A program made the position numbers and the translations under genes. A stretch of 64,000 nucleotides of DNA, taken from positions 1,240,001-1,304,000 of the forward strand of contig JAMXDE010000004.1 of NCBI GenBank assembly GCA_026770025.1, written 5' to 3'. The notes under the pieces were generated by a model that saw nothing but the letters and a program-made list of their open reading frames with translations, did no database searches and was not told where the DNA came from. Position 1 is the first letter of the stretch, and each line of letters begins with the position of its first letter. This DNA is from Craspedostauros australis. Its lineage: Eukaryota; Bacillariophyta; Bacillariophyceae; Mastogloiales; Achnanthaceae. Below, piece after piece: positions 1 to 64,000 of this stretch.

Positions 1-2120
1 GGTGCAATAGACTGCTCGTGAAAGCGCCGGCTCACTTCCTTTCAATCATCATTTATGCTTCGATCAGCCGCCAAAGCGGTCAGAGCATCCACGCAAGCGC
101 GAAAGTCAAGGAGGAACCTGCGCCATTGCTGGTGTTGTTGGCGTTGTGGTGTGGTTGTTAGCGCAGGGAGCAGGGGAAATAGTCGTCGCTCAAAAAAAAG
201 GATGTTTTTATGCACTTGTTCACGGGCATTTTCCCCGCATCAGACTGATACGACCAATGCTGTCAGGACAATGCAAAACAAACGCAAGTGGTATCGATAG
301 TACTCCAATGGGAGTTGTTGTTGGCGTTTGTGCTCCTTGGTTTTGGTGGTGACTGGTGTGGTCGTTTGGTTCTGCGTTGGTTTCTGCGTCGTCCATGTCC
401 TTCACACAGCACCGAGTGTTTCTCGGCGTTGGGCCCGCTTTCGTTGTCATTCGACGGGCGCGACACCCACAGTCACGCACTCGGTGTCTCTGTTCCATCC
501 ACGCAAATCGCCAACACAAATAGAGGAATCGACTGCTCGTGGTTCCTGGTCATCCTTCTGTGAACTCACAAGCGCGCGCTTGCTGTCTCGTTTCTGTGTC
601 ATTTGCCATGCCAGGTTGCAGTCCATTTTGCGGTGACAACAATGTCCGGCGAACTGCAACTAATACTCCTCTCACGCAAACCCTTTGGTCACGAAAAGTG
701 TTCTTCGATTTTGAAGAGGGCGACAAAGCGTGTGTTCTCCGTGGTGCGACTTTGTCCATCTCAGTGTGCGCCAAAGAACACAACACACAACGTGCCATGC
801 GAGAAGAACCACACAAACATGCTGCTGCTGTCGTCACAAAATGGAAGTGAACCGTTGTTGTTGGCACATTCGTGCATTGTTGCACTGATAGCTACTGCTC
901 TACTCCTACAATACTCTACTCCACCTTGCTCTGCTCGCACTCTATTCAGTTCACAAACCAGTTGTCATTGATGTAGTGTTTCATTGAGACACTTTTGCAC
1001 TTGTGTGTTGCAATAGCAAGATGATTGTCATTCGAATAGCACTGCTCATCTTGGCTCGTATGGCACTGGTATGGTCGCAAGGGCATGATCGTTCGCGTAC
1101 CACTGCAGAGCACAACGCAGTGTGACTGCGGGCGTTGGCTCTCCTCTGTTTTGTTCTGCGAGACAGCGCGTACTTCTGCAATCCTCGCGCGCGGTCGATA
1201 CTGGCAAACAGTGATCAAGATGCCAATGACCAGACACAAGGAGGTTCTGTGTTAGTCGTACATCGATGCATGCGGATGGTATGACGTGGGCGGCGGCGAC
1301 TGGATTGGAGCTGACACGCGCACGAGGAGTTGGAGAAATCGAGCAAGTCCAACCACATCAACATCATCGCGATCTCTTTCTTTCTCCTCCGATCGAAGTT
1401 GCGCCCGGCATCCATACAAAAATATCACAATGATGTCATGCACACGATCATTGCGGCAACCTGAACAGTTCTCCCTCTTTTCGTGAGAAAAACAGCAACG
1501 GCAGGTTTGGACAATGGGGAGTCACCACATGCACCATTGGCAGAAGCTGGATCAGCATCAACAGGTCACCACAGCACAAGAGGGGTGTTGCACTTCTGTA
1601 TTTTTGCTACTGCATTTGCAATGACTGGATGAAAAGTGCGGGCAAGTGCAGTGAAGACGGATCTCCCTTCGTCAAGGCGCGGATGTGTTGATGGTGCGCG
1701 ATTGAACTGATCGTATTCTCTGTTTCAGTGCAGAACAGCGCTTCCATCAAACCGCTGTTGCGCAATTACCTGTCAGTGATGGCGTCATGGAGCAGCCACA
1801 AGAGATGCGAACCGTTGCTCCGTGGCTTGTTGCAGAACAGGCGCGCATCGTGAATCAACTCTTAGTCTGCGCAATTTCCGCAACGAAACGCCGTCACATG
1901 CAGTTGTTGGTCCGGCTTTACGTATTCGCATGCGCGTTTTTGATGTCATGTGCCTGTCCGCATGCGCGTGCCCCACCGACAATTCCAATTGCGTCTGCAT
2001 GATGCCAATGCGCGCTCTGCGAAGCACATCCTTCGCGCGCACAACGAGGCCTGTGCAAGGAGTGCACGTCCATCAAGACAACATCCTTCACGCATCTTTC
2101 CTCGCGCATGCACTGCACAT
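1..2120. other. gene-poor region
   Basis: I see no convincing gene here. The open frames are under about 190 codons, overlap on both strands, and have low-complexity or Cys/His/Arg-rich translations with no recognisable domain or exon structure. Confidence 0.5.
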
Positions 2121-2318
2121 CACGCACATTTCCCAACATCTTCGCCACAAACCGCGCATTTTCTGCGCATCACTGCATGCGTCGACATCTTCCCTGCAAA
2201 CTGCACATTCCCCGCGCATCACGCACATTTTCCAACATCTTCACCACAACCCGCACATTTTCTGCGCATCACTGCATGCGTCGACATCTTCCCCGCAAAC
2301 TGCACATTCCCCGCGCAT
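2121..2318. repeat. two tandem copies of a 99-bp repeat
   Basis: The 99-bp unit begins CACGCACATTT at 2121 and again at 2220, and the copies differ at only a few positions. Because 99 is a multiple of three, the repeat keeps several overlapping frames open; I treat those frames as artefacts. Degenerate CGCAT/GCACATT words continue to about 2370. Confidence 0.8.
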
Positions 2319-2710
2319 CCACGCATTTGCCGACAACTTCCCTGCAAGCTGCACATTCTCTGCACATCCGGGTCATCTCACATTCTGATGCGTATTTATG
2401 TCTTATTTATGTCTGTGTTATGTCCGATAGGACATGAACACGATCCTGCCTCTTGGCCATCACAGCATCACTTCCACTTTAATTTTAGTACTAATTAGCA
2501 ACAAACAACAGAGGAATAAGGTCCATACTAGTGTATTGGGGAAATAGATAACGCCTCAATTGCATTAAATCATCCTTTTCTTCTTTGGTATGATTCTTTC
2601 GTGTGATCAATGATGTTAGTCTATGCAGTATTGACTAGAAATAGAATATGATTTATGTCTCAGTGAGGACCGAATCATGTCGTAGTTATGTCTTGGGAAT
2701 TGTGGTTGTG

Positions 2711-3480
2711 CAGGGAAAATGCATGCGCAGGGGAAAATGCATGCACAGGGGAAAATGCATGCACAGGGGAAAATGCATGCACAGGGGAAAATGCATGCGC
2801 AGGGAAAATGCATGTGCAGGAAAAGTGCAGTGCAGTGCAGTGCATGTGCAGGTGCAGTGCATGCGCAGGGAAAATGCAGGCGCAAGGAAAAGCGCAGTCG
2901 AAGTGCAGTGCATGCGCACGAGCAGGGAAAATGCAGGCGCAGGAAAAGTGCAGTGCATGTGCATGTGCATGAGCAGGGAAAATGCAGGCGCTGGAAAAGT
3001 GCAGTGCATGTGCATGTGCATGTTCAGTCGAAGTGCAGTGCATGCGCACGAGCAGGGAAAATGCAGGCGCTGGAAAAGTGCATGTGCAGTGCAGTGCAGT
3101 GCAGTGCATGTGCATGTGCACGCGCAGTCGAAGTGCATGCGCAGTCGAAGTGCATGTGCAGTGCAGTGCATGTGCATGAAAAGTGCGTGTGCATCTGCAT
3201 GTGAAGTGCATGTGTGCGGAAAGTGCATGTGCATGAAAAGTGCATCTGCATGTGAAGTGCATGTGCATGAAAAGTGCGTGTTAATCTGCATGTGAAGTGC
3301 ATGTGCTCGGAAAGTGCAAGTGCATGTGCATGTGCAGTGCAGTACAGTACAGTGCAGCCGAAGTGCATGTACATGCGCATGTGCAGTCGAAGTCCATGTG
3401 CAGTGCGCACAACTGCAATGCACATGCGTTGCACGTCCGCCGGACATCCGCTGCACGTGCATTTTGGCTGCGCTTGCGCA
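2711..3480. repeat. minisatellite: 18-bp array grading into a GTGCAGTGCATG-rich array
   Basis: About five near-perfect 18-bp units (GGGGAAAATGCATGCACA type) run from 2711 to about 2810. They are followed by a degenerate higher-order array to about 3480, in which blocks containing AGCAGGGAAAATGCAGGCGC alternate with GTGCAGTGCATGTGCATG runs. All three frames on both strands stay open across much of it, giving Cys/His/Met-rich translations. That is expected of a stop-free repeat and is not evidence of coding. Confidence 0.9.
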
Positions 3481-4758
3481 TCCACTTTCCATGTGCAATG
3501 ACGCAGCGATCAGACGCGCGGGGCGACACATGGACAGCAAATTGCACACCGGCGCAGGTCCGTCGCACACTGTTGGAGCACATCGATAATCGCGTTTGTT
3601 GATGCATCATGACCAACCAGTTTGCGAATGACATTTATGCTTGTGGCGGAAACAAATGCATGCTTCCATACAAGAATCATTGCACGCTGTCCTCCAGACC
3701 TGTGATGCTCTGCTGAAACGAACACGAATGTCAGATGTTGCTCCATTGCTTGGATGCAAATAGCGCACGCCACTATTCCGTTGTCAAGGAACAAGCCCAA
3801 GTGCGAGCGGAGAAGAGCAACACTGCAATTGTCGCAAACATGTTGTCGTCATTCTCAGGATAAGTATGCACAGGACATTGTTCTTTGTTACCACGTCTGT
3901 AACAATGGTGTTCTGCATTCGCATCCTCCACATCGGGTCTCGCCTTGCATCAGGATGCCAAGTTGAGGCTGAGAACGGGAATGCCAGAACTTTCTCTGTG
4001 TGGTGGAAGGAGAAGAGCGTGCTCGCACTTCACCACACATTCCAACAGTGCTGGGTATGCGGCAATGCAATGAAACAGCACATTTCTCCGCATGCACCTT
4101 GAGTACGCAGCACCACATTGGTGCGCCGCGATGCGTCAGCACCAACCCCAAAACCGATACGCAGCACCATGAATGCTCATGCTGGCACTCTTCACATTCG
4201 CATTCGTATCAGAACACAGGCGCTGTACTCCTCCACTCTACTGCACTCCCACATACTCTGTATCTCTCTTCCCTTATGAATACAAGCAAACATCAGACAA
4301 CCAGGTGTGCAGTCATGAGTGTAAATAGACCGCTCCGCCGTCTTCGAATCACAACTGCTCTGTTCTCCGCATGACGCACTTGGATGCGCACACTTGCTCT
4401 GCTTGCAGCAATCCACCACCAATGAGTGCCATCTGTGTATCGCGCAACAGCAATCGGATTTGCGAAGAAACGTGCGTGGGCGAAGCGACTAAATGAGAAC
4501 AATCCAAAAACGCTCTTTGCAAATGCGAGTAGAATTGCACAACCGGCAACTGTTTGTTGGAACAGCGAAAACAACACGACTTGAACGTGTCTCGGAAATC
4601 GCGATACACAAAGTTGATGGTATCATTGTACAACACATGGAGCAGTCGACATGGTACATGTGAAGTTCTTACAAAGCACTACACATGATGCCAAACAGAT
4701 GCAATGGGACTCGTTTTGCAATCTTGGGAAATATGGGAAAGCAATAACAGGAAATGCT

Positions 4759-4787
4759 GACATTTTCCCTACATCCGGGAAAATGTC
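4759..4787. repeat. short perfect inverted repeat (hairpin)
   Basis: GACATTTTCCC (4759-4769) and its exact reverse complement GGGAAAATGTC (4777-4787) are separated by 7 bases. There is no neighbouring gene to attach it to, so its function is unknown. Confidence 0.6.
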
Positions 4788-7482
4788 GTCTATTTCCCCT
4801 GCTCCCAGGAGAGACACAACAACAACGTCGAATTGCCGCAAACCGTGGAATACCGTGCGAATCGTTCACGCCCGCTCTGATGCACATCCACAAACGCCGC
4901 GCCGTTGGCCAATACCTTTGATGACCGGGAACAGGATGACATGGATGACAATGTGGAGAACGATCATTCCGTGCACAAACGCAGTAACATACCCACACCC
5001 GCGCGTTCTTGGACACCTCAAACGCATTCTACCAACATGACGAATGCGAAGAGGAAGGAGCTGTGGACGCAAAAGAGGATGGAAAAGAGGTGTTCCTCAA
5101 TCCATGGCGACCAGTTTGATTGTGTCGTTGGACATCACAACTCCAACAACAACTTCATCAATCCTGCACGAGTACTTGTGGATACTGCAAACACGATAGC
5201 TCGTACTACACGCAGCACGATGGCAAAGTCTCTGAAATCGACAGGAAGGTGCCAGCATGGCAAGGCGAAGTACGACCTAAGCATTACAAAGTGACAGGGT
5301 GCAGCCTGCAGTTTGATCCGCATCTTGCGGTTGAATCTAATGCCAAACGATCCCTCAGCATGCTCTACGAATACGCTGTCGAGGCCTTGTGCGGTTCATG
5401 TCGGAAGGGTTGAGTAGTCGTATCGATTGCAGAGGGCAACTTGTAGGTTGCAGTCCCACAGCGACAACCCAACTCTGCACAGACAAGGCGAGGAGAAAGT
5501 ATCATGCTTGCGAGAGGGACTCCCAAGCACTCCACGAGTATGATCACAAACCCCATCCGACTCTTCACCTGGTCTTAGGACAATGTAGATTTGCTCCGCA
5601 CACGACGCACCTCAGCTAAATCTGGCACGACAATGTCCAACTTCGAGAAACCAATTGGCGACACCTCTGACCACGTCGTTGCCATCACGCTTTGATTGTT
5701 TCACCTCGCCATGCACAAATGCGCAAGCAGGAATGTGGCTGCTTCTGGTCACATTTACAATCGTGAATTTGGCCGACTTGGTGGCAGCCCAAGTACCAGT
5801 CGAACACGAGTACGGATCGATTGTACAGGCATGTACCTTTGTATAGTAGAATATCCACTGTAGAGTAGTGAGGTGTTGCGAACGATTGTGCCTGGTGGTG
5901 ATGGCACTGGTCTGCGCGCTAACGACGATGACAATGACGACAACGATGGCGCCATTCGCCAGTTTCGCAAGGTCAGAGGGAACATCATGTCCCTCGAGGA
6001 TGGGAAATGAATGGGAAGTTGGCGGTTCGCACATGAGAATCCATGCTCCAACAGGAGCACGAACGTAGTACCATGCAACTCGCCATGCGACGAGCGGAGG
6101 TTGTACTCAGCAAGACGGAATTCGGTGAAACTGACTGCGCCGCGGCTTTTAGTCCAGGGGGAATCGGTATTTGCATTGTACTAGCCCGAGTAGCGCGCAA
6201 CATCCGTCCGCCTTGGCGTGGACGATTGTGCTCGTCCGTGGTGGCTGGTGGCGATTCGGACTTCATTTATGTTTGTGTTGTACCTTCTCGCACCTCCTTG
6301 ACGAATCCATCGCCCTGGCCGCACAATTCATCACAGAGACCCACCCGCACGAGTACGACTTGTCCCGAAGAGAGAGAGAGACAGGCGCCTGAGCAAAATG
6401 TCATACCAACTTGCCAACCACGGACTCGCGTTCCGCTAAGGCAACCCTCCATCTCGGTGGCCTAACATTTGGCATGATACAGATACCAACCGCATCGCAA
6501 TGCAACACAACGTACACGATGGGATGGAATGCAATGCAAGATCTTGGTGTTGTGTCAGCGTACTGCAAAGTAGGCGCAACATGAACAGTTCATGAACAAA
6601 GCGCAGGGGCTATTGCAACTTTTACTCTACTTCTTTTCGCAATGCGTGCGGCAAGGTCCGTGATCGTAGATAGATGACAGCAAGGGAGCACTCGCGATTC
6701 GCTTGAGTACGAGTTCTCCGCAGCCCAAGCAGAGCCATGTAGCTGAGGAGTGCGAATCTACACCCGAGGATATGTGATCAATACGAGATACTGACACCGC
6801 ATTTGGCACCATCTCACAAGTGGCGAAGGGATAGGGATGTTCGCATGATGCACGAGGTAGAAGCATGCGAGAAGGCGGTCGTGATTGTTGGCGCTGCCTC
6901 ATGCGACGACATGCTCTCCACATTCGCCCCTTCGTCTTTGGTGTGCACACGAGCAGTCTCATCGCCCACAGACAAGTCTCCGCTTGGTGGATACGGCATC
7001 GGCTGTCGACGGAGGAGCAAGTGTGATTGTGGCAGGGTGCCGACTCATACCAGTACCATGACAGTGTCAGCACCACCAGCATCAGCATCGCCCTTTCCCT
7101 TCCTAGCATGATCACGCTTTCCTTTCGACAGAAACAGGAACAGCGCCATCTCTCACAGAAGGAAAGAAAGGCGCACAGCGAGAAAGACCAATTGCACCGG
7201 CGATCACGTCGTCCGCAGCATCAATCGCAAAGAGATCGACCCTTGCGAACTTGCTTGCGAGTATTCTATTCCACATGGACCATGTGTACCTGTGCAGACG
7301 AGTTGGAGACGACATGGGCCGGAACATGGAAAGTGCCATAATCTGCTCAGCTTGCTGATGGGTCCTCCGTGGAGCTGTCTCGTCATGGCCATCCCGGTGA
7401 CGATCATCGTCGGTGCATTCAATGATCGTACTCGTCCTGGCAGCAGTGTTGTTCAGGTGTAGCCTGTGCGAGGAGAGCATTA

Positions 7483-7504
7483 TACTCTACTCTACTCTAC
7501 TCTC
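7483..7504. repeat. ACTCT microsatellite
   Basis: About four consecutive ACTCT units. It is a simple repeat with no further signal. Confidence 0.8.
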
Positions 7505-9069
7505 CTTTGCTCGACGACAGAGGGCACTTTTTCATGGATTGACGATGATTGAACCAAGTCGACTCGAACGAGTCTAATATATGAGACTAGACAGAATTGG
7601 ATTAGTCCTACTAGTCGCTTTTTCTATAGGTCTTGTCTACATTAAGAATGCCTTCTAAACCATACAATGATGCGCAGATACAGTGTAGCTGAGATCATTT
7701 CGCCAAATCGACAGAGCTGTTCGCTGTGCCGGAAGAACGATCCAACCATCATCACGAACAAAGTCAAGGACAAGCACAGGGCAATTCAAACGTTCCTTTT
7801 TTCGCACGCTGGCACAAAGCACGGGCGGGCGCCAAAGTGAGGAAAACAGTGAGAAGCGGTTGTGGTTGTGTGTTGGACAGATGGTCTTGTGGCCGATTCT
7901 GTGTGACATCCATGTGGTTGAGTTGTTCACGAATGCGAAAGGGAAAGGTAACGCCTGTGAATCATGCTACGAGAAGAATTCGTGAATCACGCACTTAATC
8001 CTCCAAGCGCAAGAATCGTCGCATGGGACATTTTGTGTTAAGCATGGAACACGGACAATATGTCTCCGTGTCGGACGTAGGGAACCCTGTTTGGGACCAA
8101 AGACACAGTTACGCGCCAAGTGCAATTGCGTTCGCGACATCGATGGACGACTCCGCCGCTGTCTCGTGACAGCCAATGAACCAGTGAGCCACACAGTCCG
8201 CCAGAAACGCCACACAAAGAAGAACACCACGACACCAACAACGCCCAACGAAACCGAAGTCGAAGCCCAACACCGTTGCTGAACTGCTCAATGAAACGCA
8301 CCACACAGAAAGGGATCGTCAGAGAGTGAGAGACGTGCCTCTGGATGTCGTGGAATCGATTGTTGGCTACACAAGGAGGCCAAGAAGTAGTAGTAGGCCA
8401 ACAAACAGATCAGCAACTCCAACTACTCCGACTACTCCACTGACTACCCTCAGGAGAGAGACCAGAAGGAGGAAAACCGAGCCATCCATCCACGCTCCAC
8501 ACAGACGCATCTGCTCTGCAAGTGCGTACGTGTATCACCATAGTTCATAGCGATTGCAATCCTTGTGCCGATGCTCTTTGGAACACAAAGGAGGTATCAT
8601 CTCGATTGATCACATCACCGCAACCATCAAAAGAGTAGAGTAGAGTGGAGCAGAAGAAGGAAGAGGCAATGTGAGTACGGCCACAGGATACGTCGCTCTG
8701 CACGCACCCACACCGCACACTCTTGGAGAGTGCTGTCGTTGTTCTGGCCATTGTGCGGGGCAACACAGGAGAACCAGCTTTTCCCATTGCGCATCAGCGA
8801 TAACATCGCCATCAACATCAGCGCCCCCATGGCAACCATAGTGACAGCCACACCTATGCCACCTGTGACGCCCATGACGCCAAACCCCGCACCTATCGCA
8901 GCATCCTCTCACGCACAAGACTCGTCTCCACTCTTCTCCCCACACCGTGATTCCGAAAGAACAGAACCGCACCATCCCTCTGTCTGAAGCTGCTCGAGGA
9001 AGGAGGCAAAGCGCGGGCCGCTCTCTCAGAAGCCAAAGCGGACAATTTCGCATCTTGACATCTGCTGCG

Positions 9070-12000
9070 ATGAATGACACATTTCTGGAAAGGAACCAGC
9101 ATCCGCACAAGCTGCGACGGCAGGACCACGAATCCACCAGCAGCAGCGGTGACAACAGCACCAAGTACGAGAAGGCGAGCGTGTCTACAGCCTCTGCTCA
9201 TTTTCCATCGACATCGGCCTTGTCATCGCGCTCCTTGTCTTCCTCGTTGCATGCATCAGGCCACAAACTGTCCTCGTTATTTCGAAAATCGCCAGCCATC
9301 ATCCGGAGGAAGAACATGTCCCGCGACGCAACAACAACAACAACAACAACAACGCCGCTCACAGCAGCACCAGCAGCGACATCCAATTGGATGGGAGGCC
9401 CGGCTTTGATACCGCGCAGAGAGAATGGAGAATTCAGACGTCCGCTCATGATGTTGCATAAACGGAGATCCGTCTCCACACCCACCATGTACTCATCGCT
9501 CGACCACTCAACGAGCAGCCACATGGGCCGTATGCTCAATGAGACCTTTGGAGACAACGATAACGGCGACAACACAGCATCAGCGGCAGCTCATGATGAT
9601 CATGACGTGGATGATACTGGCAGAGGCTACGGCAACACGAACTCGAGCACAGACAGCAAACAATCTGCTGGTGAGGCGACGGGTATGCCAACTGCCCTGG
9701 CCAACTGTCCACTACCACCAATGTCGTCGTTGTCATCAGGACCCCCGAAACAGAGTCGTCTCAGTGCCTTCAACGGCCTCACGCTATCGCCGCGCTTCCA
9801 AAAGAGGCGATTCCAGCTCACCACGCAGTGCAACGGGGAGATGATGCCCTCCCCCAAATCAACCCACGCCAGCATCTCATCCAAGAAGGGATTCCGAGGT
9901 GCCCTCGCCACCGTCACCATGGCGCTACGATCTCCCTACCCCAACAACCGCAGAAAGCTGGACCAAGCTAGCGGCCACGGCAAGCTCGATGCTTTGGATG
10001 ATACCAATCACGATGCTGGAGATCAACGCGACACTGAACGTGACAGAGGCAATCGCAGACAGGTCGGTTCATCGGGATTTCTAACGCACGAACCCACCAC
10101 CTACGCGCAACTCGTCTTCGATTCCAACACGGACGCAGTTGTCACGGAAAACAGAGTAGCGACAACGCAACAAGTCGTCGCGGCAGCCGTGGCAACAGCT
10201 TCCACCCTATCATCATCTTCGTCGTCATCATCATCGTCTCCAATGCATTCACCTTTGCACTCGCCTCAGTTATCATTGATGTCTTCGTTCCAATCACATG
10301 ATGAATCCAAGACACCAGCCGACGAGTCGGGAGCATTCACGGTTCCGACCATCACTCCAACAAGCGCCACCAGATCCAGCCACCAAACACCGCCCGTGAT
10401 GGACTTGATGCCACCCCTGCATCCTCCACCACCATTGTGCGATACGCCTTTGCCACGGGCCCAAGACCAGATGCCGCAGCCAGTTTCGATATGCCTCGAT
10501 GACGAGAGCCTCATCATCGATGCCGCGCAAGGCATCAAGTCCGTCGCCATCCCCAGCAGTATGCGTTCGTGCATTTCGGAACTGTCCGAAAGCTGGAACC
10601 AAAGCCACGGGGAACTAACACACTTCACGATGCCATCGTTGGTATCGCTGCACAGCGGGGATGCTGAGACCCTCACGACTCCCAATCAACAACAGCATCG
10701 CAACAACAACAACAATCAGAACAGAGCATCCAATGCCCGATCACGACAGATTGCAACCACCACCAACGAACGATACGTTGCTGATGTGGATGCAACCAAC
10801 GCCGTCGTTGCCGCTGTCGTCGCGCAGCTATCAACACACTCCAACGCGAACGTCAGCGCTCTGGCTCTCGCAATGCAGCAGTCGCAACCTGCAGGCAACC
10901 AAAATACTCTGGGCCGCACAGCCCTCGACAGCTTCATCCAAAGCAGCCTCGTCGATCCCGCCTTCGATGTGAATGATGATGACGGCGCCATCGATGACAA
11001 CCAAACGGGCTCGGAGGCATCGCTGCGAGAGAAGGTGCGGGCAAGTTTGTATGAGCAGAAACGACACACGCTGAGAGCCGCACCTTCGCTGCCTGTGCGT
11101 CAGCCCTCGCCATTCAACAGTGGCTCCAGAAAACGAATTCAAAGCACGAGGCAGTTCAAGCAGGCACCGCAATCCGCTTCTGCGAACTACGACTACATGC
11201 AGCCTGTCAACAGCACCAACATGCGTCCCTTCAATCTATCGAGGAATGACGCGATGACAAGCACCCGGTCCATGATGCCAGTGAGAAGTTCCTCGATGGA
11301 TGACATGGACATGTTCCCCAATGACTCCGCGAGGCGGATGGATCAACCGCCGCGACCTGCCTTCCGCAAGAAGAGCAGATCCATGGCCGATCTCGCCGAG
11401 TACCAATCCAGCATGAGCGCATCCCTGACTTTGGGCGATTCGATGAACTCGATGGCGGGTGATTCGTGGGTGGCCGATGTCAAGACTCTCTTGATGAAGC
11501 TCGCGTCGCCGCAACAGGAGCGCGAGCGGGACAATGCCACTATCAAACGTGACAAGAAACCATCGAAGGATCCCTTGGGCCAAAAGTTATCGGTGCACAA
11601 ATCCGTGCACGCAAGCGACCTTCACAAGCAGGCGGCTTCAAGATCGAAGGCGCAGCACAATTCCAACAAGGGGCGATCACACCGAGGCCATCACACCAAT
11701 AAAAGCAGCAAGACACGAAAGGAGGACTTGCTCGATGCGCCCAATACTGCGAGCACGCGCACGAACACAAGGTCCGGGAGGTCCCTGCGAAGTCGCGGCA
11801 GCAACAGGTCGACGAGACGAAAGAGCAACACCCCCGAGGACCGCGTCTCGGATGCAAGCAATCGAGTCCTGCATGAGTCTCCCACAGGCTCGCACTCGAC
11901 CAGGCGCAGGCGAGCCAAGAGCCTTCCAAGCAAACAGCAGCAGCGTGAGAAGGCTCGGCACGCGGGGCGCCCTTCACATGACAAACAGAACGTGCAACCG

Positions 12001-13593
12001 GTATCCACCTCACAGAATAGATCCAGCAACGATGCGCACGTACTGCACAACGATGAAATTCGGGTGGTGAAGCAGAGATCTGCGCGGGTGCTGAGAAACA
12101 CCAAGGTGGAAAGGCCGCTTCGAAAGGCGGCGAGCGCACGGTCTTTGTCGGATTCCTCCAACGAAGGCAAGAACGGACCAATCGCAAGAGTGCGAATGAA
12201 GAAGTACAGGCCGAGATCGTCCAGGAATGTCGCGCTGTCAAAGTCGCTGCATGAACCACCTCGTCACGTTCCCAACCCGAAAAGCGCGGATGCTGATTAT
12301 CGACGACCAACCTCCACGTCTCAATTGGGCACGAAGCCGATGAAGTCGCTGTCCCTCGTCCAATCTGCCAAAACGGATCCAACTTTCCTCCACAACATCA
12401 ACCGCATGGATGGAGTGGACAGCAAGTCCGCGCACGAGGGAGCTGACCACATGGGTGATGACCCAAAGAGCAGCACTCGTGAATCGAAGAAGTCATCAAG
12501 ATCAACCAGGACGTCATCACGCAAACCACCTGCCTCGGGGACCAAGCCATCAAACCGCCATCGGTCCCAACGATCAAACAAGCCAAGCGGATTAACTGAT
12601 AGCCCGGGCAAGTCATCAGCTCCGGAGGGCGGCGCGAGCAAACATGGACTGCGAGAGCTCGCTTCGAATTGGTACAGACGCAGCAAATCGCACGGCAATG
12701 TTACGGACTGCCAACACACAGAACCTCCGAAGTCGAAAAGGCACTCGGCAAGTTCCGAGCCGAACGAAATGCCGGACCTGGTCGACTTCGATCAATCCAG
12801 CGCATCCAAGACTCGATCCAGATCGCTGGGACGGTCCTTGATATCCAGCATCCTTGCTGAATTGTCCCCCAAGCATGCCAGCAAGAGCAAAGTCCGCTCA
12901 GCCCGGCGCAACGATGATCTGGACAATGGAAAGAGCAGCAGGCATGATAAGTTAAGCAGCAGCAGCCACCATCGCTCCCGCAACCGGAACGGGGCGCCTG
13001 CTCACAAAAGCAATCGCACTCGGGGCAACCAACCTCATCGCAACCACTCACCCAACACGCACACGAGCCCTCGATCGACGCTGGCGTCGGTGGGTCCACT
13101 GAACTCGGCTGACAACTCCAGCCGAAAGTACAGATCTCGCAGCGCCTCCGTGCCTCGGCCGAGGTCCTCCATGGATCGCACGTCTCATGTCGGCCTGCAT
13201 CACGCGTCTCCAAAGAAGCCATCCAGCTCCCGCACAATGAGACGTGAGCGTTCGAAACGCTCCGTCGCGAAGAACGTGCGTATGGCAGATAGCCCACAAA
13301 GCAACAGTGAAACCTTAAGCAACAAACGGTCGCAGCACAGCCGAAGAGTCTCATCGAGGGGGCCCAGGAGCAAGGCAGCCACCTCTCCTCTGGTCGGTGG
13401 ATTACCGTCCATCGATTTGGACGTGGGCAGGAACAGCGACCACGTGAGTGACAAGCACGTTGAGAAGGACAGGGCCAGCCAAACAGCTCCCCCATCCCCA
13501 TCCAGGCGGACCAGAAGGAGGGAGCAAGACAAGACAAGATCGCGGCAGCGTGGCTGGGATACGAGTAAGGATGTGGGTCAAGGCGCTATGTGA
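9070..13593 (+). CDS. large Ser/Arg-rich, predicted disordered protein (1507 aa)
   Basis: One uninterrupted 4.5-kb frame. I start it at the first ATG (9070); the frame is open upstream to 8947 but only with a GTG. I recognise no folded domain. The first 750 residues are Ser/Thr/Asn/Gln-rich, with homopolymer runs of Thr (about residue 93), Ser (about 385) and Asn (about 550). The C-terminal half is very basic, with repeated RSRS, SRSTRR and SKSL-type stretches and many potential basophilic kinase sites (RxxS). The composition suits a scaffold, cytoskeletal or nuclear regulatory protein, but no function can be assigned. It ends about 220 bp from the convergent ankyrin gene. The length and the lack of stops make a coding role very likely; an upstream exon cannot be excluded. 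Confidence 0.8.
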   Translation: MNDTFLERNQHPHKLRRQDHESTSSSGDNSTKYEKASVSTASAHFPSTSALSSRSLSSSLHASGHKLSSLFRKSPAIIRRKNMSRDATTTTTTTTPLTAAPAATSNWMGGPALIPRRENGEFRRPLMMLHKRRSVSTPTMYSSLDHSTSSHMGRMLNETFGDNDNGDNTASAAAHDDHDVDDTGRGYGNTNSSTDSKQSAGEATGMPTALANCPLPPMSSLSSGPPKQSRLSAFNGLTLSPRFQKRRFQLTTQCNGEMMPSPKSTHASISSKKGFRGALATVTMALRSPYPNNRRKLDQASGHGKLDALDDTNHDAGDQRDTERDRGNRRQVGSSGFLTHEPTTYAQLVFDSNTDAVVTENRVATTQQVVAAAVATASTLSSSSSSSSSSPMHSPLHSPQLSLMSSFQSHDESKTPADESGAFTVPTITPTSATRSSHQTPPVMDLMPPLHPPPPLCDTPLPRAQDQMPQPVSICLDDESLIIDAAQGIKSVAIPSSMRSCISELSESWNQSHGELTHFTMPSLVSLHSGDAETLTTPNQQQHRNNNNNQNRASNARSRQIATTTNERYVADVDATNAVVAAVVAQLSTHSNANVSALALAMQQSQPAGNQNTLGRTALDSFIQSSLVDPAFDVNDDDGAIDDNQTGSEASLREKVRASLYEQKRHTLRAAPSLPVRQPSPFNSGSRKRIQSTRQFKQAPQSASANYDYMQPVNSTNMRPFNLSRNDAMTSTRSMMPVRSSSMDDMDMFPNDSARRMDQPPRPAFRKKSRSMADLAEYQSSMSASLTLGDSMNSMAGDSWVADVKTLLMKLASPQQERERDNATIKRDKKPSKDPLGQKLSVHKSVHASDLHKQAASRSKAQHNSNKGRSHRGHHTNKSSKTRKEDLLDAPNTASTRTNTRSGRSLRSRGSNRSTRRKSNTPEDRVSDASNRVLHESPTGSHSTRRRRAKSLPSKQQQREKARHAGRPSHDKQNVQPVSTSQNRSSNDAHVLHNDEIRVVKQRSARVLRNTKVERPLRKAASARSLSDSSNEGKNGPIARVRMKKYRPRSSRNVALSKSLHEPPRHVPNPKSADADYRRPTSTSQLGTKPMKSLSLVQSAKTDPTFLHNINRMDGVDSKSAHEGADHMGDDPKSSTRESKKSSRSTRTSSRKPPASGTKPSNRHRSQRSNKPSGLTDSPGKSSAPEGGASKHGLRELASNWYRRSKSHGNVTDCQHTEPPKSKRHSASSEPNEMPDLVDFDQSSASKTRSRSLGRSLISSILAELSPKHASKSKVRSARRNDDLDNGKSSRHDKLSSSSHHRSRNRNGAPAHKSNRTRGNQPHRNHSPNTHTSPRSTLASVGPLNSADNSSRKYRSRSASVPRPRSSMDRTSHVGLHHASPKKPSSSRTMRRERSKRSVAKNVRMADSPQSNSETLSNKRSQHSRRVSSRGPRSKAATSPLVGGLPSIDLDVGRNSDHVSDKHVEKDRASQTAPPSPSRRTRRREQDKTRSRQRGWDTSKDVGQGAM

Positions 13594-13809
13594 AAGGTTG
13601 CGTCCAACTCCACGATAAGCACCTAAGCAGTGTGCTCTAGTACTCGCAGTTACCCTGACACATGTATAGTAGAGTCGTGCAGAGTATCTGCGACAGCAAT
13701 AAGAGGGAAAAGGAGTTGGAGTGTCTGTAGTTGCGATGCTTCAATGTTAGTGGTGCTTTGGTTCCACTTGCGCGAGGACTCTTCGTTCTCGTCGAGTGAT
13801 CAGAGACAC

Positions 13810-15600
13810 TCACAACCTTTGGATGATGCGTGATGGATCGTAGCAGAGCAGATCAAAGATCGTCTCCAAGCGTCGATCCAACGTGCACGACAGCAGGAAT
13901 GGAGTGAGCCCAGATTCGTCGAGGATGTGGATGCTGTCTGGAAATCGCTGCAACAAACAATCGATGATGTTCCATTGGATGCTGGGATGGTTCTGGCACG
14001 CCATGTGAAGCGGAGTGCGACCGCGGGTGTCCTGGATGCGCAGCAACAGCGATGAATCGTTGGGGCAGACTGTTGGTTTAGACGCATTCTTCATCTTCGT
14101 TACGGATGATGCTGGTTTGTGTGGTGAAGATGTTGGGCCAGATGGCGGGCATGAGAATCGAGCGACCGCGCTTTGCGAATGCAACATCGTTGTTGCACTT
14201 GTGCAAAGCAGACGCACGATGCTGATATTTGGTGAGCTCTGAGAGAGGAGCTGATGCAACGGGGTGAATCCCTGCTCGTCCTGCCAGAGGATGGTCTTTG
14301 GCGCCTTGCGGATCATGAGCTGGACGACGTTGACGTGAGGTCTCATCGTGCACATGACGTGGATTGGGAGCTGGCCACCGCCCAGATCCTCGTAGCAAAA
14401 GCCCTTCCATTCCTCCAGGAACATTCGGACCATGTGAATATCCCAGCAGTAGGCAAGGAACCAACGACGGAGATTGCGGATGAATGGATCGCTGCTGGCG
14501 CCTGTCTTGGCATCTGTTGAAGCCTGTTCATCATGAGTGTGGTCAGCGCCAGCGTCAATGCTGATACTGCTGCGGTTGCTGCTGGTTTGGTCAAAAACTG
14601 CTTTTCCGCTCGATCTCTTCGCTGCCAGGGCTCGACTTTGGCGGTACATCTGTCGGGCATGCTGCAGCACGAACCGTCGCATCTCCTTCTGCAGCTGTCT
14701 GCAATTGCTGTCGATGTTGGCATACCGGATGGTCATCGTGAGCGGTAGGAATCTCATCCCTGCTCGCTCCAACAGCGTTTCTGGACATCCATTCACCAGC
14801 AAATGTAGGCAGCCAGGCGGTGGCAGCGACTTGCGCTGGCACAGGAGATGCAAAGGCAGGCACCCATCAGCATCACGGCAGGTGCGTGCCTCGGGATGCA
14901 TCGCAATAACGAATCGCATAACCTCCCATGAAAACAGTGCGATCGGCACTGTGCAGACCAGATGCAAGGGCAAGCGCCCATTCGATGTCGTTGCGATGGC
15001 GATGGCCTTGGGATGCAGATCGAAGAGACGCCGCACGATCTCCAGCGGGCATCCCCATTGGCATGCGGAATGAAATGGAAGATTGCCAAATTCGTTTGGC
15101 ATTGCGAGAATGTCTGGGTGTGCTGTGAGGATATCATTGATTTGTGAAATCACGACGTCGCGGTCGTCATCCGTACCATTCTCAGTGTTGTTGCCATTGC
15201 CGTTGCCGTTGTCAATGTGATTGGCAATATCGTTGTTGTTGCCATCGTTATGATTTGCAATACCGCCATCGTTGACATTAGCGGCCTGCTCGAATGCGTC
15301 ATTTCTCGCACCAACGGTCGGTTGATTCAACTTCCAGAACAATTCATCCAAACGATTGCGTTGCTTGAGGAGTCCGTCATCGGCATTTGCTGGTTCGTGT
15401 TGCGCGGTGCTGCCTGTCAATTGCGATGAGGGTGGACAGTTGCCACGTCTGCAGGCATTGCGTCTATTGCGACTGCAGGCAATGCGATTGGTCATTGCTG
15501 CAGCAGACGTGCGATTCATGGCTGCGTTCTGAGTCGTCTGCTCTTGTGCAGCAACGGTTGCTGCTGATCCTGCGGATGTTGTCGACGTTGACGTTGACAT
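13810..15600 (-). CDS. ankyrin-like repeat protein (596 aa)
   Basis: Minus-strand single-exon gene. The first ATG is at 15600; the frame is open further upstream only with a TTG. The N-terminal ~160 residues are low-complexity (Ser/Thr/Ala, then Asn-rich with an imperfect NGNGN run). Seven or so degenerate ankyrin-type units follow, with signatures such as NLPFHSACQWG, GRLPLHLVC, GCLPLHLLCQ, GQLPIHVMC, GFTPLHQLL and GRTPLHMACQ. Each is followed by a helix ending near a P-E-A or P-x-x-I motif (for example DLHPKA, AMHPEA). This LPLH / HPEA style is common in diatom ankyrin proteins. The likely role is protein-protein interaction and the partner is unknown. The C-terminus ends just after the last repeat. 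Confidence 0.85.
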   Translation of the reverse strand: MSTSTSTTSAGSAATVAAQEQTTQNAAMNRTSAAAMTNRIACSRNRRNACRRGNCPPSSQLTGSTAQHEPANADDGLLKQRNRLDELFWKLNQPTVGARNDAFEQAANVNDGGIANHNDGNNNDIANHIDNGNGNGNNTENGTDDDRDVVISQINDILTAHPDILAMPNEFGNLPFHSACQWGCPLEIVRRLFDLHPKAIAIATTSNGRLPLHLVCTVPIALFSWEVMRFVIAMHPEARTCRDADGCLPLHLLCQRKSLPPPGCLHLLVNGCPETLLERAGMRFLPLTMTIRYANIDSNCRQLQKEMRRFVLQHARQMYRQSRALAAKRSSGKAVFDQTSSNRSSISIDAGADHTHDEQASTDAKTGASSDPFIRNLRRWFLAYCWDIHMVRMFLEEWKGFCYEDLGGGQLPIHVMCTMRPHVNVVQLMIRKAPKTILWQDEQGFTPLHQLLSQSSPNISIVRLLCTSATTMLHSQSAVARFSCPPSGPTSSPHKPASSVTKMKNASKPTVCPNDSSLLLRIQDTRGRTPLHMACQNHPSIQWNIIDCLLQRFPDSIHILDESGLTPFLLSCTLDRRLETIFDLLCYDPSRIIQRL

Positions 15601-16345
15601 GACTGCAATCGATTTGGAATGATCAAGATTGGGTAGAGTTGTCTCGTGTCTTTTGCTTCGTCTTGCTTTCTTTTGTGTTTGCAACCGTTTGCAATGACAC
15701 GCGTGATTGATGGCCAATGGATGAATCTGTCGATGCCTTCGCGTTCAGGTGTGATGATCGTTGCATCCAGAATGGGCGAGACTCGAATGCTCTATTGGTG
15801 TAGCACTGCTCGTGGACGCCGCACGGTGATGACACCACTCCTCTTTGTTCTGATGCAGTACGATGATGATGTTGATGGTGCTGATGAAGATGTTGTCGCT
15901 GCTGCGTGTGGAATGAGCATTGTTCCGCAAAGAACCAATGATGCCAATGGTCACGAAGGACTCACATCACCCACCACCATTTTCTTCTTTTTCTTTTTCT
16001 GAATTCTCAGACAGACAACTTTTGTGTCGCAAGAAAAGGTATCATTTGTGCGACTGTGGACACGTCATGACACTTGTGAGCCAATCATGTTCATTGCCAA
16101 TCATCCACCCGTCTGTCTGTCTGTCATCAGAAACATGCGTTGCAAAAGAAGTACAGCAGCCAAATATCAATAATATCAATTTGGTCGTGTTTCGTTCATT
16201 CCTGTTTCGTGAGTCCATTCACGAGTCGAAAGAAAAGCCCAAATGACCCCACTTGTTCTTCGAAATCTGGTTGAGCGCCATCATGTCGATCCCTGTCGAT
16301 CCTCCTCCTCGAGATACCTTCTCATGGCTCGGAAGTAGCCACTAT
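15601..16345. other. intergenic, 5' flank of the ankyrin gene
   Basis: No supported gene. It holds the likely promoter and 5'UTR of the minus-strand ankyrin gene and runs into the MITE at 16346. Confidence 0.5.
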
Positions 16346-16963
16346 CCCTAATGAGTTTTTTGCTGACAAATTTGGCACATGTGCCAAATTTGTCACTTCT
16401 TTTGGGTTCGCATCAACAGCGCACGTTGGCCTCCACGTGTAGGTGGCAAGATCGCCTGCCAGACCAACATGGTCCTCCAGTGTGGTGGCTTCTCTCATTG
16501 TTTAACTGGAGCCTTCTGGCGCAGGCAATTTCTGCTGCAGACAAGGCCACATAAGGAATTCAGAACCCTAAGGACATACCACATAAATGAATTATTTATC
16601 AACAAGCCGGAACGCTTCGTGCATAGACACTGTTGAAAGACAATGATTGGATGAAAATCACAGACTTCGCTTGGAAATAGCACTGAAACAAGTTCCGTGA
16701 AGCATCGAATAGTCTCACCGTCGTCGGAAACCAACAGAAGCACAAACGCCAATCCTGGAGAAACAACAATCAAGAGTTTTGAGGACACAAAAGCGCCTCT
16801 GCACGATAACGCTGTGTGGAAGTCGAAAACACATTATCAGTACCACCTCAGCTGGCCGATGCGAACACACAGGATGTGACAAATGTGGCACATCGATCCA
16901 AATTTGTCACATCAATGTGAAGTGCCAAATTTGTCACATCGGGGGCCCAAAATCTCATTAGGG
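16346..16963. mobile_element. 618-bp MITE with CCCTAATGAG termini and CTAT target-site duplication
   Basis: The left end CCCTAATGAG (16346) is matched by CTCATTAGGG ending at 16963, and the two ends stay similar for a few more bases (TTTT-rich). The 4-bp direct repeat CTAT occurs immediately outside both ends (16342-16345 and 16964-16967), as expected of a target-site duplication. Inside, near both ends, are several copies of a GTGACAAATTTGGCAC-type word in direct and inverted order, which could bind a transposase. No coding capacity is visible, so it is non-autonomous. The CCC-starting TIR and 4-bp duplication resemble piggyBac-like elements, but the site is not TTAA. Its right end lies 132 bp upstream of the exostosin ATG. 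Confidence 0.8.
16364..16395. repeat. perfect 32-bp palindrome inside the MITE
   Basis: TGACAAATTTGGCACA (16364-16379) is followed directly by its exact reverse complement. Related words recur at about 16875-16940, near the right terminus of the same element. Confidence 0.85.
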
Positions 16964-17095
16964 CTATGCGAACAAGGACACAGAATAGATCATACTCTGA
17001 CAACAACAACAACAAGAACAAGAACAACCAGAGCACCTACACCACTCACGCACACATCGCATTGTCAAAGCGTTGGAGTGTCGAAGACCAGCACG

Positions 17096-18517
17096 ATGTC
17101 GGAGACGAAAGCACAAATGGAGAATAGCGAGAGCAATGGTTCTCAGCGAAGGTCCAACCGGCTGTTGTGGATCGTGCTGCCCTTGGCAGGCTTCTCCATC
17201 ATGACGATGGTGCAGATACAGAACACGTCGCCGATCTTCGAGCAAATCATGAAGCAGGGCGGCGACGTGTTCCAGGAGATCCTTGCGACCACCACCGCCG
17301 TGGATGGAACTGCATCCACCGCACCGCCATTTGAGCCAGAACTGACGTTCACGAGATTCGGATGGTTCCACGAGGATCGCAGCCATGGTTTGAAGCATCC
17401 GCGGTTGTGGACCTTGAGCAATCTCACGGAGGCCGTGCAGCAGCATCCGTGGTACAACGCCTCCGCCTGGGACGATCTCAACGCCCATCCCGATCCCGAC
17501 CGTCCCGTCGTGGCATTCCTGGATATTGAAACGTGCAAAGAAATCAACTGGCCCAAGATGGGTGGCGACTTCGGTCTGGCCAGCGATAGGAGCGGGGGTC
17601 GCTTGCCGTGGAACGGGGGAAAGAAGCCTTCCATCTGCAAGACTGCAGAACAGGCCCTGGCGTTACCGGCCCTGTCAGCATCGCCACACTCGCGGCTGGT
17701 CGTCCTGAGCTGCGGCGAACCGGCGCCTGGCAACAAGGCAGTCTTTCCCGACTGCGCCTTCGCGGATCGCGACGCGGCGTTGTACAGCAAGATGGTCGTC
17801 GTGCATCTCACGGCGCACAAGGATCAGGCGCATCCGCACGACGATTTTGGTATGGCGCCGTTGCCGGTGCGGCCCGTGTCTTTGAGCGAGACGGAGCTAG
17901 ACGACATTGATTCGTGCCGCGCGGCGCAGAATCGCTCCTACTTCTTTTCGTTTCAAGGGCGACCGCGCATTCCGTTTCCCAAGTACACGGAGTATTTCAA
18001 GCCGATGCATGGCAAAAACGGTGTGCATGCCGTCTTCACGTTCGGTCATTACCAACGATCCAATCATTCCAACGCATGGGGTGGCAAAGTCCTGGGAGGC
18101 CTGGACGCGCAGCAGCAACGATCGGACGATTACTACAATATTCTGAGGGACACCGTCTTTGCGGGATGCCCGCGCGGCGACAACTTGTTCGCGTACCGAT
18201 TCGCGGAGATCCTCTCGGCCGGCAGCATCCCCGTCGTGTACGCCGATGGTTGGGTGCTGCCGTTTTTGCCGCAGGTCGTGGATTGGAACGAGGTGGGTGT
18301 CCTCATCGCGCAGGACGATGTCAATCAGACCATGGACATTCTAAAATCCTTCACAGCGGAGCAGATCTGCGCCAAGCAGAAGAAGGTCCTCGAGGTCTAT
18401 CACAACTACGTCAAGGATTCGCACGGGCGGTTACGAGGGATCTTGGAATCGTTGCAGGTCAGGATGCAAAGCGAGGAGCCGATAATGTTCGCGGCAGCGC
18501 CAGGGGATGCCGTGTGA
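17096..18517 (+). CDS. GT47 exostosin-family glycosyltransferase, type II membrane protein (473 aa)
   Basis: The ATG at 17096 gives a short cytosolic tail, then one hydrophobic segment (about residues 22-40, LLWIVLPLAGF...), and a lumenal body, the classic Golgi type II layout. The C-terminal half carries exostosin (GT47) hallmarks: NRSYFFSFQGRPR around residue 280, then DTVFAGCPRGDN and YRFAEILSAGSIPVVYADGW, followed by LPF and a stretch ending near GVLIAQDD. In this family that last block helps bind the nucleotide sugar. The expected role is transfer of a sugar to a cell-surface or secreted polysaccharide or glycoprotein; the donor cannot be read from sequence. The frame is open upstream to 16883, inside the MITE, so a longer form with MITE-derived N-terminal residues is possible but unlikely. 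Confidence 0.88.
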   Translation: MSETKAQMENSESNGSQRRSNRLLWIVLPLAGFSIMTMVQIQNTSPIFEQIMKQGGDVFQEILATTTAVDGTASTAPPFEPELTFTRFGWFHEDRSHGLKHPRLWTLSNLTEAVQQHPWYNASAWDDLNAHPDPDRPVVAFLDIETCKEINWPKMGGDFGLASDRSGGRLPWNGGKKPSICKTAEQALALPALSASPHSRLVVLSCGEPAPGNKAVFPDCAFADRDAALYSKMVVVHLTAHKDQAHPHDDFGMAPLPVRPVSLSETELDDIDSCRAAQNRSYFFSFQGRPRIPFPKYTEYFKPMHGKNGVHAVFTFGHYQRSNHSNAWGGKVLGGLDAQQQRSDDYYNILRDTVFAGCPRGDNLFAYRFAEILSAGSIPVVYADGWVLPFLPQVVDWNEVGVLIAQDDVNQTMDILKSFTAEQICAKQKKVLEVYHNYVKDSHGRLRGILESLQVRMQSEEPIMFAAAPGDAV

Positions 18518-18643
18518 TGCGCTTTGCGCGCGTTGATGTGCGTTGATGCACAAGTGGGTGAGCCGCTTTGTGTAGACAGGCCAACATCGTCACAGTATGG
18601 TGCTACGAATACCATCTTGTGGCAACAACTAGGAGCTACTCTT

Positions 18644-19375
18644 CTATCTCGGATTGCCGCCTTGCGTCTTGAAAATATCCCGCGCGAAGCTCGATCCATC
18701 CCCACGTGTGGCCAGTTGATTGATCTGGGAGTGCATGTCACGCGTCACGATCTGCTCGATGATTTCTCCCGTACCACGCACCAGACGCATTCGACCGGTG
18801 CTTTCATCGTACACCTGCCGAACTTGCTTCTGCTGTGCTTCGTATTGCTCCCGAGACATTGGTACCATGGCCCTGCGCCGTTGCTCGGCTGCTTCCGTTT
18901 GAGGTGCTGTAGCTTGGGTGGCCGTTGCGATATTCGGAATGTTGTCTGCATCCTTTTCTTCGCGTTTCGTTGGATCAGCAGTATTTGATGAAGAGGCTGT
19001 CTTTGTAGCGTCGTCACCACCAGTGGCTTCCTTATTGGATTTCTTCCGTTTCGTCTTCTTCTGCTTCTTGTCCTTCTTCTTCTTGCTCTTCTTCTTTGAT
19101 TTCTTCCTGCTTCTGCTTCGTTCGCGTCTCGCTTTGCGTTTGCGCTTGCGCTTTCTGGACTGACGATGATGACGAGAACTTGAGCCACTGCTGCTGCTGC
19201 TGCTATCGTCGGATGAAGAAGAATCCGAAATGGAGTCATCAGGCGAGCTCAAGTCAGACTCATTGTCGCTCCGTTCATGACACCATCTTTTACGCCCTGA
19301 TCCCCTCCTGCGGCCTGGTTTGTACCGATGCACCCTGCTGCTGTTGCTGCTGGAAGATGAGCCCGACGATGTCAT
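18644..19375 (-). CDS. SR-25 / ARL6IP4-type nuclear splicing-associated protein (243 aa)
   Basis: Starts at the ATG at 19375 (the frame is open to 19420). Layout: a Ser-rich N-terminus; a serine/aspartate acidic tract around residues 40-65; a long Lys/Arg run with RSRSRKK (about 80-115); a linker; and a conserved C-terminal domain (about 170-243). That domain contains MSREQYEAQQ, VYDESTGRMRLVRGTGEIIE, IVTR and INQLATRGDG. The combination matches the SR-25 domain of ARL6IP4/SRp25, small nuclear proteins that associate with the spliceosome and influence splice-site choice. The gene is convergent with the exostosin, whose stop is 126 bp away. Its start codon is only 78 bp from the left end of a DNA transposon, so its promoter may have been displaced or replaced. 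Confidence 0.85.
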   Translation of the reverse strand: MTSSGSSSSSNSSRVHRYKPGRRRGSGRKRWCHERSDNESDLSSPDDSISDSSSSDDSSSSSSGSSSRHHRQSRKRKRKRKARRERSRSRKKSKKKSKKKKDKKQKKTKRKKSNKEATGGDDATKTASSSNTADPTKREEKDADNIPNIATATQATAPQTEAAEQRRRAMVPMSREQYEAQQKQVRQVYDESTGRMRLVRGTGEIIEQIVTRDMHSQINQLATRGDGSSFARDIFKTQGGNPR

Positions 19376-19469
19376 CTTGCTTGAGACCTGCTGCGAGTGC
19401 TGTCCAGTTGTATCGAGCAAGAGAGCTGTGGGTACGAGCTACATAGCAATATCCATGAGGACAGATTCT

Positions 19470-19551
19470 GTCTGGGGAGACCAAAAATGGCCATTTTGGG
19501 CTCAGGAGACAAAGTTACCCGGAGGTTCGCCAAAATCCGGTCTGAGGAGAC
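19470..19551. promoter_or_regulatory. left subterminal GTCT-AGGAGAC palindromes (putative transposase sites)
   Basis: Three related words: GTCTGGGGAGACC (19470-19482), CTCAGGAGAC (19501-19510) and GGTCTGAGGAGAC (19539-19551). They mirror those near the right end and are the most likely transposase-binding sites; they could also act on transcription of the element. Binding is inferred from position and symmetry only. Confidence 0.6.
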
Positions 19552-19844
19552 AATTTTCAAGTCCACGTGATAAATCTCCACGATAGGATTTTTCGGTCGA
19601 ATACTTCGACTAAAAGAAATTCTGCCAGCTTTTTGTTCTGACATCTCCTCCTCCAAGATTTTCTTCATCGTCATTGTTTCTTCGCTTTCCTCCGCATGGC
19701 AACAACCCTCCCCCTCCAACCTCCTTGCCTGCTGTGGTTCATTTCATTCCATCACCAACCTCGCACCTCCTTGCTTGTCATTCGCAGCATCCCCCATACT
19801 GCCTTCTTCTTCCAGCTTGCCTTCTTCGATACATCACCTTCATC

Positions 19845-22800
19845 ATGGCATCTTCTCGTCCGCCCAATGCTCCCAATGCCAATGATGACTTGCCCACAGC
19901 TTCCACTCCAGTTGCAACAATCGGCCATGGCAACGTCTCTCCATCCGAGCAGCTTCATCCCTTTGGACAAGTTTTGGATGATGGAATGGGTGATGCAGGC
20001 AAACACACCCATGAAGAAGAAGGAGATGGCATCTGTGTCAACAGTGATGGCGAGGGTGCGGTGCCTACAGTGGTGCCTCCAGATCCTGTTGGCGATTTTG
20101 GAGTCCAACCGTGCTCGCTTCCTGGCTACAGCCATCGCATCGTCCTCCCTCCGAAGAAGGGGAGTAGGGAGATCTCTGTGGAGTGGAAGGTGCTCTCGGC
20201 CTATGAGCATGCAACAAAAGTGACTGTTGGAGAAGCCCACAAGCTCGCTCTCCTCCATGCAAAGGAAGAGATTCGTTCACTGCGAACAGCCGTCTTGCAA
20301 CGCTTCCCCAAGAGTCCTCCTGGGTCTCCACCATACGTGCCAACACCCCATGACTTGATCCACGATGTGCTGGGCCCCACATCTCCCATTTTCATCCGTG
20401 CATTTGGCCCAAGCGGGCTGGGTTTCTCATATGCTGAGTACATGGAGTTCCTCTATGCCATCACATCACAGATGGTGGAAGGCTGCACCGTTCGTCGGCT
20501 CTACGATGGCGGCAACACTACCACGCTTCCCAGCTTTCCTGCCAGACAGCACTACGTCAATCTCTGGGATCGTATTCGACGCAATGGAAACCCTGTCTCT
20601 CGGAATGGTCATCGCTTTGTTTGGACCGAATTGGAAAGTGCTTTCAACTTGACGCTTGAGATTCTTTGTCTTCGGCATCGTTGCCCGAATCGGATTGTCA
20701 CATTGGATGATGACAAGGTCCATTGCAGCAGCCGTGCGGAGAGCAGCTATCTGCTTGGCATGAGACATACTCATGCAAATCGTAATGGGTAAGTGACGAA
20801 CAGCATTGTGTGTTTTGTTGCAGAGGGGTGGCATCTCCATTGCATATTTCAATTCCTCACCTCAGGTCTCCGTCTCGTTTCCGTCTTCTGCGTTCCTTCA
20901 GATTAACCCTGAACACTCTTGTCCAGTCTGCTTCTGGACTTGTTGTGGGGTTGGCTGCTTGCCGAGATGGGTTGGATGACGACACCTATCGGTTGTTCAC
21001 CCAACTAAAAGAACCAGATGGTTCTTTTCGAAATCTAACCCTCATGACAGATCGAGGATACAACTGCCACAGCACTACCGTCTTCCTCACTACCAGGGGT
21101 GCCAATCTGGAGGGTACACACATGCGAGCTGGATACCTACCATTCACCTTCGGCCCATCCATTGGCAAGGGTGCACTCCAGATGAATATTGGGAGGAAGG
21201 GGCCAAGGATGGTGCATAGCGCTGTCACCAACAGCATCGGCAAACGACAATTGACATGCTATGGATACCGTCTCAACGAACAAACTGTACTTGCACTCTC
21301 CACAAGATCGAGTGGCTTTGAGTGGGACCTCACCCTCACCAACGCCAGTGACCAGAAAAAGTACCAAGACATGGTGGAGGACAAGCATGGGAACAATCGA
21401 AGATCCCCACACTACCCACACTTCTTCCAAACATGCACTGTCAATCCAACACGCTCGTCGGCAGTCAGAGCTGCCATATCCCAAACTCCCCTTGGCGCAA
21501 CCGGCATTGTGGCTGCCGCATCCAAGAATGTGAAACAGCGTTGGGCAGACATGGTGTGGGATCTACCTGTGGATGGACTCACCTGTGGCCAGGGTGACCA
21601 TCTGTGGTTCGTCCACCGCCGCTTCGCGTTCACGAGCACCTCCACCTACAGCATGATACAGAAGGTGCTTGAAAGCGGAGAGTGGTGCAATGCTGACAAC
21701 GCCACAATATTCAATCAACCTGCATGGGAGTGCATTGGCTGCTACTTGGGATATGACGTGCTTGGCCGGAAGGCGAAGTACCTCCAAGCATTGCAAGCAG
21801 AAAAGGCGAGATTGCGAGCACTTGATTTATACTCCAAACTCACATCTCCCACCTTCGATTCCCGTCATGTTGAAATTGCACTTCTCTCCTCTCTCCGCGA
21901 CGATGCCCCTGAAGAGGATGCCTTCCCTGACAAAGACTTCATCGAACTCATGGCTATTTTTTACCGCAGCAAGGCCCAGCGGAGCAAAGCCACACGATGC
22001 AAAATGCTCCGCACCATTCTTGCTGATGACGACAAGGTTCGTCGGCGATTCCTGGCCATCAGCGACGCCTCCCTCAAGAAAGACCTTAAAGCTCGTCTCC
22101 CCAAGACCAACATAACAAAAATGCCACGAGAGAAGGTTGTGGAGAGATTGGTTGCCCTGGTGATGAAGGAGATCGAGCAGGAGCCTGGCCATCCATCCAG
22201 TTTCCAGGCAGGAAGCACCACTTCAGAGTGGATGCACAAGCTTGACCACGACCTCACGACTCTCATGTTACAATCGTGGTTCATGAAGTCGGTTCGGGGC
22301 AAGGCTGGAAAGCTCGCCAAGCTGGGCCACAAAAACGAAGCTCCCCTCATGAAGCAGGCCCTCCGCTGTGTTGGAGTGGGCGGCGAGGGAAGGCAAGTGA
22401 AGGCGACGTACCAAGTGGGGGTGGTGCGAAACACCGATGCACCGTACGCCCGCGCCTCCGTCGACTTCCTTGCAATCATCGGTGATCCAGAGGACGACAG
22501 CAACGATGAAGTCTTTGTTGTGGAGATCAAGACTCGGGCAACGACAGACACAGAAGACCTCGAAAGACGGCACCAGCGGAAGGCCGATTGGGAGCATGGG
22601 ACAGAGGGAAAGAGCCATGTGTTCGTGGATCTCCAAGACGACAAGTGGAGGACATTATTCGAAAAGAAATCAGAGATGATTCAACTGCTTCATCATGCCT
22701 TCGTCTTTGGGGTGACAGGGGCGATGATTGTAATTGGTACGTCCTTGTATGTAATGGATGGAGCTCCTGTCATGAATTTCAAAAGTCGATACGCGGTGCT

Positions 22801-24259
22801 CACTCCAACTGTTCTTGCTTTTCTCCACTGATGCTCTCGAACCAACCTCCTCCTACCACCAGGTGATGCAACTGCTAACACCATAAGATCAATGTCCACA
22901 CACTTCCAACCCAATGTACTTCAATCATACGGAATCGTGCTACAAAATCTGTACAAGCTGAAGTTGGAGTTTGCATATGCGCACTCCACTGCCGCGTCCC
23001 GCGAGGCAGCGTCAGGCAAGACGCTGCGAAAGTATCTGAATTCGAAACGCAACCCCCACAGGGGCTCAACCGGGGGGCGACACATTGCGGCATTGACAGA
23101 AGAGGATGTATTCCACCAATTGATGATATGGAAGGCATGCCAGGAACTACCAATGCCGGTGCCAAAGGTCCACACCTTGGTTCCATCGTTTGTAGCCCGT
23201 TGGAATTCATTCAAGGGCGGCTCTGATTTGATGACCAGGATGATGAGGCAGCACAAGGTGCAGCCGCCATTCGCAACCTTCCAATGCCAAGCAGTGGTAC
23301 GGATTTTGGAAGTCATCCTTCTGTTTCTGCACAAGCTAATGCACTACTGTTGCACAGACGATGTTCACACGAATAGAGACCTGGACAACGCAACGGTGCT
23401 GCAGACCTACCGTAACATGCTGAATCATCGCAGCAGTGTTTCGGTTTCGTTGGAAACATTGCGAGGGGCATTTGGAGTCATCGTCGCCCAAGCTGCTGGC
23501 AGCAACAGAGAAGCAGCTGATGACGGCGAACGCGCAAACTGGTTTATTCAGGGAGCAATCAACAACACAGAAGACACAGATTCGGATACAGACAATCAAA
23601 TCTACGATGGTAGACCAACTGTTGAAGGCGAGGAGAGGGACGGAAAGAGCATCCGGAACCTGCTGTCTGGGAATCCAGCTGCCCCAACGCCCGCCATGGT
23701 TGCGCTCGAACGACGTCTCCGCACGGGCAGCCATGAGCCCATCTTTTGTGAAAACGTGAAGAAACCCTGCGTTGTATGTGGGGTTGTAACGAAATGGATG
23801 TGCATGCAGTGTCACTTTTTTGCCTGCGTGCCTCCCACTGCAAATCACAAGAGATGGGGAGTTGCAAATGGAGTGCATACCAGCATCGCAATGTCAAATC
23901 TACGAAAGAAGGCGAACGAAAAAATCATTGCAAGCAACACATGTTTCCGAATGCTCCACGGAAGCAACAGATCATGGACAAGGAAGACCAAGGCGGATTA
24001 CACTGAGTGGAGTGCGAAGCAACCGGACAGGAAGGGAGGGAAGCGCAAGACTCCGTCAGCAGTGCAAACAAGCAAAGATATCCAATCGAGCCAAGGAAGG
24101 AAACGAGCGAAACCCTCATCCCAGACTCCTGCTGAGACTTCACCAGCACCACAGAGACGGCGGACGCGCTCGGAGACAACTCCACAACGACCGCGAACGC
24201 GTGCAGCAGCTCAACAAGGAAAGTACAGCCATGGGAATGGGTCAAGATGTAACATATAG
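19845..24259 (+). CDS. piggyBac-like transposase with inserted PD-(D/E)XK nuclease domain (3 exons, 1391 aa)
   Basis: Exons 19845-20788, 20902-22736 and 22863-24259 join in frame (4176 nt). Exon 1 (314 aa) is an unrecognised N-terminal region. Exon 2 opens with piggyBac-like catalytic blocks: CRDG (D337), LMTDRGYNCH (D365) with GANLEGTHMRAG after it, then LTCYGYRLNEQTVLALST. Its C-terminal part carries SVDFLAIIG (D836) and VFVVEIKTRA (E856, K858), the D-x19-E-x-K pattern of a PD-(D/E)XK nuclease. Exon 3 returns to piggyBac: ARWNSFKGGSDLMTRMM (D1048, the third catalytic Asp block) and a zinc-binding tail with CVVCG, MCMQC (C1229, C1232, C1240, C1243) and CFRMLHG (from C1287). The end is very basic. 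So the nuclease sits between the second and third catalytic Asp blocks. Family assignments are by motif reading and the splice joins are predicted. Confidence 0.78.
20789..20901 (+). other. intron 1 of the transposase gene (predicted)
   Basis: The donor is GTAAGT at 20789, after ...AATGG. Three AG acceptors are all in the same frame: 20823, 20865 and 20901. The last follows the longest pyrimidine-rich tract and is preferred (113 bp). The other choices would add 12 or 26 residues. Confidence 0.65.
22737..22862 (+). other. intron 2 of the transposase gene (predicted)
   Basis: The donor is GTACGT at 22737 and the acceptor, after CTCCTCCTACCACC, ends at 22862; the intron is 126 bp. Splicing removes the stop at 22829-22831 and joins VIG to DATANT in frame. 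Without splicing the nuclease exon would end at 22831 and exon 3 would be a separate 455-codon frame. Confidence 0.7.
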
Positions 24260-24624
24260 CAAAGTAATAGCACACAAACATCCATCAAATACGGGGTGGT
24301 GTATCGTTCCTGTGAAGAGGCGTGGTCACAAATCATTGTGATGCAAGAGGAAGAACGCTGCGGAACGATCATGTCCTGTAAAGAGCGTGGAGGACATGGA
24401 TAAGCATGCAATGAACGGATGTATACGAAGAACTGTGATGAGATGCAAGTGGCTCAATGCATCCAGAGAAGCATTGAGCCATAGAAACAGGAGGGCATGC
24501 CAGGACATTGAGAAATCGGAAAAAACGATATGAGGGGGGGGAAAAAGTGAGCACGAACAAATAGTCTTAGTCGAGGTGGTCGAAGAAAATGCCATCGCGA
24601 TAAAACATCGCGTTACTTGATTTT

Positions 24625-24677
24625 GGTCTGAGGAGACCGATTTTGGCACCCCTCGAATCCGCTTGGTCTCCTGAGAC
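24625..24677. promoter_or_regulatory. right subterminal GTCT-AGGAGAC palindromes (putative transposase sites)
   Basis: GGTCTGAGGAGACC (24625-24638) and GGTCTCCTGAGAC (24665-24677) mirror the words near the left end, including the neighbouring ATTTTGG. They lie 37-90 bp from the right terminus. Confidence 0.6.
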
Positions 24678-24714
24678 AATTTTGGACTTTTATCGTGGAC
24701 GAATTTCCTCATGG

Positions 24715-25350
24715 ATATGAAATGTACGACTGTGATTTCTGATACAGGCTGTCCCTTGTTCTTGATGCCTTCTCTCATTGACATCGGGGTATCTTTTGCC
24801 TTCGGGTTGCCTTCTTTGGTTGTTCGTGGCGGGATTCAGATTTGGTTGGTGGTGAATTGTGTTGGCGCCATCTCCGTGATTGCTTCGAGGCGTCTGACAC
24901 ATCAACACTGTGGAGGCAGACACCCACTCCTTCGACTCAACAAACAGGACACAAGTCAACAGAGAGCGTCGTTGCTTCCGCATCTCCATGTAGGCTTAAT
25001 GCATCGGAGTGTACACACGCTCTCTCTCTCGCTCGCTCTCCCTTGAGAATAGAGATTGCATCCTTCAGGAAGACAGACAGAGAGAACGAGAGAGAGACTC
25101 AGTTGAATCGAGGCATCGAGTCGATCGCGACGATGTCGTCGCTCTTCCAGACAACCAGACAGCGCCCAACGTCCCAACAGAGATCTACAAATAGACCGAC
25201 GTTTGGTTCTGAAAGAATGGTGGTTCGACGTGCTTTGGCCGACTTGCTCCGCTCGCACACACTCGTACCCACGAAGGTGACTGCAATCAGTCTCTCGAAC
25301 TTTCATTCTCCAAAATTTGAGTCGCTGCCATTCGTCCAACGGTTGATACG
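24715..25350. other. intergenic with CT/GA-rich microsatellites
   Basis: Between the transposon and the duplicated block. Contains CTCTCTCTCTCGCTCGCTCTC-like sequence at about 25018-25044 and a GA-rich stretch at about 25075-25110. The overlapping open frames here show no domain. Confidence 0.5.
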
Positions 25351-25500
25351 GATCATGTTGTTTCAGCCGTTGATTCCAACACAGATTCTTCCACGATGCG
25401 GTTCCAATCAAAACCTGAGATGTGCGCACATCACAGGCACAAAACATCATGTCACCGTCACGTTTGTCATGTCTTGTGAACATCGTGGAGACCACGATGT

Positions 25501-25755
25501 TTGGAACCAACGAGCACACAACACGTTGTCAAGGCGTGCAGCATCGATTTGGGTGTTGTGATTGACAAACTCACAAATCAATCTCATAAATTGAGCCAAG
25601 TAGTCATCGAGCTTGAGGACTCAAGGAACTCGAGAGCAGAAGCAGCAGAAGTAGGTGACAGCCCATCGCCAGAACCAACCACATTCCACTATCTCTCCAT
25701 CAAACCAGTGAGTTCAATCATCTCACAGGTAGTCTGTCCAAGAGCCATGCTTTAG
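25501..25755 (+). CDS. small open frame conserved in both duplicate copies (84 aa)
   Basis: Open frame upstream of the ankyrin gene, with a helical Gln/Ser/Leu-rich segment (IDKLTNQSHKLSQVVIELED) and a C-terminus ISQVVCPRAML. The second copy (32308-32565) keeps the frame although the copies differ by a 3-bp indel near residue 62 and by several substitutions. No homologue is recognised. It may be a real small protein, part of the ankyrin transcript's 5' leader, or chance. Confidence 0.25.
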   Translation: MEPTSTQHVVKACSIDLGVVIDKLTNQSHKLSQVVIELEDSRNSRAEAAEVGDSPSPEPTTFHYLSIKPVSSIISQVVCPRAML

Positions 25756-25941
25756 AATCATTCACATGCGCTGCTGATTGCACGCGGTTCCTCACTTTGC
25801 ACCTTGATCCTCCACCTTCGTTCCCCTTGATACCTCATATTACTATGCACGCACTGATAACACCACCAAACACAACCAAACCTTCCACCACAGCACGCAC
25901 GTCGAGTCCACGCATTTTCTGCGACTGCTTCCCCCATCATC

Positions 25942-28155
25942 ATGTCGCGTCCACTGGGTCGTGCCTTTTCTGTCCTTCACAATGCTTGTCGATCAGGCAA
26001 ACTGGACAGAGTCCGGCTCCTGGTCCCGGCTGACCAACACAACGACAGCATAAACACCAAAGACGAACAAGGCAATACCCCATTTCATCTCGCTTGCATG
26101 GAGGGGCATTTGGGCGTGGTTGAGCACTTGGTTGAGTCCATTCCAGAGAGCATCGACTTCACCATCAAGAATACAAATGGTCAAACACCATGGCAAGTCG
26201 TTTGTGCGATGGGGCACACTAGTGTGGCTCAGTATCTGGCCAAATCAGCGCGCTTCAATATGGATATCAACTCGCAAGAGGCAAATGGTGACACAGTTCT
26301 GCATCTTGCGTGTCGCCGCGGGAGCACGGACATGGTGAGATTCTTGGTTGAGTCACACGATGACACCTTGGACATCAACGTGATGAACAAAGCTGGCGAG
26401 ACTCCATTCGGATGTGCCTGCGCACTTGGATGGCAAGAGATTGCTGGGTACTTGACTGAATCGGGCGTGCTCAATGTGGATGTCAACCTGCATGGCGAAG
26501 ATGCGTTGTCCCCTTTTCATGCTGCTTGCAGTCATGGCCATGTGGACTTGGTGAAATATTTGATTGAAACAGAGCAATTGGATATTGATGTGAATGGAAG
26601 CAGCGGGCGAAACAACGACACAGCGGTTCATCATGCTTGCCGGGGTGGCCATGTAGATGTTTTCAAGTGGCTGATCGAGTCTGAGAGAGTCGGTCTTGAT
26701 TTCAGCGCCAGGAATACGTACGGGGAGACAGCGTTGCACGTTGCCTGCCGCGAGAAAAGTAGTACCGTGGTGAAGTGCATGGTAGAGTCGGATCCAGCGA
26801 ACTCCAGCATCAAGATCCAAAACAATTATGGACAAACTCCGCTTCACCAAGTCGTGCACTCTGATTCTTTGGATGCGATGGAACACCTTCAGAAGTTTGA
26901 CCAATTCAACGATAGTGTCAACCTGAAAGACAATGGAGGCAGAACAGTGCTCCACCTAGCATGCCAGTACGGTAGCAGATCCATGCCGTCTTCATTGTTG
27001 GAACGTCGCAACGACGTGATTGACGTCAACATCCAAGACAATGATGGAAAAACAGCCCTTCACCATGCCTGTGGAAAAGATAGCTCGCGACAACTGGAAC
27101 CTTTGGTTGCATCAAGCAAAGGTTTACTGGATGTCAATGTTCGAAACAACGACGGCGACACTCCTATCCATCTTGCCTTACAGCACGCCTCCTGCCGTCT
27201 CTTGCTGTCAACATACGCAGACGCGATTGACTTCAACATCCAAAACAACAAGGGTGATACTCCTGTTCATATCGCATGCAGACGTAAGTGTGAAGATACC
27301 TTCCGTAAGTTGGTGGAAGCGTCCAAGGGCAACATCGACTGGAACATCCGAAACAACGAAGGGAACGCCCCGCTCCATGTTGCTTGCGAACATTCGGGTT
27401 CTTACGCAGATATCGCTAGCGATATCGTTTATCTCAAGGAGTCACATGTCGACGTGAACATCCAAAACAACGATGGCGACACTCCGCTTCATATTGCGGT
27501 TCGGGGATATGGCGCCGGGATCGGGCTTGTGCTCAGAGGAGGTCGAGACAGATTCGACTTCAACTTGCGGAACCACCAAGGTAAGACCCCGTTTCACATT
27601 GCCGTGAAGAAAATCGACCGGGAAGACTTCAGAGACTTTTTATCAGAGTCCTGTGGTGGGAACATCGACCCAAGCATACCATTCACCGACGATGATGCGC
27701 CGTTCCACAGAAAGAAATTTTGGAACAAGATCGATAACAGAGGACTCGAATCTCTGATGTACCAGAATCGGGCAAGCATTAACTTCAACGTGCAAAACAA
27801 GAAGGGAGACACGGCGCTTCATGTTCTCTTGCGCATTTGCTACGAGACAAAAGTTGACGGAGTCATGGAACTGTTCCCAAGGACTGTCAGGGTGGACATT
27901 CAAAACGCCAACGGGGACACTGCCCTTCATGCTGCTTGTGCGCGTGGAGACATTGGCATTGTCAGGGCTCTATCGAAATACAAACAAGATCACTGGGACT
28001 TCAACATCCAAAACAATGACGGCAACACGCCGCTGCACATTGCTTGCGCAAAGGGTTACGCCAACATTTCTGAATATTTGCTAGAACTGGACGGAGCTGA
28101 CATCAAGATTGATCTGAAAAACAACGATGGGGTCACTGCGCTTCACATGCCATGA
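25942..28155 (+). CDS. ankyrin repeat protein, copy 1 (737 aa, about 20 repeats)
   Basis: Intact single-exon gene starting MSRPLGRAFSVLHNACRSGK. Almost the whole length is ankyrin repeats of roughly 33-38 residues, with canonical turns such as GNTPFHLACMEGHL, GDTVLHLACRRGS, GETALHVACRE, GDTPVHIACRRK, GDTALHAACARGD and GNTPLHIACAKGY. They are linked by D-x-N-x-x-N-N-D-G loops (for example DVNIQNNDG). One degenerate unit (DDAPFHRKKFWNK, about residue 580) interrupts the series. There is no signal peptide, membrane segment or catalytic domain, so the role is presumably protein binding. It converges on the METTL17-like gene (stop-to-stop gap about 170 bp) and is duplicated as a unit with it. Confidence 0.93.
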   Translation: MSRPLGRAFSVLHNACRSGKLDRVRLLVPADQHNDSINTKDEQGNTPFHLACMEGHLGVVEHLVESIPESIDFTIKNTNGQTPWQVVCAMGHTSVAQYLAKSARFNMDINSQEANGDTVLHLACRRGSTDMVRFLVESHDDTLDINVMNKAGETPFGCACALGWQEIAGYLTESGVLNVDVNLHGEDALSPFHAACSHGHVDLVKYLIETEQLDIDVNGSSGRNNDTAVHHACRGGHVDVFKWLIESERVGLDFSARNTYGETALHVACREKSSTVVKCMVESDPANSSIKIQNNYGQTPLHQVVHSDSLDAMEHLQKFDQFNDSVNLKDNGGRTVLHLACQYGSRSMPSSLLERRNDVIDVNIQDNDGKTALHHACGKDSSRQLEPLVASSKGLLDVNVRNNDGDTPIHLALQHASCRLLLSTYADAIDFNIQNNKGDTPVHIACRRKCEDTFRKLVEASKGNIDWNIRNNEGNAPLHVACEHSGSYADIASDIVYLKESHVDVNIQNNDGDTPLHIAVRGYGAGIGLVLRGGRDRFDFNLRNHQGKTPFHIAVKKIDREDFRDFLSESCGGNIDPSIPFTDDDAPFHRKKFWNKIDNRGLESLMYQNRASINFNVQNKKGDTALHVLLRICYETKVDGVMELFPRTVRVDIQNANGDTALHAACARGDIGIVRALSKYKQDHWDFNIQNNDGNTPLHIACAKGYANISEYLLELDGADIKIDLKNNDGVTALHMP

Positions 28156-28326
28156 TGCCATGTTGAACTCAAGTCGTCCAAGTGCAGATAGACTACCACA
28201 TTCTCCCAATACTCTTACTCGTACAAGCGTTTCTCACTTGCACGACCGGCTCGCACTCCGTTCATCTTCATCTTGCTGCTGCTTCTGTTCTTGGGAGAAT
28301 ACCTTCTCCATGGTGTCTGGCCAGTA

Positions 28327-30397
28327 TCAACCCCACCTGCTCTTGCGCGCCGACGCGTAGATGCCTGGCGCGTAGTCGTTCATGCTCTTCGTGACCCGAC
28401 CACGGATGATGCGTCCCGGAGCAGCGCAGTAGTCAATGTACACATGACCGCGCTTCTTCAATGGCGCATGGACGATGCGGCCGAATGCCCCGCGGTTGTC
28501 GTCGCCGTGTAGCAGCTCCAATCCCAACTCGTCATCGTCCACCTCCACAAATTCCTCTTCCAAATCGATCGCCTGCTGATAGTACTTCTCCAACGTCGGG
28601 ATGTGCTGATCTTTCGCGCCCCGGTGCAAGTTGGCAAGGATCTTGGTGGCATTCTCCATCTTGCTTTCGTGATGCTGGGCAGCATCATCATCGTCGTCAT
28701 TGTCATGGCCCGCATTCGTTGCAGTCTTCGCGCCCTTGTTCGCCAGCCGCTTTTGGACCACCAAATAGGAAAACTTCTCGCCTTTTCGTTTGTGTCCCTT
28801 GCCAGGCATGGTTTGCACGAAGCTGCAAAATGAGGAATCGTACAATTCCGTTTCCGACATCAATCCAGCAGAATTGGCCATCAGGTCAATATAGTCTGCA
28901 TCTTCGATTGAGCCTTGTTCCCTGTCATCATCGTCACTCTCGTCCGTACCATCGAAGAAATCAGCATCACCCTCATCATCATAATCGCTGTCGTTGTCGT
29001 CACTTTCGAATCCATCCATACCATCGACGTCGTTGTCATCTTCGATCTCTTCGAAATCGTCACCGTCAAAAAAGTCTTGCTCGATATCTTTGCCACCCGT
29101 CAGCTGGACGGACGATGGTCGCGAGGAATTCTTCTTGTGACGTTCCATGGGGCATTGTCCATTGTGCGTGCAGGGCGCGATGACGTTCCTCCCATTCGAA
29201 ATCCGGATCCTCCGGCGGGCAGCAATCCAGAAGCATGTTGCGCGTGGCGCGCAGAGTGTTGAATCCATCCGGCGTGCCAGGTTCGATGAAGACGACGATG
29301 CCGCCTGGATTGCATCGCTGGAACAGGATGGCGGCGGCGGTCAAATTGGCCGTGACGTGAGGTATCTCCGATGCCGTGTACGAGGCGAGGATGAGATCGA
29401 ATCCGCCCGTGCTGGTGGACTCGGCAGAGAGGCTGCTACTGAAGGTTGTGCGAATGGTGCCGCCGTTGTCTTGATTGTGACCGCTGCTGCTGCCGCTGTT
29501 TCTGGAATGCTCCAAAAGACGCTCCGAGCATTCTCTCATGCTGTGCGATGGTTCTATGCCATGGATCCAATCGATGGAACCGCCAAAGACCTCCAGGGCT
29601 GCCGCCGATGCCGCGCCGCATCCAATTCCGAAATCCAGCACCCGCTGCGGTTTGCACTGCGTGAGGCTCTTGGCCTCTTGGAGCACCCTCTTGGCGATGG
29701 CGTAGTTGGAATCGAAGCGGAAGGTGAGGTCCGCGAGGGTTTGGTCCGGCCCATAATACACCGGCGGGAACTTGGCGGGATCAAGCTGGTGGTTGCTGGC
29801 ACTGCTTTTGTCACCAGGATTGACCATGGCACGGCGGTCGCGTTCGCGGAAGACCGACAATCTGCGCTGCGTCTTGAGCACACGCTCGTAGTTGCGTCGC
29901 AGCTGGCGCTTTGTGCGCTGTCCGTCCTTGAGAATGTCAGCAATGGTGGATTCCAGATGTTCGGGCAGCTTGGGATCGGAGACCCTCCACGATGCTCTGG
30001 CTGACGGTCCGAGTAAGTTCCTCCACGTGTACGGAGCGGCAACGCCGGCGGAAGTTGTGCGCGTGGCGGACGCCTCTTCATCGGATACCAAGGCGTCACC
30101 TCCACCTGCATCCGTCCCGCGCGGTGCCATCGTGCTCATGGAGTTGAGCGTGGATGTGTTCGATGGCAGCAACTCCGTTGTCATACGCATGGTCGTAGTC
30201 CGACGGCAATGACGACCCATTGAGAAGGAGCGTCGGCAGCATCGATGATGATGATGATGATGGAGTCTCAGCCCCTCCCTTGCCACCGCTGCTTGCGCAG
30301 ATCTCGCCGCGCATCGTCGCATCCATGGTATCGATCGTATCGTCCTGTCGACAGAATGAGCACTGAACGCGTTGCTGCCACTTCGAATAATCACCAT
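28327..30397 (-). pseudogene. Rsm22/METTL17-like mitoribosome assembly protein, copy 1, frameshifted
   Basis: From the ATG at 30397 an Arg/Ser-rich, mitochondrial-presequence-like N-terminus leads to a Rossmann methyltransferase core: RVLDFGIGCGAASAAALEVFG, HGIEPS, FDLILASYTASEIP, GGIVVFIEPGTPDGFN. The C-terminal part, in another frame (to the stop at 28327), has the Rsm22 hallmarks: NVIAPCTHNGQCPM, then an acidic Asp-rich insertion, SFCSFVQTMPGKG, KFSYLVVQKR and APLKKRGHVYIDYCAAPG...RKSRWG. In METTL17/Rsm22 these cysteines bind an Fe-S cluster, and the protein acts in small-subunit mitoribosome assembly. The frame changes near 29187-29193, in a GGGAGG stretch: one base too many. No usable intron is visible there. 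It is either a pseudogene, an assembly error, or needs frameshifting. The N-terminal ORF alone would stop at 29066. Confidence 0.72.
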
Positions 30398-30440
30398 TGT
30401 GTTCTTTGTCGTGGTTGGAGTTGTTGGAGTTGTTGGCGCG

Positions 30441-32158
30441 GGTGTTCCTTTTGTGGTCCTGATCACCTTGTAGAGATGAACGTGGTCTGTGGAGTGTGGG
30501 AGGCTGAGCTGAGTGAGATGTATTTGCGCTTCGGTGGTGGTGGCAACGATCTTCGTGTTGTGGCGCCAAACGCAGCGTTCTCGTTTGTTGTTGGATTTCT
30601 TGATGTGGTTCGGGATTCAAGTCACGCACGACTTAATGGTGATGTATCGGTCGAGCGAATCGTGGAATACAAGATGGTCCGAGTTGGGACAGGCTTGATC
30701 CCAAAACGTTACGGGACTCAATTATTCTTGTCGCGTACATGGTACTTGGTATCCCAACCCGATACCGTGATGAAAGGCTACCACATGCATGGTGTGTAGT
30801 TGAACCACAATCCACGCTCAGCTCATCCTCCAGCTCATGCACTCCTGCCATCTGCCAAATCCGCCATCTTGCAGAACCTGCGTATGTCTTGAAGCATATC
30901 TATGTCACAGAACAAGCCTGCTCTGCAGATGGCATCCACTACTGACTGTGTGCGTGTGTGCAAGATTTCCACGACATGTCACTGAGCAACAGAGAACGGC
31001 TGAAGCACGACAGCATGACTCCCTACCTTTTTACTCGATTGTCCTGTCAATAGCAAGCTTAACACATAAAACAAGCAATCAGAAACACTCTTCACAGCTT
31101 ACTTCCAAGTCTACTAGAGTTACATCATCGTCTGACATAGCTTTGTCCTCAACATCAAACGGTGCCAAAGCCGGTTGAAGGACAGATCATCCTCCTGACA
31201 GCGTGCAAAAGACACGGAATACCAACTGTCCGAGTTGAATTTCGTAAGTTCCCGTTGTTCTCGCGAGTTGAAGTTCACTTAAGAACAGACTACGAGTTCG
31301 ATTTTCATGTCCTGTTGTGGCACGATCCGGAAGGGAAGGCCTAGCTGACTGCCAGACTCAGTGAAGCTGTTGATGCAGTTAGCTAGGGATGGCTGTCTGG
31401 GAAGATGGTAGTAGGTGACAATGAGTAGATTAGTGCTGATGTGCTGATCTTGAGTTGTGCTATTTGTTACATTGAATAATCTGCATTGTGAGTTGATCAG
31501 TTTAAGATGTAGGATGAAGAAACGATGTTCAGTTGGATGGTGCGGCTCTGCACTGACCCTCAGAGGTTCAGTGCTGAGAACAGACGAAGCTCCTCTCTCT
31601 CACTCTCTCCACTATCTGTAGTAGTTGTTCTGCACTCAAGTACAAAGCCTTGACATCTTGATTGAGGTTGCGATTGAGAACACAGGAGGGCAGGTGATAG
31701 GAATTACAGTTGGATTCCCTGCTTGTGTTGAAGCAGGGCGGATCTCTTCATTGTTGTCGAGTAGTGGTAGTAGGTGTCATAGCTGACAAGGGAATTGAGG
31801 CAAGTTGCAATTCAAGGATTCAGGGGAGCATACAGTTACCAGAACAGCTTGGATCGAGTCATTTGAGTAGTTTGAGTCAGTGATGATCAGTGAATGGAAA
31901 AAGGAGGAAAAAAGAATGGAGGATTTGCTGTTGTTGTAGCTGGAAGATTTCGCGCCGAAGTGAATTTCGCGCGGCAATCTGGGACACACTGAAATGGAAA
32001 GTAGTCTGTTCTTAAGTGAACTTCAACTGTGCCCGTCCATTTGTTGTTCAATCGTATGTGCTGATGGTAGTACAGACAACACAGTCACCGGTCGACGGTC
32101 ATATGAGGGGAAATACCATTTTTCGCAAGTTTTAGTGACGTCATGGTATATTCCAACT
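30441..32158. other. unique spacer between the duplicate copies
   Basis: About 1.7 kb separating the two direct copies. A 60-codon frame (31162-31344, ending HVLLWHDPEGKA) has no recognisable homologue. The main feature is the element-like segment 31266-32028 bounded by 28-bp inverted repeats. Confidence 0.5.
31266..32028. repeat. 763-bp segment bounded by perfect 28-bp inverted repeats
   Basis: AGTTGAAGTTCACTTAAGAA... (31266-31293) recurs as its exact reverse complement at 32001-32028. No target-site duplication is obvious, nor any coding capacity. It could be a MITE of unknown family or a hairpin-forming remnant. Confidence 0.6.
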
Positions 32159-32307
32159 GATCAGGTTGTTTCAGTCGTTGATTCTGTCACAGATTCTTCC
32201 ACGATGTGGTTCCAATCAAAACCTGAGATGTGCGCACATCACAAACACAAACATCGTGTCACCGTCACGTTTGTCATGTCTTGTGAACATCGTGGAGACC
32301 ACGATGT

Positions 32308-32565
32308 TTGGAATCAACGAGCACACAACACGTTATCAAGGCGTGCAACATCGATTTGGGTGTTGCGATTGACAAACTCACAAATCAATCTCATAAATTG
32401 AGCCAAGTAGTCATCGAGCTTGAGGACCCAAGGAACTCGAGAGCAGAAGCAGCAGCAGTAGGTGGCAGCTCATCGCCAGAACCAACCACATTCCACCCCC
32501 CATCCCCCATCAAACCAGTGAGTTCAATCATCTCACAGGTAGTCTGTCCAAGAGCCATGCTTTAG
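32308..32565 (+). CDS. small open frame conserved in both duplicate copies (85 aa)
   Basis: Counterpart of the frame at 25501-25755, with a one-codon insertion (FHPPSPIKP versus FHYLSIKP) and several substitutions. The frame is kept and ends identically (ISQVVCPRAML). Function unknown; it may simply be leader sequence of the ankyrin gene. Confidence 0.25.
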   Translation: MESTSTQHVIKACNIDLGVAIDKLTNQSHKLSQVVIELEDPRNSRAEAAAVGGSSSPEPTTFHPPSPIKPVSSIISQVVCPRAML

Positions 32566-32751
32566 AATCATTCACATGCGCTGCTGATTGCACGCGGTTC
32601 CTCACTTTGCACCTTGATCCTCCACCTTCGTTCCCCTTGATACCTCATATTACTATGCACGCACTGATAACACCACCAAACACAACCAAACCTTCCACCA
32701 CAGCACGCACGTCGAGTCCACGCATTTTCCACGACTGTTTCCCCCATCATC

Positions 32752-34965
32752 ATGCCGCGTCCACCGGATCGTGCCTTTTCTGTCCTTCACAATGCTTGTC
32801 GATCAGGCAAACTGGACAGAGTCCGGCTCCTGGTCCCGGCTGGCCAACACAACGACAGCATAAACACCAAAGACGAACAAGGCAATACCCCATTTCATCT
32901 CGCTTGCATGGAGGGGCATTTGGGCGTGGTTGAGCACTTGGTTGAGTCCATTCCAGAGAGCATCGACTTCACCATCAAGAATACAAATGGTCAAACACCA
33001 TGGCAAGTCGTTTGTGCGATGGGGCACACTAGTGTGGCTCAGTATCTGGCCAAATCAGCGCGCTTCAATATGGATATCAACTCGCAAGACGCAAATGGTG
33101 ACACAGTCCTGCATCTTGTATGTCGCCGCGGGAGCACGGACATGGTGAGATTCTTGGTTGAGTCACACGATGACACCTTGAACATCAACGTGTTGAACAA
33201 AGCTGGCGAGACTCCATTCGGATGTGCCTGCGCACTTGGATGGCAAGAGATTGCTGGGTACTTGACTGAATCGGGCGTGCTCAATGTGGATGTCAACCTG
33301 CATGGCGAAGATGCGTTGTCCCCTTTTCATGCTGCTTGCAGTCATGGCCATGTGGACTTGGTGAAATATTTGATTGAAACAGAGCAATTGGATATTGATG
33401 TGAATGGAAGAAGCGGGCGAAACAATGACACAGCGTTTCATCATGCTTGCCGGGGTGGCCATGTAGATGTTTTCAAGTGGCTGATCGAGTCTGAGAGAGT
33501 CGGTCTTGATTTCAGCGCCAGGAATACGTACGGGGAGACAGCGTTGCACGTTGCCTGCCGCGAGAAAATGAGTACCGTGGTGAAGTGCATGGTAGAGTCG
33601 GATCCAGCGAACTCCAGCATCAAGATCCAAAACAATTGCGGACAAACTCCGCTTCACCAAGTCGTGCACTCTGATTCTTTGGATGCGATGGAACACCTTC
33701 AGAAGTTTGACCAATTCAACGATAGTGTCAACCTGAAAGACAATGGAGGCAGAACAGTGCTCCACCTAGCATGCCGGTACGGTGCCGCGTCCATGCTGTC
33801 TTCATTGTTGGAACGTCGCAACGACATGATTGATGTCAACATCAAAGACAATGATGGAAACACAGCCCTTCACTATGCCTGTCGAAAGGATTGCTCGCGG
33901 CAACTCGAAGCTTTGCTTGCATCAAGCAAAGGTTTACTGGATGTCAATGTTCGAAACAACGACGGCGACACTCCTATCCATCTTGCCTTACAGCACGCCT
34001 CCTGCCGTCTCTTGCTGTCAACATACGCAGACGCGATTGACTTCAACATCCAAAACAACAAGGGTGATACTCCTGTTCATATCGCATGCAGACGTAAGTG
34101 TGAAGATACCTTCCGTAAGTTGGTGGAAGCGTCCAAGGGCAACATCGACTGGAACATCCGAAACAACGAAGGGAACGCCCCGCTCCATGTTGCTTGCGAA
34201 CATTCGGGTTCTTACGCAGATATCGCTAGCGATATCGTTTATCTCAAGGAGTCACATGTCGACGTGAACATCCAAAACAACGATGGCGACACTCCGCTTC
34301 ATATTGCGGTTCGGGGATATGGCGCCGGGATCGGGCTTGTGCTCAGAGGAGGTCGAGACAGATTCGACTTCAACTTGCGGAACCACCAAGGTAAGACCCC
34401 GTTTCACATTGCCGTGAAGAAAATCGACCGGGAAGACTTCAGAGACTTTTTATCAGAGTCCTGTGGTGGGAACATCGACCCAAGCATACCATTCACCGAC
34501 GATGATGCGCCGTTCCACAGAAAGAAATTTTGGAACAAGATCGATAACAGAGGACTCGAATCTCTGATGTACCAGAATCGGGCAAGCATTAACTTCAACG
34601 TGCAAAACAAGAAGGGAGACACGGCGCTTCATGTTCTCTTGCGCATTTGCTACGAGACAAAAGTTGACGGAGTCATGGAACTGTTCCCAAGGACTGTCAG
34701 GGTGGACATTCAAAACGCCAACGGGGACACTGCCCTTCATGCTGCTTGTGCGCGTGGAGACATTGGCATTGTCAGGGCTCTATCGAAATACAAACAAGAT
34801 CACTGGGACTTCAACATCCAAAACAATGACGGCAACACGCCGCTGCACATTGCTTGCGCAAAGGGCTACGCCAACATTTCTGAATATTTGTTAGAACTGG
34901 ACGGAGCTGACATCAAGATTGATCTGAAAAACAACGATGGGGTCACTGCGCTTCACATGCCATGA
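32752..34965 (+). CDS. ankyrin repeat protein, copy 2 (737 aa, about 20 repeats)
   Basis: Same length and domain layout as the gene at 25942-28155. I count about 27 amino-acid differences, all in the first ~390 residues. There is a dense cluster around residues 340-390 (for example ACRYGAASMLSS versus ACQYGSRSMPSS, NIKDNDGNTALHYACRKDCS versus NIQDNDGKTALHHACGKDSS). From there to the C-terminus the proteins are identical. Both copies therefore seem to be maintained as coding sequence. Confidence 0.93.
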   Translation: MPRPPDRAFSVLHNACRSGKLDRVRLLVPAGQHNDSINTKDEQGNTPFHLACMEGHLGVVEHLVESIPESIDFTIKNTNGQTPWQVVCAMGHTSVAQYLAKSARFNMDINSQDANGDTVLHLVCRRGSTDMVRFLVESHDDTLNINVLNKAGETPFGCACALGWQEIAGYLTESGVLNVDVNLHGEDALSPFHAACSHGHVDLVKYLIETEQLDIDVNGRSGRNNDTAFHHACRGGHVDVFKWLIESERVGLDFSARNTYGETALHVACREKMSTVVKCMVESDPANSSIKIQNNCGQTPLHQVVHSDSLDAMEHLQKFDQFNDSVNLKDNGGRTVLHLACRYGAASMLSSLLERRNDMIDVNIKDNDGNTALHYACRKDCSRQLEALLASSKGLLDVNVRNNDGDTPIHLALQHASCRLLLSTYADAIDFNIQNNKGDTPVHIACRRKCEDTFRKLVEASKGNIDWNIRNNEGNAPLHVACEHSGSYADIASDIVYLKESHVDVNIQNNDGDTPLHIAVRGYGAGIGLVLRGGRDRFDFNLRNHQGKTPFHIAVKKIDREDFRDFLSESCGGNIDPSIPFTDDDAPFHRKKFWNKIDNRGLESLMYQNRASINFNVQNKKGDTALHVLLRICYETKVDGVMELFPRTVRVDIQNANGDTALHAACARGDIGIVRALSKYKQDHWDFNIQNNDGNTPLHIACAKGYANISEYLLELDGADIKIDLKNNDGVTALHMP

Positions 34966-35136
34966 TGCCATGTTGAACTCAAGTCGTCCAAGTGCAGATA
35001 GACTACCACATTCTCCCAATACTCTTACTCGTACAAGCGTTTCTCACTTGCACGACCGGCTCGTACTCCGTTCATCTTCATCTTGCTGCTGCTTCTGTTC
35101 TTGGGAGAATACCTTCTCCATGGTGTCTGGCCAGTA

Positions 35137-37219
35137 TCAACCCCACCTGCTCTTGCGCGCGGACGCGTAGATGCCTGGCGCGTAGTCGTTCATGCTCTTC
35201 GTGACCCGACCACAGATGATGCGTCCCGGAGCAGCGCAGTAGTCAATGTACACATGACCGCGCTTCTTCAATGGCGCATGGACGATGCGGCCGAATGCCC
35301 CGCGGTTGTCGTCGCCGTGTAACAGCTCCAATCCCAACTCGTCATCGTCCACCTCCACAAATTCCTCTTCCAAATCGATCGCCTGCTGATAGTACTTCTC
35401 CAACGTCGGGATGTGCTGATCTTTCGCGCCCCGGTGCAAGTTGGCAAGGATCTTGGTGGCATTCTCCATCTTGCTTTCGTGATGCTGGGCAGCATCATCA
35501 TCATCATCATCATCATTGCCATGGCGCGCATTCGTTGCAGTCTTCGCGCCCTTGTTCGCCAGCCGCTTTTGGACCACCAAATAGGAAAACTTCTCGCCTT
35601 TTCGTTTGCGTCCCTTGCCAGGCATGGTTTGCACGAAGCTGCAAAATGAAGAATCGTACAATTCCGTTTCCGACATCAGTCCAGCAGAATTGGCCATCAG
35701 GTCAATGTAGTCGGCATCTTCGATTGCGCCTTGTTCCCTGTCATCATCGTCACTCTTGTCCGTACCATCGAAGAAATCATCATCCTTGTCATCATGGTCA
35801 TAATCATCATCATCATAATCGTTGTCGTCACTTTCGAATCCATCCATACCATCGACGTCGTTGTCATCTTCGATCTCTTCGAAATCGTCACCGTCAAAAA
35901 GTCTTGCTCGATATCTTTGCCACCCGCCAGCTGGACGGACGATGGTCGCGAGGAATTCTTCTTGTGACGTTCCATGGGGCATTGTCCATTGTGCGTGCAG
36001 GGCGCGATGACGTTCCTCCCATTCGAAATCCGGATCCTCCGGCGGACAGCAATCCAGAAGCATGTTGCGCGTGGCACGCAGAGTGTTGAATCCATCCGGC
36101 GTGCCAGGTTCGATGAAGACGACGATGCCGCCTGGATTGCATCGCTGGAACAGGATGGCGGCGGCGGTCAAATTGGCCGTGACGTGAGGTATCTCCGATG
36201 CCGTGTACGAGGCGAGGATGAGATCGAATCCGCCCGTGCTGGTGGACTCGGCAGAGAGGCTGCTACTGAAGGTTGTGCGAATGGTGCCGCCGTTGTCTTG
36301 ATTGTGACCGCTGCTGCTGCCGCTGTTTCTGGAATGCTCCAAAAGACGCTCCGAGCATTCTCTCATGCTGTGCGATGGTTCTATGCCATGGATCCAATCG
36401 ATAGAACCGCCAAAGACCTCCAGGGCCGCCGCCGATGCCGCGCCGCATCCAATTCCGAAATCCAGCACCCGCTGCGGTTTGCACTGCGTGAGGCTCTTGG
36501 CCTCTTGGAGCACCCTCTTGGCGATGGCGTAGTTGGAATCGAAGCGGAAGGTGAGGTCCGCGAGGGTTTGGTCCGGCCCATAATACACCGGCGGGAACTT
36601 GGCAGGATCAAGCTGGTGGTTGCTGGCACTGCTTTTGTCACCAGGATTGACCATGGCACGCCGGTCGCGTTCGCGGAAGACCGACAATCTGCGCTGCGTC
36701 TTGAGCACACGCTCGTAGTTGCGTCGCAGCTGGCGCTTTGTGCGCTGTCCATCCTTGAGAATGCCCAGCAATGGTGGATTCCAGATGTTCGGGCAGCTTG
36801 GGATCGGAGACCCTCCACGATGCTCTGGCCGACGGTCCGAGCAAGTTCCTCCACGTCTACGGAGCGGCAACGCCGGCGGAATTTGTGCGCGTGGCGGAAG
36901 CCTCTTCATCGGAAACCAAGGCATCACCTCCACCTGCATCCGTCTTGTGCGGTGCCATCGTGCTCATGGAGTTGAGCGTGGATGTGTTCGACGGCAGCAA
37001 CTGTGGTGTCATGCGCATGGTCGTAGTCCGACGGCAATGATGGCCCATTGAGAAGGAGCGTCGGCAGCATCGATGATGATGATGGACTCTCAGCCCCTCC
37101 CTTGCCACCGCTGCTTGCGCAGATCTCGCCGCGCATCGTCGCATCCATGGCATCGATCGTATCGTCCTGTCGACAGAATGAGCACTGAACGCGTTGCTGC
37201 CACTTCGAATCATCACCAT
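35137..37219 (-). pseudogene. Rsm22/METTL17-like gene, copy 2, with several lesions
   Basis: Compared with copy 1 the N-terminal part (from the ATG at 37219) has a nonsense TAG at 36857-36859 and an extra base near 36763. The shared frameshift before the Cys motif is also present. Downstream, an A-run has five bases (35896-35900) instead of six. This puts the frame back in register, so a 600-codon frame runs from 36939 to 35137 through the methyltransferase core and the C-terminal KFSYLVVQKR and HVYIDYCAAPG blocks. The APCTHNGQCPM motif is read out of frame and lost. The Asp-rich insertion also differs by whole codons (GAT repeats). The product would lack the metal-binding cysteines and the presequence, so it is probably non-functional. 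Confidence 0.75.
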
Positions 37220-37250
37220 TGGGTTATTTGTCGTGGTTGGAGTTGTTGGC

Positions 37251-37727
37251 GACGATCTTTTCTTGCCACTGGGGTGTGGGAAATTGGAACAGAATTCCAA
37301 CAAATGCCTCCAAACCTTCACCACAAATCTTGAGTCTGGTGAGTCCAGTACGAATTTCTGTGTGAAAGCTACAACCAGTGACGTCACCAAACACGCATTG
37401 GTTCTAGAAACTCTAGTGTGAAGAGCATTACCGATACTCCCGGGATCATCCAAACACGAGTCAATCTGACCAGGAAAACAGCAACAGGTCTACAACTGGT
37501 GCTATCGGTTTCCAGCATGAGTGTGGTGAATGGTATGGCATCATGCACAACATTTGGTATATTATCTATTCATACATTCGCAACACCCCCACGTCCTTCG
37601 AGTTGTATTACAATCGTATCTCATCTGCTCCAGCAGGCTCCGTTTCATTCTCAATTCCGTCCTCTCCTCACGTTTCCTCTGCACGTGCCTCACGCTTTGG
37701 GACCTGTCTCATTCATTCGACGCACCT
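37251..37727. other. intergenic
   Basis: Between the end of the duplicated block and the stop of the dioxygenase gene. No supported gene is seen. Confidence 0.5.
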
Positions 37728-39578
37728 CTACTCCACCTTGGTGGTTTTGCCATCAGCGGTATTTGGCGCGGCATCCAAGACGTTGTTGGACCAAAAGTCG
37801 GATCCAGCACGGAACAAGTCGGGGCACGATTTCATGGAACGACGTTGTGGATGATGGGGCGCTCCTTTTGCGGCTGACGCATCACATAGCTTCATGGACG
37901 TTCCCTTTGCCAAGGCTCCCGCCAACGCGCTCGCCAAGAATTGGGCCTGCAACGACTCTTGCAACGATCGTGCCTCGGAAGAGTTCAATGTGGATTCGGG
38001 AGAGCTGTCGGGGGAGATGGAGGCAAGGCCAGGCACATCGTCTCCTTCGTCGTTAGTGATCTTGTTGACAGGGATATGCTTGATTGCATCCGTTTCGGCT
38101 ACAGACGACGTCACCACAGGCGCTGTTGTATTCGTCTCCGCCGCGACGACTGCGGACGAGGTCTTGTCGATCGGATGGCTCCAGGCGACCACCACCTTGC
38201 GTCCCTTGTCGTAGGTTGGTTGCCGTCCATGGCTGGTGGAGAAGTTGTCGATGCACAAGATATCGCCCTTCCTCCAGCGTGAGAAGACCATGTTCTTGTG
38301 AATCGCCGCGCGGACCTCGTTCATCTCGGCAAATGAGATCGGTTCGTCGTCACCGAACGTGGTGTTCAGCGCCATGGTGTATCCCAAGAGTCCGTACTTG
38401 ATGACGCAGTAGATGGAGAGGAAGATGAAGTGCACCAGCAAATGCCAGTCGCCGACTCGAACGAAGGCGTACCATAGCTCGCAAGGGAAGGTGGTCCAAT
38501 GGAAGACCTGGGAATGGTTGAACCAGACGTCTTCTCCTGTGTCTGGGTGGACTTGGAAGGGTTCGTCAACCCATTCTTGCAGGAAGGTGTCCTCGTTGGG
38601 ACCGATCCATTTCACTGGTGCGGCTTCTTCTTCCTTCACAATGGTCTCAACGTCTTGCTTGGAGGTGGTGCCGAACAACTGTGGCCAGCTGAGCATGGCA
38701 CCGACGTCGTAGGTGAAAGACTCGCCTTCAACGTAGTGCTTGCGGGTGTACTTGATCTTCTTTGTCCGAAGCTGCGGATGTCAGTAGGATTTGGGCGGTC
38801 GACACGGGACCAGTCCATCGATGTTTCGATACAGTGCGGGGCAAAAAGAAGGTGCACAAAACGAAGGGCTCGAAAGGTGAGTATCGCAAATGAATCGAGA
38901 GGGGCTGTTCATGCGCATCGTGTCGGGTCGCCGTGCTTGCCAGCAACGCGTGAATGGTCACCTGGATGAGATGTGACATACCTTCTCTCTCAATTGCGGC
39001 GACAGGGCCTGGAACACCTTCCGGAAGTCGCAGAGGGACGTCTCCCCGCCTGGTTTGGAGGATGCCTTCATGCATCCAAAGTACAGGTTGCGCGGAGGTG
39101 ACTTGAGGAAGCTCATCTCGAGATGCTGTGCGATAGGGTAGGTGACGGGTACATCCGCGGCCGAAAAGGCGTACTTCGTGCCCGGCATCACAGACCGGGG
39201 CGACGTCCCACGGTAGGCATCACAGAGGTTGGGCTGGACGGCCAGAACTGCGTTCTCAAATGCCACGGCGTCGTCGATGTCGAATCCGCGGATGAGGACG
39301 GCCCCGTACTTGATGATTTGTTCGTTGACCCAGGCGTTGTTGGTTTCCAAGAAGCGGTGCAGAAAGTCGATGGAGCTATCCCAACGCGGGGAGATCACAA
39401 GGGGGAGGGTCTTTGAGGAGTGCTGCTGAGGTGGGTGATCTCCCGTGCTTGGATTGTTCAGCGTTGATGCTGGTGCTGGCGCTGGCGACGCAACTGCGCT
39501 GCAGGTGTCGTTGAGGAAGGACACGTTGACTTGGTCAAGTCCGCATGGACGCTGGTTCTCGATGGTTGAAGTGGTCAT
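37728..39578 (-). CDS. TauD/TfdA-family Fe(II)/2-oxoglutarate dioxygenase (2 exons, 546 aa)
   Basis: Exon 1 is 39578-38982 (199 codons from ATG, MTTSTIENQR) and exon 2 is 38771-37728. The predicted intron has donor GTATGT and acceptor CATCCGCAG and joins QLREK to LRTKK in frame. Dioxygenase features: GAVLIRGFDI (~93-101), the metal motif QHLEMSF (H152, E154), KPGGETSLCDFR (176-186), and the distal SHGRQPTYDKGRKVVVAWS with H380 and the 2-oxoglutarate-binding R390. The family hydroxylates small molecules such as taurine; the substrate here is unknown. Two oddities are a hydrophobic stretch inside the barrel (about 308-331, LLVHFIFLSIYCVIKYGLLG), which may tether it to a membrane, and a ~150-residue Ser/Ala-rich C-terminal extension after the catalytic domain. 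No linked pathway gene is seen. Confidence 0.85.
38772..38981 (-). other. intron of the dioxygenase gene (predicted, 210 bp)
   Basis: On the minus strand it reads GTATGT at the 5' end, a CTGAC branch-like word about 15 nt from the 3' end, and GCAG at the acceptor. The phase is 0 and the join restores the conserved region downstream of GGET. Confidence 0.75.
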
Positions 39579-41561
39579 GGTGGTGATCTGGTTATGGCAG
39601 ATAGATGAGTTGATGCAAGGATCGATGGTGGATGGGTAAGCGGGGCGGTTGTGCCTGTTGAGGCTTGGAGAGGGGGTTTGGGAGTTTATGAGACAGGAGA
39701 GAAACGGAACGCTGGAGGTTGATCGTCGTTCGTCCAGCAGCGGTTGGGGTTGTTCGGGATAGAGGTCGAGGTGGGGCACGCTGGATGTTATAGCTACGTA
39801 TGGTGCTAATGCGACTATGCTGATGCGTTTGTTGATGGGCGAGCAAAGGTTATGGTTATGGACGAGTATTGGTGTTGTGTGGGGTCGCACGAGAGCGTGG
39901 GATCGTATCCGCCTGTAAGTACTGTAGTTCTGAATTCCTCTGAGAAGTTCTGTTGACACGACAGTGTTGAGGAATTAACTGCGTTTGTGGAAGGAATCGT
40001 GGGTAAGAGAAGAACGCGCTGCTGGAGACGCAGAAGAATGCATTTTATGAGAAACAAATGTCCACATCACCATCTCTTCGCCTTTCAACGAGGTGGTGTC
40101 ACCTCACTTTTGCTCTCGTTGTCATTGTTGATGGCCACCATCAGAAGGAGCACATCAGCGCAATCGTGCCCTCCGAGTTTGCTGTGTGAGTAGCAGGTCG
40201 CATGGTGGAGGGCGAACGGGCAATACATACAATTGTTCGAGGAACAGAGTTGAGGAACGTGGGTGGAGACAAAGACTCATAGTACTTGCGGAGCTGAGGA
40301 ACAGAACCAGCTAGGATGTGTCGCAAGAACACGACAAGAAGAGGAAGACCAACAAACAGTTCTTCGTTCTCGAATGAGAAAAGGTATCTTTTCCATCATG
40401 GCACATCACTGCGCGTTAATTGCATTGCTTGAGGTTCGCCCACACTGACGAGTTCATCGTGGTTCATGCTGATTGAGTGGTGTGATCTGTGTCAACGACA
40501 ATGCCCTCCCACATCGATGAGGTTGATGGACGTGTTCGATTTCAATTCCTTCATCTTTTGATGTTCAGGGCTCTCTTTGCTCCCTTGCTGTTGGTGCTCG
40601 TGTTGCGGATGTCGATGTCGATGTCGACGTTGTTGATGTGATGTGATGGCGATGTTGATGCGAGTCACATCTACGGTACGAGCGCGATACACTCACACAC
40701 TTCTTGGTGTTGTCCATCTCTCTTGCATCCTCTTCACCGACTTCTTGACACCACGCTGCGTCACCTCACAAGTTCGCAAGGTATCAACACAAGCACGAAC
40801 ACAAGGAAGAACACCACCACATTCAAGACCACGATTAGAATACAGGTCATCCGTGAACTGACACCGCGCCTGTTGACACGATACAACAAAACCCGTGTGA
40901 TGCCGTGTCTCTTTTTCCACTTTGTTGATGCCGCAACTCACACGTCTCACACATCTCGCACAGCTCACCACCACATCAACACATCAACGACACATCAACA
41001 ACGACACGAACGATGACGCACAGCGTTGAGAGCAACCTTCGCGTGTGCACAACGACAAGTTCTTTCGACGTTCCCGCAACAACGAAAGCAGTTTGCATTT
41101 GTGCAAAGAAGAACTCCATCTTGTGACGTCTGGTGTGACATCATCGTTCTCTTGCTCAATTGACATTCAAAAGTGCTCGTTTAGTTCCTTTCAATAGTTT
41201 TGATCGAAGTGGTCGCAAAATCCGAAATAAAGTTTGACCGTTACGGTTCAAAATTGGAAAACGGACTGCCGTTTGTTTCTACCCTTGTCTCAAGGATGGC
41301 CGAGAAATTTGTGCCTCTGTGGTGTTCCTGATGGTTGTGTTGATGTTGCTGGTGATGCTCGTGGATGTCGTAGAATAGTCGTTGCATTCATGATAGAGAC
41401 AACCAAGACAGAAAGGCAATACCTACTACTGATGCGAAGTGGGAGATCGAGGAACGACGGATTCAACAACCACCCGAGCAACCAGACAACAGGCAAGCAA
41501 CAAGCAACATCAACGGAAGCGTGAACTCCATGGCCAATGCTCACGAACTCAGTGCCTGACC
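39579..41561. other. intergenic, divergent promoter region
   Basis: About 2 kb between the divergently transcribed dioxygenase and TPR genes. The open frames here are short and without recognisable domains. It probably contains both promoters. Confidence 0.5.
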
Positions 41562-43838
41562 ATGACGAGCCCAAGCCCATACCGCCGTCCAACGCATCAA
41601 CGAGGCACCCCGACAACATCAACGGCGTACTCATCAACGGGCTACAGATCGCCGTCGCCCGACATCATGGCGAAACGCCCCAAGAAGCCTGCCTCGCCAG
41701 CAGAAGAATGGAGAGAAGTTGCCAGGCAATGTCACGACCGAGGCATCGACGAATGCTACATCCATGAGGACCACACAGAAGCCGTGACGAATCTGCGACG
41801 GGCCATCATGATCCGCGAATCGGTCGTCGACAAGTATCACAACGACACAGCGATATCATACTTTCGGTTGGCGTGCGTGCTGCGCGAGTATGCCGATACG
41901 ATCCATCGTCGGCGATCGGAAGAAGACGACCAGCAGCAGCAGCAGCAGCGCAAACCGTTCGATAGATTGCAATCCAAGACGGTGCTGAAGGCGGCTCTGG
42001 TTGCAGCACGTCGCGAGATGCGCATATCGTCTCATATCTTCTTCGTCGGGTACGTCGCGGCGCGTTCGTCTGAATCGTCATCCTCCAACGACGAAGAGGA
42101 CACGATATTCTCCATGATGTCGAGCAGAGCGCCGTCGCCGAATCGATACGGTGATGCGAAGGGGAATCGCAACAACGACTACGGTCTCGATGACATCAAT
42201 GATGACGACGAGAATGATGACTACTTTAACGACCGCGACGGCGTCGACGAGGACAATGACAATGATGATGGTGACGAGGTTGATGGGCGTCATCTCGTCC
42301 CACGAAGACAGGACAAGGGCGACGAACCGTTGGACGCGGAGTTGATGCAACGGTTTCACAAGAGGGAGGTGGATGACGACTGGTTGATCGGGAGGATACA
42401 ATGGATGCACCGTGTGCTGGAGGATCTGGAGGTGGTGGACCCTATGTTGCTGACGCATTACAAGAAACATCTGCGCATCCAACGGTTCGGCACTGCACAC
42501 GAACGTGAGCAGGATTGGTACTGCGAAAAGCTGCTGCAATCCATCGAGTACGAACGGCTGGGGGACAAGCACTTTTCGTACAACGAGGCTGCACTGGCGC
42601 TTTCGCAGTACAACTGCGCATTGACTATTGAAACCACGGCGTATGCGCGCAACGTGTTGGATCAGGCCGATCTGCACTACAAGATGGGCGAGTGCTTGAC
42701 GTTGCTGCAGGATTACGAAAGTGCAATTGAAGAGTACGGCAAGGTGGTGGACATGTACCAATTCGAATACAGCATTCACAGGGAGGGCAACCCGTACGAC
42801 GAATACAAGGAAGATGTGACGGCATTGGCGTTCCGAGGCAAGGAGCAGCGACACAGCCCGACGAAGGGCTGGCCGCCTCCACAGATACGTCAAGCTCACG
42901 CGTCCAAGTGCTGGCCACCGATCCTGGTGCATCATGGCGTCGTGGCAAAGTGTCTGAGCAAGATGGGCAGCCTGCATCTGAAGCTGGAGCAGTTCGATTC
43001 GGCGTTGGAGACCTTCTCGAAGTCCTGCACGTTGTGGCAGACGTTGGTGGGAACGGATCACGAGCACTACAAGGAATCCTTGCAGGATATTCGGTTGGTG
43101 ACAGTGAAGGAGATGGAGTACCTGCGCCGACGCGAGGCACAGCGCAAGAAGAAACTGAGGAAGAGCCATGGCCAAGTTAAGGCAACCCCGAATCGACCAT
43201 CGATGGCATCGCCGCCTACGAAATCGGTGATGATCCGTTCGCCACCATCGCGTCGTGAAACGTCGCTGTCGTCAAGGTCAAGGGAATCGACATTCGACAG
43301 CGCCATGGACTTCTCACTGGGATCGAAGACCGGGAATCAGGCTGCGGCAAGTCCAGCACGCACGAAGCAGTCGCCATCCTCAGCGATACCGTCACCATCC
43401 ACGCAGCGGCGCCCGAACAATCGATCGCAACATTCGTACCGTTCGCCACCACCGCCGCAGCCACAGTACAGCAGGAGCACGCCGCAACAACAAGAGAGGA
43501 ATAGCAGCTACGAGCCGCTGCAATTCCCCAAGAGCATGACGCGACCACCGCCGCCGAAGATTCCGCCCGAGAAGGAATCCATCCGTTTCGGTTCGAAGCT
43601 GACGCACGTGCTGAAATCGGACAGCAGCTCGGACGGGTACCTGAAGTGGATGGAATCGAGGAATCCGCCAGATACGGGGAGGGGGATGGCATCGCGTCGT
43701 GAAGGCAGCCGGTTGCCGCGCGTCGCCATGTTGGGGCAAAGAAAGGGTAGCGCTTACGCTGCGCCGAAGACGATCCACAGCACGGGCGGACAACGGTCCA
43801 TCATTTCGTCGTCGTCGGCATCATCCTCGCGGTGGTGA
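41562..43838 (+). CDS. TPR-like repeat protein with a disordered C-terminus (758 aa)
   Basis: The first ATG is at 41562 (the frame is open to 41439 only with a GTG). An N-terminal low-complexity stretch is followed by TPR-type helical pairs: AEEWREVARQCHDRGIDECYIHEDHTEAVTNLRRA (about 45-80), SYFRLACVLREYADT, FSYNEAALALSQYNCALTIE, LHYKMGECLTLLQDYESAIEEYGKVVDMY, and CLSKMGSLHLKLEQFDSALETFSKSC (about 480-505). A polyglutamine run (about residue 126) and a long Asp/Asn-rich acidic tract (about 195-260) interrupt the repeats. After residue 540 the protein is basic and Pro/Ser-rich. TPR arrays bind peptides or proteins; the partner is unknown. Confidence 0.85.
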   Translation: MTSPSPYRRPTHQRGTPTTSTAYSSTGYRSPSPDIMAKRPKKPASPAEEWREVARQCHDRGIDECYIHEDHTEAVTNLRRAIMIRESVVDKYHNDTAISYFRLACVLREYADTIHRRRSEEDDQQQQQQRKPFDRLQSKTVLKAALVAARREMRISSHIFFVGYVAARSSESSSSNDEEDTIFSMMSSRAPSPNRYGDAKGNRNNDYGLDDINDDDENDDYFNDRDGVDEDNDNDDGDEVDGRHLVPRRQDKGDEPLDAELMQRFHKREVDDDWLIGRIQWMHRVLEDLEVVDPMLLTHYKKHLRIQRFGTAHEREQDWYCEKLLQSIEYERLGDKHFSYNEAALALSQYNCALTIETTAYARNVLDQADLHYKMGECLTLLQDYESAIEEYGKVVDMYQFEYSIHREGNPYDEYKEDVTALAFRGKEQRHSPTKGWPPPQIRQAHASKCWPPILVHHGVVAKCLSKMGSLHLKLEQFDSALETFSKSCTLWQTLVGTDHEHYKESLQDIRLVTVKEMEYLRRREAQRKKKLRKSHGQVKATPNRPSMASPPTKSVMIRSPPSRRETSLSSRSRESTFDSAMDFSLGSKTGNQAAASPARTKQSPSSAIPSPSTQRRPNNRSQHSYRSPPPPQPQYSRSTPQQQERNSSYEPLQFPKSMTRPPPPKIPPEKESIRFGSKLTHVLKSDSSSDGYLKWMESRNPPDTGRGMASRREGSRLPRVAMLGQRKGSAYAAPKTIHSTGGQRSIISSSSASSSRW

Positions 43839-44050
43839 GAAGAGTGCGCTGTCCGATCCAATGCGATGTATAGTAGTTTTATGTAATGTATTCCTCTACA
43901 AAAATTATTCAATATTCCACCACGCTGTGGACAGTTGTGTGTTGTGCAAGTATTCGTGCATCACATCCATGATTATGCATACAATCAAATAGTCAGTCAG
44001 TCAGTCATTTATTCCCCTAGGTTGCAGTACAAGTACCAGCAAGCAATGCT

Positions 44051-45536
44051 CTACTCGATTGGTTTCTTCAAGGCCATGCTGGGAACGAATTTGTACAGCG
44101 GCGGTGGAGTTGGAATTTTGGATCGCACGTAACTGATGGACCCCGCAACAGCGGCCCATCGGCTCGAGATGGCATTGCTGACGCCGTCAATGACGGTATG
44201 GTACTGCTGCGGGATGATGGAATCGCGGTAGAGGACGAAGTAGATAGTGGCGCTCACGAGCAGCGCGGTGAAGACGGCGAGCATGATCTTCTGCAGGTTG
44301 GAGGGCGGCATCTTTTTGGTGACGGGCGCCGTGGTGTTGTCATTCTCCAGCGTGGCGTCGCTGTGATCGCCGTCGGTGACTTCGATGCTGAGATCGCGGC
44401 TGGTCTTGGAGGATCGTTTGGTGCGGCCCGCCACCCATCCTTCGATCTCGATGTTGTTGGCGGTGAGCTGTTGTGAAATTCGCGGAGAATAATCCATTGT
44501 GTGGTCGCGTCGAGTGCAATAGAGAAAAGGTGAGTTGGTCAATTGAGGTTGGTTCATGGAGTTGGTCAATTGAGGTTGACAGAAGAGGGTAGAGCAAATA
44601 GAACAACCAGAGCAACTCGGCAGGCAGCAATTTCTGGACTGTGCATAATCCACGATCAATGTGCAAAGCAAGCATCGAACCGCACGACGAGTATTGCATA
44701 TGTTGTGCGCGTCTGTGCAATATTGTACGTACCATGTTGCAGACCTTGGAATCATTGATGATGGGCCTCGCCAGACGCACGGCGTCAGTCCCATGAACAT
44801 TCTGCGGCACGCCAACCAGGATGGTCTTGATACCGGTCTCCACGATGGTCGCGAGACGAGTCTTGGCATCAAAGACCTTTCCGGAGGCATCGACGACGCC
44901 GTGGTAGTTGGTGATCTGTATGGACTTCTCCGTGACCGACTTGGGGATCTGCGCGAGCGTGTCGCTGACCTTGGCCTTGTCCGAGTCGTACTCGAGCTGC
45001 AGCAGTTCGAAGCGTCGCGTCTTGGGGTCGATGAGCAGCAGGACGATGTGCAGGAGGGCGTTGCCGCTGCCGGTCGCCTTCTTCTTGGGCTTGCGCTTGG
45101 CAGCGGCGGCAGCGGCCACGCCGTTGTTGTAGATCTCCTCCTCCTCCTCGTCCACCTCCTGCAGGTCCTCGAGCACCTCCTCCGGGATCTTGAGCATGTC
45201 CCTGCGCTTCATCTCGTTGGAGGGGTACTGCTCCTTGGCGCCCTGCGGACTGGGCTTGCCGTTGGCGCCATTGGCCGTGCCGTCCGCGGCGGCCTTGTTC
45301 TTCTTCTTGCGCGAGAACCTCCTCTTCTTGGTGGATTCGGAGGCGACGGAGCTGCTGGACGTCTTGCTCCTGCCCTTGAAGAAGCGCTTCACGCGGCCGA
45401 ACCGCTTCTTGCGGACGCTGCTGCTGGTGGAGACATCGTCGGAGACGACGCTGCTGTCGATGCTGGTGTCATCGTTGCCGCCCTTCTTCTTTTTGCGTTT
45501 GAACAGCCCGCGCTTCTGTGTTGCTGGGTCTCCCAT
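44051..45536 (-). CDS. tail-anchored protein with basic N-terminus and a conserved globular domain (2 exons, 406 aa)
   Basis: Exon 1 is 45536-44733 (268 codons) and exon 2 is 44467-44051. The intron (donor GTACGT directly after ATG, acceptor ending CACAACAG) joins KVCNM to LTANN in phase 0. The N-terminal ~100 residues are Lys/Arg/Ser-rich (KRKKKKGG, KKRFGRVKRFFKGR), then an acidic run (EVDEEEEE). A folded region follows (about 160-270): NALLHIVLLLIDPKTRRFELLQLEYDS, a SDTLAQIPKSVTE segment and GVPQNVHGTDAVRLARPIINDSKV. Near the C-terminus is a single hydrophobic segment (IMLAVFTALLVSATIYFVLY) with ~65 residues after it. No named family is recognised; the middle domain resembles ones I associate with diatom proteins. 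The anchor suggests ER or another endomembrane, with the long N-terminus cytosolic. Confidence 0.78.
44468..44732 (-). other. intron of the tail-anchored protein gene (predicted, 265 bp)
   Basis: Donor GTACGT, acceptor ...TTTCACAACAG. It contains two copies of a CAATTGACCAACTC-like word. The alternative is two separate proteins, but the second frame alone lacks the folded domain and the first would end shortly after the donor. Confidence 0.7.
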
Positions 45537-46173
45537 CGTTGTTGTTTTTGTTGTGTGGTTGTTTGAATGTGTGGTTGTTTGAATGTGTGGTTGTGGTTGT
45601 GTTGTCTCAATGGAGTGGTTGCGTTGTCTGAATGTGGTGGCTGAGGGGATGATGTTCTCAATTGTGACCGTGGCAGCCGCTGATCGGATTTTGGGGGCGC
45701 AGAGGCAAGTGTTGTTCGGCTCTCTCGCTTTTTGACGCTCGTTGTTCTTTCCTCGTCCGTCTTTCACCACGACTCGATACGGTGTTGAACAAGCACACAA
45801 CCAACGCGAAGACTGTCAGCGATGACTTCTTCGGACGAGATGTTTACGCTGATGCTGCACTTGTGATGCGGATCTCTGTCTCGTCTTCTGGTTGTGTGGG
45901 CGGGCGTGTGTTTGTCTGAACTTTGTGCGCCTGCATCCAGATACGGGTTCGAGCACGAGTACGTGGTAGCTACAGGCCGTAACAAAGGGAGAAACGCGAA
46001 GACAAAGCACGAGCAGCGAAGGGCATCGAGAACAAAGAAATGAATCCGAGCGAAACAAGAACACAACCTGGATCAGTCCTCGTTCCTTGTGATGGCAATT
46101 TCGGAGGCAGGCAGAAGAGAATCTTCGCAAGTGTCGTGTCTTCCTCGTTTTGACCCTATTCGTGTTCGCAATA
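45537..46173. other. intergenic, 5' flank of the tail-anchored protein gene
   Basis: Just upstream of the ATG the minus strand is rich in AAC/CACA words (direct TTTGAATGTGTGGTTG repeats on the plus strand at about 45563-45600). No other gene is supported. Confidence 0.5.
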
Positions 46174-46623
46174 GTTGGATGCATGTATTTGCGTCTCCGC
46201 GCCCACAACCTTCGCCGAGTGGATACGGAATCTGTCACTGCCACCATCATAATCATAATCATCGACGTCGACCATCATCATCATCATCATCATCAGCGAC
46301 AGCACGCACACTTGCACGAACCTGTGTCTCCTCCTCCTTCGCTCTTTGTATTTCAATCTCCCATTCCCTTTGCACATCCAACGAACCAAAACGGCGGCGG
46401 GCTCCTTTCCGCAACTCTCCCAACACAGCCAACGACAAGAAAGCAGCAACGATGGCGCTCACATCGCAACGCAACGCACCACACCACCAATCACGTAGCC
46501 ACTCTGCCACGCACCAACAAAGCCGCTGACGGATTGTTTTGCCCCTATTCATTGGTCTTGCTTCCTTTGTGGTGTCGCGTTGTTCCGCTCCTTTTGTTCA
46601 GCAAACACAAATGCCGATTTTAT
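46174..46623. repeat. dispersed ~0.5-kb repeat, interrupted copy (left part)
   Basis: Homologous to 55573 onward, including a CATCATCAT tract and the CACGCACACTTGCACGAA word. The copy is interrupted at TTAT (46620-46623) by the transposon 46624-51069 and resumes at 51070. Short frames such as MALTSQRNAP occur in both copies but are not maintained beyond a few tens of codons. Confidence 0.85.
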
Positions 46624-46777
46624 GACCCACTTGAGTGACGGGACCTGCAGTCGGTCCTGAGGGGGTGGGAAGATACGGGGCTTTCGACCAAGCCACCCAC
46701 ATATTCATAAACTACAACAAAATATAAGAATCATAGTGGACGCGGATTTTGGTTTAATGTCTTATTTTAATTTTTAT
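46624..46777. repeat. left terminal inverted repeat (154 bp)
   Basis: Matches the reverse complement of 50916-51069 almost base for base, including CTGCAGTCGGTCCTGAGGGG and ATAAGAATCATAGTGGACGC. Both copies then diverge abruptly. Confidence 0.9.
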
Positions 46778-46897
46778 GGACACCTCGATTTTGCCCTCAT
46801 CTAGACACGACTAGCGCACTACGGCCAGATTCGGTGTCTTGGTGCCTTGATTCGTGTCGCCAAAAGACAAGTTATCGATGTCAATTGCAGGACTAAT

Positions 46898-49800
46898 TTA
46901 TTTTTTTAGTCCCTCCATTGCGGCTCTGACACGTTCCAACAATTGTGTCCTCACATTTTGTTCCACCAAGTCAGGAGATTCCGTATTTTCCTTCATTGTG
47001 TGTGTCTCGCACGCAATTCGCTCCGAGGCTTCGTTTTCTTCTTGTCGCAGCACGATTTCCTCCTCTTCTGATCTTGTTTGTTGTGCAGGCACGATTCCTG
47101 CATCAGCATTGTTTGCGTTCGTTGGGAGTGGGGGGATTTTTGTGTTCGATGTGTTCGATGCGTTCGTTGCGTTTCGTTTGATCGTACTTTCCGGGGTACG
47201 GATGTTCGCGGGCTTCGGTTTCGTGCGCTGATATGAAGCGGACATGTACTGCTTCACTCGCATTGGGTTCACGTGTACCCGTGCATACCAGTCAGTCTTC
47301 ATTTCCGTGGTCTCCATGCACCGCTGGTATCCCTTGTACTCCGTTGGCCTGTTCTTCGGATCCGCGCATGCCACTCTGCAAACCTCTTCCAGCACGTTCA
47401 CAAGGCAGGGGCGAATGGGCTCGTTTCGTTGTACAGCTTTTGCAGCCCAGCCAGGTTCAGCCAATTGCGGGTGTTCTATTGTTGCTGTGGTGTCCTGTAG
47501 CACAGTACTTACATCAGGGGTCTCCAAGGCTGCCATGTTGATTGCTTCGAGGTACGTCAGTGCCTTGCTTTCGGTGGCACTCTTCGCGAACCTGAGAGTC
47601 TTTTTCTCCTTCCTCGGTGATGTTGCTGCGAGCGGCTCCTGTGTGGACTGGCGTTCTATCATGATAGGAACGTCAGAATTCATGATGTCATAGTCTTCCC
47701 ATTTAGCTTCCTCCACACGTACTGGAGCAGTGACATTTGAAGCCACAAGCAAGTCTGAGTAGCCGTTTCCGTGCCGGACCTCGTGGGTTGATCGCACATT
47801 CATGCCTTTTGCGCGGAACCTCATGTGTGCATTCGTCTTGTGCATCACACAGCAACCTTCCAAATCCGACGTGTCAACCAAGACAGTTGTAGTACCTCTG
47901 ATATTTCCCATTTGCAATGCGTCGAAGATCTCATGTTCGGTTTGAATTTTGCCACCGTTTTGCATGTAGGATCGTGGCATGATAGCGATGTAGGCGAAGT
48001 GAGTGTCGATTCGCCCATTGCCAGTTTGGGTTTCTGTGTAGATCCAAACGATGAATTGGGGAAGCCCTTTGGCTGCCGCATCCTTGTTAATCCGTGATGA
48101 GACAAGCGCGATGTGCTCGTGGCTGGCGAAGCAGCCTGCGTTGTCCGACTGCAGGATAATTTCTGTCACTGATGGCAGGAGATCGCGTACCTTCTTCTGG
48201 ATGATTTTGAGTAGTCCTCCAACTTGAAGCGTGTCTTGGGTGGGACGGCCATGAACAATTATGTCCACAAAGCGATAGGTGAATTTGTCATTTTTGCAAG
48301 CGACAATCATGACACCAAGCAGCGACATGCCCTTCTTGCCCCAGTACTCTGTCTGCGATTCTCCTTGTGCCATCGGCAGAATCTTCTGCTTATGGTCGAT
48401 GACGACGTAGGCACACTTATCATTGTTGTTGATCTTGGCCTTGTACTTGTTCATCTGATCAAATTGAACCTTTGCTCGAACTTGGTGTGCCATGTACGCA
48501 GTGATCTCGTTGTTGAAGCCTGGTACCGCTTCCAGCATCGTGTGTAGTTCATCTGCGTGGTCGCATAGATGATTGGCCTTGAGCGTCTCGATGAATGGTG
48601 CGATGCGATCATCCATGAATCGCATCACTTGTCCACATCTGTTGCATACTTTGCCTTGTTGATCATGAGCGATGAGAGGAAGGGCGTTGGCATCACACTC
48701 TGTGGTTACTGTAGGAGGATCAATGACCGTGCATGTTGTGTGGTGCTGGCAGGCGCTGTTGTGTTTTCGGTGCCGAGTGTAGACTTAGCCTGCTTCATTT
48801 TTGAATCCTTGCGAAGGGCGAAATGAGTGCAGTGCATCGGGTCTTCTTCGCACTTGATCTGCATGTGCGGCGTGGTATACTCCCACTTGAGGAATGTGAT
48901 CATAAGGTCCAGATCGCGCAACAATTTCTCACAGGTTTGAATATGCTCCACGGTTAGGTCGTCATGTCCGTCATCACCGTTGAATGAATCCTCGAGTAGG
49001 GTATTCAAGCACACGAGCATCTCCTTCAGCGTCTTGGTTGCCATCCAGAAGTAGTTTTCAAAAGAGGAGAGACCAGTAATCACTTTGCCTCTGCGTGTGA
49101 GCAGGCCCGTCATTGCTCGGAATGCTGGCTCACCGACTGGAATGTTCGTCGTAGTCTTGTACATGTGGAACAGCTCGCCCACACTCGTTCTGCCACATTC
49201 GAATACTGGCATGTTTTCAAATATCACCCCTCCCCACTTGATGCTGTGACAAAGGCCTGACTTGTATGTGGTTGTGTTGCTGATGAAGGACACCACGCAG
49301 GCCAAGCTGTATGCGCTGACGCGATAGTCATGAACAGCAGCACCAAGCACGTTGCCCTTGCGCAAGAGCTCGTAGTAGTTGCGCAGAGTGAGGAGCTGGC
49401 CCCACGTGATGGTGTATTGCTCTGGCAAGAGGCCGAGATGCTGAACGTCAGGAAGTTCGCTCTTGTGTCGCTAGAGGAGGTTAGTACATTGGCGTGGCGA
49501 GGCAGACATGGCAAGAATGCACCTTGCTGTGCGTGCAATGTTCTTCTCGCCGACGAGGCAAATCGTGTAGAGGTTGGGAGCCAGCTTGATAGGAAGCAAG
49601 TCTACCCCCGCGCGCACGAATGCCACCACCTGTTCCATTTGAGGAACTGGCAAGTTCATTGCCGGAATCAGGGCTTTCCACAGCGCATTGGAGGCCACCA
49701 CGAAGATCTTCTTCGCTTTGCTCCACACTTGCTTGTCGGATTTGCGCCCCAATACAAATCCGCAACGAGGAAAGTCGGCCAGCATAGTCGCAAGTTGTTT

Positions 49801-50482
49801 CACTCCGAGCTCCTGCAATACCTCACACATGATTTGAAACGCATCTGTCTTGTTCATGTTGTGCTTGGGTTGGAATCTTCCGGAGTTAGATTTCCCGCTC
49901 TTGACTTTCTTGCGTCCGTTGGGGCGGAAGGCTTTGTCGTTGTCAGCCTTGCGGCGTTGCATGCACTTGCCTTTCGTTGCTGGTTTGGATAGTTGGTGCG
50001 GGAAGGGGTGCAGGAAGGAGTGCAGGGAAAGTTGGAGGAGTCAGGACACAGACTTTGACCTGCACTTTTGTCCCGGTGTTGGAGCCCTGTCCAAAGGCCT
50101 ACACTGTGACCTTGGAGGTGTCAAGAATCATGCCATTGTTGGTGGTGATGTGCACGCGAACGAAGAATTTCTCGTTGGTTGCATGAAGTGTGCGATTCTG
50201 GTCGTTGTTGGTTTGGATCTGAACGTCACACTCGTAGTCGAAGGTCGTGCCTTTCAGCACAGGAGGCAAAAGCTTGTCTGTTGTAGATGTCGTAATGTGC
50301 TGCTTACCATCTACATCCAGTGGAGGCAACAGATTCTCAGCAGCAAATGGCGCAAACAGTTCTTTGTGATCATTCGGATCGGATGGGAAGAGGCGCACGG
50401 ATGGAGAGGATGGCAAATGCTGCTTCTTGGAGGGAGAAGGATTGGCGTCCTTCGACGCAGCTTTCGAGGTAGAGACGAGCAT
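46898..50482 (-). pseudogene. RNase H-like (DDE) transposase gene of the 46624-51069 element, decayed
   Basis: Read from the ATG at 50482. An N-terminal region (MLVSTSKAASKDANPSPSKK...) is broken by an in-frame TAG at 50099-50101, across which similarity to the related fragment at 51754 continues. The frame changes again near 49970. The 163-codon block (49962 down) is followed by a likely 63-bp intron (49522-49460: donor GTGCAT, branch TACTAAC). Next is a helical block (to about 48745) and another frame change near 48740. The last frame, to 46898, begins with a zinc-finger-like CNRCGQ segment and carries the catalytic core: YVVIDHKQKILPM, WGKKGMSLLGVMIVA, and EIILQSDNAGCFASHEH, with NGRIDTHFAYI behind it. 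The D-x-n-SDNAGC layout is that of an RNase H-like transposase of a family known from many eukaryotes. The long Lys-rich C-terminus is untyped. Confidence 0.7.
49460..49522 (-). other. intron within the decayed transposase gene (predicted, 63 bp)
   Basis: Donor AAG|GTGCAT, a perfect TACTAAC branch word, and an AG acceptor at 49460 that restores the downstream frame (ARTA to SELPDVQHLG). Two nearer AGs exist but do not keep the phase. Confidence 0.55.
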
Positions 50483-50915
50483 GATGCTGATTGGTACTGA
50501 TGGGTAGATGGAGAAGACTACTAGTGATGGAAGTGAACTGAGCAGGAGGGACGCAAGAAGGTGCCGATGCAAACACTACATGAACATGCAACAAGCACTG
50601 CACACCACCACGAAAAGCAAAACGCGATTTAGTGGCAAAATGCGAGGAGATTTGTGGCATGTGACGAGAGTCAAATTTTGAATTTGAATGATAACGTCTA
50701 ATAACGGATAGTTATTTCGAAAACGTGTTCGGACAGGCCAAACAATGACGTCGCTGAAATGTCAAATTCCGTACGCAACCCGTCAAAAAAAGTTCTTTCC
50801 CGAACGTGTCTGGGCACATTCCGTTGTTTGCATCGTAAAAGCTAATCAATGCCTTGCGATCATTACGGATCAGTGTGCATATTCGACCAAGAGGACCGTA
50901 AATCTACAAAGGTGG

Positions 50916-51069
50916 ATAAAAATTAAACTAAGACATTAAACCAAAATCGGCGTCCACTATGATTCTTATATTTGTTTCTAGTTTATGAATATGTGGGTGT
51001 CTGGGTCGAAAGCCCCGTATCTTCCCACCCCCTCAGGACCGACTGCAGGTCCCGTCACTCAAGTGGGTC
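50916..51069. repeat. right terminal inverted repeat (154 bp)
   Basis: Reverse complement of the left TIR with a handful of mismatches (for example ACCCAGACACC against ACCAAGCCACC, and AGAAACAAATA against ACAACAAAATA on the same strand). Confidence 0.9.
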
Positions 51070-51132
51070 TTATCTCTCTTCCGATCGTTGCACATGCAAT
51101 TGCGGGATTGGCTGTTTGTGCGGAGTATCCAT

Positions 51133-52204
51133 GACCCACTTGAGCGAGTCGACCAACTGTTTGAAATGAAGAGTCTAGTCGTTTTTCTGGGAGTTTAAAA
51201 CTAATTACATATATAATCCTCGTAGTCTATTTACATATGGTGGACCCTTTCAGCTTGTACTTGGTTTCATTTTAACTTTTATGGAGTGATCTATGTGTGC
51301 ATTGCAGTCGCGTTGATCCAACAGCAGCAAATTTGTTCGTTTCTGCCGAAGGTTCGATAATGTTCTCGTGTATTTACCGTGAGGTGATCAGTCACGGACA
51401 TCCTCCCGAAGGTGTCGGTCGTTTGGTACGCGTTAATTACACGTTAGTATGCAGCACATGATTCCACGTTCTGCTCGTCACAAAACACATCACACAAAAC
51501 ACATCATCGCCATCATTTCATAAAATTGTGCCACACTTTGGCTTCATTCACAACTTTCCTTGCCAATGCCATGCACACTCGCCCTTTCGCTCAATGCCTG
51601 TTCTCGTCAGAGTAGTAGTAGTGGTAGTAGTTGTCATTGTTGCTGAATGATCGGCCTTCATTCAATGCTCTCCTTTTCTCACTTCGTCTCACACCAGTGC
51701 AGTTCGTCACATCCAACCAGCAAACCACACTACTCCACAGAAACAACTGCATCATGCCTTTCTCTACCACCAAGGCCCTCTCCAAGGATGGCAACCCCTC
51801 CCCCAGTAAGAAACCTCGCGCTCACCCTGTGTCTGCTCCTCCTGTCGATTCGAAAGGGAACTTGCTGCCAACTGCAGAGCAACTGTTGCCTGACAAGCCA
51901 TCCACTACATTGAGGAAGCCGACCACCATCATGCAATTGATTGATGTGAAGCCGATGCATGCAACGGATGGAGGCCTCGTACCGAACAGTATGCATGCAC
52001 ACACTCGCGAGCTGCACATGTTTGTACACATCCTCAACAACAACAGAGGTGCCTTTGACGACTCCAACATCAGGGTGCGCTCGGAAGGACAAGGTGTCGG
52101 CGATGGGACTTTGGTGAGCGTTGTCGTGAACGTGTCACCCTCTGCTGCGCCTGATGTTGCATCACCTGTCGCGCCTATCCCACCAGCAATATCGAGATGT
52201 ATAT
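51133..52204 (+). mobile_element. 5' remnant of a second, related transposon, head-to-head with the first
   Basis: It starts with GACCCACTTGAG, the same 12 bases as the termini of the 46624-51069 element. It also has a TTTTAACTTTTATGG-type word and the same spacing (about 0.6 kb) from the terminus to a transposase N-terminal frame. Homology of the host repeat (55573-56083) stops exactly at its start. I could not find the other end; downstream sequence is unrelated, so the element looks truncated. The given end is the end of the recognisable first exon. Confidence 0.6.
51754..52204 (+). pseudogene. N-terminal exon of a transposase related to the one at 46898-50482
   Basis: MPFSTTKALSKDGNPSPSKKP aligns with MLVSTSKAASKDANPSPSKKQ of the neighbouring element. 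Similarity continues through LLPTAEQLLPDKPSTT, a V-x-P-M-x-A-T-D-G region, LHMFVHILNNN and DDSNIRVRSEGQG to a Pro/Ala-rich end. A GTGAGT donor follows at 52205. No later exon (zinc finger, SDNAGC core) is found nearby, so only the first exon survives. The frame stays open to 52299. Confidence 0.6.
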
Positions 52205-52299
52205 GTGAGTATATGCCGAGATGTACGTGTATATGTGCATCGTTCACCCGCTATGCTCTTATACATGTACAGACGGTAAAACTACACTCGTGTCAATAG

Positions 52300-53753
52300 T
52301 ATGATGTGATTCGTCAGAATTACAGTGGAAATGGAACACACGAAAATGAGTAGAATTTCTGAAGGAAATTTGCAATCAACGATTTCTGAGAGAATCAGGA
52401 ACATCGTCCGTCCATCCATCAATGGAAACGTATGGTATCGAGCAAAGCTCGATGTACCTCCCAACTAAACCCCAGATGACAATATCATCTGACAGACCAT
52501 CGCATCATTGATGGAATGTGACATCTGGAGGAACAAGGAAGACACCAGCTGACATAGACAGGATGTCATCATGTCACCATGTCGACATCTGTCTCCATGT
52601 CAGGAGCAGAAGGTGAAGATTCGATGACTGAAGGGCATCGAGATCATGGATACACGAGGTGGAGTTCAAGTGGCAAGCACTCATGGAGTAGAAGTCAGTA
52701 GTGAATGAACAGAGTGTCAAATGCAGAGTACACATCAAACATGGAGTATCGTGTAGCATGGACATGCAACATTGAGGAAAGAGAGAGAGAGAGAGCATAC
52801 GAATAGTAGCAAGAGAGTATCTCATGTACCGACTCATAGTCAGAGATCCAATCTATGAGATAGACAAACATGCCAAGAGCATTGGGCAAGACAACGGAGA
52901 CACCAAGAGGATTGGAGTCTCAACAAATGAAATAGCAAACATACCGACTATCAACAACACCGTCTTCCACGATCGTAGGCTTCCGTGACTGGAACTTGCC
53001 AACACATACAGGTCAGATAGAGAACGCCAGAAGGAGGTGTTCAAAACAATTGCCTTTCTCACACAACTGTCTATTCAATCTGGAGGCTTTAGTCCATACC
53101 AAGTTAATTACTAGTTTCAAGAGTGATCCACATCCTATTGAATGCCACAATCACTTTATTGTGTCGATAACAGCTGCGCTGCCTTTTCGTAGACTACAGT
53201 ATGCGTTCGACATTGGACTGACGAGCAGAAATCAAACACGAACGGGGTTTGTTGGTGGGACAGTGACACAACGTATTTTCCATATAAATGGCATATATGC
53301 ATATTTCCCTCAACGCCCAGACGGCCGTTGTCACTGGAGCACATTTGTGCAGGATCTTGTGGCGTCCGCTGAGACGGTGAGGGTCGAAGAAATCTTCCGT
53401 TGCCCGCAGAACGCTGAGCAAAAATGGCGAGGCGAAATGAAATTAGCGCCACAATGTCCCGCGTCCAACTGTGGCTTCGCTGTTGCTGCCACCTCCGCGA
53501 AGTTGAAAGTTTCCGAAGTTGTTGGATCGCCCGCTCTCCACTGTCTATTTTGGTGAAGATGTTGTTGCCAAACACACCCAAACAACAGCAGGGGATGATA
53601 CAAATAGCATCCAAAGAGTTTCACCCTTCAAGCGATTGCTTGCCATCACCCACAAAATCGAGAACAGACCAACTCAACTCAACTCAACTTGACTCAAGGC
53701 CAAAGCGCACACACAACAAGTAACAACAACACCGACAACACCAACACGCAACC
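52300..53753. other. intergenic, no supported gene
   Basis: Contains a short GA-dinucleotide run (about 52779-52795). The longest open frames (for example about 52996-53556) have no ATG-proximal context, domain or splice pattern. The end (53670-53753) is an ACTCAACTCAACTC / CAACAAC-rich leader of the next gene. Confidence 0.5.
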
Positions 53754-55487
53754 ATGCCACCCATGAAGAAAGACATCCTCGCTCTCGTCATCGCACAGAG
53801 CATCATCTGCAACGGCGTCGATGCCGTGCTCGACACGAGCGGTCGCACCAAGGTCGCCACCGATCTCAACATCGATGTTGACATCGACGCTCTTCAAGCG
53901 AAGTTCGGCAAGCTGGCAGCTGAGCGCAAGGCCAAGATCTTGGCGTTCAACTCCGCACACGGTGACAACACCAAGATCACAGCACAGGACACCGAGGACA
54001 AGGAGACCATGCTCCTCTCTGCCACTAGCTCCATGCCCAACATTGATGATATTGTTCCTAACTTGAGGGACAGCAACGCCAACACCAACACCAAGGGAAG
54101 CAACTTTCGTCGTCGACGTGCCGCCTCTTCCACCAACACCAAAAGCGAGGACAAGAACAAGCTTGAGCACAAGTTCACCGATCTTGGCCGTCTTCAAGGC
54201 ACCACTCACGATGCCGAGAAGTCCGTGTCGCCTGAGTCCATCGCAGAACTTCGTCATGAGAAAACAACCGAAACCCTCGATGTTCACAACCGCCAGCTCA
54301 AGTCCACCAAGTCTGAGAAATCGTCATCAAAGGGAGCCAAGTCTGAGAAGTCTTCCAAGTCCAACAAGGCATTCAAGTCCTGCTTCACTGGAACAGCAGA
54401 AGATGTCACCGCGAAGTGCGCAGACAAGGAGGCTAATTGCTGTCAAGCACCAGACAATGAGATAGCTCCCGCGTGTGTGTGGGGCAGCGACCGACACGTG
54501 ACGGTGTGCCCTGACTCCTGCAATGGCAAATACGCTTGCGAATTCAGTCCCAACGAGACAACGGCCATCACGATTGCTCCCTACGCTTGCAACGATTTGT
54601 ACGCCTGCTACGGCATCGAGGTGCCAATTCCTTCTTATGCTTGCAATGGCAACCTCAGTTGCTCATACAACACCGGCAAAATCAGTGAGCATTCTTGCAA
54701 CGGCTACAACGCTTGCTTCAGCAACTCCGGCGAAATCGGTGAGCATTCTTGCAACGGTGAGAATTCTTGCGACGGAAACTCTGGCAAAATCAGCGAGCAT
54801 TCTTGCAACGGTGAGGCAACTTGCTACGGAAACTCAGGCGATATCTCCGCATTCTCATGCATTGGGGAGAATTCGTGTCTGGAAAATACAGGGGACATTG
54901 GCGAGGAGTCCTGCACCACAGGCGAAGCATGTTTCCGCAACCGAGGCAACATCCAGAAAAACTCTTGCGTTGGCGAAGGTGCATGCGTTTTCAACGAAGG
55001 AGCAATCGGAACTGGCGCTTGCCTCGGCGAGAATGCTTGCTTGACGAACCTGGCCAACGTCAGTGACAGGTCCTGCATTGGAGAGTATGCTTGCTTCCTC
55101 AACAAGGGAAACGTCGACGCCGGATCCTGCGGAGGAGAAGCAGCATGCGACCGAAACACTGGTGCCATCAGCATGGGATCCTGTATTGGAACGAGAGCAT
55201 GCATCCAGCAGGCTGGTGCTATCAGCATGGAATCCTGCATTGGAATGGTCGCATGCGCCCAGCAGGATGGTGCCATCGGCCAGGGCTCCTGCCAAGGCCC
55301 ATACGCCTGCTTAAAGAACAAGGCCGACGTGGGCATGGGTTCGTGCTACGAATATGCAGCATGCTATCTCAAGACCGGAATGGTAGGGGACGGAGCCTGC
55401 CGTGGCAATTCCTCGTGTTACAACAACATTGACGCCATCCCCGATGGAGAATGCATCGGTGTACAAGCGTGCGCTGTGGTGCCGTGA
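53754..55487 (+). CDS. secreted Cys-rich protein with 18-residue repeats (577 aa)
   Basis: Starts MPPMKKDILALVIAQSIICNGVDA, a probable signal peptide. Residues 30-220 are charged and Ser/Lys-rich, containing FRRRR (about 118) and a Lys/Ser-rich SKGAKSEKSS region that suggests processing or phosphorylation. From about residue 225 a Cys-rich region begins. From about 300 to the C-terminus there are about 15 tandem repeats of 18 residues with the pattern G-x-I-x-x-x-S-C-x-G-x-x-x-C-x-x-N-x (for example GKISEHSCNGEATCYGNS, GAISMGSCIGTRACIQQA). Regular spacing with two cysteines per unit suggests a solenoid with stacked disulfide rungs. The context is extracellular or cell-wall. No enzymatic motif is seen. 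A similar repeat style occurs in diatom predicted secreted proteins; the name and function are unknown. Confidence 0.9.
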   Translation: MPPMKKDILALVIAQSIICNGVDAVLDTSGRTKVATDLNIDVDIDALQAKFGKLAAERKAKILAFNSAHGDNTKITAQDTEDKETMLLSATSSMPNIDDIVPNLRDSNANTNTKGSNFRRRRAASSTNTKSEDKNKLEHKFTDLGRLQGTTHDAEKSVSPESIAELRHEKTTETLDVHNRQLKSTKSEKSSSKGAKSEKSSKSNKAFKSCFTGTAEDVTAKCADKEANCCQAPDNEIAPACVWGSDRHVTVCPDSCNGKYACEFSPNETTAITIAPYACNDLYACYGIEVPIPSYACNGNLSCSYNTGKISEHSCNGYNACFSNSGEIGEHSCNGENSCDGNSGKISEHSCNGEATCYGNSGDISAFSCIGENSCLENTGDIGEESCTTGEACFRNRGNIQKNSCVGEGACVFNEGAIGTGACLGENACLTNLANVSDRSCIGEYACFLNKGNVDAGSCGGEAACDRNTGAISMGSCIGTRACIQQAGAISMESCIGMVACAQQDGAIGQGSCQGPYACLKNKADVGMGSCYEYAACYLKTGMVGDGACRGNSSCYNNIDAIPDGECIGVQACAVVP

Positions 55488-55572
55488 ACAATCTCCCTAT
55501 TTGATCTCGATGTTCATCGTCGTCCCCGTTTCTGTAGAGCAAGATATGACAGTTTTAGAGTAAACAAATAGT

Positions 55573-56083
55573 GGTTGAATGCCTGTATTTGCATCTTCGC
55601 CGAGTGGATACGGAATCTGTCCACCACCATCACAATCATAATCATCGACGTCGACCATCATCATCATCATCGGCGACAGCACGCACACTTGCACGAATCT
55701 GTGTCTCCTCTCTCCCCCTTCGCTCTTTGCATTTCAATCTCCCATTCCCTTTGCACATCCAACGAACCAAAACGGCGGCGGGCTCCTTTCCGCAACTCTC
55801 CCAACACAGCCAACGATAAGAAAACAGCGACGATGGCGCTCACATCGCAACGCAACGCACCACGCCGCCAATCACGCGGCCGCTCAACTCAAGTCGTCGC
55901 ACACCAACGAAGCCGCCGACAGATTGATTTGCCCCCTGTCGACTGGTCTTCCTTCCTTTTGTGGTGTCGCGTTGGTCTGTTCCTTTTGTTCAACAAACAC
56001 AAATGTCGACTTTGTCTCTCTTCCGATCGTTGCACATGCAGTTCCTGGATTGGCGGTTTGGGCGGAGCCTGTAGGTATCCATG
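55573..56083. repeat. dispersed ~0.5-kb repeat, uninterrupted copy
   Basis: Aligns to 46174-46620 plus 51070-51131, with a ~14-bp indel near its start and differences in the CAT-repeat length. Its position 56012-56015 (TTGT) is the empty counterpart of the transposon target site. It lies ~85 bp downstream of the Cys-repeat gene stop. Confidence 0.88.
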
Positions 56084-56751
56084 ACTCGTTTTGCGTGCGC
56101 AACTGAGATGACCAAAGGGGAAATTGTGAGTGGTTGTCGGTTCACTTCCTTGATGCCAGAAAAGGAATGTGCGGTTTTGCATCCACCACGTCTTCCCCTC
56201 CCTTGTGGTGTCAACTGATCCTCTCCTCCTGTGTTGCTCCGCGCTCTTGATGCTGCTGATGATGATGATGGTAGTAGTCTCACGGGTGGTTGCGTGTCAC
56301 GATGAATGATTAGATGTGTCAAGTTGTTCGCTCGATGATGATGTTTGTCTCCAAATCCGTCCGGGTGACCTCTCGAGAGCATTCTGCTTCGTCCATCACG
56401 GGCAACTGTGGATCCGCTCAGCTCTGCTCGATCGTACCAGCTCCAATTGCATCATCCGCGCACCCCTGAGTTGTCCATTGCCGCACAGATGTGTGACTCT
56501 GGTTCATGCGCTTCAGGGGTGCATCCTTCCGACGCTGGGCAAATCCATTCTTTCGGCATATCGCGCTGCCCGACAATAGACTACTCACACCATACGAAGA
56601 TTGTACTTCACCAGACTGCGCCGCATGTTGGTCATAACGAAATCCATTCTATTTTGCGTCCTTGGGTTCTACTGTACGAGTTGGTAGGTACCTCTCTACT
56701 CTTGGTGATTGATAGCGCTGCTCGAACATCCAATGGTATTCATATCATGCT
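56084..56751. other. intergenic
   Basis: Between the dispersed repeat and the stop of the minus-strand hydrolase. Contains a GATGATGATGATGG tract near 56257-56271; no supported gene. Confidence 0.5.
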
Positions 56752-59700
56752 CTATGCCGGACAGGTCCAGTTGCTCGACCTCGTGTTGTCCTTCTGCCAG
56801 AACATGTAGCACTCGGCATGGTCCACGACGCAGCCACCGTTGGCGCAGGGGTCCACGATGACGCCACTGTTCACAAAGGTGGCAAGTTGATCCATCGCGT
56901 TGCAGTTCTGTCGCAGGCAAAAATGCACGTGATTCACTCGCCTGATGTGGCTGTCCTCGGGCAGTGGTCGCGAGTCGTCGCGCAACGCCGCGTATTCGTG
57001 CGTGTACAGGACTTCCGTCAGAACGACCGTGCTGCCTGGTTGCGATATCAGAGATGGCGACTGCAGGGTGGACTTGGAAGCCACGGGGACCCCCACGATG
57101 TTCTTCTTGGGATTGTGCGGCACGACGGTTGCGTTGAAGGCACGCGCCAGCGATTCGGACGCGAAGTTGGGGATGACGGGATCGCCCAGTCCTGCCTGCA
57201 GCAGCACGGGCGGTCGGTGCTGGCCGCTCAATGCGGCGCCTTGCGATGCCAACCATCCCGCACCTTCCACCGCATCCCACGACGATTGCATGATGGAAAC
57301 GATGATGCGGATGTGCCGCCTGTGAAGGAACGTGCAGGTCAGCAGCATTTCGAACGTTCCGAAGGCTGGCGAATGGTTCATGGTGAAGCCGAGGGATATG
57401 CCTGGGACTCCCAAGATGACTCTCTCGATGAGCTCGAGGGGCGCCATCCACGAAGTGTATCCCGCGCCCAGAATCGAACCTTGTGAATTACCGTAGTACA
57501 CGTTCGTGGGCTTTTTGGCTGGTGCTTGTGCTGGTAGCGTCGCTGGTAGCGTCGCTGGTAGCGTCGCCGGTACCGTTGCTGCTGCTGCTGCTGCTGCTTG
57601 GTTGAGACGCTGCGTGCCCGATGTTCGCTGCGTCTTGTCGCGGAAGGTGAGGAAATCGGTTTGCGATAGCTGGCCGCTGTGGACGAAATGCTGAAGGCAC
57701 AGCTTGGCCACGAAACCCTGCATGAGGTTGTCGCGCATGGCCTGAAATATTTGAGGCTTTGATAGGATGGCCTTCATGACGACCCCGAGATCGAATGAGG
57801 ACATACCACGCCACTCCATGGCCATCACAACGTACTTCTCACGGTAGGCTTGCTCCTGGACAGCGTGGATGGTGGCTTCCCAGCGATTGAAGAACAGCCC
57901 GTGGCCGTAATCGATGATCGCCTTCGGGATGGCGAAATGATCGGAGGTTGCGGAATTGCTTGCCTGTGCCTTCAAGATCTCGTCCCGCACGGTGCATGGA
58001 ATCTGCATGGTGAATTTTGCCTTCCCGATCGTCGTGGCGTCCTGCTCCAACGGTTCGCGAAGGATGGCATGCCTTTGCCCTTGGCCTTGAGCTTCCAGAT
58101 ACCACGGCACATCGATCTCACCGTGGACGACCCTGGCCATCAACCGGGTCGTCAGTGTGCCGCTCGCGTCCCTGAATTTCTCCGCGCAATTGAAATTATC
58201 CATCTTGACCGTTCGTACGTGGCCCGACCAATCGCCGTTCCATTCGTCTTCGATCGTGCGCAAGGCGTCGTCTCGGATCTTCATCAGCGGTCCAAGCTGC
58301 GCCGTTTCGCTGACGGTGACGAAGTCAAACAACAGCTGCAGGCCCATGGGATCGTCCGCATGGTCGATCCACGGCGCTGCCTGCTCGAGAACGGGGATGA
58401 CGTCGGTTTGGTATCTGTGCAAACGGTTGCCTTGATCATGGCTGAGATCGATGCCATCCCGGAGGAGCTGCAACATGCCTCTCGTGGGCGGCAGCCTGTC
58501 GCCATATTTGTCCGTCGCATTGTACAGGACGACGGCGTAGTGGCTGGAATGATCGAGCGGTTGAGCCGGCGTGAGGGTGACGGATGGGTGGTGGGGATCG
58601 GAGTAGTCTATCTCCGCCGCGTGCGGCACCAGCGTCGAAGTGTCAACGTTGAGCAGCAACGTCCAGGACTTATCCGTGGTGGAGAGAGGTATTTGGTCGA
58701 CGCCCTGAAGGCCGTGTGTTTGGGTTCCGCGCAGATGCTCGTCTGCCTCCATGAGACCGTCCATGTAGAACAGGATCGGGGACATCGTGCTGAAGCCGTC
58801 GAACTGTTCGTTGAGGAAATCCACCGACACGTGGTAACCATCCCGCAGCACCGGCAAGGCCGACTGCTCGAGGTTGATGCGCCAGCCCGTTGCCGTGGAA
58901 TCGTCGCGCTGCATGTGATGGAATGAGGGGTAGGGGAACGCGCATTCGGTGTCGTCGAGCGGATCGCAGTGGTCGTAGTACCCCGGCCGCTCGTACCGTG
59001 ATGCCATGGCGAAGCGCTGCACGCAGACGGTGAAGGAGATGGTGACGAGCACCGCGGCGATGGCCAGCTCTGCCATCCACGCGAGTTGCAGCGCGTCCTG
59101 CCTGTTCTTGCGCATAGCGCTCATCCTCATGCGCACCGCCGCGGCCTTGGATTCCAACCACTGGATAGGCGCCGCTTTCGCAAGCCCGGCGAAGGAGACG
59201 CACCAGGAATTGAAGAGCATGCAGAGCATGATGCTCGCAAGCACCAAGGTTCGCAGCGCGTAGACCAGCTGCAGCATCCGCAAGATGAGGATGCAGCACG
59301 CCCACTGCCACCACCATTCCGCCACCACCGTTCCATCGACGTCGCCGTAGAAATCATGGACGAGAATGCGCACCGCGGGAAGGTAGCCACGATGCAGCAA
59401 GGCCACGTCGAAGACGCAGACAAGGATGATGACGCAGACCTCCGCGTTACTTCTCTTCTCTTGGTGGGGATGTCCCGTGGCGATCAGCAGCAGGCTGGCA
59501 TGCAGGCTGAAGACGAGGCACGGCCAGATCTGCCGCGTCAAGTCGGTGGCATGCGCAGCGCACAGCAGGATGGCGGGCACCGCGAGGCAAATCGTGGTCC
59601 ATGTATTGAGCATGCCCATCACTTCGCACCACGTTCTGCGCGCGTCGTCATCCTGCATCGTCAATGGCGCGTGCTTGTCCAGACTGCTGCTGTCGCTGTC

Positions 59701-59856
59701 GCTGCAGCTGCTTCCGTACTTGTGGGCATTGCGGCCGCCATGCCACCGACGGGCAGATGGCGGCGATGCATCATGGCGCGGCAGCAGCGCGTCGTTCTCG
59801 TCCTTGCCGCCGACAACCGCCATTGTCTCGCTGCTCGATTCTCCAGCCGCGCTCAT
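56752..59856 (-). CDS. membrane-anchored alpha/beta-hydrolase-like protein (1034 aa)
   Basis: First ATG at 59856 (MSAAGESSS). The N-terminus is polar. Several hydrophobic segments follow between about residues 80 and 290 (for example LNTWTTICLAVPAILLCAA, VCVIILVCVFDVALL, ELAIAAVLVTISFTVCV). A large extracytosolic region comes next. CDPLDDTECAFPYPS and ATGWRINLEQSALP, with NEQFDGFSTMSPILFYMDG, recall the N-terminal part of bacterial secreted lipase-like proteins. The nucleophile elbow is NVYYGNSQGSILGAGY, with the predicted catalytic serine at 791 (codon at 57484-57486). A downstream GLGDPVI is a plausible Asp-loop and VNHVHF a plausible His. Between these blocks is a low-complexity ATLPATLPATLPA stretch (about 760). 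The C-terminus has a Cys-rich tail (DPCANGGCVVDHAECYMFW). Probably a lipase/esterase of the cell surface or endomembrane; substrate unknown. Confidence 0.82.
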   Translation of the reverse strand: MSAAGESSSETMAVVGGKDENDALLPRHDASPPSARRWHGGRNAHKYGSSCSDSDSSSLDKHAPLTMQDDDARRTWCEVMGMLNTWTTICLAVPAILLCAAHATDLTRQIWPCLVFSLHASLLLIATGHPHQEKRSNAEVCVIILVCVFDVALLHRGYLPAVRILVHDFYGDVDGTVVAEWWWQWACCILILRMLQLVYALRTLVLASIMLCMLFNSWCVSFAGLAKAAPIQWLESKAAAVRMRMSAMRKNRQDALQLAWMAELAIAAVLVTISFTVCVQRFAMASRYERPGYYDHCDPLDDTECAFPYPSFHHMQRDDSTATGWRINLEQSALPVLRDGYHVSVDFLNEQFDGFSTMSPILFYMDGLMEADEHLRGTQTHGLQGVDQIPLSTTDKSWTLLLNVDTSTLVPHAAEIDYSDPHHPSVTLTPAQPLDHSSHYAVVLYNATDKYGDRLPPTRGMLQLLRDGIDLSHDQGNRLHRYQTDVIPVLEQAAPWIDHADDPMGLQLLFDFVTVSETAQLGPLMKIRDDALRTIEDEWNGDWSGHVRTVKMDNFNCAEKFRDASGTLTTRLMARVVHGEIDVPWYLEAQGQGQRHAILREPLEQDATTIGKAKFTMQIPCTVRDEILKAQASNSATSDHFAIPKAIIDYGHGLFFNRWEATIHAVQEQAYREKYVVMAMEWRGMSSFDLGVVMKAILSKPQIFQAMRDNLMQGFVAKLCLQHFVHSGQLSQTDFLTFRDKTQRTSGTQRLNQAAAAAAATVPATLPATLPATLPAQAPAKKPTNVYYGNSQGSILGAGYTSWMAPLELIERVILGVPGISLGFTMNHSPAFGTFEMLLTCTFLHRRHIRIIVSIMQSSWDAVEGAGWLASQGAALSGQHRPPVLLQAGLGDPVIPNFASESLARAFNATVVPHNPKKNIVGVPVASKSTLQSPSLISQPGSTVVLTEVLYTHEYAALRDDSRPLPEDSHIRRVNHVHFCLRQNCNAMDQLATFVNSGVIVDPCANGGCVVDHAECYMFWQKDNTRSSNWTCPA

Positions 59857-60205
59857 GATTGTCAATGCGCGCGCTTGTGGGTGGCTGTGAATGGCTGCCA
59901 ATGGCTGTGAGTGGCTGTGAGTAGCACGAGGAGAGCGTCGTTGCGGTTTCTCTGGAGAGAGAGCGACTGCTTTCTTGGGCTTCCTCTTATCGTTGGTGCG
60001 TATGCTGGTGCTCGTTGTGATGCATGTGCTTGTGACTTTGCATGTAATGAAGGGTTGAGGAAAGAATATGTATTCTAGTATGCAATATTATGCAATGGCT
60101 TGTACATTATTATACGATGTGTAACACGCAATAGCAGCGCAAGGTTTCATGGACGCGGGCGAGTAGGCTTGCACATCGCCGCCGTCGGCTATCTGTCCAG
60201 TTGCA

Positions 60206-60898
60206 ATGAAGAATTATGAGCAGAGAGCACTCCAATGTTCTTTTGTTGTTGCTGTGTGCATCACGTGCTGCGTTGTTTGCGATGCGGCAAGGTTTCGCGC
60301 CAAAGCCAACACTGTTGTGCTGGTTCGTTCTTTGGTTTCTTGTCCAAGGCCCAATCGTGGAGCTCGGGAACTACAGAGAAATGTGCACTTTTGCACCGTG
60401 TTCGTGGCGTTGGAAGACGAACCCGAAAGGGAAAATGATCGACGTCACATGAGAAACTTCGCAATTCCCATCAACTGTGCCCTCTGCCGGCTTCGTGAGC
60501 AGAAGTTTACGCCCAAGCGGCCAGTTTCGCTCCAATCTACGCCGCATGCGTTTGCTGGTGTCGGGCCAAGAGAGGATCCTGTTGACTTTCCTCTTCGCCA
60601 AGAACGGCAGTTCTCTGACAGTGAATCTGCAGGAACGTGGACGCACACTGAAGATGGTGATCTTCCGACTCTGCAGTTGAGTATCGTACGCAACACCATC
60701 ATGACGAGCAGACTGTACCCTCCACTCTCCGGGCTGGAATACTCTGCTTGTGCATGTGCGACCACTGGTGCAACAAAATCTATGGTACGATTGCAGACGT
60801 GCGCCGACAAGAAGAAAAGGCAACACAAGCACGCCACCAAGCACGAGAAGAAGAACCAACCAACCAAGGGAAACAGAGAATCAAGGCAACAAAGATGA
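60206..60898 (+). CDS. possible small secreted protein (230 aa), doubtful
   Basis: ATG-initiated frame whose first 28 residues (MKNYEQRALQCSFVVAVCITC...) look like a weak signal peptide ending near CDAA. The rest is basic, with a Lys/His-rich tail, and has no recognised domain or repeats. Overlapping frames on the other strand are nearly as long, so this may be chance. Confidence 0.2.
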   Translation: MKNYEQRALQCSFVVAVCITCCVVCDAARFRAKANTVVLVRSLVSCPRPNRGARELQRNVHFCTVFVALEDEPERENDRRHMRNFAIPINCALCRLREQKFTPKRPVSLQSTPHAFAGVGPREDPVDFPLRQERQFSDSESAGTWTHTEDGDLPTLQLSIVRNTIMTSRLYPPLSGLEYSACACATTGATKSMVRLQTCADKKKRQHKHATKHEKKNQPTKGNRESRQQR

Positions 60899-61036
60899 TG
60901 GATACACGCAAGATGTCTGCATCAATACCCTCTTGTAGTAGTATGGCACAATGCACGCCACCCACATCATGACAGAGTTGAGTAGTTCGTAGAGTACTCA
61001 GCCGTGCATGTTGTGCTCACAACAGTACAGAGAACA

Positions 61037-61042
<6 letters not shown>

Positions 61043-61069
<27 letters not shown>
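61043..61069. repeat. CT dinucleotide microsatellite
   Basis: About 13 consecutive CT units, preceded by CACACCCA and followed by CCAGAG. Confidence 0.85.
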
Positions 61070-61071
<2 letters not shown>

Positions 61072-61512
61072 GAGTTGAGACCTGGAGTACTCTCAGATTA
61101 TATGATTCTCCTTGTTGTGAGCAAGCGTGTGGAGATCGAGGCAAGAGCCTGAAAGATGCTGTCCCAAATACTCTAGGCCCTTTTGGGAACAAGGCTACGG
61201 ACGAGTACTCTCGTGCGATATCCATGTTTGGCTGTTTGTTGGGTTCAGATCAACCGTCATTTGTCTGTCAGTTTCATTGAATTGCTATTGTTTGTTTGCA
61301 ATGTCAACAATGACATGTATTCATCACAAACATTGACTGTTAGGCGTCCGCATTTTGCACCGACTCAGATGACATTCACTTTTCAGTCACGAATATCCGT
61401 GATGATAAGTTGTTAGGTGGAGAAACACAGCCACTAGAGAAGTTCTGCATTCCACTCACCCAGTCACGAACAGTCCCATGAGGGAGTCATAACCTGATAG
61501 AGACATTTTTTC

Positions 61513-61591
61513 GGGGGTGGCGAGAAATCACCCCCTCGCTGAGTGGAAATGATTTCCACTTCTGCGGCAGAAATGGAAATCGTTTCCACTC
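61513..61591. repeat. two adjacent inverted repeats (hairpins)
   Basis: GGGGGTG / CACCCCC (61513-61535) is followed by an 18-bp stem with one mismatch (GAGTGGAAATGATTTCCA at 61541-61558, partner ending 61591). The word CTGAGTGGAAATC recurs at about 61993. It could be the terminus of a small inverted-repeat element. Confidence 0.5.
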
Positions 61592-64000
61592 AGAGAGTCC
61601 CGGCAAAAGTGTCACTTCCACGCGGAGATTTGGGATTATCCAATCAGGGAACTTTGATCGATGTCTACAATAAATTGTATTTCTAGTTTAGTTCTTGCTT
61701 CGAAACCATGCTAGTGCTAGTATTTTCGTCGCTCACAACAGACTCAATAAACAGATCCATAATGTACTCCAATTAGAGTATAGCCTTCAATATTGTAATA
61801 ATATATTGTCAAAATCTCCATTGATCTCCACTGTTCGTCCGCCAAAGACTTCCAGGTCTAAAAGATCTAGATTCTAATCAAAGCGGAATTTCATTTATGA
61901 CTAGATGGACTAACGTCAGTCCTTCCACGAACCAGTAATTCTTGAGAACTCTTGTTGGCACCATGTCGTATGTGACACGTCGTCTGGGGGCCTCTGAGTG
62001 GAAATCGAAACAATGCAGAACTTCTCTACTTGTGCACAAAAACATGCGCATAGACGAATTTGAAGCGATGAAACCGTGAAGAGGGACAACTTGGAATCTT
62101 TTGGGGGAGTGCACAGGTGCATGCGCGCGAGCAATTGTGGAGCCACGTCTTCGCACGAACCATGACATCGCGGGACATGCTTGGAGTAACTCGCACCATG
62201 ATACCGCATCAGCCTCTGGGTTCGTTTTCCTGGACTCATGGTATCGCCTGGATGAACTTCAGAGCAGCGCAGTTAGAATTCCAAATGAGCACCTCACGAG
62301 AAGGAGAAAGAGAAGAAAAATCCAACCATGCAGATCGCCTTGGGGCAGACACTTTGGTTGTGTTGGCGACGGAAGAGCTTCTCACGCCGCAAGTGGGGGC
62401 GGCGAGCCTTTGTTGGCGAGAGGCGATTGACATGTCGTGAGCGAGAGCATAGGAGAGCGAACATCGCCCGATCAAAACATCCAATGTTGGGACTGTCAAC
62501 ATCAACGTGTGAATAGGGACATGGGGACGAAACAAACACAACCACGACTACGAGCGTCAACATCAACATCAACATCAGTGCAACGGAGAACGAGGCATTG
62601 TTCCCAACGAGAAGGGGCTGAGCCATGGCGTGGCAGCAATCTTGCTTGACGGGACCTTGACACGGTGATTATCTGAATACCCTTCCACGGCGGCCACACT
62701 CCCACATACTCGCGTCTTTGGATTCGTCCCGTGTGATCCATTTGCTGGTGTTCTGTTCGGTTGCCATAACGGCAGAATATGGTGAAGTATTGTGTTGTGG
62801 ATGAGCTGCGCAGTGTGGTGTGTCAAGATTTGCGAGGCCGGCAGACGGTCAGAGTCGCGTCCCCAAGTTGTTGGTTGTGCTCAAATTGTTGGTACCGCAC
62901 AAGCGTCGAGTCGTCGACTATGTGGTGGCTTGTGTGGCACGTACGAGTGCTGTACTGCGCTGCACTGCACGTTAATGTAGTGTCATGTACTGTACTGGAC
63001 TGCATATATTCCTCTGCTCTGCTGCGTCGGCTATTGCGGGTTAATTTCCTCTATTGCCAAAAAGAGTGCTGATTCGGCAGAGAGCTCTTCACGTAGCTTC
63101 TCGCGAAAGACATGGGGACAGCGCCGAGGAGGAGGCGACACAAGAGCAACTCCCATTGCATATTTGGTCGCAAATCGGACCAGAATGGCAATGTCACGAA
63201 CAACTATTTTTGGTCTGGACACGTGTTGGCAGAAACCGAACTTGGGGAACGATGTGGTTGGGGACTGGCGAACGGTGGTGCTGGCGTGTCAAGATTGTTC
63301 CAAAAACAGCCATTTAGTCAGCGAATGGGGGAGCGAGGCATCGCCCATGAAATTTCGAATGGCTATTTAAGGGGAACCGCGACGCCGGCCAGAATCAAAC
63401 CAAGTGCCGAACAAAAATGTCAGTTTTCTGGTCGATTCTGACGGACTTCCAGAACGTTTTGGCTTTTTGGCGCGTTGGAGTTCCTCTACCCGTATTCGTC
63501 AAGCTTCCGACCGCCAACGAACAAGCTCTCGCCCTCGCCGCACACGAACAGGCAGCCATCGCAAATCAACTCGTGTCTGACCGCTTCGAGGAACGGAAGG
63601 ACGGAGACGGAAATCTTGACCGTTCGCGGTGACGCTGCGAATTTGGTTGGCTCCGCGCTGGAGACCCGTGCTAGCAAAAACAACAAAAAGGCTCTCTGCA
63701 TGAGAATGTGTTCGTGTGCGTGGTACCTGTGCTCGTAGATCGTAGAGTACATGTCCCGCGCATGTGGTCGAACCTGTTGCCGTGTTCGAACCACATCTCT
63801 TCACGTACGAGTACGGTCCAACCAGACCAAAGTGGCACCCGCACAATCACGCTTAGTGTATCCTATGCACCAAAATTACGAGGCGCGAGGCGAACGCCTG
63901 GTCCGACCGGATCCCACACACCTGAGTTTCATCTAAAACAGAGTCGCCGCAAGTTGTACCAGGCTCGTGTCCGCACCGGCGTCTGCACCTCTGCATCGAA

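Follow-up and report, generated by a model that had tools for sequence, protein, structure and literature searches.

In Tn7, the PD-(D/E)XK nuclease TnsA is partnered with the DDE transposase TnsB; these bacterial components are separate or end-to-end proteins, unlike the single nested protein proposed below. The YqaJ/RecE enzymes are phage recombination exonucleases. Among eukaryotic elements, KolobokE, KolobokD and ISL2EU also carry accessory exonucleases, whose function in transposition appears to be unsettled in the portions of the literature consulted. The passages of PMC9587614 on KolobokE place a related nuclease downstream of the transposase domain, and they characterize Kolobok by a TTAA target-site duplication (TSD), 5'-RR ends, a C/DxxH signature and a last Glu. 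In ISL2EU, the excerpts of PMC4482050 describe a YqaJ gene in a separate ORF, an AT dinucleotide TSD and a grouping with PIF/Harbinger, in agreement with the original prediction for the locus considered here, which had YqaJ of ISL2EU as a separate protein. The T. ni piggyBac transposase has an insertion domain of about 60 residues (372-433) after the fifth strand of its catalytic domain (sections of PMC7351741 and PMC9499001). Given that it forms and opens hairpins itself, according to the same sections of PMC7351741, the need for a further nuclease is not obvious.

Boundaries and gene model of the element

The gene considered here is in a transposon that spans 19453-24714, or 19449-24718 with its TSDs, in the window (the whole stretch of 64,000 nucleotides of Craspedostauros australis DNA that was analysed). 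The features are listed by position, with the strand where one applies.

19449..19452, left target-site duplication ATAT (from the sequence and an empty-site test on sister copy L026)
19453..19461, + strand, left terminal inverted repeat CCATGAGGA (from the sequence; common to sister copies)
19472..19557, left subterminal repeats (CTnnGGAGAC), which may bind the transposase
19845..20788, + strand, exon 1: N-terminal region and first acidic block TLDDDK (D288-D290)
20789..20901, + strand, intron 1: GT-AG, phase 2, position constant in 8/8 copies modelled
20902..22736, + strand, exon 2: second acidic block MTDRGY (D365), GTHMR and VLALST, followed by the nuclease insert
21590..21637, + strand, N-terminal nuclease motif QGDHLWFVHRRFAFTS (Q545, W550, R554, T559), by hhalign against YqaJ/RecE/lambda exonuclease
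22211..22735, + strand, predicted nuclease catalytic core: GHKNE E794, D836, E856-x-K858, Q909, by hhalign and PHROG_434
22737..22862, + strand, intron 2: GT-AG, phase 1, position constant in 8/8 copies modelled
22863..24259, + strand, exon 3: KGGSD (D1048), CxxC/CxxC/C..C..H Cys-rich domain, basic tail and stop codon
24626..24677, right subterminal inverted repeats GTCTGAGGAGACC / GGTCTCCTGAGAC
24706..24714, - strand, right terminal inverted repeat (TCCTCATGG on the + strand)
24715..24718, right target-site duplication ATAT

The element is mobile and generates a 4-bp ATAT target duplication. The distinct left ends carry ATAT in 20 of 21 cases and ATAG in one; in the 10 copies for which both ends were read, the duplications match in every case, including the ATAG/ATAG copy, and the empty site of sister copy L026 has a single ATAT. 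A search for an empty site of the window copy recovered nothing beyond the two flanks of that copy and one incomplete match, and the ends of two other subfamilies were sought without a clear boundary being found. One other copy shows 1 difference in 4880 bases from the window copy, and the flanks of the two differ. The reading frame is uninterrupted in four of the 11 full-length copies compared, and seven have at least one internal stop. The window copy is an intact member of a recently active family of cut-and-paste DNA transposons. The mobile element of the original prediction is supported, with a target-site duplication, and the feature is now extended to the whole element, 19449-24718.

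The three exons form one conserved gene model, with predicted splicing that reproduces the in-frame joining to 1391 codons proposed earlier. Twelve GT-AG combinations leave the window gene open, and the three-exon combination was chosen because acceptor 20901 and donor 22737 are homologous sites in diverged copies. Eight copies were modelled, namely that of the window and seven relatives that are 24-57% identical to it, exon by exon; both introns recur in place and phase in all eight, which argues that the model is not due to chance. The motifs that had been read from the window protein were all recovered at their places: D365 within MTDRGY, GTHMR at residues 386-390, D836, E856, K858, D1048 within KGGSD, and the Cys motif CxxC...CxxC...CFRMLHG, found as CVVC/CMQC/CFRMLH at residues 1229-1292.

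Predicted nuclease insert and DDE domain

By profile, the insert belongs with the YqaJ/RecE/lambda-exonuclease type of PD-(D/E)XK nucleases, and 5'-3' exonuclease activity is predicted for it. The core was compared by hhalign with a profile of 14 aligned free-standing YqaJ/RecE/lambda-exonuclease proteins of about 200-365 aa, with a score of 36.1 (E 1.2e-4) versus 19.4 for the best of 100 decoys (0/100 as high), supporting the nuclease that had been placed between the DRGY and GGSD blocks. The D836/E856/K858 signature on which that placement was based still stands, but the nuclease is larger than claimed, including E794 and the motif Q545-W550-R554-T559. This Q-x4-W-x3-R-x4-T motif matches the N-terminus of the YqaJ/RecE/lambda enzymes (hhalign E 4.1e-4, score 29.6; 0/150 decoys as high, best 23.0), and motif and core are collinear with YqaJ. 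In these exonucleases the motif corresponds to the 5'-phosphate pocket. Its Q, W, R and T are invariant in 8/8 copies, as are E794, D836, E856 and K858, which are in the catalytic order E...D...E-x-K. The distance from R554 to E794 is 240 residues, and it is far shorter in the phage enzymes. A last-helix Q can be aligned with phage exonucleases at E 0.4, below significance. The nuclease segment has a dN/dS of 0.16, the lowest of five segments (0.16-0.27).

Searches of family databases were also conducted. The RecE-like PHROG_434 matches two of eight members (best E 4.7e-5), and the window protein finds nothing in PHROG better than E 0.19. The window protein and its exons match no Pfam family at E up to 1. 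The profile search that had been suggested, with the Pfam models for YqaJ and DDE_Tnp_1_7, gave no match to either: YqaJ (PF09588) is found in neither the window protein nor the family members, and DDE_Tnp_1_7 (PF13843), at E up to 10, in 0/8 exon-2 members and 0/7 spliced cores. As a control, PF13843 matches 5/5 canonical piggyBac sequences from the same genome. A PF09588 search of this genome gave, among the matches listed, only L054, which is outside the transposon family. PF01609 (DDE_Tnp_1) matches one of seven spliced cores at E 1.9e-5. The viral alkaline exonuclease model PF01771 matches one member at E 0.029, a match used only to guide the search for the N-terminal motif. No relatives turned up in two scans of viral contigs, and family profiles run by hmmsearch on PDB sequences yielded either nothing or matches at chance level. 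The AlphaFold2 model made for the nuclease segment from a single sequence has a pLDDT of 37. A match to the protealysin propeptide (PF16485) in 1/8 exon-1 members (E 2.4e-4) was dismissed as chance, as were the weak tail, IQUB, Sigma54 and other single-member matches.

The DDE part is suggested to be piggyBac-like: the order of its motifs fits, and the profile similarity is borderline. Three Asp blocks with GG-x-D as the last, as in piggyBac, are found in the sequence of 8/8 copies and may form one active site; the DDDK block, D365 and KGGSD are all invariant, and L038 has DCG in place of DRG. The C-terminal Cys-rich domain noted earlier, CxxC-x7-CxxC-x4-C...C-x4-H, retains six Cys and the His in 8/8 copies and is predicted to be a zinc domain. 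When compared by hhalign with canonical piggyBac, the D1-D2 region gives E 0.013 (1/150 decoys as high) or, with two members added, E 0.0087 (0, 1 and 1 of 80 decoys as high in three settings). The GGSD region gives E 0.045 (3/150) in register with the GGVD block, and the Cys-rich region E 0.049 (6/150); the three matches stand in the expected order. The whole core gives E 0.29 and, in a second run, E 0.035; neither is significant, the score of the second being no better than that of the best of 60 decoys (27.83 against 27.77). Alignment per region is slightly better than that of the whole core, and each region alone is near decoy level. The piggyBac-like label of the original prediction is suggestive: it fits the motif order but not the PF13843 model or the target, which is ATAT instead of the TTAA of piggyBac.

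A whole nuclease quite probably lies between acidic blocks 2 and 3 of a piggyBac-like DDD domain, at the point of the DDE insertion domain, as judged from the sequence. Nesting in the RNase H fold would require D1048 to be the third catalytic residue.

Proposed mechanism and rival explanations

The best explanation as a whole, to which we give a probability of roughly 0.62, is a recently active transposon with a nested nuclease that is proposed to act on donor ends. That role, at the donor break and perhaps in 5' end resection, is itself tentative, with the odds leaning against it. The C-terminal Cys-rich domain would bind the transposon ends, and the DDD domain would cut at these CC...GG ends and join the element to ATAT sites, giving the 4-bp duplications. 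The tethered nuclease would load on the 5'-phosphorylated flanking ends that remain at the donor site and degrade the donor flanks 5' to 3'. Such resection might steer gap repair towards homologous copying, which would restore the element at the donor site and result in a higher copy number. Internally deleted copies without D836, E856, K858 and D1048 have multiplied; therefore, the nuclease is dispensable in cis.

Rather than at the donor gap, the nuclease might work on the transposon ends at excision, where it would cut or trim the strand that is not transferred, in the way that TnsA serves TnsB. That pair is a precedent for a partnership of DDE and PD-(D/E)XK domains, and the purifying selection on the nuclease is consistent with such a role. 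It is nevertheless unlikely, given that the matched relatives, in a comparison that covered phage enzymes, are recombination exonucleases of phages that have the N-terminal Q..W..R..T motif, and that a 4-bp self-complementary TSD suits piggyBac-type hairpin excision by the transposase alone. The insertion-domain contacts described in part of PMC7351741 suggest that the nuclease is placed where contact with DNA at the catalytic centre is possible, which argues for end processing. Nesting, in turn, would not apply if another upstream acid completed the triad, leaving the order transposase domain, nuclease and C-terminal tail, as in KolobokE. An invariant E-W upstream of the nuclease core (exon-2 position 260, E575 of GEW) could provide that acid, and the profile match of GGSD alone is weak. 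E575, however, is only a few residues beyond the matched N-terminal nuclease motif, so that it would have to be assigned to the transposase despite that order, and the third block is both invariant and in register with that of piggyBac. In addition, no invariant His is found from D365 to the nuclease core in the eight copies, so the Kolobok-type C/DxxH signature is absent; the ends are 5'-CC, versus the 5'-RR reported in the Kolobok passages of PMC9587614, and the TSD is other than TTAA. An arrangement without nesting is unlikely.

It is highly improbable that the transposase has an unrelated nuclease ORF as its neighbour, whether as two adjacent or overlapping genes or through chance read-through. 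Exon 3 does have its own ATG and a long ORF, and lone exon-3 fragments occur. In the eight copies modelled, however, a single open frame covers the DRGY block and the nuclease, with splice sites and phases conserved, and at 68 of 76 exon-3 places in the genome a nuclease match immediately precedes exon 3. At the other eight, the 1.5 kb upstream contains no nuclease match. Those on C20 and C76 were read as lone fragments with no other family match within 5 kb, which also argues against two genes; for C3:3625967 there is a nuclease match at a distance of about 9 kb; and the remaining five are on C6, C26, C55 (two) and C65, three of them matching weakly, at E 0.0012 or worse. A nuclease-free sister was sought in the genome and none was found, the places on C20 and C76 being those that were read. 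It is likewise improbable that the nuclease is a target-repair or host-defence module that hitch-hikes on the transposon, for example to degrade competing elements or foreign DNA. The phage recombination role of YqaJ/RecE enzymes would fit such a module, as would a multicopy derivative that keeps the N-terminus, the nuclease core and the Cys-rich domain and lacks the DDE core. In that derivative, however, the nuclease Asp is changed to Asn in 4/4 copies read, and nesting in a transposase argues for coupling to transposition.

In the preferred reading, a nested nuclease in a recently active transposon, the nuclease shares the polypeptide of the transposase and apparently sits within its catalytic domain. 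Conservation of the family extends over subfamilies of one genome that have diverged deeply, and its activity is recent; therefore, with a single polypeptide, the role of the nuclease can be tested by single-residue mutants of one protein. Nesting, if true, widens the known limits on the cargo of the DDE transposase insertion domain.

Comparison with described systems

The family resembles Kolobok in its TSD, a 4-bp AT-only palindrome, and is set apart from it by the description of Kolobok in passages of PMC9587614. In place of the Kolobok features, the window family has ATAT, 5'-CC ends (CCATGAGGA), an Asp as candidate last residue and a nuclease before that Asp.

The ends of piggyBac, like those of the window element, are 5'-CC. 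Also shared with piggyBac, in the sections of PMC7351741 and PMC9499001 consulted, are the three Asp blocks in order with GG-x-D last, the Cys-rich C-terminus and a 4-bp palindromic AT-only TSD. Those sections mention no nuclease in the insertion domain, whereas the window family carries one, and about 470 residues separate the VLALST/FEWDL segment from exon 3 in the window protein, in contrast to the roughly 60 of the piggyBac domain. The TTAA target and the PF13843 match of piggyBac further distinguish it from the window family, which has ATAT and no such match. Among the papers listed by searches of the open-licence PMC literature, none deals with a transposase that is piggyBac-like and bears a nuclease of the YqaJ or lambda type.

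With the YqaJ/RecE/lambda exonucleases, the predicted nuclease shares G-x3-E, D and E-x-K and the N-terminal Q..W..R..T in identical order; those enzymes are free-standing, unlike the nested nuclease with its 240 residues between motif Arg and core Glu. ISL2EU / PHIS, described in part in PMC4482050, is likewise a eukaryotic transposon with a YqaJ-type exonuclease, and the window family differs in that its nuclease is in one open frame with the DRGY block and in its 4-bp TSD. The chance falls just short of even that this transposase architecture has so far gone undescribed, perhaps as a superfamily placed between piggyBac and IS4-type elements, in which a complete lambda-exonuclease-type nuclease replaces the insertion domain of the DDD fold and one ATAT-targeting complex would cut, transfer and resect. 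The nested arrangement is apparently what is novel with respect to KolobokE and ISL2EU, whose nucleases, in the portions of their descriptions consulted, are downstream of or beside the transposase.

A conserved gene in a mobile element

Three long open stretches lie on the plus strand at window 19845-24259, and 12 combinations of GT-AG sites leave the frame open. The 1391-codon product of three exons claimed in the original prediction was reproduced, and this model is preferred among the 12 because both introns, phase 2 then phase 1, recur at homologous positions in 8 of 8 modelled copies (window, L033, L036, L038, L039, L040, L041 and L042), which marks a single conserved predicted gene. The splice models and alignments of the relatives are based on our own reading of GT-AG sites, and every family member compared comes from one genome. 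The previously named residues D365, D836, E856, K858 and D1048 were all exact on re-reading. Identity to the window protein in the seven modelled relatives is 41-63% for nuclease segments and 24-54% for first exons.

Features of the element and its gene, in window coordinates
19845-20788, plus strand, exon 1
20902-22736, plus strand, exon 2
22863-24259, plus strand, exon 3
19453-24714, element, borders by comparison of copies
element ends, 9-bp terminal inverted repeats, CCATGAGGA
inside the element ends, subterminal repeats, GGAGAC

The assembly containing the window is 74.8 Mb, and exon 2, searched as protein, matched at least 102 pieces of copies in it, at identities from 100% down to 28%. 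Ends were examined at 25 loci. ATAT flanks 20 of the 21 distinct left ends read and 12 of the 13 distinct right ends, with ATAG at the one other end on each side; the left ends listed for L022 and L020 coincide and were counted once, and one ATAT between these adjacent copies is common to both. The flanks agree in 10 of 10 copies read at both ends, ATAG/ATAG included, and L026 has a paralogous uninserted site (C34:429389-429627) with a single ATAT. Therefore, insertion duplicates 4 bp of target, with ATAT as the preferred site. The family has also moved recently, given that L010 differs from the window copy at 1 of 4880 bases and has different flanks. The uninterrupted model is present in 4 of 11 full-length copies (window, L010, L015 and L017).

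An internal deletion, at about window 22443-24141, is common to seven loci (L020, L022, L023, L026, L027, L028 and L032) and removes D836, E856, K858 and D1048, with E794 just before it. In L021, L024, L025, L029 and L030 the exon-2 match stops at the residue of that deletion and end-to-end length is equal; these copies probably carry it too. Target duplications match in the deleted copies read at both ends. Multiplication of the deleted copies implies a non-autonomous family, mobilised by transposase acting in trans.

The L039 subfamily also has a short multicopy derivative that lacks the DDE core and retains part of the N-terminus, the nuclease core and the Cys-rich domain. All four copies read have Asn in place of the nuclease Asp (SANF for SVDF), as though ends could be bound without cutting.

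Copies of the short derivative, same genome
L055, C27:479200-484700
L056, C88:25400-30400
L057, C30:585400-590600
L058, C12:1603700-1608700

Another subfamily (L041, L075, L077 and L079) has an N-terminal tandem array of units of about 24 residues (72-bp period), whose length seems to vary among copies. Beside the transposon, two nearly identical 737-aa ORFs (25942-28155 and 32752-34965) are each followed on the opposite strand by a similar ORF (29066-30466 and 35137-36939), apparently a tandem duplication; by eye, the first pair carry ankyrin repeats and the second pair are methyltransferase-like. An ORF at 46898-48628, minus strand, resembles by eye part of a retroelement polyprotein.

The predicted exonuclease

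At window 22211-22735, G-x3-E (E794), D836, E856-x-K858 and Q909 are kept across eight aligned members. The nuclease was compared by hhalign with 14 YqaJ/RecE/lambda exonucleases, comprising one host-genome YqaJ gene (PF09588, E 3.5e-19) and 13 phage proteins including lambda exonuclease; H37, annotated as Cas4, was left out. The family profile (14 sequences) matched this set at E 1.2e-4 with a score of 36.1, as compared with a best score of 19.4 among 100 column-reordered decoys, and control comparisons with piggyBac profiles were negative. PHROG_434, a RecE-like recombination exonuclease, was matched by the nuclease of 2 of 8 members (best E 4.7e-5) and by whole exon 2 of L040 (E 6.5e-5) and L041 (E 0.029); the window member had no match to it. 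These profile matches place the predicted nuclease in the YqaJ/RecE/lambda family, but the Pfam YqaJ profile itself (PF09588) did not match the family proteins.

The motif Q-G-D-x2-W-F-x2-R-R-F-x2-T-S lies 240 residues upstream of the nuclease core in the window protein, and this Q..W..R..T segment matches the N-terminal motif of the reference set (E 4.1e-4, 0 of 150 decoys). The corresponding Arg in lambda exonuclease is a 5'-phosphate-binding residue. Motif and core are collinear with those enzymes, although the last helix by itself is not significant (E 0.4). To judge from the motif match and collinearity, an entire exonuclease domain appears to lie within the insert, broken up by a long additional segment.

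Of the 76 places where exon 3 was matched, 68 also have a nuclease match in the 1.5 kb upstream. For nine copies compared with the window, with pairs non-independent, broken copies included and near-identical L010 left out, dN/dS is 0.16 in the nuclease and 0.20-0.27 in other segments.

L054 (C25:34761-35165, same genome), the only PF09588 YqaJ gene among the genome matches listed, is outside the transposon family, and its adjoining ORF is reductase-like by eye. Ahead of the nuclease core in exon 2, ASLKKDLKARLPKTNITKMPREKVVERLVAL (about residues 704-734) is SAP-like by eye; the phage exonucleases L066 and L073 start with a short segment resembling it by eye.

The transposase and a possible role for the nuclease

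The predicted blocks (TLDDDK; DRGY, GTHMR, VLALST; WNxxKGGSD; CxxC-CxxC-C) follow the same order as in piggyBac, whose catalytic domain is given in the excerpted text of PMC7351741 as 263-457 (D268, D346, D447), with an insertion domain at 372-433 after the fifth strand. PF13843 matched none of 8 exon-2 members or 7 spliced cores, and matched 5 of 5 canonical piggyBac control proteins from the same genome. PF01609 (DDE_Tnp_1) matched 1 of 7 spliced cores (E 1.9e-5) and exon 2 alone of L042 (E 1.3e-4). By hhalign, the whole core gave E 0.29 against canonical piggyBac and E 0.035 against a wider piggyBac set, where the top-scoring of 60 decoys did equally well. Against canonical piggyBac, the D1-D2 region gave E 0.013 (1 of 150 decoys as high), or E 0.0087 with two more members (0, 1 and 1 of 80 in three settings), the GGSD region E 0.045 (3 of 150) and the Cys-rich region E 0.049 (6 of 150), in the expected order. 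The evidence is thus mixed: block and regional order agree with the piggyBac identity originally proposed, but PF13843 and the whole-core score do not, and the transposase is best called piggyBac-like without being filed as a member. The nuclease would be nested, rather than downstream, only if D1048 is the third catalytic residue; KGGSD is unchanged in 8 of 8 members.

In the proposed mechanism, the DDD domain would cut and join, the Cys-rich domain would bind the element ends, and the nuclease would be brought to the donor break as part of the transposase complex. There it would resect 5' ends, and the gap would then be repaired by copying from sister or homologue. Alternatively, the nuclease may process the transposon ends instead; TnsA does this for TnsB. 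It may also have a role apart from transposition.

Comparison with known transposons

Kolobok is reported to have a C/DxxH signature; no such signature was conserved in exon 2 of the eight aligned members. In ISL2EU, the YqaJ protein is mostly in a second ORF, according to the excerpted text of PMC4482050. No description of the nested form was found in the open-licence literature, as judged from search listings. Transposons with an accessory exonuclease are already known; what appears new is the nested architecture, together with ATAT specificity, in a piggyBac-like setting.
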